The notes beneath the pieces were generated by a model. That model did no database searches. It was given only the letters and a program-made list of their open reading frames with translations, and was not told the origin of the DNA. A stretch of 64,000 nt of DNA, from NCBI GenBank assembly GCA_018127085.1, contig CM030722.1:434001-498000 (forward strand), written 5' to 3'. This DNA is from Pneumocystis sp. 'macacae'. Its lineage: Eukaryota > Ascomycota > Pneumocystomycetes > Pneumocystales > Pneumocystaceae. Shown here one piece after another: positions 1 through 64,000 of the stretch. How positions within the stretch are numbered: the stretch's first letter is position 1; each line of letters starts with the position of its first letter. The position numbers and the translations under genes were made by a program.

Positions 1-961
1 AAAATCAATTAAAAAGCAACCTTTTGATATAATTGAAGATGAAGAGTTTTTGGAACGCCAAACTTATGAAAAAATACCCAAAAGTGTTAAAGATCTTAAA
101 AATCATCCATTGTATTTAATTTAGTTATATTAGGGATGTGCTAATTCAACTAGATTTATTATAGAAAGACATCTTAAACGTGAACAAATTATTTCTTCTA
201 AGAAACCTTGCTCGTATGTAACTATAAAAGTAAATGGGAACCAAGTAAAAGAGCCAATATTTTATCGAAAAGATATTATTACTGTTTTATCAGCTGGTAA
301 ATGGTATCAACGTGGAAGAAAAATAAAGGTAATTTTTTTTAATCTCTGAAATAATTTTTAATGAAGAAAGTTTGGAGAACAACCAATGAAGATTGTCCCA
401 AAATACAAAGAATTTGCACTTCAAAACGAATCAGAGAGTACTATTAAACATAATACTATTGGTCTTTATTCAGAATCGCAAACTGAGCTATATATTCCTC
501 CACCGGTTGTCAATGGGAAAGTTCCAAAGAATTCATATGGAAATCTTGATATTTTTGTATCATCAATGATTCCTAAAGGCGCAGTACACTTACCATGTAA
601 AAAATAAACATATTTTGTTTGAAAAATCTAAAAAAAATAGTCCCTGGTATATCTCGAGCAGCAAAATTTTTGGGAATTGATTATGCAGACACTGTAGTAT
701 GTTTTTTCCATAACTATTAACAATTAATTTTTTTAGATTGGATTCAAGTTCGAAAAAAAACGCTCCCTTCCCATTATTAAAGGTATCATAATTGCACAAG
801 AATTTGAAGAAGCAGTTTATTTAACATTTAAAATTATGGAAGAAGAAAAAAATGAGAAAACCTCTGAAAAAATGAAAGAAATTATATTAATGAGATGGAG
901 GCGTTTTTATAAAAAACTTTATATTTGTGAAAGGCAATTTATATTTTTCCAGAAAAAGTAA
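1..961 (+). CDS. RAD4: Rad4/XPC-family DNA damage recognition protein, C-terminal part (5' end outside window)
   Basis: Nucleotide excision repair protein that, with its Rad23 partner, binds distorted DNA and starts global-genome repair in the nucleus. The frame is open from base 1 and reads through the beta-hairpin region: KNHPL/FIIERHLKREQ (BHD1), then FYRKDIITVLSAGKWYQRGR and GEQPMKIV (BHD2), then GNLDIFVSSMIPKGAVHLP and AAKFLGIDYADTVIGFKFEK (BHD3). Four short introns are needed and each restores the family reading frame: 112-153, 329-370, 597-640 and 697-736. The last exon ends at a stop at 959-961 after a basic tail (MRWRRFYKKLYICERQ), as the family usually does. A further splice within 900-960 could move the end to about 1010, so the last residues are less certain. 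The transglutaminase-like half lies outside the window. Confidence 0.88.
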
Positions 962-1030
962 CTACTAATGATTATCATAGACTTAAGAAATATGATGTGG
1001 AAAATGCATAACATTTTTTAAAATTAATTG

Positions 1031-1041
1031 TAGGGTTAGGG
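1031..1041 (+). promoter_or_regulatory. Telomere-like TAGGGTTAGGG element upstream of COQ5
   Basis: A perfect TAGGGTTAGGG lies about 45 bp before the COQ5 start codon in the short gap after RAD4. On the other strand it reads CCCTAACCCTA, close to the HomolE-type and TTAGGG boxes known from fungal promoters. The same core recurs near 28.8 kb and 37.6 kb. A promoter role is an inference from position only. Confidence 0.4.
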
Positions 1042-1085
1042 CATTTTAATAATAAATAGTTATTAAAACTAATCGTAAATTCATT

Positions 1086-2103
1086 ATGTTAATATATAGA
1101 TTAAATCAACAAAACATAAAATACTGGGTACTAGGCTCATTCAGAAAAGCGTTCATTCAAAAAACCCTATTTATTGTCAATTCTCAGCGTTATTTCTCAT
1201 ATTTCCATATTCTAAAAGATCAGAATTCAGAAAAAACTACATATTTTGGTTTTAAAGAAGTTCCAGAATTTAAAAAAGAAGAACTCGGTTCAGTAAAAAT
1301 CAATTATTTTCAAACAAACTAATTTTATTTTTAGTTCAAAATGTTTTTAAATCAGTTGCTTCTTCATATGATAAAATGAATGATATCATGTCTTTGGGTA
1401 TTCATAGGCTTTGGAAAGATGAATTTGTTCAAAGACTAGATCCGGGCACATTAGATGGTGAACCAATGGATCTTCTGGATGTAGCTGGAGGAACAGGAGA
1501 TATTGCATTCCGTTTATTAGATCATGCTACAGACATTCATTTTGATACACAAACGAAAGTAAAATGTGTGGATTTAAATCCAGAAATGCTAGAAATTGGA
1601 AAAAAAAGACTCGAAAATAGTCGATACAAATATTGTGCGTATTTTTTTCTTAAAAAAAAAAATTGGTTAATTTTTTAGCAAAAAGAATAGATTTTTTCAT
1701 ACAAAATGCGGAAAATCTAGTAGATATTCCATCATCATCTATTAATATTTATACAATTGCATTTGGTATTCGTAACTGTACTCAAATTATGAATGTCCTA
1801 AAAGAAGCATATCGTGTACTAAAACCTGGTGGTATTTTTAGCTGTTTAGAATTCTCGAAAATATCTTTAGCACCTTTAGAAGCAATATACAACTACTACA
1901 CATTTCACATTATACCAATCATAGGTCATATAGTAGTAGGTGATAGAGATAGTTACCAATATCTTGCAGAATCAATTGCAAAACATTTTGACCAAAAAAC
2001 ATTTTCTAAAATGATGAAAGATGCTGGATTTAAACTAGTAGGCGATGGTTATCATAATCTTTCTTTTGGAATTGCTGCTATACATACTGGTATTAAATTG
2101 TAA
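1086..2103 (+). CDS. COQ5: 2-methoxy-6-polyprenyl-1,4-benzoquinol methylase (COQ5/UbiE family)
   Basis: Mitochondrial C-methyltransferase of ubiquinone synthesis, using S-adenosylmethionine to methylate the benzoquinol ring as part of the CoQ synthome. Three exons (1086-1287, 1335-1634, 1679-2103) join in frame to 308 residues, a normal length. UbiE/COQ5 signature 1 is present (YDKMNDIMSLGIHRLW, about residue 80), then the SAM-binding loop LLDVAGGTGD and signature 2 RVLKPGGIFSCLEFSK near residue 225. The first 60 residues are basic and lack acidic clusters, which fits a mitochondrial presequence. The first intron donor was chosen because it restores the conserved EELVQNVF segment. It follows RAD4 on the same strand by about 125 bp and converges on the next gene. 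Confidence 0.95.
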
Positions 2104-2255
2104 CTCTCATAAAATATATAATATGCTATTTCTCATACATCTCAAAAGCATTATCTTTTATCAAAACATCTATTATACAAATTTCCGTATATTTTAAACT
2201 TATACCATGAACTTTAATACTCTACCTTTAACTAAATATCCATCCAAATGAAATT

Positions 2256-3851
2256 CTAAATAGTTCGAGTATATTTACTTATATATTCTTCTAGTTTTTC
2301 TGATGGGATTACAGCGTACCTCAGATCACTTAACACTTCATCAGGTAGCGAAAAAAGTGTAGTTTCTTTAGTCACAGATGGAGTAGTTCTTAATAATATT
2401 TGAAAATCTTGCTCTTTTTTTTTAATATCATATTTCATTTCTAATACATCTAAATAAATCATCATTTCAACAAACATACTTACGTTCTTTATATTCTCGA
2501 AAGAGTTTTTCTCTTTCCTTGTCATTCAGTCCATAATCTTTATATTCCTGTTCTTTTTTAAATTTCCTTCTAAACTCATGCCAATACATATTAGGTGTTC
2601 GGGGGTCTTGAAGTAATGTAATGAATGAGATTTTAGGCTTAAATACCATAAGTAGTGCAAAGATTTATTCACTGTCTGACTTACATCTCTTTTTGGTCTA
2701 GATTCAGCCTCTTTTCTCTGTTCTACAATAGATTCTTTACAAAATACTTCAAATAATTCTTTTCGCTCTTTCATAGTATCAATCACTATAAAAATCAAAA
2801 AAAAATAAAATTTAACTTCTTATTATCATACATAAATAACGTGTATCCATCATTATTTTTGAAATCTCTTGATCCCAAGGATGATATGGATTTATATCCA
2901 ATTCTCGTAGCATCTCCTGTACCTAATTAAACTGGATCAAATTAACTTGTAAAGATACTTTGAACTGCTGAATTTTTTCATCTTTTGAAAGTTCTTTCAC
3001 AGATTCTGTATTAAAATCATTATTTCCCATAGCTGCAAGCTGCCAAGCAATGTCATCTTCAGTATATTCAGTATTGTCAAGTGTAGTAGAAAACGCATCA
3101 GGATTCGCATTAACAGAAGAATTAGGATCAACAGAAGCATCCGATGCATTATCGCTACTATAAATATCCTCAGAACTATCATATTCGCTGGAAGACTGCT
3201 CAGAATAACCAAAGAGACCATTAAGTGGATTATTTCCCTTCTCTTCTTCATGCATTGCTGAAAGAACTTCTTTTGGTGGAGTCCAGAGTGATACTCCTGT
3301 CTCTGGATTGTGTACAAATTGACGTTGACGTCGGGTCACTACTCTTACCCAAGGTTCTGCATTAGCAATCGGAAATCTTAGAAATATGAACAATATCCAC
3401 ATACTACACATACTAACCTATATTTCGGCCTGTCAGGAATCTTTTTGCAAGAAAAACGATCTAAAAATGACGATTGTTCCGGAATCCCCAAAACATTAGG
3501 AAAACTTGATTTAGTCAATGGTTGATCTAATTGAGCTTGTGATAATGATAATGGCGGTGGTGGAGGAATAATAACCCCCGTTTCTACTCCAGAAGCATCT
3601 GGTAATGGCCTTATGTATGTTGATTTCCGTGTAGCTTTATGGAAATAATATAAATGACCAGTCGGTGCTACTTTAGTTAGCAATTCTAAAGCTACAAAAA
3701 ACTCACCTAAATGAGCTGTCCAGCCAGGAGGAAGTCCTTCGGACAAAATAGCTTTGGATTTTTTCTTTAAATTTTTCAAATCCTGTTTATCTTTCTCATT
3801 TAATAGATCATTCATTTTTATATCGTCTGACCAACACCTCTGCCAAATCAT
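2256..3851 (-). CDS. WW- and FF-domain protein, probable splicing/transcription-elongation factor (TCERG1/Dre4/Urn1-like)
   Basis: Reading on the minus strand: a WW domain (GLPPGWTAH...TGHLYYFHKATRKSTYIRP), a polyproline stretch, a second WW-like module (EPWVRVV...FVHNPETGVSLWTPP), an acidic Ser/Asp-rich linker, then FF-type helices (VQEMLRELDINPYHPWDQE, DTRYLLIDTMKERKELFE, MYWHEFRRKFKKEQEY, LSDLRYAVIPSEKLEEYI). Several short introns are needed. WW-FF proteins bind proline-rich splicing and RNA polymerase II CTD partners in the nucleus. The domain order fits TCERG1/Dre4/Urn1 relatives better than Prp40, but I cannot pick the exact ortholog. The start is the first in-frame ATG (3849-3851); the ATG at 3813-3815 just before NDLLNEKD is an equally good choice. 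It shares a 160 bp divergent promoter with PRE9. Confidence 0.82.
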
Positions 3852-4011
3852 ACAATCAGAATTTGTCAGGACAACAGTAGTCAAGGCAACATACTTGCTA
3901 CGGCAACACGATGAAAACTAAGTCGCAATTAACTTAAAATCAATTTAATATAAAAAAACACTTTTAAAAGAAAAAAGGAAAGATAAAAGAAAAATACAAT
4001 TATTATTAACA

Positions 4012-4987
4012 ATGTCACGTAGGTAAAGAATTCTTGAAAAAATATGATTTTCTTGTGTTAAAAATAGACAGATATGATTCTAGAACGACAATCTTTAGTC
4101 CAGAAGGTTTATGTCTATAAAAAACAAGTGAAAAATCTCTAATAAAAATTTAAGGACGTCTTTTCCAAGTAGAATATGCACTAGAGGCAATTTCTCGTGC
4201 AGGAACGGCACTTGGAGTACTAGCAATAGACGGGATTGTATTAGCAGCAGAAAAAAAAGTTATTAGTAAATTACTTGAACAAAACACATCTTCAGAGAAG
4301 TTATATGTTCTAGATGAGTATGTATATATACCTTTTAGAAAAAGTTTCTAAATGGTATAGTCATATGATTTGTGCAGTAGCAGGAATTACAGCAGATGCA
4401 AATATTCTTATCGATTATACACGTAGAACAGCCCAGAAATATTTGCTTACGTATGACAAACATATTCCATGTGAACAACTTGTTAAAAACTTGTGTAATA
4501 TTAAACAGGGTTATACACAATATGGGGGTTTAACAAAAAACTGTCTAGGAAGAAAACTAATTTAATGTCAGGTTTGCGTCCTTTTGGTGTATCATTTATA
4601 TGGGCAGGATATGATCCAATTCATGGTTTTCAATTGTACCAATCTAATCCCTCAGGAAACTATGGGGGTTGGAAAGCGACAAGTATTGGTGCAAATAATG
4701 CATCTGCACAAAGTTTGCTTAAACAAGATTATAAAGAAACTAATTTAAAAGAAGCCTGCTCATTAGCAATTAAAGTATTATCAAAAACAATAGATAGCAC
4801 AGTATTATCAAATGAAAAAAGTAAGTATTTATATTTCTTTATATTGTTCTAAATATTACAACTAGTTGAATTTGCCACAATGGGGATAAACAAACAAGGA
4901 AAGATTTACCACCATATATGGAATCCTTTTGAAATTGATTCTCTCTTAAAAGAAAACAACTTATTAAAAGAAGACATAGAAACATAA
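4012..4987 (+). CDS. PRE9: 20S proteasome subunit alpha-3 (PSMA4/Pre9)
   Basis: Structural alpha-ring subunit of the 20S proteasome core. Six exons (4012-4022, 4072-4106, 4155-4317, 4361-4527, 4572-4820, 4866-4987) sum to 747 nt and give 248 residues, the usual size. The N-terminus [28 protein letters not shown] carries the alpha-subunit signature; the alpha3-type segments [39 protein letters not shown] and [21 protein letters not shown] follow. The very short first exon (11 nt) is supported by perfect restoration of the SRRYDSR start. The C-terminal tail is shorter than in the animal protein. Neighbouring exon frames are all intact, so the gene looks functional. Confidence 0.97.
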
Positions 4988-5140
4988 CACGCTGACAAAT
5001 ATATAACAAATCTTTAATATTTAAGTATAGTGGAACTCAAAATGTAATTACATCTCATAAATATTGTTCCAGGACATTTTAAACATGAATAAAAAACTTA
5101 AAATATTAAGAATTGTATTTTATATAAAAAATATAAGAAA

Positions 5141-7049
5141 TTATTGTATAACTGGTCCAGCATCTAAAATATTCTGTGTAGCCATGTCTGCATATTTTTT
5201 GAAATTTTCTATAAAAAGATTAGCCAATTTATGAAGATTTTTGTGAAATTCTTCTAAAGAAACTATAAATAAATATTTGAAAATAAAGAAACTTACCTTT
5301 GGTGCCACTCCAGCCTTCCAGAGGGTTAAGAATTTCAGAAGGAATACCTTCAATGTATTTCGGAATCTGAAAATTAAAAACAGGAAAAGTTTGATATTCA
5401 GCTTTTGCTAATTCACCAGAATGAATTGCATCCAAAATAGTTCTAGTATATTTAAGTGGACAACGTTTGCCACCTTTTGAAAAACTTTGGCCAATCCAGC
5501 CAGTATTAATAAGCCAGGCATCAGAATTATGTTTTTTCATTTTCTCAGATAACATTACGGCATATTCAATAGGATGAAGAACAAGAAACGGTTCTCCATA
5601 ACACGCTGAAAACGCAGGCTGAGGTTCCGTCACACCGTCTTCAGTTCCTGTCATTTTACTAGTATAACCACTAATAAAATTATATATAACTTGATCACTT
5701 GTAAGTTTAGAAACAGGCGGTAAAATAGCATTAGCATCACAAGTCAATAAAATAATATTTTTCGGATGTTTATCTGTTAAGCTTGGAATTTTTGCATTAG
5801 AAATATATTCAATGGGATATGCACAACGGGTGTTTTCTGTAATAGAAATATTTTTATAATCAACCACTCGAGTTACTGGATCAAAAATCACATTTTCAAG
5901 AATAGCACCAAAACGGATGGCATCAAAAATTTCAGGTTCTTTTTCTCGAGATAAATCAATACATTTTGCATAGCATCCTCCCTCAATATTAAAAACACCT
6001 GTATCTGACCACTAACATATGTTATAAAACAAACTGATTAAATAAAAGAACTGTACACAATGCTCATCATCACCGATAAGATAACGCTCAGGATCAGCTG
6101 ATAAAGTTGTCTTTCCCGTCCCAGATAAACCGAAAAAAAGAGAAACATCACCATTTTTTCCTTCATTAGCAGATGAATGAAGAGTCAAGACATTATATAA
6201 AACAGGCTGAAGATAGAACATAAACGTAAGTACACCCTTCTTCATTTCTCCAGCATATTCTCTAAATTATATAAGATTAACAAAAAAATCAATAAGAACT
6301 AGCTACGTTCCAAGAATAATCATCTCCCGGTCCTCCAAGTTAATAGCTACAGATGTACGAGATGTCATTCCAACTGTATAACGATTTGCAGGAACTTGAA
6401 ATTATTATTAAAACATATTTAAATAAGTTGTTTTATACATGAACCTGCATTATAAATAACAAAATCAGGTTTTTGAGAACAATTATCATTATTTGAAGGA
6501 CAAATTAACATATTCCTCATAAACAAACAATGATAAGCACGCGAAGATATTACACGAACTTTAATACGATATCTTTCATCTGCTCCTGCATATCCATCAA
6601 AAACATAAATTCGCTTTTGTGTATTCAAATAATCAATAGCTCTTTCACGATTGATTAACCATACAGAATGCGACATCTACATTCATTAATTAAATTTCCA
6701 ATTATTATATATTATTAAATGTAAGGTATATCTGCCTTTGAATTTACAGGTCCCCACTGTAGATAATTCAGTAAAAAAATATTACAAATAAAAAACATAC
6801 CCAAACTTTTTCACAGGACTCAGGATTATTAACAATGCGCTTATCCTTTGGAGATCTTCCTGTTTTTTCACCAGAAAATGCAGCCAATGCTCCTGTAGAT
6901 GTAATTGCAGAACCATGTTCATAAAGTAATGCATCTTCGTAAAGACATGCAACAGAAGGATTATACTGAATAGAGACTTTATTATAATCAATATGCGCTG
7001 TCAACATTAATTCTTTTTCTATATTTAAACTTTCTCTAGAAGAATTCAT
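5141..7049 (-). CDS. PCK1: ATP-dependent phosphoenolpyruvate carboxykinase
   Basis: Catalyses oxaloacetate + ATP to phosphoenolpyruvate + CO2 + ADP, the committed cytosolic step of gluconeogenesis. From the ATG at 7047-7049: substrate-side segments [32 protein letters not shown] and [13 protein letters not shown], then [10 protein letters not shown], the kinase-1a P-loop [15 protein letters not shown], the metal-binding [24 protein letters not shown], and the ATP-family region [20 protein letters not shown]. The C-terminal exon ends with AGPVIQ. All introns are 40-65 nt and restore frame; I see no disabling change. A three-residue gap follows WWGP where other fungal enzymes have VNK or similar. 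Its presence matters because several host-dependent fungi have trimmed gluconeogenesis. Confidence 0.95.
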
Positions 7050-7545
7050 TTTATTTATAAAATCACTGAATTTTCAATTTTTGCCTAATTAATCTTTATA
7101 AAATAAAACTTGTTTATAAATATTATTAGTAATTTATCATAAAAATAGTTAAAATACACTGTTTTTATATAAAGAATTGATTCTTTATATTTAATTTCTT
7201 CAAATTCGTTTTTTTTTAACTTAACCTACTTTTTAATAATTAAAAATTACAAGTTCAAATAAGTTCAAAAAATGTAAAAAAGAATAAATGTCAATAAATA
7301 TATATGAAGTTATGTATAAAAACACGAATTATATCTAATTAAAAAATCAATTTACATAGAAATAAAAATAAATACTAAATATAACAATAAACTAAAAGTA
7401 AAGATATCAATTTAAAATTCTAAGAAAAAGTATCTTTTTATATATAAATCATACAAAAATGTATCTTTAAAATATATTTTATTAACAATCATACTAAACA
7501 TATATGAAATAATAAATATGTATCCTAAATATTTATTTGCAACAG
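7050..7545. other. AT-rich intergenic region between PCK1 start and CCT5 stop
   Basis: About 500 bp holding the PCK1 promoter and the CCT5 3' flank. It is almost pure A/T with many short poly-T and poly-A runs. No ORF, RNA gene or clear repeat is visible. Confidence 0.6.
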
Positions 7546-9781
7546 TTAATTATATTCATCATTTTCAGAACCAGAAATGATTACTTTTTAATAAATTAGT
7601 TTTTGATAAAACAAAAAAAAATATTTACCATCATTTACCTGTAAAACATGAGAAACAGTTAATAAAAGGAAAAAATCTACCTTGAGCACCATCCTACACA
7701 TTTGTGTAGCTAATAATAATTGTTGGCGTTTAGTAAGTAACGGATCAATAATAAACAGCTCTTTCATATCTATTATATATATATTAAAAAAAAATTAATA
7801 AGAACAAAAATACAACCATCATTATTCCTTTGCATGCAATCAATTCCAAATGAAGATTTGCAGTGCTTTATTTGTTTTGATTTAATACTTGTTAATGTTT
7901 CAATTGATGGAAGACCAGAATTTTCAGCAAGTGCCATTGGAATTACATCCAAAGCGTTTGAAAAAGCTCTCATGGCATACTGCTCAATTCCAGGTGCCTA
8001 GTTATAAAACTCAATATCTAAAAATAAAATAAAATAAATACTTTGTCTGCAAATTCTGCAACAGCAATCGAGCAAGATATTTCAGCAGACCCACCTCCAT
8101 AAACTACTCGATTATCTTTCACAAGATTTCGTACAACACAAAGTGCATCATGTATAGCACGTTTAGCTTCTTCAATAATCTATTCCCAATAGTTTAAATA
8201 GACTCAAATTTTATAATAAATATACCATTTTGTTACTTCCGCGAACAAAAATTGTAACTGCTCTTGCATTTGCACAATCTTCAATAACCAACATTTTATC
8301 ACGAGTTGTTCCAAAAGTTAATTCTCGTACAATACCAGCCGTACCAAGTTTTTCTGGCGCTAAATCTTCAAATCTTGGAATAATACGTCCATTTGTAGCA
8401 ACTGCAATTAACTGAACTTTATAAATATCATTTAAAACTCAAAAAATTCTATGAACCTCTATTTCTGGCCCTCCTACCCAGCGTACAGCTGGAAGTTTAT
8501 TCTGAAGTAAAAGATGATTTGCTTCATCATCGAAACCCCATTGACATATAACAAGATTTGCACCAACATCTTTAATTTTTCTAACCATTTCCTCAAACTT
8601 TTCCTTTTCATAAGCCTGAAGTTTTTTGAATTCATCTACATTTGTGATATCAAGCTTATGTTTCGTTTTAGGTTTAGGTGGTTCAAACGGACATGTAAGA
8701 ATAGCTATTTTTGCATTATTCACTAAACGAGGCATTTGAGGATGAGACATATCCTTATCGACAATTACACCTTTTACCAAAACTGTATCTTCCAATGCTC
8801 CTCCAACCTTTCCATCAACTTTTATAAGCTCAAAATTGACATCTTTTCTTTCCAAATCGGCTACTGACATAATCGCTTCAACAGCAATATGAGAAAATAT
8901 GTCATGTGCTTTAGACACAATTTTACTTCCAAGAGATGTTTTGGTGGCCTTTAAAAGATTAGTTGTATCTGTTTTTGAAAACTCTATAACTTCTGAAATA
9001 GAATCGAGATGCTGAACTGCAATTTTGCATGCTTGATCGTAACCATCTGCTATTTTAATCGGATGAATTCCTTTATCAATCAATTCCTCTGCATATTCTA
9101 ACAATGCACCAGCAAGTACTAAATAATTGCCATAAGACCATTCTAGTATATAAAAAATACTTCTTACCAACGACACCCGTGGTACCGTCACCAATCTCCT
9201 CGTCTTGTGATTTTGATCTATTCCAGTAATTAAACATAGTATTTCTAAAATAAAAAAAATATACAGTTCAACCAAAAGCTTAGCAATCTGATTTTCTACT
9301 TCCATTTGACTCAAAATAGTTGCACCATCATTGGTTATGGTAACATCTCCATCAGAAGATACCATAATCTTATCCAACCCTAAAATCAAATTAATCAATA
9401 TTTTTCTATATTCTATCATTTATCTCTATACCACGTGGCCCAAGAGACGATTTTAAAATATTTGAAACTGCTTTTGCTGCTAAAATGTGAGACTAAAACA
9501 TGTATTAATATCCAAGTATTCAAATGGTAACAACTATAAAATCATCTTACCTTAATAGCTTCAATCCCAGATAATCTAATAGAACAATTTTCATTAAAAA
9601 AATTAAAAAAAAAAAAGAAAAGCCACTTACCGTTTTTTTTTATCCTGACTTGTGTATTTAGTTAACATATATACTTTTTATTCACTTTTTTCAAAACTTA
9701 CTCTTTAACAATGATAAAAGGATTTCCCTGATCATCTCGAGCAACGAAAGCATTTTTCATATCAATCATCATATCCCCCAT
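7546..9781 (-). CDS. CCT5: T-complex chaperonin subunit epsilon (CCT5)
   Basis: Subunit of the cytosolic TRiC/CCT ring that folds actin and tubulin with ATP. The start [25 protein letters not shown] is at 9781. After small exons comes [30 protein letters not shown], then [20 protein letters not shown] and the nucleotide/catalytic [19 protein letters not shown]. The apical domain follows, with the epsilon-specific run [30 protein letters not shown]. The C-terminal equatorial part has [41 protein letters not shown] and GIDCMQRNN. The stop is at 7546-7548 after [15 protein letters not shown]. At least seven short introns are required. It shares a 198 bp bidirectional promoter with the HP1 gene. 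Confidence 0.96.
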
Positions 9782-9979
9782 TGTTTTAACAGGTTTAAGA
9801 AACTTTTAAACTGTCTTTTTTCTTTACAGTGGTTTAAATAAAGATGGTTTTATAAAGATAATTTAAAATATCGAAATTCTCAAATTGCACGGTGATTGAT
9901 TGAACGTCCAAGAAATGTGGATATTTTTATAGAAAAAAAGTAAACCATTCAAGCTTTAGAAAAAGAAGAAATAATAATA

Positions 9980-10989
9980 ATGAAACAAAAAACATATAGT
10001 AAAGAAGGTATATTTAAAAATCTAATAAAAAAAATTAATATAAAGAGCTAGATATTGAAGAAACTATAGAAGAAAATAGTATAGACGAAAAAGCAAACAT
10101 AGAAAGTGAAAATGAAGATGAAATATATGCAGTTGAAAAAATATTAGATCATCGCATGAATTCGGTGAGTTCCTTTGCGTTTTTAAGCCACAAATTAGTT
10201 ATGGTATTATTATAAAATAAACAAAGAATTGTCTACATAAAATAGTAAAAAATGAAATGGGAAAAAATATATTTTCATTTTAAAAATAGATGCAAGAAGT
10301 CTCCAAGACATGCTTTTTTTGTGTCTTAAATAATGTTTTATAAATTACTAAAAAATAGCAGAAACGAACAGGATGGGAATATCTTATTAAATGGAAAGAC
10401 TATGATGATCTAGAAGATAATACATGGGAAGATGAAGCATCATGCGAGTATAATCGATGTCTTTATTTCAATGAAAATAAACTAAAATAAACAGAGGATG
10501 TAAAGATCTTATCGAACAATATTGGGAAAGTATAGGTGGCCGTCCTTCTCTTTCAGAAAAATCAGCTGTTGGCCGAAAACGAAAATCTGTTCAATCGCAC
10601 AAAAATGCAGATAACGAATACGAAATAAAACACCGGAAATCAACTATCAAATCTAGAGAATTGTCTACAAATGTTTCAACAGAAGCATGGAAACCACCTA
10701 TGCATCTTTCATCTTGGGAAGATCAAATTGAATCAGTTGATACTATTGAAAGAGATGCGTCTGGGAAATTGCTTGTATATGTAAATTGGTATGTGTTTTG
10801 CTATTTTTAATAGCAAAATTGATACAATTTAGGATTCATGGTGAAAAATCTGTTCATGATAGTCTGTTAATATATCAGAAATGCCCATTAAAGGCAAGTT
10901 ATTAATATACATATATATATGGTTTTTTAATGCAAACTTAGATGCTTCATTTCTATGAAAATCATCTTGTTTTTCGAGACGTTGCATAA
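9980..10989 (+). CDS. Chromodomain-chromoshadow protein, HP1/Swi6 family
   Basis: Heterochromatin protein expected to bind H3K9-methylated nucleosomes in the nucleus. The short N-terminus is acidic. The chromodomain reads IYAVEKILDHRMN, then (after a roughly 200 nt intron) TGWEYLIKWKDYDDLEDNTWE with aromatic-cage positions Y, W and Y/F present, and ends CKDLIEQYWE. A basic hinge (GRKRKS, KHRKS) leads to the chromoshadow domain SWEDQIESVDTIERDASGKLLVYVNWIHGEKSVHDSLLIYQKCP...MLHFYENHLVF. Only the pair of domains and length point to Swi6/Chp2 rather than Chp1. The intron before MLHF has a GCAAGT donor (GC-AG class), the only way I found to join the two halves of the chromoshadow domain in frame. 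Confidence 0.92.
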
Positions 10990-11122
10990 AAATAAAAAGG
11001 CAAAAATCTTACATAATTATACATTTAATACTTTAAGGAAATGTATATATTTATGATTAACGTAATGACGATATTTTTATAAATTACATAATTTTTAGGT
11101 CTTAAATTTTCAAAAATGTGAA

Positions 11123-11674
11123 TCATATAAATGCTTTAGAGACATATACATATATTGCAAGCGCTAGAAATGCAACAATTGCTGCTCCAACATATATCTT
11201 CCTATTTAAATCATTAGAACACTCATCAATTTATAACAATATCATACGAGCTAGAACTATTTCTACTTTCGAATGTATGTGAATTTCCTGTAAATCCAGG
11301 CCGCTCAGCCTAAATTGGTCAACATTTCTTATTTTTATTCAGGAAAAAGCAATCATTTACCACTCCTTCTAGTTTTCCTACAAGAAGTTTTTTTAAAATG
11401 TCCCTAGCCTCATCTGAATGTCCAACATCTTCAAAAGCATCAGTAGCATCTTGGCCTAGAAAATCTGTTAAGAAATACTATAAATCAGAGAAAATATAAA
11501 ACCTGCAAGATCAAGTAACACTTCTTCTCCACCCGGATGCTCACTTATAAATCGACTAACATCATATACCATTTTATGAATGACCATATACAGATCATTT
11601 CGAGTAGAGTGTTTAGCAACCTCAGAGACATCTATTTTCTGCAACGAGTCGATATCAACACTTTTTACTTCCAT
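11123..11674 (-). CDS. CYB5: Cytochrome b5, tail-anchored
   Basis: Small electron carrier of the ER membrane that supplies desaturases, sterol enzymes and P450s. The heme domain shows [22 protein letters not shown] with the first axial His in HPGG, and [16 protein letters not shown] with the second axial His. After a Ser-rich linker the last exon encodes a hydrophobic helix ([17 protein letters not shown]) followed by SKAFI and the stop, the expected tail anchor. Four exons are joined by short introns. The start is the ATG at 11672-11674; an upstream in-frame TTG (11683) is not needed. Confidence 0.95.
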
Positions 11675-11967
11675 TTTACTCAAATTATGATTGTTTATTT
11701 ATTGGTTTTATACAGAAAAAAAAATAAGAAACAAACAAAAATCGTTAACTTAAATAATGATTATTATTATTATTATTTCTTAAATATCACTTATTTTTTT
11801 CGTAAAATATTAGAATTTCACTCACTTGGATTGTCCGTCTTACCCGGAAAAACCAACAACCGTATTACAACTGGCAGTTAAACAAAATCTGAAATTAAAT
11901 AATATATATTAACAATATATTAACAACCCATTTAAGCTTGAAACTGAGAAATATCCAACCTATATTA

Positions 11968-13693
11968 ATGACTCGTTCTTCATTAACTAAAGAAAAGGCA
12001 GAGTTCAATGGAGAAATCCTAAAAGCACTTTTAAAACTTCCAGGAAATAAGTAAAATTTCAAGAAAAATAAATAAATAAACTTAGTGATATATTAGATAT
12101 TGCTCAGATTGCAAACGAAATGATCACCCTAGGTGGGCAAGTTGGTCATTAGGCGTCTTTTTATGTATTAGGTACAAAGAATAACAACCATAATATATAT
12201 TTAACAAGCAACAACTAATAGTAATTAGATGTTCAGGTGTGCATCGGAGCATGGGAACACATATTAGTCGAGGTAGGCTGCTCCAAATATCAACCTTTAT
12301 CCCATTTTTTCCTTCATTATTTTGTAATTAAATATGTTTATAGTCAAATCAGTTGACCTAGATGCATGGACAAATGAACAGCTAGAAAATATGATTCGAT
12401 GGGGGAATACTCGAGCAAACAAGTATTGATATATATTTTTTAAAAAACTATTTATTTTATTTTAGGTACTGGGAAGCAAAATTAATTCCGGGTCATATTC
12501 CTTCCGAAAGGTTAGATCCCTTTATTTATACTTTTTTATCTAATGTCAATTTTAGTAAGATTGAGAACTATATCCGTACTAAATATGAAGCAAAAAGATG
12601 GGTTATGGATGGACCAGTACCAGATCCATCTACTTTGGATAAAAATGCGGATAGTGAAATTGTAAGTTTTTGTTATAAATTATTATCATAAATTTTTAAG
12701 GATAATATACAGTTTTACAATATTTTAAATAGCAATATTTTGGAGAAAAAGCAAGGATTATCTACCACACATAATAATTTAACATCTCAAACACACACAA
12801 AAGATCAATTAACATCTAATAATTTATTTTGTCTTCCGGAAAAAGGAAGTATTTTATTATATTATAATTAAGACTTATCTTTTCAACAGAATTCCATTGC
12901 ATCGAAAGATACTCTTTCTGGGTCAAATTTAAAAAACTGTATTAATATTTCAAAACTAGATCTATTAATACCAGAAACCCAAATAAAATCTTCAAATGTT
13001 GATCTTAAAGCGTCTATTTTATCTCTTTACTCGGCAACACCTACACTTCACTCAAATAATATAACAAACCATTCTAAAGTAGAAACATCTTTAAATGATA
13101 CTTGGAAAACATCTAAGCATGAATCGAAATTTTCTAGTTCTTTAAACGATATTTCTGAAGATCTTAGAGATCTAAAGTTTTCTGGAAAAAACGAAATACC
13201 AGATACTTCTCAATCTTATGATTTTTCAAATCCTTCTGTATCTTATTTACTCAATACACAAAAATTATCGCCTGTTTTTACATCTTTTAATATTTCTTCA
13301 TCCAAAAACAAAACATCAGAGGAAATTCATAGTCATTTGTCAAAACCTATTGAAAATGTATTGTCAAGTAATTGTATTTTAAAATCAGAAAGTACATACA
13401 AAAATATAACAGAGTCATCGAAAAATTTTCAAGATTCTGTTCCTGATTTTTCTGTTAAACAATGGGAAAACGATTCATTAGCGTTTAGTGATTTTCAGTC
13501 ACCTCCATTTTTACTTAACACTTCTGATACTTTATCATTACATACTTCTCCATGGTCTATAGATAAACCAAAGGAAACGAATTGCAATATTAACGATTAT
13601 CAAACAGCTACACTTCATAATCAGGATATAAACGATAATAATTGCATTTTTTATGATAATTCTATCATTTCTACTACTGATGTATGGAAATAA
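11968..13693 (+). CDS. Arf GTPase-activating protein (Age2/SMAP/Ucp3-like)
   Basis: N-terminal ArfGAP domain: [48 protein letters not shown]. It has the CxxC...CxxC zinc knuckle and the catalytic arginine in HRSMG, then ENMIRWGN and [11 protein letters not shown]...[17 protein letters not shown], typical of the family. It should speed GTP hydrolysis on Arf at Golgi/endosome membranes. The N-terminal exons are split by short introns (first donor after GNK). The C-terminal 300 or so residues are Ser/Thr/Asn-rich, low in complexity and probably disordered, ending ISTTDVWK. I found no recognisable UBA domain. The gene is intact. Confidence 0.9.
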
Positions 13694-13863
13694 AATATTT
13701 GTAATTAAGCATTCATTATGTTAAAACCTAAAATAGCTTTGTTTATACATTAGAACATAATTTTAATTATAAATAAAGAAGAAACATTTTCATGTATAAA
13801 TATATTATTAAATACATTTTTAATAAAATTTATCCATTTTAATTTTGCTTTTATTAACCAATC

Positions 13864-15097
13864 ATGACCTTTAAAAATACTCAACAGGCAAATAATGAAA
13901 ATATTCCTGAAACTGAGAAACATAAGCAAGAATTATCTAAAAATTCTGATACCCTTTCTCAACCTTTTTCATGGAACCAATTTGCTACTTGGGTAGATAG
14001 TGTAAAGAAACAGGTAAAACTTAATTAAATCGAAAAAAGTAAATTTAAATAAAGATAATTAAATATGTTAGAGTGAATCGGTTATATCAAATGCTAAAAA
14101 GGACATTTATATGTTCAGCAATTTTTTATCTAAAGAGATTAATGATCTTAAAGAAGTTATCTCCTCAAATGATATTTTTACTAAAGAAACAGAAGGAAAT
14201 TCAGAGGATAAAATAGATATAGACATAGATAAAAAGGAAAATGAAAATATTCTTTATAGTTTGAAAAAAAGTATATTATTCGACCAAAACAATCCTTTAA
14301 AAAGTATCCGTCAAACAGAGGCATATTTGAATAAATTAGGAATACATATTGGAAATTTTTTTAAAGAAATTATTGAAATAACGCCTCCAAGCGTAGATGA
14401 TTCTGGAAACTCTATTGAGCCATCTAAAAAGACACTTCAGAAAAAAAGAGAAATTTAGTAAGTTTTACATAAAATTTCCATATATTTGAGTTTTTCAAGT
14501 TTAAATAGAAAAGATTATTCACTACATTTGTTACATTCTGGAATAAAAGATATTATGAGTAATATTTCTGACTCTACAGACAATTTTGAACAATGGAGTC
14601 AAGAATTTTCTATCTCTCAAAAAATACAAGATATTGAAAAAATACTTGAAAGTTACCCAGATTTGAAAACTTCGATGGAGGAAATGATTCAAGAAAAAAT
14701 GTCATATGAAAATTTTTGGAAAAAATATTTTTGGTTGCGTCAGAAATTAGAAATAGAAGAAAATAGAAGAAAAAAACTTTTGGGTAGTAACTATTTTTGA
14801 AAATACTATTAGCTAATAAAAGATACGGATATAAAAGATAGCAAACTTCTTGAATGGGATGAAGATGATAATTATGAAGATAAGGAAAACCCATCTATTT
14901 TGGAACCTTTATCAAAACTTATATTAGAAAAAGAATTAAATACTAATACTATACATACTTTTAAACAAGAAGATACAGAAGACTCTAACAATAAAATAAA
15001 ATTACAAATAAATAATAAAGTTTGTATATTTTCTTTTTTACAAATACTAACTGATAAATAAAAGAACAATGAAGATAGTTATGATACTTGGGAATAA
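13864..15097 (+). CDS. BSD-domain protein (BSDC1/Dos2-like)
   Basis: The N-terminus has FSWNQFATWVDSVKKQSESVISNAKKDIYMFSNFLSKEIND, an arrangement seen in BSDC1 relatives. Mid-protein is the BSD domain: FEQWSQEFSISQKIQDIEKILESYPDLKTSMEEMIQEKMSYENFWKKYFWLR, with the F-W and YP-L core and the closing FW..YFW residues. The C-terminus ends DSYDTWE, a short acidic Trp motif common at the end of this family. Exons meet through 40-50 nt introns, including one before the last exon (acceptor near 15065). The biochemical role of this family is poorly known. It follows the ArfGAP on the same strand by 170 bp. Confidence 0.82.
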
Positions 15098-15276
15098 AAT
15101 ATACTTTTGTATTAAAATTAATATTAGAAAAAATCGTCTGACTTATATAATTTATTCTAAAATAGTTGATGCTTTGGTATATTTTTTCTAATAATATTTA
15201 CATATTTTAACTATAACCTTGCTAATTCGTTTTAAAGATTAAATTTAAATAAATTATCAATCATTTTGAAAATGCA

Positions 15277-16399
15277 TTAACTACGATATTTTTCATCAAA
15301 ACTGCTTTTTTTATGACTTCTTCTCCCTTTACTAGCTTTCGAACTATAGTTTTGTCCATTTTGCTCCAGATCAGATGAATTGTGAATACTTTCGTTAGAT
15401 CTTTTAGAATCCAATTCTTTTTTTAATTCAACTACAAGATTCCTCATTTTGCTATATCCCATATGGAGCTACTTCTTTAAAACACTTTAAAAGAAATATT
15501 TTACTCACTTTTCCTCCAAAATGATCTGCTAATCGCCTATCGTTATCTAATCGTGATAAATATGCGCCACAAACATCACAAACTTGAAGTTTTTGATGTC
15601 CTAACGATCCACTATTTGTAGAAATTGATTTTAACTCTTTCTTCAAGGTAGTTAATATATATTTTTATACTAAAAACATACTTCACGTTCAAGTCGATCA
15701 ATTTTATATTTCTCAACTTTATAATATTCTTCTACTGCACGCATAACCTCGCCTTGTTCACCTAAACCAAAAATAAGAACGCCGTAGATCAAAAACATAA
15801 CTTTAAACACCTAAAACTTGAACTTCTTCTAGAGCAGTATCAATAATTTTTTCAAACTCAGCCATGTCTCTAGTCTATAAAAACTTAGATAAAAACATTT
15901 CAAAAATTTTAAAGTTACAAGTTGACTTGCTTTTGCCATTTCCTCTGGTGTTTTTTCCAATCTCTTTTGTGCAGATTCAATACGACGATTACATTCATCA
16001 ATGTATTTGTTGAGATCCCTTAAATAATCATATTCAAAGCCATAATCCTTTTTTAAACGTGCTTTCTGGTAATCTGCCTTTAACTTGTCAGAATGTATTT
16101 TAGCACATGGTCCTAAATCCATTTTCTATAAAAAATCATTAATTAATAGAGTTTAACAAAAAAATACAGTATTTCTAATAAAATTAAATATAATTCAATA
16201 ATATATAAAAACGAACGTAAACATATCATGAGGGCAATCCCCACAGAGAAAGCTTCTACAAACTTTTGGGCTTGTAAAAGACATAGATTGCTGATGTGAG
16301 GAACCCATAATATCTGAGCCCATTAATTGCTAAAAAGTTAGAAATATACAGAAAATAGATTGAAATTACTTCTAGAAGTTTTCTTTGTTCTGCTGCCAT
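15277..16399 (-). CDS. LUC7: U1 snRNP-associated protein LUC7
   Basis: Component of the U1 snRNP that stabilises 5' splice-site recognition. The start is MAAEQRKLLEQLMGSD at 16399. Next come SFTSPKVCRSFLCGDCPHDMF and MDLGPCAKIHSDKL, which form the CCCH zinc finger. A long coiled coil follows (RDLNKYIDECNRRIESAQKRLEKTPEE), then the second finger CDVCGAYLSRLDNDRRLADHFGGK plus HMGY, and a basic Ser/Lys tail (SKGRRSHKKSS) ending in KYRS. Short introns interrupt the frame. The U1 snRNA gene of the same window (29.1 kb) makes the RNA partner of this protein. Confidence 0.94.
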
Positions 16400-16604
16400 T
16401 TTTTGATCTAAGAAATACAAGAACCTTAGTAAAACTAGTTGATGCAGTTGATAATGATTTTCGATGACCTTGATATAAAAGATTCGGGCACATAAATTAA
16501 ACAATTCAAAATCTAATGAAAGAATATGTTACAACTTAATCGTTAAAAATATAATTTCATTAATTTTGAATATATTGTTAACTAATGAAAAATGAACTTA
16601 TAGA

Positions 16605-19600
16605 TTAAATGGCATTATTTCTAATGTAAAACAAAATATACGCAGCAGATGACTAAAAATGAATATGTTTACTTAAAAACTATAAATACTTACAACAACA
16701 TCACTTTCATTACAAAAAACAACACGACGATCATCAAATAAGTTCCAAGAATTCGTAAAACCATTTTTTATGACAGCAGTATCTGCAAATAAATAAGATA
16801 AAAATATTAAAAGAACTTTCTTACAATGGCCTCCATCTAAATTTCCATAATGATTTGTAACAGCATATAAATGATAAAGATATTTTTCATGATTAGATGA
16901 ATCCGAAAAAAGTTTGCTTTCAAGTAAAAACTCAGTAAGATCAAAATTATTGATTAAAAAATCAACTTTAGTGTCAATTTTATCTTTCCAATGCCCACAT
17001 ATTCGAAATCTTTTAAGATGAATCAAAAGTATTTCTGGAATCTTAGATATAGTTAAAGTTTTAGTAGCATCTCTTGGCTTTTTACATTTTGAACAATACC
17101 TAAAACATTTTAAGAAAATTTTTATTTTAAAAGCCAATTACCATTGTTCTTTATCTTTAAGATATTCCTACTACAGTTAGCATAAAGAAATATTATTTTA
17201 TTTTACTTTTTGGAGAAAAAATTGAAGACATTCATATAACGTTGAAGTTTTGGCCTGTGTAAAAGGTATTGGTAGTGAAAGATAGGTAAAAGGATTATAT
17301 GTGGTAGATTGGAAATTGCATGTTAGACATTTTAATCTGCTTTGTAATTGTCCTTGAAAAAGAGAAACTACAATACTGTTATTTAATTGTGTATATCTTT
17401 CCCATTCTATATTTGAAGCAATTTGATCTGGCATATTTTCTATTTTTAGCTTCTCTTCCAATGTCAATTCTCTTGGTTTTAATTGCCCAGCTGCTGTATT
17501 TAATTCTTCATGAAGACCATCTAAAAGAAAAACCAAAAACTCTTGAGAATCCTGTTGATCATTATTTCTAAACTGCTCTTTAAGACGTCCAACAACATTC
17601 TTTTTAAATTAGAAACAATAAAATATAAAAGCAATATTTTAACCTTAAAAAAAAGTGGTGACACATATGTATGTTCATTGTCCCAAAGATACGAAATTAA
17701 TTGGGCAAATGTTTGGGCAAGTTCTCCTTTATATCCTAAGGGATTATTAAAGTTAATATGTTTTTTATAACTTCCATCTAATGAATGTTTTAGAAATAAA
17801 AATACTATAAAAAAATATACCTTTATAATATCTTGCAAAAGGAATGGTACCACTTAGACATTGTATAATAGCATTCATATAACATGTATTCCCCAAATTC
17901 GTTAATCCTGTAGTCCCTATAGTTTCACGAATACGAAATTGTTCTGTATTATAATTTTGAGATACAATATTTTGAGTTTTTAAATTAAGAGTATTCATAT
18001 TAGATAATTTAAATTTTTCAAATCTGCAATTAGCAAAAGTTTTATTTTCTTTAGAAAGATCAAAATATTCAGGAAATGTATAATTGTCATTTTTGATTTT
18101 TGCAAATTCATGAAAAGGATTATTAGACTGTATGTCTTTTTTAAAAAAATTATTAGAATTATTTGGTACTATTTTCTGAAGTAAAGGTTTAAATGTATTC
18201 AAACTATTATAAGATCCTAATGTATTATAATTATTTTTTGTTTCAAAACCAAGTATAGACTTTTGCCGAGATAAGTTATATTGTAAAGACTAAATCATAA
18301 GTTAATATAAAAATTATGATTAGTATAATAATTACATATCTCTTCCGTAATTCTGATTGAAAATCACTATTTAATTCAACTGAAACATTTCTATTTTTAT
18401 CTACTTGATTTATATTATTTTTAAATAATGACTCAAATTCATTTACTGATATTCTATGAAAAAAATCAGCATATACTAAAAAAAAGTATTTTTACATCAT
18501 TTTCTGTGGGGTATCTACGCATTTTTTTTTGGATTCTGACTGATTAATGTATAAAGAATGCTCCGAAGATGATATATATGATTTAGGATAATTAATATCG
18601 GATTTTATTAACAATTGGTCCATTTTTTGCTCAAAAAATAAACTTTCCTCTAAAAATTTTTCATTATCAATGTCAGTGCCTTCTATAAAATTACGGAGAT
18701 TATTTTTTTTGATAAAACTAATCCATGCTTTAAGACCTCCAGAAAGTAAAACAGGAACATGTTTCAATGGTTTTTTAAATCTCCCGAAATTAAATATAGC
18801 ATTTTTTAAATTATACAATATTCGTGCTTTTTCTTTTTGAAAAATATTTCCATTTAAATTATCATTTTTACTATCCCAATCATAATAAACAACATGATCA
18901 AATTTATGCCTATCAGAAAACATTTTTTGCTCAGATAATGGAGAAATTATTAATGAATCTTCTAACTGGTCACCTGATATACTAAATAAATTAGTTATAG
19001 AACTATTCAATATAAATCTTACTTTTCTTCCAAAGTTAAAATAATAGGTTCAATACAAACTACATTTTCAGAAGCGATTCTAACTTTTTTAAATTCATTT
19101 CTTGGTCTAATATCTAGAAATAAAATTTGAAATTTATTATCTTCACAAATAATACGTTTATATAACATCTCTGGTTCAATAAAAGAAAACCATGACGACA
19201 AGTTTGTTTGATTTGAAAAAACTAGCTTTTCATCTAAATTTCTCGATACTTTACCTGGTTTAGGCTGATCAATATCCTTATTAATATTAATATTTAAAAA
19301 TGATAAATCTACAGTGCCAAAACAAAACTACTATTGTCATTATTATGTATATATGCTAAAAATAATTACATTAGAAGAAGAAATAGAATCTAATGACTTA
19401 AAATGTGTTTTAGGAGTAACCATATTTTGTATATGCTTAGTTTCAGAAGTTTCAAAAAAATCGTTTTTTATAGAACTTATTTCTTTATTTAAAGAAAGAA
19501 TATGATCTGAAGTAGAATTCAACTCTTTTTCAATAAAATTAACAGGATTTTCTTCATCAAATAGTGCAGGAAAAATACCTTTTGTGTATGCTATATTATT

Positions 19601-20117
19601 CGACTCGTTTAATATATGTTTTTTCTCAATATCTCTAATTTTTAAAATTTGATAAATTTCCTGGCATTTAAAAAGTGATAAAGATGTTTCCTAAGGTTTT
19701 TATAGATTTCAATAAAAGTTTTTAAACTCACCTTCTTAAGTTCATTATATTTGTTTAAAACAAGCCCACCTTGGTTCTTAAATGTTATATAATCTTTATG
19801 ATTAGGAATAACTATTGTTTTGAGAAAATATCAATAAATATATAAATATACCTTCAACGACAATCGAAGATCCCTTCAAATAATTTACATATGCCATTTC
19901 GAGATTTCCTTCTGTCTCAAATTTATATGCCTTTTTCCACAAATTAAACCTTATCTTAAAAAAACACAATTAAGTGAAAAACCTGATCCTGGAGCTTTTT
20001 TGCTGTAGATATCCATAATTTTATCGGATAATTCATATCTTTTTCAAAAATCTCTGCCTTTTTCTTCAATACTTCTAAAGTATCTCCTATCTCATGCTCT
20101 TTCTTCTCAATAACCAT
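16605..20117 (-). CDS. Ubiquitin-specific protease with MIT-like and rhodanese domains (Doa4/Ubp4/USP8 type)
   Basis: Deubiquitinase that removes ubiquitin from endosomal cargo. On the minus strand the N-terminal helices (MNYPIKLWISTAKKLQDQ, then NLWKKAYKFETEGNLEMAYVNYLKGSSIVVE) match the MIT/USP8-dimer type. A rhodanese-like domain follows (FQILFLDIRPRNEFKKVRI...HVPVLLSGGLKAW). The USP domain starts TTGLTNLGNTCYMNAIIQCLS with the catalytic Cys. It continues GRLKEQFRNNDQQDSQEFLVFLLDGLHEELN, the zinc pairs CLTC and CSKC, ILLIHLKRF, the catalytic His in NLDGGHC and WNLFDDRRV near the end. The last exon ends AYILFYIRNNAI (stop 16605-16607). The start is the first ATG of the MIT exon; an upstream exon cannot be excluded. 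It is divergent from VPS27, which acts in the same ESCRT pathway. Confidence 0.88.
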
Positions 20118-20351
20118 TTTCTTCACATGTTCTTCAACAATTAGCAAAAATAGATATTCTTCTATATGAAACTATATCTTTATATAAAATTATCTTTCAG
20201 AAACTTTAAAAACAGAATATTTTGTTAATAGTCATTATTTAAATTGATTAGATCTTCACAAAAAGCCTTCGTCAATATACTTAAAATATGTTGCTATGAC
20301 AATTCTATGATAAAACATCGGGGATCCTAGCGTTTTGATATTAACGACAAA

Positions 20352-22406
20352 ATGTTGAGTTGGTGGACACATAGTGCATTTGATGAGCTTGTAGGCATGT
20401 ATTTTAAATATAATATATTTCTTTAAAAATGTTTTTGCGTTTTCTAACTTTTTTTTTTCAGAAAAAGCAACTTCAGAAAATATACCTGCAGGTACAGAAG
20501 ATCTTGCAAGTTGTCTTGAAATATGTGATATGATTCGAAGCAAATCAGTACATGTGAAGGATGCAATAAGAAGCATTAAGCGTCGTATATCTCATCGGAA
20601 TCCAAATGTTCAAATTTTGGTATTAAAAGTATGAAAATAAGGAAATTTATTCATAACAAAGTTAATTAATGGATATAGCTAATAGACTTATGCGTAAAAA
20701 ATGGAGGAGACCATTTTCTTCTAGAAATATCATCAAGGGAGTTTATGGACTATCTTGTGTCATTGTTAAAGGCAAATGTTGAACTTTTTCTATACACTAG
20801 CATCTTTTATTCATATTTATTATTAGGATACATCTGATCAAAATTCAATAGCTAAAACGGATGTAAGAACAAAAATATTAGAACTTATTCAAATGTGGGT
20901 AACTTTATTTGAAAAAAAAGAAAGCCTGGGTTACGTCTATACAGTATATGAAGATCTTCTATCTCAAGGATATAATTTTCCACCTAAAGAAGTATTAAGT
21001 TCTACTTTTATTGATTCTTTTTCTGTACGTAAAAATTTATTATTCTTGTCTGGAAAACTAAATTTTATAGCCTCCGGAATGGTGTGATTCTAATATATGC
21101 ATGCTTTGTAGAGTTAAATTTACTTTTAAAAATAGAAAACATCATTGTCGCAACTGCGGAGGTGTCTTTTGCCAATCATGTTCCTCGAAATCATGCTCTC
21201 TTTTATATATGGGTATTATTGAACCAACTAGAGTCTGTGATAATTGTTATTTCAAAAAAACACAAGGATCTATTACATCTATAAGATCTAATAACACTTC
21301 GAAAACAGAATACACTAAGTTTACAGGTATAAATAATGAAAAGGATTTAAACCGTGTTATAGAAATGCCTCTTAAAGAAAATAAATTTCAAGACTTGGAA
21401 TTTGAACATGAATTTTCAGAAAATTACAAGAATGAATATTCAAACAATAACAAAGATTTAAAAGAAGCAATTACTTTAAGCTTAAAGGATATGGAAATAT
21501 CAAAACCAAAGAATCTTAATATGCGAGAAAAAATGATTCTCCCAAATACTCAAGTAATATTGTTTTATTTATTCATTATTATTAATGTAGTTTTAGTTAA
21601 AATCTGAATATGAGCTTACAACATCAGAAATTGATAATATAAATACATTTTCTATACTAGTTAACAGACTTCAAACAGCACCTTTAGGATCAATCATAAG
21701 AGATTACCAAGTTCAAGAATTATATGATTCTATTACAAAATTGAAACCAAAACTTATTCGCTCTTTAGGAAATATTACTACTAAATATGGTAGGTTAACC
21801 TTTTAATTTTTATATCTTTGAACTTTAATTATTCTTTTAGAAAAATTGCTAGATATTCATTCTAAACTCTCAACGGTTATGAAATATTATGACAAGCTAT
21901 TAGAAGATCGCTTGCCAACTGTTTATTCTAACTATACCATTTCTCCTACTTACAAAACCAAGTTTTCACAGACTAACAGACAGATACAACATCCATCTTT
22001 GTTAATGCCAACTAGTCTTCAACCTTTATCCTCAGAATATTACTCATATCATAAAGATAATCAACTGGAAAAAAATAAATCCTTTTGCAATTCATATATT
22101 TCAGGAGACATTACTTCATTAGATACTTCTATAGATTCCAAAATAGCTTATTCACATAAGGCTCAAGAAAACCCCAATTTAAAAAAAAATAATTCAACTA
22201 TCTCAACTAGTATATCAGATCTTTCATCAGAAAATTTACTAAAAAACACATTTAAACCAACATCCTCTGCTCAAACTAGAGATTCATATATAACTGTTCA
22301 AAATGAGTATAATTTACTTCATAACAATTCTAATCAATCTTTTTATGAACAAATTCCTCAGGATAAAAATGATCATTTAAAACAAATATCTCTTATTGAT
22401 TTATGA
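20352..22406 (+). CDS. VPS27: ESCRT-0 subunit Vps27 (VHS-FYVE-UIM)
   Basis: Endosomal receptor for ubiquitinated cargo and PI3P. The start is [14 protein letters not shown]. The VHS domain continues [66 protein letters not shown]. The FYVE finger is [41 protein letters not shown] with the R(K)HHCRNCG motif. One ubiquitin-interacting motif is visible ([13 protein letters not shown]), then a GAT-like helical stretch and a disordered tail. It ends ISLIDL, a C-terminal clathrin-box-like motif. Intron 1 appears to use a GC donor (GCATGT), since only that join gives the conserved ELVEKATSE. The frame is otherwise intact through several short introns. Confidence 0.95.
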
Positions 22407-22548
22407 TATAGTTTTATCTAGAAAACTAATTTTGACTCTTTAATATGTATATATTTATATATATATTTTAACTATGTTTTTATCTTTTTGGTTATAACTT
22501 CTCACGTTCAAAACTTTCCAAAAATCTTGAAATCTTTAAAAACATATT

Positions 22549-25500
22549 ATGTCCAAGCATAATCAATTTAATAAAGAACTAGATGGTATTTTTTCTGTTT
22601 TAAACGCATTTTAGTATTTCTAAGTATAAATCTAGATTTCTTAAAAGATGATTTTCAAGGTATTTTTAAACTAGATTTAGCATATTTTTAATTTTACTTT
22701 ACTGAATAATTAGATTTTTCAGATGAAGAACTTGGTAAAGTTTGAAATAAAAACTTACTATTATTAATTTATTTTTGAGATAAACTTTCAAGAGCATCAG
22801 CTAAAGTTAAAGATCGTTTAAAAAATATTTCTTATGTTAAACAAAAAGACATTTATGATGCACTAATAAATAATTCATTTGATGTAGAAAAAGCTTGTTT
22901 ATGGATTACAAGTATTAGTTTTACTTTTTCTCTACATTCTAATATTAATTCAGAACAAAGACAGCCAAAAGATATATCTAAACCATTTAAAACACTTACT
23001 CAAAAAAAAGGTATTTAGTTTTTTCATGAAAATATATGTATACATTTTTGGATATACATTATTATAATTCATAACAATTTATTAAAATTTTTAAAGGTTT
23101 AATTTCTTTAAATGAAACATCATTAGATAAAAATATTTCAAAAGGTAAATCAATTATAAATGGTTTATTTATATTCAAAAGTGAAAATTCAATCAGGCTC
23201 AAAAATATCCGAAAAAGAATCTCCTCTTGAATGTAGTAAAATGTCTACTCCAAAACAATCAAAACTTTCAGCTTTAGCTACTTCTAAACACAAATTATCT
23301 TCGAATGTATCTACTATAACATCATCTTTAAAATCAGTTTCACTTCTTTCTCATTTAACAAAAACAAAGCTCTGTATAATTAATGATACAAAAAGTAACG
23401 AAAATGAATCAAAGACAATATTAGACCAGTCAACACATTTTATGGATTATGATGAATCAAAAAACGAAAATGTTATAAAAAAGATTATTTTAAACAAAAA
23501 GTTTCAAAAAAAAGAAGTTAATGACAAATCTTTGAATAGATTTTTTAAAAAAAGTTATGAATATAATATAGAAGTAAAACCTTCTAAATTTGCTCTATCT
23601 ATTTTTGGAGAAAAAATAATTTTTTCTGATCATTTTTACAAGTTTGCTAATCAACGTTTTTCTTTATTTACAGGAATTTTGGATAATGATCTTAAATCAG
23701 CATTTCATGAAAAGTCTTCTAATTCATCAAAATCACAAAATAAAAAAGGTATTGTATATGTTTATCTATATTATTTCATTTAGCTTTTATAAGGGAAAAA
23801 TTTAAAAACACCAAAAGTTACTCAATCAACGATTCCTTCTGAATTTCCGTCTGATAATAATGATTTATATCACGACTTGAAGGTTACGAATATGTCATCA
23901 ATATCTGAGCATGAAGATATAATCAATTTTGATAAAAATGAAGTCCTAAAGGCATTTTTGATTTTATATATACTATTTAATAATGTTCTATAGAAACCAT
24001 TAGCTAAGATATCTAATTTAAATGTAATTAATGATAAAAAAAAGGATAATATAAATATTGTTGTTATTGGTAAATTTACTATTATTCTTAAAATAACATA
24101 TTTTTAATTGTTATAGGACATGCAGATGCAGGAAAAAGTACACTAGTAGGGAGACTTTTATATGACCTTAAAGTAGTTGATGCCAAAATTGTTGAAAAAT
24201 TAAAACTTGAGGCAGATAAATCAGGGAAATCGTCTTTTCATTTTGCATGGGTATCGGATCAAACATTAGAAGAGAGGAATCGGTATGTATGATATTATGA
24301 ATTATTTCTTATTTAAACATCTAAGTGGTGTTACCATGGATATAGGTGTTAATTATTTTGAGACATTATTGCGCAAATATACTATCTTAGATGCTCCTGG
24401 ACACAAAGACTTTATTCCTAATATGATAGCAGGAGCAGCTGAAGTAAGTTTGTAACTATTAAAAAAATTATTTTAATTTTCAGGCGGATTTAGCTTTATT
24501 AGTTATAGATGCCTCTCTAGGTTCTTTCGAATCTGGATTTATGGTTCATGGTCAAACAAGAGAACATATTATTTTAGTACGAAGTTTGGGAATACAAAAA
24601 ATTGTTGTTGCAATTAATAAACTTGAAACTGTATACAATTTAAAACTTTTTTAAAATATTAATATAGTTAGACTAATTGGTCTCAAGAAAGATATGAAGA
24701 AATTCAAGCTCAACTACTTCAGTTTTTTATTTACAAAGGATTTCAAAAATCCAATATTTCATTTATACCATGTAGTGGACTTAATGGTGAAAATTTGGTA
24801 AATGTTGAACCTTTAAATATTAAATTAAAATCATGGTATTTTGGTTGTACACTATTAGATTCATTGGGTACTACATCTTTATTTTATATTTAAACTTTTG
24901 TATATTTATTTCTAGAAAATGTATTAATTGAACATCGGCAACATGATTTACCCCTTCGATTTTCTATTATGGATATATATAAATCTTCTAATACTCTAAC
25001 CTCTATATTTGGAAAAGTAGAAACTGGTACATTGCATATAGGAAAAGAAGTTATTATTATGCCTTCAAAAGAAAAAGGAGAAATTAAATGTATTATTCTA
25101 ATAATTTAAATACTCTCTAATTTGACTAGCCATATATGTACACGATAGCATTCAAAATATAGCATTTTCAGGTGACAGCGTATTGATAAATTTATTAAAT
25201 GTTGATTCATCATATTTAAAGTTTTATTATATAATTCATAATATATTTTAATAATCATATCTAGACCTGGCGATATCATATGTGATTTTGAAAACCCTGT
25301 TCAAGTAGTTTTAAAATTTCGTGCTAAAATTATTACATTTGAATTATCTAGACCATTGATAGTTGGATCACCTGTAGGTAAAACTATATAAATAAATAGT
25401 AATTTACCGAACAAAAAGCTTGTTATTCATAGAGGACGATTAAATGTAGATGCAAATATTAAAAAACTCGTTGCAATTATTGATAAATCAACTGGTGAAA

Positions 25501-25719
25501 TTAAAAAAAATGAACCCAGGTTATAAAGAAAAAGAAGTTGAATTATAATTTAACTAAACTAGATTAATTGGTAGCTTTAATGCTGCAATCGTTGAGATTG
25601 AATTTTGTAAGCAACCAGAGCCTATGGAAACATTTAAACATTGCAAGGAACTAGGCCGATTTATTATGCGGTCACAAGGTGAAACTATTGCTGCAGGTAT
25701 TATAGAGGATGAACAATGA
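22549..25719 (+). CDS. HBS1: Hbs1-type translational GTPase (Dom34 partner)
   Basis: eRF3-like GTPase that, with Dom34, splits stalled ribosomes in no-go and non-stop decay. The N-terminal part has an acidic segment and an HBS1-N/UBA-like helix set ([26 protein letters not shown]), then a long Ser/Lys-rich linker. The G domain shows G1 [25 protein letters not shown] (switch I with the conserved Thr), G3 [11 protein letters not shown]4 NKLE and G5 [12 protein letters not shown]. Beta-barrel domains 2 and 3 follow, ending [37 protein letters not shown]. The gene is split into many exons by short introns. G4 carries Glu where translational GTPases normally have Asp (NKxD). The residues that separate Hbs1 from eRF3 are mainly the HBS1-N region and the diverged linker. 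Confidence 0.9.
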
Positions 25720-25835
25720 GATTATAATCAAATTAATAAGAGATAACAATGATTAACTAGCTCGTTTTTATATACATATTTTATAACACCCAATGCATCT
25801 CATGATAAATTTTATGAAATATTTCTAGGAATAGT

Positions 25836-28127
25836 TTAAAGCTCGTCATGATTCGGAAGCGGTTCATCACCGGCTACTTTTTCTGATTGATCTAAAAATG
25901 TTAATTTAGCTAATATTGATATTAGTTAACTTACATAATTTAGCTGTAATAGGTCCAACTTTATTCGATAATTCATTCCTCTTTTCCTCGAAATCCACTG
26001 CTGTTGCTGTCATTGCATTCTTTTCTAACCATTCTAATGTTTCCTAGAATATTTTTTAGTCCCTAATACTAATACTAATGTATATATTTACCTTTACGGA
26101 ATCCAAAACTGTTTGCTTATCTTCTTCACTTAATTTTCCACCAAGCCCCTCCTTATCATTCACCTGATTTTTGAGTGAATGCACAAAAGATTCCAGCGAA
26201 TTCCTAGCCTCAATCTTTTCCTTTTGTGCACGATCTTCATCTGCAAATTTTTCTGCTTCTTGAATCATACGTTCAATCTCTTCTTGCGACAATCGACCCT
26301 TATCATTTTTTATAGTAATTGATTCTGATTTACCCCCACCTTTATCTGTCGCTGACACTTTTAACACACCATTAGCATCAATCTCAAATGTTACTTCAAT
26401 TTGAGGCACGCCACGTGGTGCTGGAGGTATTCCTGTTAATTCGAATTTTCCCAGCATATTATTATCTTTTGTAAGAGAACGTTCACCCTCAAATACTTGA
26501 ATTAGAACAGTATCTTGATTATCAGATGCAGTGGAAAATATTTGTGATTTACGTGTTGGAATTACTGTGTTACGTGAAATTAATTTAGTCATTACGCCAC
26601 CAGTTGTCTCAATCCCTAAAGTCAATGGATTCACATCAACTAAGACAATATCCTCAACACCATCCTGATGAGATAAAATACCACCCTGTACAGTCGCTCC
26701 GTATGCTACCGCTTCATCTGGATTGATACCTTTAGAGACCTTTTTTCCATCAAAATAATCTTCTAATAATTGCTGTACTTTAGGGATTCGTGTTGACCCG
26801 CCAACCAAAACAATATCATCAATTTGAGATTTTTTAACATTTCCATCTTTAAGAACCTGTTCTACTGGTTTCATTGTTTTCTTGAAAAGATGCATATTAA
26901 GTTCTTCAAATTTTGCACGAGTCAATGTTTCAGAGAAATCTATACCATTATAAAGTGATTCAATATCAAGACGCACAGACAACTGTGATGATAATGTACG
27001 CTTAGCCTTTTCGACTTCGCGTCTGAGCTTACCCAGAGCCCTAGGATCATCGTCTAAATTGCCGCCATATTTTTGACGAAATATATTCTTAAAATATTGC
27101 ATCACCTGATGATCAAAATCTTCGCCACCCAAATGTGTGTCACCAGCTGTTGCAATAACCTCAAAGACACCGTCCTCAATTGATAGTAGCGACACATCAA
27201 ATGTTCCTCCGCCTAAGTCATAGACAATGATCAATCGCTCACCTTCTTTCTTGTCCAAACCATAAGCAATTGCAGCAGCTGTCGGCTCATTCACAATCCG
27301 TAATACATTTAATCCTGCAATTGTCCCTGCATCCTATGAAGAAATAGTTAGTACAACACTTAAACAAAACATTTTTGTAATCATTCGAAAAAAATTACTT
27401 TTCAAACAAAAAATTCAAACAGCTATTTCTAAAAAACGTTTTCAAGAATAAAAAGCTATCACACTTACTTTAGTTGCTTGGCGCTGTGCATCATTGAAAT
27501 AAGCAGGTACTGTAACCACTGCATGGGTAACCGTCCGACCAAGATATGCCTCTGCTATTTCTTTCATCTTACGAAGCACCATGGCAGAAATCTCTTCAGG
27601 TGTAAATACTCTCTTTTCTCCAGCAATAGTAACTTCAACATGCGGCTTTCCGTTATTATGTGAAACCTTAAATGGCCAATGTTTCATATCTGCCTGGACA
27701 TCCTCCTCGTCAAACCTCCTGCCTATCAATCGTTTTACGTCAAAAACAGTGTTTTGTGGATTTGTCGGTGCCTGATTTTTCGCTGCATCACCAACCAGAC
27801 GCTCTTCATCAGTAAATGCAACATACGAGGGTGTTATTCGATTGCCCTGATCATTCGCCAAAATTTCAACTCGTCCCGACAACATGACACCAACACATGA
27901 ATAAGTCGTCCCTAAATCAATACCAATTACTACAACAAACAAGTTAGCCCCATATCTATAAGAGTTATCAATTCAAAGCGTTCTCTACTGAGGCCCTTAA
28001 CTAAAACAGACCAAACGGCAATACATTGATAACCATTTGAGACTCGACATAAAGCAAAAGTAGAAACCAAAGGACTATAAACGCACATCCAGCCCAATAA
28101 CTTCCCCTTTCCAATGCATTCTCGCAT
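25836..28127 (-). CDS. KAR2: ER-lumenal Hsp70 chaperone BiP (Kar2/Grp78)
   Basis: ATP-driven chaperone of the ER lumen for translocation, folding and unfolded-protein sensing. The first exon (28034-28127) encodes a basic then hydrophobic leader ([22 protein letters not shown]) and joins across a 104 nt intron to [16 protein letters not shown]. The ATPase domain has [33 protein letters not shown] and [16 protein letters not shown]; substrate-binding starts near [20 protein letters not shown]. The last exon ends [12 protein letters not shown] and stop, an ER retention signal, which fixes the identity as BiP rather than a cytosolic Hsp70. The first-intron donor (GTTATC) is weak, so the leader join is the least certain part. 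Codon use is somewhat more GC-rich than in neighbours, as expected for a highly expressed gene. Confidence 0.96.
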
Positions 28128-28331
28128 TACTTCCATGTTACTTCTATGCTGATTCTTAAACTAAGAGTAATAAAATCTCCTGTGATTCCAAGCTATTTTT
28201 AACTATATTTTCTAACATCCTACTTCATCTTCATTCCCTCTCAATCTCCATTCAAGTACATCACAATTTCATTGTCCCATAGCATATTTTCTTTAAACTC
28301 TTAAACTTGTATTTTTTTAATTTATATATAG

Positions 28332-28339
28332 TCACGTGA
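28332..28339. promoter_or_regulatory. Palindromic E-box TCACGTGA upstream of BiP
   Basis: A perfect TCACGTGA about 205 bp upstream of the BiP ATG. The same octamer occurs upstream of RAD51 (49495-49502) and in the Myb/TRM11 spacer (58734-58741). This palindrome is the typical site of Cbf1/USF-type bHLH factors. The regulatory role is inferred. Confidence 0.5.
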
Positions 28340-28383
28340 ACATTTACCACTGGCAACAATCCTCAGTTACTAGATTGTTCATA

Positions 28384-28447
28384 GAATCTTCTAGAAACTT
28401 TTAGATAGAATATTCTAGAAACAGATGTGCCAGAGAATCTTCTTGAT
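28384..28447. promoter_or_regulatory. Cluster of heat-shock elements upstream of BiP
   Basis: Two perfect GAAnnTTCnnGAA units (28384-28396, GAATCTTCTAGAA; 28408-28420, GAATATTCTAGAA) and one near-perfect unit (28435-28447, GAATCTTCTTGAT). They lie about 260-320 bp before the BiP start codon. The alternating GAA/TTC pattern at 5 bp steps is the recognised HSF trimer site. Direct HSF control of BiP is known in yeasts, so the placement makes sense. Confidence 0.8.
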
Positions 28448-28795
28448 TCAATGCATTAAGCCTTGTATATTTAAGGATAAAATCGTGCAATTCCTTCCTC
28501 CTGGCTACCAAACACACTAAATACACGTTTACTTTACTTCTCTTTTCCAGTATTTTTGTTGTATTCTTTGCCTCGTTTGCTTCTTGATTATAAACTATCT
28601 TACCTGTCCCATATGATTCTTCCTTCTCTCCATTAACTACAAGCAATGCACTACATAAAAGTGCGCCCAAAACTCGACGAATACTCTGCAGTGAGCGCCT
28701 TAAAGGCGTTGCATACTCGCTTTGTATGCTTTGTTCACCCATATCAGCGGCGTTTCGATAGTTCTCATCGTCAAATCGCTGAAATATCCCAACAT

Positions 28796-28847
28796 TTAGG
28801 GTAGGGTTTTGAAGACATTGAATAAATGATGAGGGTAGGGTTAGGGC
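28796..28847 (+). repeat. Degenerate telomere-like TAGGG cluster
   Basis: TTAGGGTAGGG at 28796-28806 and GAGGGTAGGGTTAGGG ending near 28846, separated by about 25 bp. It lies about 295 bp before the U1 snRNA 5' end and in the same orientation as the larger array at 37.6 kb. Confidence 0.6.
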
Positions 28848-29108
28848 TATATATCTTAAATCAATAATAAGGATTAGGTCAACTATACATAACCCTTATA
28901 TTGCAGTATCCGAAAATACTGCATAAATTAAGTGTAGCCAAAAAAACAAGGTAATAGTAGACAATAAGAGGTTTTAAAAAGATATGTACGAAAAAAGATT
29001 CTATAAATAGGAAATCGAAATTTTTACTGTATAATATTTGAAATACAGAATAACGGATGTACTAGTGCACGCCACCGGCAGACAATATCGGAGTTTTAAT
29101 CAAAAGTC

Positions 29109-29116
29109 TATATAAG
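29109..29116 (+). promoter_or_regulatory. TATA box of the U1 snRNA gene
   Basis: TATATAAG begins 32 bp before the expected U1 5' end (29141), the standard spacing for an RNA polymerase II TATA element. Confidence 0.65.
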
Positions 29117-29140
29117 GAACCCCTCTGCGGAAGGTTCCGC

Positions 29141-29288
29141 ATACTTACCTGGCATCGATATCGGCAGCTCAAGAAGTGCTGGTATCTTGTGGAAGGGCCT
29201 AACATTGCACAGCGTTAAGCTCTCTGCTGCGAACAGGATTCGTCTTGTCTCGGATGCATCATTTTTGAATTCGTCCTTCGGGACTTTC
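29141..29288 (+). ncRNA. U1 spliceosomal snRNA
   Basis: The RNA begins ATACTTACCTGG, the invariant U1 5' end that pairs with 5' splice sites. Stem-loop I is GATATC(29157-29162)/GGTATC(29181-29186) with inner CAGC/GCTG and a TCAAGAAG loop like the U1-70K site. Stem-loop II pairs AGGGC with GCTCT and TAAC with GTTA around the 10-nt loop ATTGCACAGC (29204-29213), matching the U1A-binding ATTGCAC. GCATC after the 5' end pairs with GATGC just before the Sm site ATTTTTGA (29261-29268), forming helix H. The terminal hairpin GTCC-TTCG-GGAC (29273-29284) follows. The 148 nt length is normal for a compact fungal U1. It partners with LUC7 in this window. The frame that overlaps it is spurious. Confidence 0.95.
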
Positions 29289-29504
29289 TATTCCTTTTTC
29301 ATGGCGAAACCGCGAGTTTTCAACGGCTTGGCACTGAAAAATGAATGGCAAGGCTCTGATAGGCATTGGGTTCGAGTAGTGTTCTATGTTGGTGCTTATA
29401 GTTGTGCTAATATGGCGTTAAATTTGGATTATATGTACATATTGTATATGATTTGTCCATCCAGAATCTCTAATTAAAGTTGGAAACCCAATTTTTTCCA
29501 TACT

Positions 29505-30787
29505 TTATCGACCTTTTTTACCTGCCCGTGTAAGTCTTGTCGTTGACTTATAGAAACCTACCAATTGCAAAAAATGGTTATCATTGATATATGTTACAAT
29601 CATGTCTTCAAGTGTTTCTATATTTTCTTCTTGAGAACAAGATGTATTTGACTCATACGATGCCGTTCGTGGCGGCGTAGGCGGCTTTACGACTGGAACG
29701 CTTTTTTCATGCTCTAATCTGCTTTTTGGTTGTAGATCGGGCACTTTTTCTTTCAAATCACTTGAATTTTTACGTGATTTACTCGGCTTCCTGCATTTTT
29801 TTTTTCCCTCTACCTCTTGCCCTTGGTCGTTTTCTAACCCACGTTTTGCCGTCTCAGTCTGTATATGCTGATTCAAATACAGAAACTTGTTTGTACTTGA
29901 CGGCGTCGGCAAACGCATATCCAGCAAACTTGCTGTTGCTGAACCCATTGTTTCCGACCTCAATTGCTCCATATAACTCGCCTCTGTCTTTGGCAACGGC
30001 CCTTCGCTTTCCCGCAAACCATTCCTCCGGACACCATCAAAGTGGAGACACCTACTTCCTATTTCGGACGATGCGTCAGCCAACATGGCCGGTGACGTCT
30101 CTCCGTTCAACACGTCTGTCAACACACGTGTTTCCGACTTGACTGGACACGTCTCGACTGCATGGCGTACCTTTCCCACATACTGCTCCAAAATGCTTTT
30201 TACAGAAAAAAAAATCTCTTCCGTCGAAAACTTCATCTGGAAGCGTGCAATTTTCTGTCTCATTGTCAATACATGTATTTCTTCTTCCCCCACTCTGTTT
30301 CTGAATACCACTTTAGCTTACCTTGGATACATCGTTATACCACTTAATCCCAATACAGGGTACCCGGGTGATCACAGCAATTCCTGACTGCTGCGTGCTG
30401 TTTTCTGTATATACAGGAGGAATAATAAGCTTTGAGAGCCGCGTAATATTGAGCATTTCCTATACCCGTCAGATGGAGAAAAAAGAGAAGAAACAGAGAT
30501 GCATAGAATGTACAAAACACATCTGTATATATTGTATGCAAGTCTCTGTATAATTTAATGCTTACAAAAAGAATGGCTCCTCGCACCACCCTTAACGTAA
30601 CCTCATCGTGACCCGCAACGATACGCCTCTCAAACTGGATTTCAAGGTCGCGATGCGGGTAATGTAGCCATTGGATGTCGTTAACAGAGTGTTTCTGCGA
30701 TGACCCAGAGACATCTTCCTTGGGTGTTGCATATGAGTATCGTTCAAGAGGAAAACTCAAACTTGTAAAGCCGCTCTTTTCCTTCAT
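29505..30787 (-). CDS. Unrecognised three-exon protein of about 370-390 residues
   Basis: I do not recognise the family. Exon 1 starts at ATG 30785-30787 and reads WLHYPHRDLEIQFERRIVAG...VTLRVVRGAILF up to a GTAAGC donor. Exon 2 (30322-30459, exactly 46 codons, phase 0 on both sides) has NITRLSKLIIPPVYTENS and VITRVPCIGIKWYNDVSK. Exon 3 starts MKFSTEEIFFSVKSILEQYVGK, followed by a Ser/Lys/Pro-rich disordered stretch with a basic patch (KKKCRKPSKSRK). It ends with a helix-like segment (NIETLEDMIVTYINDNHFLQLVGFY) and a basic tail. The perfect phase match and globular N-terminal composition argue that it is real. The basic patch suggests a nuclear protein, but that is only inference. It lies tail-to-tail with U1. 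Confidence 0.6.
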
Positions 30788-31707
30788 TCCCCCTTACAAA
30801 TACTCTACTAATCACCTTCCTACGAGCCTCTCCTAAACAGACCTATAAACCGACTATATGCACTGACTATATACACTGTTTATAATATCTGTCAGATATA
30901 TGCATCAATATTGCCCATATGTTTATTGTATGCACCAATATACCTACTATATGCACAGATTCTCCTACTCTATGCACCAATACCGTCGATATCTCTCTCC
31001 CCTCGCTCTCCTACTCGCTCTTGCTTTCCTCCCCTGTTTTCTCTCATCGAACCTCTCCCACGCTCTGCGTGTGTTCTTTTTTCTGTTTATTCGCTGCCTG
31101 TACCGCCTGTATATGTCTTTCTCTTGCTATATGTGTCTTTCTCTTGCTGTATGTGCTTCTTTTCCTATTATATGAGCCTCTTCTGTCTTTGCTTGGCACT
31201 CTTTCCCTCTCGAGCCAACTCGCCCTGCCATCAATATTCATCGACAGGCCCTCCCTGCATTTAATCGGACAAATCGTGTCAAGTGAGCCCTAAGCCCTGT
31301 TGCCTATATAGTTGGGTTACAGACTCCAATGAGTTGCAGAATATGCATTCTACAGCTTCTTTCCTGCATTTCTATATGCATTTCTACTTGTGTTGCACAT
31401 CATAATGTATACACCACATGTTCTACTGCATCATATACTTACTCGCATGTGAGTGTATAGTATACTGAATACTTGCAGTATGCATTGGAACACACGTACC
31501 CGCAAGTCGTTCACGGTGTGTCAGGACACATATGTGTTCTAAAAGAAATCCCGGTGAGCGTACACAATGCGCGTATAGTGCAATAGTACGCATACACAAC
31601 ACATATACAGCGCATATACCAGCGCATACATGCACTAATCAGACGGGAAACGGCGTTTTGGTCTCAGATAGACAGATTTTGTCTTCACAAGCTCTGTAGT
31701 GGCGGGG
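30788..31707. repeat. Repeat-rich spacer: TATGCAC-type arrays and a pyrimidine tract
   Basis: The 920 bp divergent spacer between the unnamed gene and RSC9. 30850-30985 repeats TATATGCAC/TATGCACCAATA-like units. About 30985-31250 is strongly C/T-rich on the + strand. 31370-31640 has more TATGCATT, GCGCATATAC and CATACATGCAC units. The open frames across it are low-complexity by-products. I see no RNA gene. Confidence 0.6.
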
Positions 31708-34700
31708 ATGCGTGGTAAAGGGTTGATCAAGGTGACAGACGATGAAGACATTGAACGGACAGACGAGTACAATGCATTCGTTAAGAACCTTGAAGAATAT
31801 CACGCAAAACGAGGGTAAGCAGGGCAGAATATCTGAGCAGGAGCACACAGTGGAGTTAGGAACATGTAGCAGAGTAAAAGTACATCAAAGCACAGTAAAA
31901 CCCAGTGAAATGCAGAAGCTGTATACTAGTGCATAGTCTGGTGCATAGGCCAATGAGGCGCAATAAATGCATAAAAATGCGGTAAAAGTATAGAAGGATA
32001 CAATGAAACCGTAAATACACTGTACAAATGCAGTAAGAACACACCAAGACACAATAGATGGTTGAAAGAACAAAATATGTGCTTAGAAAAGTGAAGCAAA
32101 ACGAAGAAACAGTGGATGCAGAGAAAGTGCAAGAATTCACAAAAACACACTGGAAATGCAGTTAAATGTGCTACAAATACAGCAAATATGCAGCAAATTG
32201 CAATAAATCCTTGAAGAACAGCAACAAATGCAATGACGCATGATAAAAGCATAGTAACATCTAGAACAGAATGCAGGCTGTGCAAAGAGAAGAAGACAGA
32301 ATGATGCGTGTTTTGCAGTGCTTGATGTTGCTCAGGAAGAATTGCTTGGAGGAGATTACTGATGATAAATAGAACAGGGACGTTTGTGCGGGAACCAGTA
32401 ATTGGGCCACACCGGATCGACCTTTTGAAGCTATACAACAGAGTGATTGCGTTGGGTGGCTACGACAAGGTGTCAGCGGAGAAGTCGTGGTGGAAGAACC
32501 TGTCTAACCATTACAAACTGCCGCCCATGTCGAATGCAGGGTATCTTCTCAAGTCTATCTACTACAAGAACCTAGCGTAGGGTCCATGTTTGCACTACAG
32601 GGCTGTTTGGGCACTGGAGGGCATTTTTGGTTTTTTTTCTTATTGTTTTCAGTGCATGGGAGATGGAAATGCATTGGAAGCGGACGCCACCAGCACCAGA
32701 ACATCTTGAGTTTCAAACAGCAAAAGGGGGAGATATTATGACACGAACAGCGGAGAATTATGCACCAACGAAGGAGGATACACGAGCAGATTCGGAGTCG
32801 CCGAGACCTGTGCTTAGAAGTATGTAAAATGGCTCTGAGAGTAAACAAGGCAAAGCTGCAGACGAAAAAGCAAGTTGCTGGTAGACAAAATGGTGTAGGA
32901 GTTGAATATGGATTGAGGAGGAATTGCGGAGAAACTATAGGACTATAGAAAATGCAAAAAATATGCTAAAACAAGCTAAAAGTAGACTTGGAGAAACTTT
33001 AAATGTAGTTGAAGGAAACAGAAAGAAACCTGCACTGCATTTTGTTTATAAAAGCAAGATGGAAACAGTGGACCAGTAAATGGATCTAAAGAAGCACTAT
33101 TGTGTGGCATAGCAACAAATTTATCAGACTGCTGGCTTGATATCAGCAGTAAAGTAATGCAACAGCTATTTCAGCCTCAGAGTCAGCTCTGTGATGCGGT
33201 TAAGTTAACGAGTTTGTAGGTTTACGGGCAGCACCAACACCTCGAACGTTTTATCAGCCAGAAGATCGTTCGACACAGACACGGACAGCATTGCAGGCAC
33301 AGGCACAGGCACAATTGCAGGCACAGGCACAGGCACAACCGTTCTCTACACACTTCGCAACCTCAACATTTCCAGAAGAAGCTAGCCACCAACTACAACC
33401 ACAGCCCGTTATCACGCCAGCCAATGCTCATGCACTTGAATATCTAAAAAATAACAGTTATGGGTCGCAGAATGGGGGAAAAATAGGAGGTGAGTTTCTG
33501 CAGAGAATGGCAGTTCTGGCTATTCCTCTGCAATGCTGACACTGGCATCGAATGTGTATTAATGGCGGCAGCGGGGATTCAGGGTGCCCCCTTCATGGTC
33601 AGAATTGCACTTGCACTCAAGTCGGGGCTGGTATCCGAGCTGGACTGGGCCTTGCATCATCTCGTCCGACTGTCGTATGAACAGGGAAACAATCTTCGGT
33701 TTGACAGGATTCCAGATCTAGCAGAGACCCTAATCAAAAAGCTCTACGAGTTCTTGAAAGAAGTATCAGGAAAAGACGGCATTGTTGTTTATGAAAACGC
33801 ATTTAATGAAGACAGCGATGATTGGTCTATGGACCACCAGTTCAGAAAAACATTGGATAAAATACTGGAGGCTGCACTTATTCTTCGCAACCTTGCACTG
33901 CTTTCAGACAATGCAAGCTATCTGGCCCGGCTGGAAATGACACACCCTACACTCGTTCTAGGGATTCAAAGAATGAACGACTTTTCCTCGGTAGAATTGA
34001 AACATTACTGCATGGATATCATCGAAGCAGTCAGCTTTTATACAGTCATAAGCGACGAAAAAGACGGTCTCTATCTGGGCCTATGCGAGCTGCTCGAATG
34101 CGACGACAGAGCAATGCTGATTGGCGCACTAAGGGCTCTTGCACGGCTCGCTCTCCACGACCTTAACAACCGTCTGCTTCAAAACATCCCTCCCCCTGTT
34201 TTCGACAGGATACGGCTTCTCCTCAGTCTCGACGACGAAGAACTCCTGAGCTCTGCCCTCGACTTCATCTACCAGTACACAACATATAAGGCCAACACAC
34301 TCAGCATACTCGAGCTCGACGACGTGCATGATCTGGTCGGCCAGCTCGTCCGTCTGATGATGTTCCAGGCCGAAGAAAAAGAGATCCAGCTTTCCCTCTC
34401 CACAAACGTCAAGCACCTCATGCCCTCCGGCCCTCCCCCGCTCCCTGCCGAGATCGTCCAGGAACTTCTTGGCTTCGGCGAGCCCGACAGAGCCATCAAG
34501 TGGATGCGTGTCTGCTACGAAGAAAGCACAAACGACGACATCACACAGATGCATCTCTGGCAGTCATACCAGGCAAGATTCTCCCCCTTCATCGCCGCCG
34601 GCAGACCCCTCCTCCCCGCCGCCGACCTCATCAAGATCGCCAGCCGCGCATTCCCCAACGCCAAGGCCCTCGTCCTCAACTCCTCCGACGGACAGACCTT

Positions 34701-35238
34701 CGTCATCAGAGGCGTCCGCCCCCGCCAAATCCCCGTCTCCATCCGCGGCGAGAGCTATGTCTCCTGCCGCTGGGCCCCCACCCCCGACTCCGACCCCGCC
34801 CCCTGTGCCTCCCAGTTCCCCAGCCCACACGAGCTCTTCCGCCACCTCATCGACCACCACCTCCCCGAGGTCCGCCTCCTCTCCTCCTCTGCACCGCCCC
34901 TCGTCTGCAGGTGGTCTGGCTGCTCCCGCTTCCCTTCTCCCGGCGAGAAGGACCGCTTCCTCGTCCTCTCCCATCTCAGAACCCACATCCCCGACAAACC
35001 CCCCACCACCCGCCCCCCCGACCTCCTCTCCATACACACAAAGACCACTGCCGTCGACGACCGCGGCGACGCCATCGGCATCGCCCTCACCGCCACCCTC
35101 ATCCTCCGCAACCTCGCCCGCTCCCGCCACCGCCACAGCCTCTTCACCGCCATCGAGGCCGCCATCATCCATGTCGTCGCCCTCAACCCCGTCCTCTCCA
35201 CCTATCTGTCTGAGCTCCTCGTCGAGATCAGCCGCTGA
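31708..35238 (+). CDS. RSC9: RSC chromatin-remodelling complex subunit Rsc9 (ARID-RFX-zinc finger)
   Basis: DNA-binding subunit of the RSC remodeller in the nucleus. The ARID domain starts in exon 1 (DEYNAFVKNLEEYHAKRG) and continues after a 558 nt intron (FVREPVIGPHRIDLLKLYNRVIALGGYDKVSAEKSWWKNLSNHYKLPP...LKSIYYKNLA). After 76 nt and 400 nt introns comes WEMEMHWKRTPPAPE...KGGDIMTRT, then an AQ repeat. A long helical core follows (LILRNLALLSDNASYLAR). The RFX-type DNA-binding segment is LWQSYQARFSPF...LIKIASRAFPNAKALVL...FVIRGVRPRQIPV, and C2H2-like fingers (CRW...H..HH, CRWSGCSRF...H..TH) end the protein. GC content climbs from moderate in the ARID exons to about 75% in the last exon. Its introns are far longer than elsewhere. 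The 3' end overlaps the MET22-like frame on the other strand. Confidence 0.92.
31815..32372 (+). other. Long RSC9 intron 1 with degenerate AATGCAG units
   Basis: The 558 nt intron (GTAAGC donor, AAATAG acceptor) joins two halves of the ARID domain in frame. It is filled with A-rich sequence punctuated by ATGCA/TGCAG units, such as AAATGCAGTAA, AATGCATAAA and ATATGCAGCAAA. Typical introns in the window are 35-50 nt. Confidence 0.7.
33291..33338 (+). repeat. Perfect 24-bp tandem duplication in RSC9 coding sequence
   Basis: The 24 bases at 33291-33314 are repeated exactly at 33315-33338. Each copy itself holds three GGCACA-type hexamers. It encodes alternating Ala-Gln (LQAQAQAQ twice) in a Gln-rich linker of Rsc9. 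Confidence 0.9.
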
Positions 35239-36238
35239 CGGTCCATAGCCACAATAGCATCCCGTGCACAGCCCACTGCGTCTGCCATGCACCACTGCGC
35301 GCACTGCACGCACCACTGCTGCATGCAGCGGAGCGGCTGCTGCAACAACGCCGTATGTCTGCAGCGTTGTGCCGTATGCCAGCGGGCGCCCCTCTGCATC
35401 ACTGACTGTGCCGCCCGCCTCTGCAACAATCAGTGCACCGGCTGCATGGTCCCATGTCTTCTCGCGGTACCGGTGGTCTGCTGCGAGCCGCAGATAGATG
35501 TCGCAGTCGCCACATGCAAGCAGTGCATACTTGACCTGCGAGTCGATGCGGACAGCAGGCACAATGCCGAGGGCAGCAGCAGCCTGTGCCTGTGTGTGTG
35601 ACGGATGGGCGACGCTCTGGCAGAGCCGCGCATCGCGGATGCGGCGACACGCAGCCATCTGCAGGCGCGTGCCGCAGACGTCTCCGCGCAGCAGTGCCTC
35701 GTCGAGCGCGGCAAGCGGCAGGCGGAATGCGCCGTGCCCGCGCACCGCATAGACCACAGTGCCCGCGGCCCAGTTTGGGCATGCAAGCACCCCGACGACA
35801 GGCTGTGCGTCGACAAGCAGCGCAAGACAGACAGCATACTGTCCGCCGCGCAGAAAGCCAGCAGTGCCGTCGACTGGGTCGACGACCCACTGGCGTGCAG
35901 CAGCACAGCGCCCGTGGTCGAGTGCAGCAAGCAATGCGTCGGCAGACGCAAAGCGGTGTGTGTCGGCGACAGCGCGCCACACACGGTGCAGCAGCTGTGG
36001 ATGGCGTCGCAGGACAGCAGCGTCCTCCTCGGCGAGGACGGCGTCGTGCGGGAACGCGTCGCGCAGGGCGGCACAGATGAGCGCCTGTGCAGCAAAGTCG
36101 GCAGCAGTAGCAGGCGATGCGTCGTCCTTGCGGATGCAGTCGGTGCCTGCGCGGCGGACAGCGTGCACAGCACAGGCGGCAGCAGCGAGCGCGGTGCGGC
36201 ACTCGGCAGCAAATGTGGGCGCAGACATGTCGTGCCGT
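34564..36238 (-). CDS. MET22: 3'(2'),5'-bisphosphate nucleotidase (Met22/Hal2 family), with uncertain 3' end
   Basis: Mg-dependent, Li/Na-sensitive phosphatase that removes PAP produced in sulfate assimilation. The start MSAPTFAAECRTALAAAACAV is at 36236-36238. Motifs: VLAEED (metal-binding Glu pair), WVVDPVDGTAGFLRGGQYAVCLALL (motif A, DPxDGT), and TWDHAAGALIVAEAGG (motif B). The family normally ends about 10 residues after GVVAAAAPLHAAVV, near 35270. Here the frame has no stop until 34564, running 675 bp antisense through the RSC9 3' end as Gly/Asp/Glu-rich sequence. Either an unseen splice or frameshift ends it near 35.25 kb, or the protein has a 220-residue tail. The homologous part is 35275-36238. 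Composition is extremely Ala/Arg/Cys-rich and Lys-poor, following the GC island. Confidence 0.75.
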
Positions 36239-36638
36239 ATGCGCGGGTGCACACCGTATGCACGCTATATGCACGCACTGTGCGGGGTGTATGCACGCAG
36301 TTGTGGAGTGTATGTGCAGAACATGGGGTGTATGCGCAGTATATGCATTTATGTGTACTATGTTGTCTGCAGCGTTTGCTGTGCGCTGTGCGTTGCCGCT
36401 GCATAGCACTGCTGTGTGCACCGGTGCACGTTGGATTGCATACATCGGTCAGCACTGTATGCGCAGTGTATGCGAAGCGTGCTGTATGGGGTGTATGCGC
36501 TATATATGTATTGTGTGCACACCATATGTGCAGTATATGCGTAATGTATGCCTATTATATGCGCAGTATGCGCCCAATGCACTGTGCAGACTGGTTATCA
36601 TTGCATGCACACTCCAGCGTGCCCGCCATCCACCGCGC
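36239..36638. repeat. Divergent promoter made of degenerate TATGCGC/GTATGC units
   Basis: About 400 bp between the MET22-like and C3HC genes. The + strand repeats GTATGCGCAGTATATGC, GTGTATGCGC and CATATGTGCAGTATATGCG with substitutions throughout, giving alternating purine-pyrimidine runs. It resembles the arrays at 30.85-31.0, 31.4-31.64 and 59.26-59.76 kb. No RNA gene is visible. Confidence 0.65.
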
Positions 36639-37541
36639 ATGGAGCGGGGAGCACGCAGGCGGCGCACTGCCGCACTCGCTGCACTCGACACTGCACTCGC
36701 ACGCTCCACCGACACGCCCCTCATGCTCCAGGCCGCTGCCCACAAGCGCCCCGCATATGCGCCCTGGAGCCGCACCGACTTCTCGCGCAGACTCGCCACC
36801 TTCTGGGCGTTTCCCTGGCACTGCACCGACTCGCCGCTCTGCGCCGTTGCCTGGGCAGGGCGCGGCTGGGTCTGTGTCGACCGCACTGTCGTCTGCTGCG
36901 AGCTCTGCAGGCGCCGCCACGACCTCACACACAGACCGGCGTCCCCCGGCTACACCGCCGCCACGGCCGAGCAGGCGCTCCTGCGCCTGTCTGCAGCACT
37001 TGCCTGCGACGGCCATGCCGACAGCTGCCCCTGGCGGCGCCGCGCATGCGACAGTAGGCCGCACTCCCAGCACGCTTACCTGACAGACTCAATTATGCGG
37101 CTGCCGCTTGCCGACCGGCAGGCAGCACTTGCTGCACACTGTGCACGCACCGAGCTTCTGTCCACAACAGACCACGCACTGCCCGCTCTGCTGCTGCCTG
37201 CAGACACAGACTGTGCACAGTCGGCTGCAGAAAGACTGTCGCTCTTTGGGTGGACACGTGTCACCGTCGACTCGGTCGAGCTGCTTGCATGCACAGCCTG
37301 CCACCGGCGGACCGGGCTGTGGGCGGCCGGAGAGCGCGTCTTCGACGTCGTCCACGAGCACAGAGACTACTGTCCGTGGGTCAGTGCTGCAAGCCAGGCT
37401 GCCGACGCTCCGGGCTGGAGACTGCTTGCACAGTGGGTCGAGGGCGGGCACAGCGGGGCTGAGACAGATGCACGGGTGGGGCGGCTGCGCGGGGTTTTGC
37501 AGGGCACAGAGGGACAGAGGCGCATTAGGCGGGCGGAGTGA
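36639..37541 (+). CDS. C3HC zinc-finger protein (NIPA/Rsm1-like)
   Basis: The C3HC finger reads YAPWSRTDFSRRLATF, then CAVAWAGRGWVCVDRTVVCCELC and HADSCPWRRRAC, the W...GW..C...C...H...CPWR order of the NIPA/Rsm1 family. A second copy-like part follows (RLSLFGWTRVTVDSVELLACTAC...FDVVHEHRDYCPWVSAA), matching the Rsm1-like C-terminal half. Relatives act in nuclear mRNA export (fission yeast Rsm1) or as an F-box-like ubiquitin ligase factor (NIPA). The ATG at 36639 precedes ERGARRRR; it is the best start in a frame with no introns needed, although a 33 nt intron around 37050-37085 is possible. The protein is unusually Ala/Arg-rich because of the local GC bias. Confidence 0.8.
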   Translation: MERGARRRRTAALAALDTALARSTDTPLMLQAAAHKRPAYAPWSRTDFSRRLATFWAFPWHCTDSPLCAVAWAGRGWVCVDRTVVCCELCRRRHDLTHRPASPGYTAATAEQALLRLSAALACDGHADSCPWRRRACDSRPHSQHAYLTDSIMRLPLADRQAALAAHCARTELLSTTDHALPALLLPADTDCAQSAAERLSLFGWTRVTVDSVELLACTACHRRTGLWAAGERVFDVVHEHRDYCPWVSAASQAADAPGWRLLAQWVEGGHSGAETDARVGRLRGVLQGTEGQRRIRRAE

Positions 37542-37559
37542 TGAGCACTGCAGGCAAGC

Positions 37560-37880
37560 CGGGCGCAGTGCAGGGTTAGGGTTGGGTGCGAGCGTGAGGC
37601 GTGGCAGGCAGCTGTTAGGGCTGGTTTGGAAGGAAGGGTTAGGGCTGGGCAAGGGCTGGGGCTGAACAGCGGGAGGGCTAGGGTTAGGACAAGGGCTGGG
37701 TTAGGGCTACGATTGGGTTAGGTTAGGGCTGTGATGGATTAGGGTTAGGAGTGGGTATAGGGCGGGGTTAGGTACAGGGCAGGGCGGCTAGGTGTAGGGC
37801 TAGGGCGGACACGATAGGGTAGGGTAGGGAAGGGTAGGGCAGGATGCTCGAGGGCAGGGTCAGGGTTGGGGTAGGGCTGG
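37560..37880 (+). repeat. Interstitial degenerate telomere-like array (TTAGGG/TAGGGC/TAGGGT)
   Basis: About 320 bp with more than 25 closely spaced GGG-containing units, many of them TTAGGG, TAGGGC or TAGGGT, interspersed with GGCTGGG and GCAGGG. All are on the + strand, between the C3HC gene and PAN2. Four-run G tracts with short loops make G-quadruplex formation likely. It is too degenerate to be an active telomere end. Confidence 0.85.
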
Positions 37881-37916
37881 GCAGTGTATGGGGGCAGCGG
37901 GGGGACGGGCGGGCCG

Positions 37917-40900
37917 ATGGGCGAGTGGGCGCGGGAGTGGACACAGGTAGGCGGTGGAGACGAGAAGCAGGCTGACAGGCAGGTTGGGTGCTGCGGGGCG
38001 GGGGAAGCAGGAGCGGTGACGGCATCGTGTTTTGACGAGCACTTCGAGCTTGTCTGGGTGGGGAATGAAAAAGTTTGCAGAGGCTGTTGGAGAGGAGGCT
38101 GAGTAGACAGGGACGGGTGAGCTCGTACTTTGGGGCGGAGCTCTGCCGGTACACAAGCACAAGGGCACACAATGGGGGGGTGTGTTCGCTGGTAGCACAT
38201 GAACGGGGGATTGTGTCGCTGTCGAGCCGAAACATGCGGCTGACGAACCGGCGGGGGCTGTGCCGGTGGTCGCTAAGGTGTGGGGAGCGGTGTTTTGGGG
38301 TGTAGTCTTATTGGCAGTGATGTAGACATGGTGGATCTTGAGTGTATGACGGTGGTCTGCCGAGGATCGTCGGACATACTGGTGGGGGGGCTGCAGACGC
38401 AGATGCTGGTGGTTAATGTGGAGAGGGGGGCAGTGGTGAGGAAGCTGGTGAGTGTGGGGAGGTGGGTGGAGAGTGGAGGGCTGAAGGAGGAAGAATCGGG
38501 AAAAGGACACGGTGGTGATGCAGGAGGGACGGTATATTTGCTGTGGCGCGTCTACGGGGGAGCTGAGTCTTCTGGATCCGCAGTCATACAGGGAGATGCA
38601 CAGGATAGAGGCACACAGCGGGTCGTTTTCGGATCTTGATGTGCAGGGGAATCTGATTTTGACATGTGGGTTTTCCCAGAGGTAGGGCTAGGGCTAGGGC
38701 TGGGGTTGGTGCTGAGGGCCAGGAATGAGCAGTATCTGCTGGACCCGCTTGTGAAGGTCTTTGATGTGCGGACGCTGCGTCCGCTGGTTCCGGTGCCGTT
38801 TCCAGGGGGACCGGCGTATGTCAGGATGCATCCCAAGATGTCGGCGACGGCGTTTGTTGTGAGCCAGAACGGGCTGTTCCATGTTGTCGATGTGGGCAAT
38901 ACGGCGGATGTGCAGCTGAGGCATGCAAGCACAAACACGTATTTTTCATCGTTTTGTGTTTCGCACTCGGGGGATGCACTTGCACTGTCGGATGCAGATG
39001 GGGGTGTGCAGTTGTGGAGCCAGAAGCGTGTGCCGCATTTCTCGGAGTTTTCGGGGTCTCTGGAGTGGCCGGATGCCTCTGTTCATGTTCCAAATGTCCG
39101 TATACACAGCGACACGTGAGTGGGTTATTTGTCTGGAGATAGCTATTATTTAATGAGATTAGCCCTTTGAATGTAATTGGCATGCCCTATTATCGGGAGG
39201 AGCTTCTTTCTTTTTGGCCTTCTCATTTGGTCTATGATGTCGGGAAAGTGTCTCATATATTAGATCAGGATGCGCTTTCCAACATGAAAATGGTGGATTT
39301 TGTTGGCTATTCTATATATAATGGGAACATGAGGAGGAATCAGGCCAGATATTATACTAGAGACAAAGGGGATGGAATACAGAATTTGATTGCTCCGAAA
39401 TTTCATAGTGAAAAAGCGAAGGAATTGGTTTCAGGTGACATGAAAAAGAATTCTGCTCCATTGTATTTTGAGGATGAAGACAGCGACTCTGCCGAGCCCT
39501 TTATTATACCGAAGTTTTATAAGCTATTGGAAATAAAGTATTCCAAGTTTGGTGTGGAAGATTTTGACTTTGGGTATTGACAAAAAATTTATTTACTAAA
39601 AAACAAGGTTGACTTTTAAAGATACTACAATAACACACCTTTTTCTGGGTTGGAAATCCACATTGAAAATTCATATTGCAATTCCTTAATCCAGCTATAT
39701 TATTTCATACCATCTATTCGTGAATTAGCCATAGCACATTCCGTTTCTTCTTGTGTACAAGAAAAATGTCTTCTTTGTGAAATGGGATTTCTTTTTAAAA
39801 TGCTTTCTGATGCAAATGGTCAGAACTGTCAGGCTACTAATTTTTTACGTGTTTTAAGTATATTACCACAAGGTAATTTTTTATTTCGATATTTCTTACT
39901 TTATTGCTTATGAAATAAGCTATGTCGTTAGGCCTCATTATAAATGAATCTATGGAAAAAAAGAGTTCTTTTTCTTCTCTTATACAGGCTTTAAATAGAT
40001 TTTTATTGGAAAAATTGAGTGACGAATCGTTAAATACACATTCATTAAATCCGCTTCATTCTACTATTATTTCGCCTTTGGCCGAAACAAATGGGATTTT
40101 TTCAAAAACAATAACTTTTTGTGATTGCGGGGCAAATTCAGTTAGAGATTCTATTGTTTTTGTTATTGATTTTATTTACCCAAAGGTTAAAAAGATATCA
40201 CATATTTTTCTCATATTGATTTTTAGAAGATAACTTCAGAAAAAAAGTCTTCATTGGCGTCATTTTCTTTAATTTTAGGAGTAAGTATTAATCGTGAGAT
40301 GCAAAATAGAGCCTGGTGCCCTAATTGTCATCAATTTCGGTTTCTTAGTACTCGGAGAACAGTCAGTAATTTCCCATGTTATTTGAATATTAATGCAATG
40401 GCTTACACACAAGATCATTGGAAATACTGGAGTTCTAAAAGCTGGCTTCCAACCAAAATAGGTTTAAGTCACCATTTAGGAAAGGTTGTTTGTTTTCAAG
40501 GCAAAGATATCGATAAAAAAATAGGAAATGGTGGACTTACTATTTACAATTTAAAAGGACTTGTGGTAGAAATTTCTTTTAAGAATGAATCTCACCTCGT
40601 TTCTTTTATTCATGGTTTGTTTTGTCTTTTTATTATTTCGTTCTACTTATTTGAGAAGTAACTGATAGAAATATAGAGCTGAAATATAAAACATCATGGT
40701 TTCTTTTTAATGATTTTTTAGTAATGTCCGTTCCTGAAGATCATGTTTTAAATTTCTCAAAAGCATGGAAAGTACCCGCCATATTGATATATGAGAAAAT
40801 AGATTATTCAGAGGATCTCGAAAAGATTAGTTTGCCTCCTTTTGATACATCGGTTTTGTATAAAGATTATTCTGTTTCATTGTATGTTTATATTATTTAT

Positions 40901-41773
40901 GCTAAATTGTTTGATGAATTCAGGAAACGAGATATGCAATTTATACGTCATCAAATTCTTACAGAAACAGAGAAATTAGATAATAACACAGTTATTGGAT
41001 TAGATGCCGAATTTGTGTCTATGCAAAAAGAAGAAATAAATGTACGCAGTGATGGAACTAGATGTATCGTTAGACCTAGTAAACTTTTATTGGCAAGAGT
41101 GTCTGCAGTTCGAGGAAATGGAGAATTAGAAAATGTTCCATTTATTGATGACTATATAGTTTTAAATGAACCAATTATTGACTATCTCACTGAATTTTCT
41201 GGAATTAAACATGGTGATTTAGATCCAATAACATCCAAATATACACTTGTTCCGTTAAAGGTATGTCTTGTCTTATTTTATCTACAAAGTAAAATATCTA
41301 AAAAATTAGTAGATTGCATATAAGAAATTAAGACTACTTGTAACTCTTGGTTGTAAATTCGTAGGTCATGGACTGCAAAAAGATTTCCGAATAATTAGTA
41401 TTATTACTATTTTTCTCGAAATATTTTTAATCTAGATAGACATACATGTACCTAAAAATCAAGTTATAGACACAGTAAATCTTTTTTATCTTGAAAGCCG
41501 TCAAAGGTATAAAAATAATGATATTTATTAAATAATATAAATGAATTTAGGAAACTTTCATTACGTTTTTTGGCATGGTATCTATTGCAGGATTATATTC
41601 AGCAAGATAGTCATGATTCTATTGAGGATGCTAGAACTGCTTTATTACTTTATAAAAAGTATAACGAATTTAAAGAACAAGGGATTTTTGAGGAAAAATT
41701 AAAGGAAATATATGATTTAGGCAAAAAATATGGTTATAAACCACCAATAATAACTGAAGAAAAAATACATTAA
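37917..41773 (+). CDS. PAN2: PAN2, catalytic subunit of the PAN2-PAN3 deadenylase
   Basis: Poly(A)-specific 3' exonuclease that trims mRNA tails in the cytoplasm. WD40 propeller: [96 protein letters not shown] and [21 protein letters not shown]. The linker has [19 protein letters not shown]. An inactive USP-like domain follows ([24 protein letters not shown]). The DEDDh exonuclease shows [27 protein letters not shown] and [13 protein letters not shown], with all catalytic acids and the His present. Upstream exons are GC-rich, downstream exons AT-rich; the switch falls around the intron 39116-39162. Start by ATG at 37917 (GEWAREW); the very N-terminus is less certain. Confidence 0.92.
38682..38716 (+). 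other. PAN2 mini-intron built from telomere-like repeats
   Basis: A 35 nt intron starting GTAGGGCTAGGGCTAGGGC and ending GGTGCTGAG. Removing it joins LTCGFSQR to [14 protein letters not shown] in frame, which the PAN2 family requires. It therefore consists mostly of three TAGGGC units. Confidence 0.75.
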
Positions 41774-42202
41774 TTATAATAAGATAAATATGGGTAAATA
41801 ACTGATATTTGGGAATCTACTAGCTAGTAACAATTAAATACATCGATATTATCTACAAATAATGTATATATGTAAATGTATATAGTTTTATATCAAAATT
41901 TAGATATTTTTATTTTATATAGGAAAATTAATGTACAATTTCAGTAATAACCAATAGAAATATATCCAATATTTCTAATTATACTTTTGAAATGAAATCC
42001 CGCATTTCTTATACTTTGATTGTTTTTTAAATTAAAAAATTGTTTTAATGCATAAAAATGTGTTATAAATTATCCTTTATGTTAAATGTTTTTAATGAAA
42101 TAGCATCTGAATTGTATCGTAAATTATATTAATACAGTTATTTCTTTAATATAACGTCAATAAGCATATCTTTTCTTCTAAAAAAGTACAATCAACAATA
42201 CA
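41774..42202. other. AT-rich convergent intergenic region
   Basis: The 3' flanks of PAN2 and TCO89. Only A/T-rich simple sequence; no gene, RNA or repeat family seen. Confidence 0.6.
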
Positions 42203-43426
42203 TTATGTAATGTTTTCATTAATTGTCCACATTTTCTCGAGAATTACTTGAATTGATTCTGTTATATCATTATATTCAATTTCTTCTTTATTAGGCTCTT
42301 TTGAATGATTATCATATTTCCCTATAAAATCAGTTAGTTTAGATGAATTCTTATTCGTTTTATCTTCTGAAGATTTATGGTTTATTGGATTTAACATTTG
42401 TTTGATATCTTCAAGACAACCATTATGAAATAATTTTAAAATAACATGTTTTGAAGGATTTATAAAACGTGATATACTAGTATATTCTTTATTAATATAA
42501 TCAATCTGACGTTGTATAAAATCATAATTTTCAGATTCATTCTTTGAATGAGATTTAATACATGTTAAACTCAATTCTCTTTGTAATAAAAGTTTCTGCT
42601 GTGTTCGGTTCATATAACTTTTAAAAGAAGGTTCCGAAGCAGCGCATTTTAATGTATTTGCCTTTGGTGTTGGAATTATTGGTTCAGTAGATGTGTTATT
42701 TGTTTCATTGAGATTTTGTAAAACGTAAGATGAAGAATCATTTTCTGAAAGAAATAAGCATTTGTATATAATCTAAAATAAAAAACCTTTTGATAATGTT
42801 GATTGTGTTACTGCTGTATTTTCTGCAATCACAGTTTCACGAGTTAAGTAGGGCATAGCAACTTGATGATTTCTTATTGACATAAGGCGACTTGTAATAG
42901 GCTTAGAAAGAGACAAAACAACACGTTTTATGTCATCAAGATCCTCTGTTTCTTCAAGAGAGTGCATTTTTGTGTTGGAACATGAAATAATATCTTTTTG
43001 TGATTTTTCTAAATCTGGTGACAGAACCTCCAATCCTATTTCTCCTGATTGGTCATTTTTCTTTTCCTTATTATTCTCGACATCTTTCCTTTGCTTTTCT
43101 ATTTCTTGTACAATTTTTTTGTCTATATCATTTATATCCATTTGAAGAACATGTTTTCGTAATGTATCGGTTAAAATATCTCGAGTTTTTAACTCTTCTG
43201 GAACAACTAACACAGTTGAAGCTGCTGGCATAGCATTCTTATTCATTTTATTTAAATTCCGTCCGCAAGAAGGCACTCGTGTATGATGACGTCCATGAAC
43301 AACAAATGTTTTATGAACTTTAGTTTGACGATGTGTATGAGAGTCATCAGCTATAGATCCTAATGAATGTATTCTAGTATCCGATAGTGACGTATTTTGT
43401 GTCTGTTTTGATGACAAATCTGTCAT
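42203..43426 (-). CDS. TCO89: TORC1 subunit Tco89-like protein
   Basis: Two exons join across a 43 nt intron ending near 42741. The N-terminal half contains FVVHGRHHTRVPSCGRNLNKMNK, the short conserved basic motif of Tco89 proteins. The C-terminal half contains MNRTQQKLLLQREL followed by a helical stretch (YDFIQRQIDYINKEYTSISRF), the second family hallmark. The rest is Ser/Thr/Asn-rich, low in complexity and probably disordered. Tco89 is a fungal-specific TORC1 subunit at the vacuole membrane, linked to nutrient and wall-stress signalling. The identification rests on two motifs, so it is good but not certain. Confidence 0.75.
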
Positions 43427-43789
43427 TTTACAAGATTTCTAAAAGAATTTAGATTTACGGCTGATTTAGAGCCGTACACATTGCGTAAGATGCAAACCAG
43501 TTTTATGGAGTTAAATACTACTTGGTAAAAAAATATTGTAATGAGTATACAACCTGTCAAAAGATCTATAAAGCATGTTAAGATATGATTCTATATATTT
43601 TTGTTTTTTTTTTTTTGTACATTTTTGTTAGAAATGAATATATTTTATCTCCATATATAGTATAATATATTTTATAAATATAGAATTTTTCTAGATTTTG
43701 AATACAAAAGATTTGCTTTAAACACGCTTTTTGTTCTTTTTTGTTGTTATCAACTTTTTTTTGTATTTACTAATTTCACATATTTTATG
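43427..43789. other. AT-rich spacer between TCO89 and NUP120
   Basis: About 360 bp with long T runs near 43600 and no supported gene. It serves as TCO89 promoter and NUP120 3' flank. Confidence 0.55.
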
Positions 43790-46700
43790 TCAAATACTGT
43801 CAAGCATAAACTGCATACGCTTTAATTCCTGTGTATATTCCTTCCTAACTGCTTCTATGTTTAAGATCTGTCTTTGTTTTATTTCATCTTTTTCTGCAAA
43901 TTAATAATTATTAAATATAAAAAAAAACTTACTGGAGTACGAATATTTTATTTTTTTGTCAGAATGATAGGCTGGCTTAATATCTGGATAAAGAATCCAA
44001 GAATTGCTTGTATCAACGCAAGATAATGCGGAAAGAAGAGCAAGATATCCTTCAATAATGTCAATTTGTTCTTGATTTCCTGCACCTTTGATTAAAGAAC
44101 TACTTCTTAGTCTTTGCAATCGATGATACATGATAGATGCCGCTTCAAAAGTAAGCAAAAATTTAAAAAATAGTCATTTTACCTCCTCGGAAATTTCCTT
44201 GTTTTACTCTCCATGAATACAATATTTTATGATAACATGGATTTGTTCTAACGTCTATCATATTTTGGGCTCTAAAATCTAAGATTGAATCGAATTCATC
44301 ACTCAATCCAAGAAAAGAATATTCACAAAGCCTTTCAGAAAGATTTTCACCACACATCATGTCAACCAATTTGTAGAGTGAATCACATTTACTATAATGA
44401 TTAATATAAACTCGAAATAATTAAAGATCTTACTTTTCATAAGATTGAAATTGCAAAAGAATCAAATATGCGTTATCATACATTTTAGCATCTATATATG
44501 CTTGAAACATTTTATTATAAAGATCTTCTTTCTCAGTAGGATTCAACTATTTTTATTAAATAAATATAAAATATAGAACATACCTTTTCTAATCCTAATT
44601 TTCTAGCTTCTTCATAAAATTCTACTGAATAAAGATATAATGCTTTCTGAAAATAAATATCTGCTACATGAATAAAATATAAATACAAATCGTTAGAAAT
44701 GAATGAAATTCCAAAATTTTTCAAAACGCTTAAAATAATATCAGATGCATGAGTTATATATGTACCTAAAATTCATAAATATAATGTATTCATTAAAATA
44801 TAATTATACATATACCGACTGATGCTTTCTTAAAAAGCACAGAAGACTTTTCTAACATTCCTAAACTTAGAAATATTCTTGCTTTTAAATAGATACCAAG
44901 AGGCATAAATGATATCCAAGATGCAATCTCCATAGCCTCTGATAAATATTTAAACTGAAATAACAATGCTGCTGTGCAAAAAGACATTTCATAACCATCC
45001 TTAAACACTCCAAAAACATGAGAACTATCAATAAGCTCTTTCATCTCACTAGTTTTTAATTCTTTAAAAATATAAAATTCACGCAAAAAAAATCTTAATG
45101 TTGATTCGAATCCATAAAGTCTTTCAATATTTTTGCTGATCGCTTTTATATCATGATATCGGTTACTTGTATTATCTAATATAAGCATTTCATCTGTTTT
45201 ATTTAGAAGATGTGAGCAACATTCACGAATACAACAACATTCTCTAAACTCGCAAAGATAATCATTAAATAATTGATAAAAGCCAGTAAGCTTTTGCATA
45301 TTACCATTATAACATCCAATAAAAATCAAAACCAATAACATTCGTAATAAAATATCATAATATATATATATAGCTTGATGAATTGATAAAGTTAACATAT
45401 TTAAACTTAATACTGATCTTTGTTTTGCATAAATATTTAACTGAAAACATTTATCGTTAATTAGACATCGAAGTAGTATTGTCATTGCAAATACAGGGTC
45501 TGAAATATCATTAAAAACCATATTAATATCATCTATTTTTGATGTTTCAACTTGTTCAGAAAATATTCTATCAGAAAGAATCCAAATCCTATCTCCAATA
45601 GAAAACGAATGCTTTTGTCTAATTTCTTCCTCTAACACTTGTTTAATAAATAATATTTGCATATCAGAAAAATCATTTAAAAATTTATTACTAATGAAAA
45701 ATAATTGTGCTATATCAAAACGTGTTACATCATTTCCAATATGGGAATATATTGGATTCCCTTTTGAACTACACCATTTTTGAAATCTAGGATCATCTCT
45801 TTTTTTATTTAAACAATGATAATATATAACTTCAGAAGAGATACATTTATTTATTATCCCAATAGAATTTGCTTTCACAATAAAAACATGATTTGTTATT
45901 GAATCACAAATAAGATCAAGAGGTTCAGAACCTAGTTCTTCAAGTTCTGTACATAATCGCAAAAACCGAATCCATTCTGTATTAAGTTCTTGTCTGTATT
46001 TATCAAAAAGTAGCAATCCGCTATAAGGATCACGCTGAAGAGTAACAATTGTATTTATTTCCTTATATACTGACTCTTTCATTTCTTGTAAAGAATTAAA
46101 AAATACATTTCTTCGATTATATGTATAATTCTTTAAATTATTTTTATATTGATATATTTCTAATGCTGTTCTTATTGTTACTGAAGAAAATTGCCCAGGT
46201 ATTGAAATTTTCCTGTACCAATATTCTGATACATCATAAGGACTTGTTTCAAAAATGACTGATGGTGATATTTTTTTTGATAAAAATTTATGCGCAGGAA
46301 TCAATGTATTCCATTCTTCATTTGTATGTGTCTGATCAAGAGGATCAATCGCCATATACTGAATAACAGAACTTATGTTACTTTTCCATAGAACCCAAAT
46401 GACTAACCCTGTTTTTGCATTATTTTCTTGTAAATCATTTTCATTTTCAATAAATTTACTAGAAATAGCGAATTTCAAGACTACCCATACAGAATTATTT
46501 GTTGGAGGACGTAAACGCATTTGCAAATGTGTATGAGAAGTTAAATTAACCAAACCAGTAAATGTTGTTTCAGAATAAGTTGCTCCCCATAAGATAAATC
46601 CAGACTCTATAAGCGAAGTAAATGTTAATAGATAAAATTTGTATCCTTGAAATGAAGGTTTTTCTAAAATTGAAATTAAACATCTTGGTTGTGGGTCAAA

Positions 46701-47584
46701 TATTTTCTGATCGTTCCATGCATTATATGTTTTTAAAAGAACTCTTCGATCTAAAGACCATACTTTTAATTTCCCATCCAAACTAATTGTAAAAAGAAGA
46801 GAATATGTAAGCGATAGCTCCATAGAAATAATCAAATTAGGAGATAATCTATCATTTTTAGATATTCCCCATAAAAATATTCCTTTAAAAGAAGAAAAAT
46901 AATTTCCATCACTGAAAGGAATTTCTATATATTCATCTGCAAATACAATAATTAATTATTTTTGTAAATATTAACATTATACATACTCTGATTATTTTCT
47001 TCAAACATAAGAAGTCCTCCGTCTTTTAAAGCAAAGACTACTTTCCTTGGCGTAATAGATATAAAAAAATGAGGCATCCTAACGTCAAAATAGCATGACC
47101 GATATATAGAACACCAATCAAATGTATTTTCAATAAATTCTGATTGCCCATTAAAATGCGCAGATGTAAAACGAAGAGTATAAAAAAAATTCCGCTGTGT
47201 CAAAACATGTACTTTAAACTCATCCACATTTTCTTCATCTATAAAAACAATACCATATGACTTAATACTCGATGGAAAAAAAATAAATAAGTTTACCCCC
47301 GAAAAAATGTCCAAATCATTTGTTTCAACAGGAATAAGTTCAAGAATATTTTTGCAAACTATTCTCCATAAAATTTTATTTAAAAATCTTTCTTTTCTTC
47401 TTATAAAAATTGAACTTTGAGATGCTAAAAATGCTTTTGAATAATAATTTTCTGGATCAATCGAAACTTCTTCAAGTTCATCTTCATCACCTGCAACTCG
47501 AAGTACATTAAGGTCTATTTTCTTACGCTGAAAAAGCTGATCTACTGCTATAGATGTTTCTTTTAGCCAGTTTTGTAATTTCAT
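43790..47584 (-). CDS. NUP120: Nucleoporin Nup120/Nup160 (Y-complex)
   Basis: Scaffold nucleoporin of the Nup84/Nup107 Y-complex. The N-terminal beta-propeller carries CYFDVRMPHFFISITPRKVVFALKDGGLLM, then SYSLLFTISLDGKLKVWSLDRRVLLKTYN and PTNNSVWVVLKFAISS, which match the Nup120/160 family. A long alpha-solenoid follows, ending in helical repeats such as LYNKMFQAYIDAKMYDNAYLILLQF and GNFRGAASIMYHRLQRLRSSS. The final exon ends EYTQELKRMQFMLDSI (stop 43790-43792). The large central exon is 680 codons; the C-terminal part is split by short introns. Length near 1,200 residues is normal. Tail and start frames are intact. Confidence 0.88.
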
Positions 47585-47999
47585 GATTTAAAATATATTG
47601 AAAGACGTTGGACTTTTACGACGTATTGTTAAGTGTTATAAAAATTAAATAATAAATAAAAAGTTAAACTGAAATAGGTTTCTATTTCAGAAAATTTTCG
47701 AAAATTCAAGTGTTTTAATAAATAACTTCAATTAGAATGAAAAGGAATGATATATTAATATATTAAATTTATGAAATCAAATAGTTTTACAGATAATGTC
47801 GTTAAAGGATAAATATTATGTGAATAAAAGAGAAAAAATAATTATACCTATATTGTTTGTTTCTTCTTCTCTGTCTTCGTGAAATCAATTGTTGTGTTTT
47901 TAAAAATTGAATGTTTTATGAATCATAAATCATATGACACATTTTAAATATACAGGTGCCAAAATAATTAGATATAAAATATAACTCTTTACCAACATA
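47585..47999. other. AT-rich spacer between NUP120 and RAD51
   Basis: About 415 bp with no ORF or RNA gene that I can support; NUP120 promoter and RAD51 3' flank. Confidence 0.55.
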
Positions 48000-49404
48000 T
48001 TAAGCATCAATTGGATCATCAACCCCTCCATTTGTGATTGCAAATACTGCATCTGCCTCTGCTAGACAAGGAGAATCATAAATTTTACAAATACGTTGTT
48101 CTCCTCTTCCTTTTCGTAAGGATAACCTTTAAAAATATGAGATTATAATGAATTATAAAAAATCTAAAGAATAAATTACCTTGTTGTTGATGAATGTGCA
48201 ATAATATTCTAGAAAATCATTAATATTTACTTTAAAACTTCTAAACTACTATTACCCCTCCTATAGGTTTTTTAGGATCTGGGTTAAACATTGAAGCATT
48301 TCCATCGACTTGAGCGACTACTTGATTGGTAATTACAACTGCAATTCCATACTAGGAAAGCTTTCAACTAAAACTAGTAATCAAAAAACTTAAATTTACC
48401 TCATCTGCAAGACGTTGTAATGTTCTCAAGAATTTTGCAAGATGCATTTGACGAGCAGACAATTCACCTCTTCCTGCAAAATCTGTACGATATAAAGATG
48501 TAGCACTATCCACAATAAGAAGTGAAAATCTAATAAAAGATTAAATATATTCTCCAATTATATGAAATAACCTAGATTCTGCCATCATATTCGCTGCTTG
48601 ACCAAGAAGCTGTAATTGATGATCGGCATTATATGCTCTGGCGTAAGCAACATTGTCTAAAACTTCTTCTCCATTAAGACCATAACGATCAGCAACAGCC
48701 AAAAGTCGTGTAGGTCTAAATGTTCCTTCTGTATCAATGTAAAGACATTTCCCTTCACCACCTCCCATGTCGATCGGAAGCTGTTGTTAAAAATTAATTT
48801 TTCTTAATTCTTTACTCGAATTGTACGCACTTGACATGTCACTGCCAATGTATGACATATCTGGCTTTTTCCTGTACGAAATTCTCCAAATATTTCAGTA
48901 ATTGACCCAGTTTCAATACCCCCTGCAAGAAGTGTATCCAATTGTTTTGATCCAGTTGTAATTGAAATTAATTCACTTCTTCTTTGATGAAATTCTGTAG
49001 CTGTAGTAAACCCCATAGGAACTAGTTTAGAAGCTACAATTATAATAAGATTCCATTTTTTTAATTCTTAATATGCACCTTCTGAAAGCAATTTATCTGC
49101 TTTTGCTTCTGATATACCTTTTATCAACAAAATAGCACGTTTAGGTCTAATCCCCTCAAAAAATATTCAGCTCAGATTTTAAAGAAACCTACGTATAGGC
49201 AACTGCTTCTACAGTGTTATATCCTGCTTCAATAATTCGTTTAATGTCTGATGCTGAAATACCATTGCCCTAAATATATTTTAGTAACATTTATCATATA
49301 AACATTAATACCTCAAGCTTAGATAATGGGGTTGGTCCACAAACAATATCTTCCTCAACATCATCCTGAACATTATCTTCTGTTGAAGCTTCATCTGGTG
49401 TCAT
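48000..49404 (-). CDS. RAD51: Rad51 recombinase
   Basis: RecA-family ATPase that forms the presynaptic filament in homologous recombination. The start [19 protein letters not shown] is acidic. The N-terminal helix-hairpin-helix domain has [33 protein letters not shown] sequence and [12 protein letters not shown]. The core shows [21 protein letters not shown], Walker [29 protein letters not shown], Walker [46 protein letters not shown] and [33 protein letters not shown]. It ends [14 protein letters not shown]. About seven short introns. It sits downstream of DNA2 on the same strand, 140 bp apart, with a TCACGTGA palindrome and a second CACGTG in the gap. Confidence 0.97.
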
Positions 49405-49488
49405 CTTTCTTATATTTAATATTCGGCGCGTTCTCTCTTCGTGTTAAATCGTCGTTAGATCGTTTCCAAGAAATGAAGAATCTCGCAA

Positions 49489-49502
49489 CACGTGTCACGT
49501 GA
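49489..49502. promoter_or_regulatory. Double CACGTG element upstream of RAD51
   Basis: CACGTG at 49489-49494 and TCACGTGA at 49495-49502, immediately adjacent, about 85-100 bp before the RAD51 ATG in a 140 bp gap. Typical bHLH E-box; function inferred from position. Confidence 0.5.
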
Positions 49503-49544
49503 TGTTAGATTTATAGATGAGATATAAAATTATTTTTAAAAAGA

Positions 49545-52500
49545 CTATAAAGAATCTGTAATTGTCTTAAATATCGGATATTTCCTCTTGAGATACGTTG
49601 TTTGTTTCTCGCTTGATTTTTGAATATTTGTTTGTTTGAGTATCAGTAATGAGTCTAGGGTATGTAAAAGATGTGCATTTTTTGGTAGATCACAAATCCA
49701 TTCTTTATTTTCTAAAAGATTAAAGAATAGACCAAATATCCCAGCTAGTTTCAGAGTAGATTTTGATCCAAAAAAAATTAATTTAGATTTTGCTCTTGTA
49801 AACGCTACATTTAATCTTCTCCAGTCATGTAGAATTCCTTCTATCTTTCGAAATTAAAAGAAAATAAAAAAGAAAAAGAAAAAACCATGTTTTCGTTATT
49901 AGACCTAACGAATGAAATTATAATACAATCCTTATCTCTTCCTTGAAAACTATCAATAGTATCAATTTCTATGGTCTTAAAATATTTAAGAAAATAACGA
50001 ATTAATTTAATTTGAGATCTATATATAGACAAAACTGCAATTTTTGATTCAGAAATTCCTTGACTTAAAAGACAAATAACAATCTTTAATGAAATTAATT
50101 TAAATAAATTTATATTTTAAACATACTTGTTTCAAAAGTTCAACCTCAATGTCATTTTGTATTCTATCACCTTTTTTAGATTCAGGAGCAGGAATATAAT
50201 CTGTATTTGCAAATATTACAGAAAGCCTCATTTATATTTAATTTTCATTTCTTTTTAAAATATAGTTTATTACCCTGGTTCAAGTATTCTTTTAATCCAA
50301 CATTCATTCATATTGCATATATATTCACAGTTTTTTTTTGAATGTAACTTATCGAATATATAAAAATCTCCATAATCAAGAGATTTGCATGCAGTTTTTT
50401 CATCTCCACATTTTAATTTTCCATTATAAATTAATGTATTAGAAAGAAGCATAATATCTTTATTCATTCTATATTGATATTCAAGATTCACAATAGCGAC
50501 AGGATTTGCATCTGAAAGAAGTTTAAAAAGACTAGTTTCCATACATTGATCGGCTGTATCAATACTCCGTATCTTTATTACAATTAATAAAAAAGATAAA
50601 TAACTAAAATTCTCACCAAAGGTGGCAATTGGTAATGGTCTCCAACAAGAACAAATTTATCCGCAAAACGTAAAGGGCCAATACATATAGGTAAAACTAT
50701 CTGAGATGCTTCATCAATAATACAATAATCAAATGTTCTTTTTGAAAAAATTGAACTAATAATTATATTATAACCAATAAAAGCATACAATAACTTACTG
50801 TGTAATGCCCAAACATGTAGTAGCAACAATAGACGGTTTAATATATTTTAACTGAAATGATTCTGAATCATCTACAATATATTCTTGAGTAATGACTTTT
50901 TCTTTAACATTTGGATGTATCTTTTTATAATAAGAAAAAATTTAATTAATAATACATTGAATTTAATACCTTTTCAATTGAACCTAGTCTTAAAATATTT
51001 TCTTTTTGAATATCTAATTTTAGTAAAATATTATCAATAGCTGAATGTGTATAAGAAGCTAATAAAACTGTTTTATTGTTGGCAGTTAAAATTTGGATTA
51101 AACAAGCAATAGTTGTACTTTTTCCTGTTCCAGGCATACCTAAAATAAGTGCATAATCCAAAGCTAATAATTTTTAGCTAAAGTAATATTAGAAATTTAA
51201 ATTTTTTATACCTGTCATCACTTTAAAAATTGCTGCTTTCTGACTATCATTTAATCCTTGATAGCTAGGTATATTAGAAAAATCGGTAAAATTTAAATTA
51301 AATTCTGGAGGAGACAAATTTATAATTAATTCTCTTCTACGTTTTTCATGTTTCAAGTACAATAATTTTGTTAAATTATCCCTTGCCAGTGACATCCCAT
51401 TTTTAAGTTCGTCTTTATCAATGCGATATAGTACATTTTCATGATTTTCTATTAAATAAAAATTATTTAAAGGATTAGATATAGAAAAATCTCCAGATAC
51501 TTGATTATTCTGAGTATTAAAACTTTTTAGGAAACCTGTTGGACTATGTAATTGTTTATTCACAGAAATAGTAATTGAAGCTAACTCTATCTCAATGACA
51601 CTTCCATTTGCAAGAGCAAAGTGTCCATTTTCGTCTGAAACAATAATATAATCACCATAACTTATTTCTGAATTAAAAAAAGAATTATCATTTGAAGATA
51701 TAGAATGTTTTTCTAAAGTATATATATAACGATTAATATTTTCTAATATTTCTTGTTTATTAGATATAAAATGGCATTTTTTAATTTTAAGATTACTTAA
51801 ACATCTTAAAAATTTAGTCAATATAAGATTTATTAGTTAAGTATACCTCCCATATTTTTCTCTTTTTTCACTAGTAATATTCCATAGTTCTTTTCTAAAA
51901 CGAAATACTTCATTTTCTTCCTTTGATAACATAAAATTCCAGTATTGGAAAAATGAACGGTATTTTGGTGTCATGTCATTTGTTCTTTCATCAAAATAAT
52001 CACCCAACCCACTTGTTTCTCCTGTTCCAGAGTCACAGGCCTACATAAATTAGAATTATATATATTTATAATGTCTAACTTAATTTATGAAAAACAAAAC
52101 ATGGTTCACGTACTGGACATCTTTTACAAATAAATGTATTCTTAAGCATAGATGGCAAATTCTGATCATTTTTAAGATATTTTGCAATATTATTTCTTGT
52201 AATAATAAGTCCACGTATTTCATTATGAACAGCAAAAACTTGAATGATCTCTCCTTTTTCCAAATAAAACAGTATTCCAAATTCAACATTTATATCTATA
52301 AAGTTAATAAAATAGAAAAAATATCAATTGTTTACCATAATGTTGAGATAATAAAAGTGTATAAAGAATTGTTTGTGCTCGGTGTTCTATAGACTTTGTA
52401 TTATTTCCTGTTTTCAATTCAAAAGGTGCTATTAAGTACTGCAAATTAGATCCTGATTTAACCGCTATCTGAACAGTTGCATCAATACTTCCTTTTAATC

Positions 52501-54631
52501 CATATTTGGGTGATAAAATATATTCCTCGGTTTTTAATAGTTTATTAACAGATATGAAAGATGAATTGCATTGTTTCTGTTGATGAGTAGTTACATGTAA
52601 ATTTTCCTAAATATTTTCAGAGAAAGATAAAAATAAAACTAATATACCCCTGATGTATTTAGAAAATATCTAGATGCCCATTCCTGTAAATTTGGAAATC
52701 TTTGATAAATATACTCCATTGCATTTTCTATATTTTCTCCTACTTCATCTAAAGACTCTAAATTATTCAATATTAAATTTTCTGTTTTTTCCTTTAAGAA
52801 AGATAGACTAAAATTATTATTTTTAAGGCATAATTGAAATAAATAATGCAACATCTTTCCATAAATTTGACTTTTTGATACATCGCCTACTATTTTTACT
52901 TTTTCCTGAATAATTGTTTTTCTAATGCATGAATAAGAATTAGCAATAGATGTACATGATATCAAATAGTCTGGGTTTAGAATAATAAGAGAGTGACAAT
53001 TATCTACAATGCAAATGCCATTTTTATCATATTGTCCATGAAGATATAAATCATCACCTATTTCAACAGGAGTAAAAAACCAATCTTGTCTTAATTGAAT
53101 TACTCGATCATTTTTTTCCAAAAAAACTACCTATCTTGTTTAGAAAAAAAAGACCAAATATAAAAAAACCTTTTGAAATCCTTTATATTCATGAGAATTA
53201 ATCCATTGTTCCTTTACATTACAAACCTTATAACTTATAAATAAACCTTCCTATACTAAATTAATTGAAAAAATAATATTATTAAGAAAAAATATTTATA
53301 CTTTTTCATCTTTACATAAATCTTGTGATTCTATAGAATTTTTTTGATTTTTATCAAAGACTGACTCAGACGTAAAAGATGGATCTTTATCGGTCTTTGA
53401 AAGCATTTCAATAGGATCAAGACATGCCTCTTGACATGTATCTAATGCAGATAAAACTGCTTCTATTTCTTCATCTAATACATCATCTGCAAAAGATGCA
53501 TCTAATATATCGTCAGAAAAAGATGCATAAATATTATTGTTTTCAAGAAAATATTTGTTTTCAGGTAATTTTACTATATTTTTGCATGTATCTTTTTCTG
53601 AAGATATTTCTTTTATAACTGTTGAAGATGATTTAAAACCATTATTCTCAGTAGAAGAAACTGTCTTTTTTGTTGGATAAAAATCGTCACAAGCATATAT
53701 CGTTTGAACCATTGCATTTAAAGCAGATTCCTTTTTTAAATATTCTTCTTTTTTTTTTGATTCATTATTTGTTAAACTTTTATCAAAAAAACTATCATAT
53801 GGTTTTTTTGTTGCTGAATCAGTTTTAATACTGTCTTGAAAACATTCTTCAACACCTTTTTTGGATACCAAATCTTTCTTAGAATTTGTACAAACTGTAT
53901 TTTCTTTATTTATAGATAGGTTAAGTGTATTTTGATCTATCTGTTCATCTGATAATCCTGATAACGCTTCTAAATCTTCCATATCGTCCAAAAGATCATC
54001 TGAAAGCCAGTCTAATGAAATTTCTTCATGATTCTCTGTATATTCTCTCTTTGTGTTTTTTTCTATCTGCTTCAATTGTATTTCCTTTCCACATACTTCG
54101 CTTTTTTGTGCATATATTTCATTCTCAACATTCAAAGGATCTGGTAAAAGTGTACGTAATGCATCAATAAGCCGTGTTGCTGACGACTGTGTTGAAAACT
54201 CTCTATTTTGTGTATCTGTTTCTCCTATATTAGATTTTCTTCGTGTTGTATGCGCTCTCCAGCGTTCTACTGAGACCCGGCGTTGTATGGGCGTTGTCGG
54301 TGCACAGTATTTAGTGTTTTCTATATTATATGCTGTTTTGCACCGGCTCCAGAGTTCAACTGCTGGATCTAATCCTTTATCAAGCTACATATGTCAGTTA
54401 GTATATAACGGTATAGACAAACTTTGTCTTCTGAATTGTTTTGTTGCATAAATAAAGAAAATAAAGAGTCTGAAGGACCTTTTAAAGTCAATGTTTTCTT
54501 TGAAACTTTATTAACTTACGAGTTGAGCACGGAGACTCCTTAATAGGGCTCATTTTCCACATTACTCGTTCATTGTCAGTATTCAAGGGATTATCTGGAT
54601 TATCAGATATATCCAATGTGTTAATTTCCAT
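49545..54631 (-). CDS. DNA2: Dna2 nuclease-helicase
   Basis: Flap nuclease/helicase for Okazaki-fragment maturation and resection. The start [17 protein letters not shown] is followed by a disordered acidic N-terminus ([20 protein letters not shown]). The Dna2 domain has [25 protein letters not shown], then nuclease motifs SIDATVQ and ELKTGN, and Fe-S cysteines including [10 protein letters not shown]. The SF1 helicase has Walker [86 protein letters not shown] and the closing [17 protein letters not shown]. The stop is at 49545-49547. All introns are short. It lies directly upstream of RAD51 in the same direction; both act in recombination and replication repair. Confidence 0.94.
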
Positions 54632-55144
54632 TTCCTCCGATATAAAGGAATTATAAATAAGCTACAAATACATTATAAATGAATTATAAATGTATAGCAA
54701 AGCAGTAAAAGCAATGAGTTCAGACGCGAGTGCGTAAACAACAGTACTAAGAATAAATAGGAAAAAAGTATATATGAATCAAGAGGGAAAAGAAAAAAAT
54801 AAATAAAATAGAATAGGGTATTCAGAAAACCTGTTTTTATTATTAATTATGTCCATTAATCTATTTGTGATCACAATGACGAATGCAGTCGAGCGATAAG
54901 TTCTACGGTGTATTTGATAATATAAGAAAAAATACATAGAAGATGCAATGAAAGATGTGTCAAAAGGCATCTTGATGTGTAAACAGCTAATTAGCCGTAG
55001 CTTATGTTGCAATTGACTGCATCGTCTCTAAGCCCTCTAAAAGTCGTAAATGATTGTCTTCAGAAACTAAGTAAATATTTTTTTTATCCAAATCATAATA
55101 AAGAATATACTAGTATAAAATAGATATGTGTCTAAAACATGCAA
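54632..55144. other. Spacer between DNA2 start and cyclin B stop
   Basis: About 510 bp. Mostly A/T-rich, with one MCB-like ACGCGA near 54724 upstream of DNA2. The open frame on the minus strand (54779-55012) resembles nothing and is probably chance. Confidence 0.5.
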
Positions 55145-56738
55145 CTATACGGATAGCTCGTCGTCGTCCACTCCTTGATGTTTTTCTTCACTTGGTTCAT
55201 GAACGTCATGATCTAAAGAAATACCATTCAGTCGTACATTTTCTTCAATATTATAATGCTTTTTAACCCAATCACGAACAAATAAGCTAACCTTCATGAA
55301 TTTCTTACTCGCATATTTCTTGAAAAATGCTTCATGTTTTACAACTGAACGTGAGAGATAATCCAACATCATTTTAGAACAAGGTATTAGATCTGATTCT
55401 TTATAACCCGAATAATGTATTAAATTTGCATTCTGAAGAAAGTTAGTAAATGAGGTACTGATTCAAAAAGAACAAAGATCTTACCCAATCACCACCTGTA
55501 ACCATAATCCTTGCTAAATAAATACCTGATGCAGCAATATTAGATGGGACAAATGGCAGAAACCGATGATCAAGAAGACTGATCTCTATAAGATATTTTG
55601 CCACAGTACGTGTCTGAATATCATAATTATCTGCTTTTGATACTCTTCTTAGAAAATTCATAGGATTTGGATAAGACATGTCATATCCAAGAACTTGTAA
55701 AACATATTGTTCTGCTTTAAGGATTTCCTCGTTTGTATAGCCACCATCTGCCATATATATGAAGTTTTTTATAGATGGACACATTACTTCTTCATATTTT
55801 GCGGCAATAAAAAGAGCAGTGATGCCTACTAGTTGAAGTTTGGGAAGAGAACATACACGTAAAGATAGAAACCGATCAATAATATTAACTGAGAGGAATA
55901 GTGTCTCCGGAAGAAGTCGAAACTTTGCATGAACTTCAATTAGCCAATCTACTAAAATTCCTCTCATTTTCCATTGAAGTTCTTTCTGTCGATCCATATA
56001 ATCTGGCAAAGGAAGTGTTAATACCTAATATGGAACATTAATCAAATCGTTTTTAATAATTATAACTATATACCTCCAATTCTCTCATATAACTCATAAT
56101 TTCCTCGACATATTCTGAAACCATTAATGGATCATGAGCATCATCTGCATCTAAATCATCCCAATCTTGTGGCGGTGCTGCCATATCCACTGCCATATCT
56201 ATCGCTGTGCCCGAAAGACCATCAACACGCACTTTTTTGCTTGCCTGTGTTTGTTCCACTCCAACTGGTTGTTTTTGTTCTTTCAGCACTTTTGAAGTTC
56301 GCCGTTTCTTTGTAGTTTCTTCAACATGTGGGTCCACCAAAGGCATCGGTTGGATCGATTGGACCAATTGCATGGTCTCTATGGCTTGCACAGATTGCAC
56401 TAATTGCGCTGATTCTTTCGTTTGAAGCACTGGAATTGTAGATTTCGCAACTACACGTGCTTTTGTGCTAAGTGATTGGGCTTTGGTTTTTGCAACCACA
56501 TTCTCCTTATTATTTACATTGCTCACATCTCCCAAAGCAGCTCTTTTGCGTGTTGCAGCTGCCCATGGCTTTGCATGACCTTCTGAGCCTTGTGTCGACG
56601 TCAACTTTATTCGTGTCGCTTGACCATGCAATTTATTCTCATCATTAACATTAGACAATGCCGTTTGGCGTGTTACACGCCGCTACTGCAATTAACTATC
56701 GACCTATGTATATAAAAACCCTTTACCGCAGCATTCAT
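55145..56738 (-). CDS. B-type mitotic cyclin (Cdc13/Clb family)
   Basis: Regulatory subunit of the mitotic CDK. The N-terminus MNAARRVTRQTALSNVNDENK is assembled from a 12 nt first exon and the next exon (acceptor TAG just before CGGCGTGTA). Degradation signals are visible: D-box RAALGDVSN and KEN box NNKENV. The cyclin box reads MPDYMDRQKELQWKMRGILVDWLIEVHAKFRLLPETLFLSVNIIDRFLS...LQLVGITALFIAAKYEEV, followed by FIYMADGGYTNEEIL and QVLGYDMSYPNPMNFLRRVSKAD. The C-terminal cyclin fold ends MMLDYLSRSVVKHEAFFKKYASKKFMK. The acidic tail ends DDDELSV. Which paralog (Cdc13- or Cig2-like) I cannot say. Confidence 0.92.
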
Positions 56739-57297
56739 TGTCTTTTCGCGCTCAACCGTGCAATCCCAGAAAAAAAGACCGTTTAAACGCAATGTTATAC
56801 TGATTTCATTAGAAAACACGCACTTATTGCTTTTTCTGTGTTCTATTTGCCTTTTAACCGTGTCCAACAAAGCCAATGGCGACCCGGTTTCTGAAATACT
56901 CAATACAAATCACTAAAAACTGCAGAAAAGCGCTGAAAAAACTATCTACGCTTCTACTTCCAAAAACCGAAAACACACTGCGTGTTTGTAGCTTGAAAAT
57001 TTTCTGAAATGTGCGTTTGCTGATGTTTAACGCCTAAGCAAGCTCTTCGCGCCAAGCGAATGTGTGACAGTCGAAAGCTAGTCCGACGATGAGTCAAAGA
57101 AAATAAACACTGAAGTTGTCATGCCAACGAGAGTAAGAAGAGATACTTGGATGAATATATAATACAGTAATTTGATATAAAAAAGGCTTTATACATTGTA
57201 TCTATAGAAGAGTTGAAATTTATCTTTTTTTCCAGCTTTTATTATTATTTTTATAGAACCATTCGCATCTCTGTTTCTATCATTATATATAACACTT
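56739..57297. other. Cyclin B promoter and Myb-gene 3' flank
   Basis: About 560 bp with moderately GC-richer sequence at 56750-57080 upstream of the cyclin start, then AT-rich. No ORF or RNA gene recognised. Confidence 0.5.
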
Positions 57298-58413
57298 TTA
57301 ATCTTTAGTTAAGTCTAGAGACATAAAGTTTTCTAAATGTTTATTTTTCCTATTTGACCATGCATCTCTTGCTAAATAACCAGATATAGTATTTCTTTCT
57401 GTTAATAAATCGTAAAATTTATATCGACAACGATTATAAGGATAATGTAAATCCATAGCTACTTCAACCCAACGAAATTCTCGCATAAGCGCTGAATTAA
57501 TCAATTTTAAATTCTCAACTGTAGTCCATCGACGAATTGGTATCATTTTTTGTTTTTGAGAAGTTATATAACGATATTTAATTTTGCAAGATTCTGGTGT
57601 ACGTCCAGGTACAAGGTTTGCTACTATTCTCCAAATTTGATATGAAATGTTAGATTGTTGAACAATGTTTACTGCTTTTACAAGTTTATCCGTTTCTTCA
57701 GGTGTCCATTTATCATTTTTAAAACCTGTTATATTATAACGTGTCCATGCTTTTCTAAGAAGTACTGGTTTAATATTAGGGAAGTGTTCTTTTGAAAGCT
57801 TTGTCCACGATATTCTTCCATCAGACATGCGATAAGAACCCGTTAATATTAAACGATCGAGTGCATCGATGATATTAGGTGAGTATCGAAAATTGTTTCC
57901 AAGAAAATTTCGTTTATTTTCTCGAAAGTAGATTTCAACTTGCATAGACGTTCGTCCTGGGACAAGAGCTGATATTCGTCTCCATTGATTTCCATATTTC
58001 TTGTGTGCTTCTTCAATAATCATTTTTTCTGAATTCGTCCATGGACCTTTTACAGTAGAAGGATTTAATGAGCGTTTCCATCTTAAATAACACTGATAAG
58101 GACTTCGACCAACGCAAGATGATACATCATTCCATATAGGATTATGGCGATCTACAAATGCATCATATTTTCCATCAACAGTATGCGCATCTATGAAACT
58201 ATGAAGTTTAGATATCTCTGTCGGTGTCCAAAACTTCATAATTGTTCGAGTCGTTTTATAAGGGTTAAATGACTGATCCTTCGAATTTATTCTCTCCCAT
58301 TCTTTCCTACAACTCTCTGAATCATGTCCTATAATGCCTTCTGCTATTTTTTCCCAATCTTGTTTTAGAATTAGTGCTCGGCGGAATAAAATAGATTGTT
58401 CATCAAAAGTCCA
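57298..58413 (-). CDS. Multi-repeat Myb/SANT DNA-binding protein (5' exon unresolved)
   Basis: At least five Myb/SANT-like repeats in a row: WTFDEQSILFRRALILKQDWEKIAEGIIGHDSESCRKEW; FWTPTEISKLHSFIDAH...WNDVSSCVGRSPYQCYLRWK; GPWTNSEKMIIEEAHKKYGNQWRRISALVPGRTSMQVEIYF; KWTPEETDKLVKAVN...WRIVANLVPGRTPESCKIKYR; RRWTTVENLKLINSALMREFRWVEVAMDL. The GRT-x2-Q/C signature and spaced Trp residues mark DNA-binding Myb repeats. SNAPc4 and Reb1/Eta2-like factors are possible relatives. The coding exon starts at an acceptor (TTAG before TGGACT, 58413). Upstream sequence to about 58690 holds plausible exon pieces (including SKRLFGKNCALRGLKSTVSRLNK), but I could not find a join that keeps frame with an ATG. 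Confidence 0.72.
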   Translation of the reverse strand, partial: WTFDEQSILFRRALILKQDWEKIAEGIIGHDSESCRKEWERINSKDQSFNPYKTTRTIMKFWTPTEISKLHSFIDAHTVDGKYDAFVDRHNPIWNDVSSCVGRSPYQCYLRWKRSLNPSTVKGPWTNSEKMIIEEAHKKYGNQWRRISALVPGRTSMQVEIYFRENKRNFLGNNFRYSPNIIDALDRLILTGSYRMSDGRISWTKLSKEHFPNIKPVLLRKAWTRYNITGFKNDKWTPEETDKLVKAVNIVQQSNISYQIWRIVANLVPGRTPESCKIKYRYITSQKQKMIPIRRWTTVENLKLINSALMREFRWVEVAMDLHYPYNRCRYKFYDLLTERNTISGYLARDAWSNRKNKHLENFMSLDLTKD

Positions 58414-59117
58414 CTAATTAAATTTTTAAAAATACTACCTTATATACCGAAAACTTAAATAAAACCTTATTTAGTCTGGAAACAGTGCTTTTTAGTCCTC
58501 TTAGTGCACAATTTTTTCCAAATAATCTTTTTGAATACAAACATGATTTAAGTGCTGGTGAAACAAAAAACGTAAAAAATAAAGATAACAGTTTGTTTCT
58601 AATTAAAAAACCTGTTATCCGCGTGTAAAAATAATCTATTTTTATAAATATTTCTTATTACCTGCAAAAGACCGCTCATTAAATGCATAGACGTTAATTC
58701 TTCGACTACTGTTCTATAAATCACGTGCTGTTGTCACGTGATATTTCTATTTTTAGTTCAGCTATTGGAAAAACAATTTTTACTAAGAACTTGATATGTA
58801 TCTGTAAGAATTATTTATATATTGTTTTTTTTTACTTTTGTTTCAATTTTTTGTCATATGAATGTTTTTTGTTAAACACTGTATTTTGTTGTACCTCTAT
58901 TACTAATTTTTTTATACTCAATCTTTATCTTTTTATTTTTGTAAACTTTAGATTTTCAACTTTTGTAAGATAGAGAAAAACATTGTATAGCATTTATTTT
59001 TTGGCCTAATTGATTTTTCTAAATATATTTTTTTGGTTTTTGAGTTTTTTTATATATTTCGTTTCTGTATAAAATTCTTTTGGATACAAATTTAATGCAT
59101 TGGATGTTTTAACTGAT
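58414..59117. other. Divergent Myb/TRM11 spacer with E-boxes
   Basis: Probably contains the 5' exon(s) of the Myb gene on the minus strand (to about 58690). CACGTG occurs at 58722-58727 and TCACGTGA at 58734-58741. The stretch 58750-59100 is T-rich and shows no gene; TRM11 starts at 59118. Confidence 0.55.
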
Positions 59118-61527
59118 ATGGAGACGTTGCGTGATTATGTGATCATGTTTTCACAATCGCACAAGAATTTTCGGCGAGAAGAGCTTGAGTCTCTGGCTGC
59201 TGCGGAATCTATTTCCTTGGATCTTTCAGGTTATGACAAACAAGTAAGATCTAAAGTGCAGAATTGTAATGCATAGGCTTTATATATATTGCACATATAT
59301 TATGCATGCAGGACATATGTAGCACGTATATACTGAATATATAATGCATATATAGCAAATACACAATATGAATACAATATGAATATAATACGTATACGAT
59401 GCGGATTAATACAGATACACCATGTATATAATATATATATATTCTGTATGCAGCGTGTATGTAGATTATTGAAGAGAAAAAGGCATAAGTGGAATTCTCC
59501 ATATGCATATACAATATATATACATTAAGCAGTGCACATATGACTATATGATAGCCATACACTCTGACACAGTTCTCATACAATATGCATAGCTGTGTAT
59601 ATAAACTATATGCAACATAAATGTAGTATCTGGTTAGTGCATAGTATTTATATTGTTGTAGAGTGCATCGTGGCTATAAAACATAAACATTGAGTATATA
59701 CTGCTTCTGCATGTATAATTAGAATTTTTTTACATGTGTCAGTGCACCCATTATGCATTCATTATATTCGGCTATTAGTGACTAACATTTGCAGTCGCCT
59801 TATCTTTTTTTGCGGTTGAGTGATGATAATCAAGCCAAACGGCTTATTTCTTACTCAATATGCTCCAGGTAAGTGTTTTTAGTATTTTTATTTATTATGT
59901 AAGAAATTTTAGAGCAATTTATGAGCTTTGGGGCACTGCAACGTCTTACGCTGATCTTCATTCACAGCTGCGCAACTCAGGTCCTGCTTTATCTGTAAGA
60001 AACTGTATTTCTTTATGCCTATATTTTATTTAAAGTAGCAGCCATTTCGAAATGCATCCTTTAAATTTGTTGTTGAAAGTGTTAATAAATCACATACAAT
60101 GCAGCACCAGATTGAAATTATTGACAGTTTTTCATATCTTTCTCTTGAAGGTCCTGTTTCTATGAACAATCCGGAACAAATTTATGCAGTACTTGAAGAA
60201 TGGCAAATAGATACTCAAACTCTCTTACGTGTTTTCCTAGGTAGACAGGTATGTCATTGTAGATAATATTTTGTAAATTTTGATAAGGTATCTATAATTT
60301 TTTGAAGTTTATGCATAAGATTGCACATAATACATATATAAAATGTTTATTATATAAATCTTATATATTTATGAATGAGGCTAAATTATTTAGTTAGCAT
60401 GTAGTAGTCGATATCTAGTGGGTCGTTTTGATCTGAAAAAAAGACGATACATTGGAAACACATCAATGGATGCAGAACTTTCGTTGATTGCGGCAAATCA
60501 AGCTTTGGTATATTATTTGTTGCATATTCTATGTGTTAGTATACTAACTAATAGGCACGAAAAGGCAAACTTGTTTACGATCCATTTGTTGGAACAGGTA
60601 GTTTTCTCTTTGCATGTGCTTATTATGGTGCAATGACGATGGGTAAAGCATAATAATTATTGGACAGAAAATTGGAGGTGACTGACCTATTATAGGTTCC
60701 GATATTGATGGACGTCCATTAAGGGGGAGAGGATGTCTCTCAATCTTTAGTAATCTTGAGCAATATAATTTAATATCAGAATTTCTTGACGTCTTTATAA
60801 TGGACTTTGCAAATTTGGGCTTACGCAGTGATTTTTTGTTTGATGCTATTATTTGTGACCGTAAGTTTGTTTTTTTACTGAATCTATATAGTATAATAAC
60901 GTCTTTTAATATTAGCACCGTATGTATATCTATATATGAATATATAAATTTAGTACTAAATAATGAATAAGTTATGGTGTACGTGCAGGCGCGAAAACTT
61001 TGAGGAAAAATATATCGAATAAGTCTCCTCTGAGAGATGAATCTGGATGTTATTATCATTTGTAATATTTCTTTAAGGGTTTTATTTAACATTAAATGAT
61101 TTTAGACAAAAAGATTATATTCCACCAACAAAATCCTATCCATTTGAAATTTTGATTATGGATCTTATGAGGTTTGCATCAAATCATCTTCTAACACAAG
61201 GAAGACTCGTCTTTTGGATGCCTAGTATTACAGAAGATGAAGCGAATATTGATATGCCATATCATCCTAACCTTCTACTGGTTGCAAATAGTTTGCAATG
61301 TTTTGGGAAATGTATTTTTGTTTCTTTTTTTTTGTTTTATAAATTATTGATATTTTATTAGGGTCTAGAAGACTTTTAACATATGTTCGAAAAGATAGAA
61401 TACTTTTTAATGAAGATGTAGTTCTAGAAAAAATTGAGAATAAATTTCGTGAAAAGGTTTCAATATTTGTGTATTATCATTTTTTATACTTATTTATTTA
61501 CAGTATTTCATGTCGAAAAATAAATAG
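59118..61527 (+). CDS. TRM11: tRNA (guanine(10)-N2)-methyltransferase catalytic subunit Trm11
   Basis: With Trm112, methylates G10 of tRNAs in the cytoplasm. The start METLRDYVIMFSQSHKNFRREELESLA leads, after a 551 nt intron, into SPYLFLRLSDDNQAKRLISYSICSRAIYELWG. The THUMP-like half continues to LLRVFLGRQ. The Rossmann part shows LVGRFDLKKRRYIGNTSMDAELSLIAANQALARKGKLVYDPFVGTGSFLFACAYYGA, GSDIDGRPLRGRG and CDPPYGVRAG, the catalytic (D/N)PPY motif. Late segments are DLMRFASNHLLTQGRLVFWMP, LLTYVRKDR and the end KYFMSKNK (stop 61525-61527). Other introns are 40-100 nt. It converges on MON2 with a 67 bp gap. Confidence 0.94.
59244..59794 (+). repeat. Long TRM11 intron 1 filled with ATATGCATA-type degenerate units
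   Basis: 551 nt, donor GTAAGA, acceptor TTGCAG, branch-like GACTAAC about 10 nt upstream. The body repeats TATATGCATA, CATATAC and TATATAC-like units, alternating purine and pyrimidine, with several palindromic ATGCAT cores. It is more than ten times the usual intron length here. The frames across it are not genes. Confidence 0.8.
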
Positions 61528-61594
61528 ATTATTTTATGAAATTATATTTCTAAATTATGTTTTGAAAATGATAACATTCTTAAAGGATTAGTAC

Positions 61595-64000
61595 TTATAT
61601 AAGTGCTTGGTAGATATGGATTGATTTGCTAATTTTTTGAAAAAATAAGGAAATTAGTTTTAATAGTTCCAAATCTTGATAACAAAGAGGTAGGATTGCA
61701 CAAAGAAGGGGGAATATTTGCATTTTTAGAGTTTCTGAGCTACTAAATGTTTGAGAGTTATTTTCTAAAAACAAATGAGTATTTAATATACATATATATA
61801 TATATAATACCTAAAGTGTTATCGAATTCAAGTAAGTCTGAATAAAATTCTGTATTATTAAGGTTTTGAATTATGGTAATGAGTTCCGTACGTTCAATTC
61901 TTTTCATTTATTAATATATGTGAAATTAAATAATTCACTTACCGAGACATTGGTATAGATCCTCTCATTTGATGATTTAATATAAATTGTTGTAGAACCA
62001 TCGAGCAACGCCTTAAAAGATATTTACCTGCTGTTATTGCTATAGATCGCTCTGAATTGTTGTCTAATATGTTTGAATATAAGTATAAATATGAATATAA
62101 AATTAAAAATATTACCACTTTGTTTTATAGAACAAAAGTTAAACAAATCGTTCAGACATATAAAGCCTAGCTTTTCTCTTTGAGGAACAACTTTTTGAAA
62201 TGTATATTTTTTTAATTCTAATTCTGGAACTTTTGAAAAAGATGATAATTGCTCAAATGCCAAAATCTGTTCGGAACAGTTATATATAAAAGATGATTTA
62301 ACAATAATATAAATTGCTCTTTCAACTGTATTTATATTTTCTCCTACTAAAGGGAATAGTATAGTTTTTAATCTTATATATGTAGAGATGTCGAAATCTT
62401 CATCGGATTCTTTTAAAGACATTGAGTTGTCATTACTAAAAGAAATTAATATTATTTGAAATAAAAGTTAAACCTACTAATCAAATAAGAGTATTCCATG
62501 CAAACAATCATTGATTACTTCCCACAATTCTATATTAAAACTAGGTAAAATCATTTTTAAGTTACATTTTTCCAAAATAGAGAGCATTTTTAGAGTAGCA
62601 AATTTCCAAAAAAGCTCTCCATTACCGATACGAGATGTTGATGGGCATTTATGTTTAAGTTTTATAGGAATAGACAATGCCTATAAATTTCAGCATTATT
62701 TTAAAAATAAAAATGTTACCTGTATTATTTCGAAAAATGCATTTTGCTCGTAAATTAATCTGCTTTCAGAATATTTTGAAAAATATAATTCCATTCTTTC
62801 GAAAGATATTTTAGAAATAGCGATATATGTGGAAAATATTTTACTTATTTTTGACATATTTTTGTTAGGAATTGTATTTTCTAATATATTTTTGTCGAAT
62901 GCAAGACTACTAATTTTCGCAAGCTGTTTTAAACACAAAATACATGTCTGTTCGCTATTATCCTTTAAAATATCGATCATTCCCAATACACTAGACTGAA
63001 GAGGCGTCATGAAATCGACATCAAGATAATAAGCAGGACATTGTGAATACGTTAAAGCATTATATGTGGATTCAATTAATTTATCGATTATAGATAGATT
63101 GTTATCAGGAATTATAAATCTGTATAAAGAACATGTAAAATTAACAAATTTGTTAAGTGCTTCTTGAGAGAGTCCGTCTTTAGAAAAGTTTTTGTCGTAG
63201 GTTAACGATATAATATCTGAGAATAAATTCCATATTGACAATAGTTTTGTATACAAATTATTATAATTTAAATCTGATTCAATAGACTTTGTTTTGGTTA
63301 AAATATTATCAAGAGATTTACAACAATGCATAAAAATATCACTAGAGCCCGATTTTACAGAGTATGAGAAAAAATTCAATAATTTATCCCAAATTTCGAC
63401 AAAAGTTTCAAGAGAAAGAAAAGTTTTAAAATTATGACAAAAAAGAGACGTTAAACCTGATATTACTAGAATTAATGATTCCTCAAAAAATGTTTTATCT
63501 ATGTTGTTAAAAAGTTCATGTTGTTTATCATCTTTGTTATCAGAAGCATCTTTCTCAAACATGAAAAAAATACGATATATGATTATTCGAAAGCAATATT
63601 TCCACAAATTATTTTCCATATTTTCCTCGTGAACATCGAAGTTTCTAAATATTGTTTGTATCGCACCATTTCGTACGTCAGGTCTATCGTCTAAGACTAC
63701 TTCTGTTAAACGAAATAATAAAACTATCCATAATGAATCTTCGACAGAAACATTGTTTCTTAGTGTCGCTAGAAAACTCAATTCATTATCATCACCGATT
63801 ATTCGGACTGATTCTCCAAAAGGCTTTTTTAACCTAAGATTGTCGGATACATTCCAAAATAATCCAATAGCCGTTAAAGAAATATTTAAATCATCTTCTT
63901 GAAGGCAGAATTTTCTAAGAGTATTTATTAAAATTAAGAGAAAATCTACAGAAAGTTCCGACAAAAAATCTGTACAAATTAATTGTAAAGAAAAAAATGC
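61595..64000 (-). CDS. MON2: Mon2 (Ysl2) Golgi/endosome scaffold, C-terminal part (5' end beyond window)
   Basis: Large HEAT-repeat protein related to Arf-GEF (BIG/GBF) scaffolds, working with Dop1/Neo1 in Golgi-endosome traffic. The frame is open to the window edge. Family hallmarks include ISLTAIGLFWNVSDNL and SLWIVLLFRLTEVVLDDRPDVRNGAIQTIFRNFD, then HEAT-like helices. The C-terminal exons continue through ELKKYTFQKVVPQREKLGFICLNDLFNFC, SIAITAGKYLLRRCSMVLQQFILNHQMRGSIPMSR and IFPLLCAILPLCYQDLELLKLISLFFQKIS, ending IYQALI (stop 61595-61597). The last introns (45-50 nt) all restore frame. The N-terminal half, with the DCB/HUS regions, lies outside. Confidence 0.87.

Follow-up and report, generated by a model that had tools for sequence, protein, structure and literature searches.

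GC-biased gene conversion is blind to strand and neutral to exchanges between G and C, and both conversion bias and break-associated mutation are normally faint statistical signals. Strand asymmetry of base composition is known from R-loop-forming promoters, which show positive GC skew downstream, and from replication origins, where the skew is weak and long-range. At the centres of mouse and human double-strand-break (DSB) hotspots the skew reportedly reverses, as a faint mean of thousands of sites. For human meiotic breaks, strong strand-asymmetric mutation within 2 kb, resection of 1–2 kb, and an excess of C>N and A>N de novo mutations on the forward strand are described in the available part of the source (PMC7615360).

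The GC-rich islands of Pneumocystis sp. 'macacae' (P. macacae), an AT-rich lung fungus of macaques, resemble human meiotic DSB mutagenesis in being mirrored about a centre, with arms of 1–2 kb and a symmetric middle, a pattern that the excerpt at hand puts down to strand-specific repair in the human case (PMC7615360). They differ from what is described there in a near-saturated gain of C on the centre-ward strand, which is legible from one genome. On the forward, left strand the loss of A agrees with the human base preference in the same excerpt, whereas C is gained instead of lost (PMC7615360). No account of such islands was found in the open-licence PMC literature on Pneumocystis or on hotspot asymmetry, among the matches listed.

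The GC island of the window and its genes

The window, i.e., the whole analyzed stretch of 64,000 nucleotides, had been noted in a preliminary description for a symmetric GC hill of roughly 8 kb. The five 60-base GC counts given there were reproduced exactly (13, 31, 45, 40, and 15 of 60), and the geometry of the hill is indeed hotspot-like. Its shape, however, had to be revised, as GC is not distributed symmetrically: the core is 4.9 kb long (Table 1), the right border is abrupt, with GC dropping within 39.0–39.6 kb, and the left side carries an 8 kb shoulder, which has the look of another, weaker hill with a skew switch of its own.

Table 1. Features of the window (positions in bases, counted from its first letter).
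Feature	Position	Strand	Remarks
RSC9	31708..35238	+	start and early exons by eye; last exon 33577–35238 counted
MET22-like 3′(2′),5′-bisphosphate nucleotidase	35250..36228	-	frame stop-free to ~34564; 3′ end approximate
Rsm1-like gene	36639..37541	+	domains zf-C3HC, NuBaID_C
PAN2, 12 modelled exons	38328..41773	+	orthologues; domains
Island core	34129..39020	.	>50% GC in 600-base smoothing, mean 63%
Left arm, C-rich on + strand	34129..35250	+	inside last exon of RSC9
Central zone, skew inconsistent	35250..37300	.	GC midpoint 36574; skew change point 37304
Right arm, G-rich on + strand	37300..39150	+	PAN2 upstream spacer, 5′ exons, introns
G-rich spacer, degenerate TTAGGG-like words	37545..37950	+	A73 C55 G209 T69
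Left shoulder, GC ~35–46%	26000..34000	.	own C-left/G-right switch near 31.5 kb

The identities proposed earlier for RSC9 and PAN2 are borne out by orthologues and by domains, with ARID in the RSC9 frame P0245 and PAN2_N, UCH_1, and RNase_T in the PAN2 frame P0122. Judged by eye, additional PAN2 5′ coding sequence resembling PAN2 of P. jirovecii lies at ~38.0–38.3 kb. Along the last RSC9 exon, GC3 in steps of 60 codons runs 0.60, 0.38, 0.53, 0.62, 0.75, 0.80, 0.90, 0.87, and 0.93, and in PAN2 it declines from 0.72 to 0.12–0.25, in agreement with the former claim that RSC9 becomes GC-richer toward its 3′ end and PAN2 falls back to AT. Neutral sites are almost saturated, with C reaching up to 91%: the fourfold sites at 34659–35196, in the RSC9 part of the left arm, comprise 103 C, 1 G, 4 A, and 5 T.

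The nearest relatives of PAN2 and RSC9 are those of other Pneumocystis, with orthologues in four named species for PAN2 and in two for RSC9, and the best foreign match of MET22 is P. oryctolagi. Horizontal transfer was rejected on these grounds, and the genes are vertical, as had been assumed. Since PAN2, RSC9, and MET22 of the relatives are ordinary, the island of the window arose in the P. macacae lineage. Changes in MET22 are given without polarisation, one Pneumocystis relative having been compared.

Islands and mirror asymmetry across the genome

The hill of the window is not a lone case. Pattern searches revealed dozens of islands in P. macacae, so that the reading as a single island, and with it the single hotspot of the preliminary description, was given up; G/C runs point to ~50 similar sites among the matches listed. 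The candidate list comprises 56 places picked by hand among those matches, so that strong islands are favoured; it omits runs close to contig ends and single-base runs, and retains the place of L027. Of 26 fetched stretches, 25 are islands, which together with the window makes 26; the remaining one, L027, is a non-island and was excluded from island averages. All 26 islands exceed 50% GC over 2.6–4.9 kb, lengths that are lower bounds for L031 and L033, which begin near the stretch end, and have mean values of 60–66% against a background of ~30%. GC climbs from ~30 to 65% through exons, introns, and spacer alike. In the hand-made list there are several sites per contig on most contigs, at a median spacing of ~100 kb.

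The sharp contrast with the background might suggest contamination, horizontal transfer or a chimeric assembly, and centromeres come to mind as Mis12 ChIP peaks of P. macacae tend toward GC-rich regions according to the portion of PMC10327204 available. However, the gradients span single orthologous genes with PAN2 and RSC9 nearest to Pneumocystis, and the assembly was built from Nanopore plus Illumina reads, as stated in the accessible part of PMC7940399. Identity with centromeres was rejected, since P. murina and P. carinii have one per chromosome, with GC on average 3.9% lower (PMC10327204, same portion), whereas the islands are GC-rich and occur several times on most contigs. This whole group of explanations is hardly credible.

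The most telling trait, absent from the preliminary description, is a mirror asymmetry: in 26 of 26 islands the left arm is C-rich on the + strand (skew about -0.35) and the right arm G-rich (about +0.35). This polarity was predicted ahead for six of the islands and then found. None of 200 block shuffles reaches the skew statistic of the window island, and the same holds for every one of the 25 fetched islands (19 + 6). Among four partial 3-kb loci, L002 and L007 exceeded all shuffles, whereas L003 and L005, which overlap and represent one site, did not. Control windows gave values of 0.08–0.21 for the opposite (G-left/C-right) statistic, with the maximum in the window overlapping the shoulder. 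Past 3 kb the skew stays within about ±0.05 of zero (bins with at least 14 islands; flanks to ~5 kb). Unlike the skew reported for mouse and human hotspots, the sign change is visible in each single island.

The asymmetry depends on the side of the centre rather than on gene strand. Of 40 open reading frames scanned in the fetched islands, 25 gave a Pfam match; the weak matches CUE (L014) and Whi5 (L024) were excluded from the comparison of side and strand. In this comparison, 27 of 29 gene pieces followed the side rule on the + strand, and all four combinations of side and strand were present. In left arms, RSC9 (+, toward the centre) and TTI1 (-, away from it) are biased in the same way on the + strand. 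In L021 the sign of the skew flips within the single reading frame of RRN3, and in L031 between two convergent, Pfam-confirmed frames. At the centre of the window, MET22 (58:81) and RSM1 (49:42) are slightly contrary to the rule. Uniformity across many islands, mirror asymmetry, and independence of gene strand form part of the observed basis of the hotspot reading given below.

These observations bear on a bidirectional promoter at the centre, transcription from which would proceed outward, so that the non-template strand displaced in R-loops (+ on the right, - on the left) would mutate to G. Such a process would give the observed polarity, which matches that of R-loop-forming promoters, where GC skew is positive downstream and G is in excess on the strand that outward movement displaces, and tRNA genes lie at 4 of the 25 fetched centres. 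Yet the islands lack a consistent central promoter, and genes of either direction, such as RSC9 and TTI1, are equally biased. A divergent-promoter origin of the skew was rejected, as RRN3 and L031 contradict it and the annotated frames follow the side in 27 of 29 cases; antisense transcription outside the annotation may exist. We regard R-loops as an unlikely source of the asymmetry.

Replication origins are rated as rather improbable. Asymmetric mutation of the lagging-strand template beside an origin could account for the passage of the skew from negative to positive, and the ~50 sites with their ~100 kb median spacing in the hand-made list would suit it as well. However, fork asymmetry is expected over tens of kilobases, whereas the skew of the islands is strong and gone by ~3 kb, and the rise in GC from 30 to 65% across 4 kb is left unaccounted for.

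In the four islands mentioned, a tRNA gene lies no more than ~170 bases from the skew switch, which fits open chromatin there; Rfam tRNA is absent from the other 21 fetched islands, and the central stretch of the window yielded no Rfam match. A common centre motif or gene layout was sought across the islands and none was found. Around the switch point, to a distance of ~1.5 kb, GCATAC/GTATGC words are concentrated. Also over-represented is CACGTG, with 45 occurrences versus 14.1 expected, in 14 of 20 islands. TTAGGG/CCCTAA words exceed the order-3 expectation (CCCTAA 79 versus 26.6) and are polar: in 20 islands TTAGGG occurs 39 times on the right and never on the left, CCCTAA 40 times on the left and 8 on the right. 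Telomerase healing was rejected as their source, as telomeres added at a break would show the reverse polarity, and the polarity observed tracks the C/G skew.

Strand-directed substitution in the arms

Comparison with orthologues revealed that AT>GC changes are in excess along the lineage of P. macacae, as the preliminary description had anticipated. In the left arm within RSC9, the lineage changes are A>C 18, G>C 13.5, T>C 6, and C>G 0. Of the agreed columns, 38 of 237 have changed in the arm, whereas two outside stretches show 5 changes in 101 and 1 in 110 columns, i.e., 16% within 840 bases against 1–5% in the adjoining stretches. At 1.2–2.4 kb from the centre, G makes up 7–9% of fourfold sites compared to 9% in the background, for which open frames beyond the hill were used if they were 180 aa or longer, taken without individual vetting; it is higher only near the centre (14–30% within 1.2 kb). 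Gain of C in one arm is thus independent of the base replaced, change is specific to the lineage, and the reach is ~2.5–3 kb, which completes the observed basis of the hotspot reading.

GC-biased gene conversion of the ordinary, strand-blind kind, acting at hotspots where a local mutation bias gives the asymmetry, would fit the 60–66% GC plateau in coding and non-coding DNA and its smooth edges; like conversion hills at stable hotspots, the islands are local, discrete, and alike in both kinds of sequence. Its hallmark, strand symmetry, fails in 26 of 26 islands, where C and G are separated by side; in addition, G>C changes occur in RSC9 (against no C>G), and fourfold G in the outer arms is no higher than in the background. 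For these reasons the arms call for a process of mutation or repair that is directed by strand. Low within-species diversity in P. macacae, reported in the part of PMC7940399 available, limits what conversion alone could achieve. Conversion of the ordinary kind is thus very unlikely. Of the two interpretations offered in the preliminary description, this one fell, and a local mutational or repair regime is nearer to the observations.

Recombination hotspots as a candidate origin of the islands

We favour, with a probability of roughly 0.55, that the islands are persistent break or recombination hotspots at which outward repair bubbles leave a strand-specific footprint of any base changing to C. 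Initiation by breaks or recombination, the geometry of the bubble, and the resolving step would be as follows. At ~50 fixed initiation sites, most likely DSB (meiotic recombination) hotspots, a repair bubble would travel outward for ~2–2.5 kb in both directions. The strand running 5′ to 3′ away from the centre (+ on the right, - on the left), as displaced D-loop strand and newly extended strand, would be single-stranded longest, and lesions or mismatches on it might be resolved with C opposite any base. The outcome would be A, T, and C changing to G on the outward 5′ to 3′ strand, and any base to C on its partner; recurrence over the history of the lineage could then produce near-saturated neutral sites, distorted proteins, and mirrored C and G arms.

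The reach of the skew (~3 kb), which is of the order expected for resection and for conversion tracts, may be taken as support for the hotspot reading. Break machinery appears to be encoded, which counts toward it: a TP6A_N (Spo11-type) exon on C12 scores above the family cut-off and a second exon below it, and a Rec114-like frame scores under its cut-off. Translesion insertion of C by REV1 was considered as a candidate for the resolving step. Exon-by-exon searches for the Y-family polymerase domains IMS and IMS_C gave no match, which would speak against such a step, with controls matching in 11 of 14 and 10 of 14 and introns possibly splitting the domains; the REV1_C profile matched nowhere, controls included, and is uninformative. 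Against the hotspot reading stand the different base preference of the human asymmetry, the lack of a common centre motif or layout, the slight deviation of MET22 and RSM1 from the side rule, and the low diversity of the species with the limit that it sets on conversion alone.

Under this reading, initiation points and tract lengths could be read off the islands as from a map, and the positions of recombination or break sites could be predicted in a genus lacking reliable culture or genetics. Strand geometry (which strand, reach, and base) would be directly measurable. RSC9 shows that conserved proteins can be rewritten by a local mutational regime. A broader claim, which we hold tentatively and at somewhat less than even odds, is a previously undescribed site-directed and strand-directed hypermutation, in which the bubble puts C for any base on the centre-ward strand at ~50 fixed places; it would have overwritten ~2% of the genome, with parts of the core genes TBP, separase, RRN3, OMP decarboxylase, and RSC9 among the sequence affected, and would also explain the Mis12 peaks and part of the RG family. 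The islands may account for those Mis12 ChIP peaks that are GC-rich and have lacked an explanation, and GC-rich ChIP peaks as well as 'families' alike in composition should not be trusted at face value in P. macacae. The 'RG protein' family of P. macacae has 190 members and is species-specific.

GC-rich islands and their mirror asymmetry

The GC hill of the window (positions 434001-498000 of C3, a contig of the species' own assembly of 8.27 Mb in 19 contigs; the genome paper reports 8.2 Mb in 16 scaffolds from Nanopore and Illumina sequencing; PMC7940399) has counterparts elsewhere in the genome. Searches for unbroken G/C runs and with the window core itself yielded at least 56 places on at least 17 contigs, with a median spacing of about 100 kb in a hand-made list from which runs of one base and matches close to the ends of contigs were dropped. 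Twenty stretches were fetched first and six later, and all but one (L027) contained an island (25 of 26). Together with the window, the 26 islands have a mean GC content of 60-66% and extend with GC above 50% over 2.6-4.9 kb (median 3.7 kb), figures biased toward strong islands by the selection on G/C runs. If there are about 50 islands, each 3.7 kb long, they would make up roughly 2% of the genome.

The key feature of these islands is a mirror asymmetry, with a C-rich left and a G-rich right arm on the + strand. After alignment at the GC midpoints, pooled GC skew was -0.35 between -2.0 and -1.0 kb (26 islands), -0.13 and +0.12 immediately left and right of the middle, and +0.36 between +1.0 and +1.5 kb. 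With flanks covered out to about 5 kb, values beyond 3 kb ranged from -0.04 to +0.05; the sole exception (+0.10) is the bin farthest to the right, to which only 7 islands extend. All 26 islands had negative skew in the two bins that begin at -2000 and at -1500, and 25 of 26 had positive skew in the bin at +1000. A split at the GC midpoint, which is independent of skew, gave a negative left and a positive right side in 20/20 islands of the first set and 6/6 fetched later, and the change-point statistic exceeded all 200 block shuffles equally often (20/20 and 6/6); among four partial 3-kb loci, two passed this test and two did not. The skew statistic was 0.18-0.49 in 20 islands versus 0.05-0.15 in twelve 4-kb control windows.

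The strand running 5′ to 3′ outward is the one exposed during D-loop extension from a break, in R-loops of outward transcription, and as lagging template at an origin. Replication origins could act through the exposed lagging template, but the short reach of the skew speaks against them. For outward transcription, gene direction is informative. Fourfold-degenerate sites were counted in the four window genes and in 23 Pfam-confirmed frames from fetched islands (25 of 40 scanned frames had a Pfam match). On the left side, the + strand gained C in + genes (RSC9, RSC4, DEAD helicase, ARV1, ABC, SNF7, TBP) and likewise in - genes (TTI1, HMG, PIL1), and on the right side it gained G in both + genes (SWIRM oxidase, UTP15, EMP24, SEC2, OMP decarboxylase, TRF, SQS) and - genes (KA1 kinase, IleRS, GST_N_4 protein, UCH, class II tRNA synthetase, separase). 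This rule was followed by 27 of 29 gene pieces, the exceptions being MET22 (58:81) and RSM1 (49:42), both in the central zone of the window. PAN2 has 37 G and 5 C at fourfold sites, with G excess also in its introns and the upstream spacer, and in RRN3 (fetched stretch L021) the preference switches within a single reading frame (left C 107 : G 37, right C 7 : G 35). The asymmetry is due neither to gene direction nor to codon usage. Promoters firing outward with R-loops would expose the appropriate strand, but the skew ignores gene direction and its centre lies within a gene in L021 and between convergent frames in L031, which speaks against this reading.

Genes and lineage of the window island

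GC exceeds 50% at 34,129-39,020 and is about 35-46% in the left shoulder (26-34 kb). The G+C counts made by hand on five 60-base lines in the preliminary description were all reproduced. Ordinary genes occupy the hill: RSC9, a gene for a MET22-like nucleotidase, one for an Rsm1-like zinc-finger protein, and PAN2. The modelled PAN2 is 98% identical to Pneumocystis sp. 'macacae' PMAC_002095 across 90% of its length, 87% to P. jirovecii and 80% to P. oryctolagi. Because PAN2, RSC9 and MET22 of relatives (the protein P0123 and others) read as ordinary proteins, the window island is a feature of the P. macacae lineage. The PAN2 comparison takes in the nearest relative, P. jirovecii, whose RSC9 is absent from 37 RSC9 matches and whose MET22 is absent among the matches listed (120 of 292).

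The public PAN2 model PMAC_002095 (window 38000-41773) is truncated (877 aa versus 1086 in P. jirovecii), its start falling within the island, and the public RSC9 model PMAC_002092 covers just 42% of the last exon. In the shoulder (window 26000-34000), a weaker hill adjoining the main one, GC skew and AT skew both switch sign near 31.5 kb, shortly before RSC9, the left being pyrimidine-rich and the right purine-rich; Hsp70 codon use may contribute. The Rec114-like frame of the shoulder would be a possible meiotic break accessory gene. RSC9 introns in this part (window 31815-33218) appear long by eye, some 400-500 bases compared with about 40-75 for the 11 modelled in PAN2, and contain degenerate words, e.g. 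GCAGTAAA.

Features within the left shoulder of the window hill
Feature	Window position	Strand	Match
U1 spliceosomal RNA gene	29141-29286	+	Rfam RF00003, 70.3 bits (cut-off 69.5)
Meiotic_rec114 (Rec7), weak match	30344-30787	-	E 0.00057, 20.5 bits (under 23.8 cut-off)

Direction of base change

When fourfold sites are read toward the centre, C makes up 69% at 1.2-1.6 kb, compared with 7% in the background. G is at 7% there and at 9% at 1.6-2.4 kb, versus 9% in the background, and increases to 14-30% closer to the centre. The RSC9 segment 34659-35196 has 103 C, 1 G, 4 A and 5 T at such sites. Protein changes were polarised in two genes of one island, for RSC9 by three mutually agreeing Pneumocystis relatives (P. 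oryctolagi, P. murina and a metagenome protein). Changed RSC9 columns numbered 38/237 in 34400-35240, 5/101 in 34000-34400 and 1/110 in 33570-34000. Minimal base changes in the RSC9 arm were A>C 18, G>C 13.5 and T>C 6, with C>G at 0 and the remainder A>G 10, A>T 3, G>A 2, C>T 1, C>A 1 and T>A 0.5. In the right arm of PAN2, 8 of 137 agreed columns had changed versus 8 of 467 elsewhere, with G as the chief gain (6.5 of 9 base gains). The process is therefore one in which a single strand gains C irrespective of the base replaced; a general AT-to-GC process does not fit the frequent G>C, the lack of C>G and an outer-arm G not above background.

Possible origin and published P. macacae data

Break-repair bubbles at fixed sites would generate the islands, a reading that we favor (probability about 0.55) since it fits both the short reach and the two-sidedness. 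In humans, mutations show a strong strand asymmetry up to 2 kb from meiotic breaks, where resection spans 1-2 kb (PMC7615360), although the base preference is unlike that of P. macacae islands. A Spo11-type domain is encoded in P. macacae. Four of 25 fetched islands have a tRNA gene at most about 170 bases from the skew switch (L010:5744, L016:4598, L022:5423, L028:6176). Inserting C across from a non-instructive lesion would be chemistry of the REV1 type. The Y-family polymerase domains IMS and IMS_C were not found exon by exon in the own assembly, with controls matching in 11/14 and 10/14 genomes, respectively, which reflects either true loss or domains split by introns. Degenerate TTAGGG-like words on right arms (window 37545-37950 and islands) and CCCTAA on left arms exceed order-3 expectation.

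The islands are natural candidates for the Mis12 ChIP peaks of P. macacae, of which the centromere preprint describes 4-6 per chromosome, tending to GC-rich regions and of uncertain significance (PMC10327204). The genome paper reports 190 arginine/glycine-rich 'RG proteins' in P. macacae only, nearly half of them subtelomeric (PMC7940399). GC-rich skewed DNA gives arginine/glycine-rich reading frames, and some non-subtelomeric RG proteins may therefore be island-derived. Among the matches listed, a shared GC-rich word occurs close to the ends of contigs (for example at C3:307, C4:553170 and C8:480288); it probably represents subtelomeric repeats, and perhaps also the RG genes described in print.
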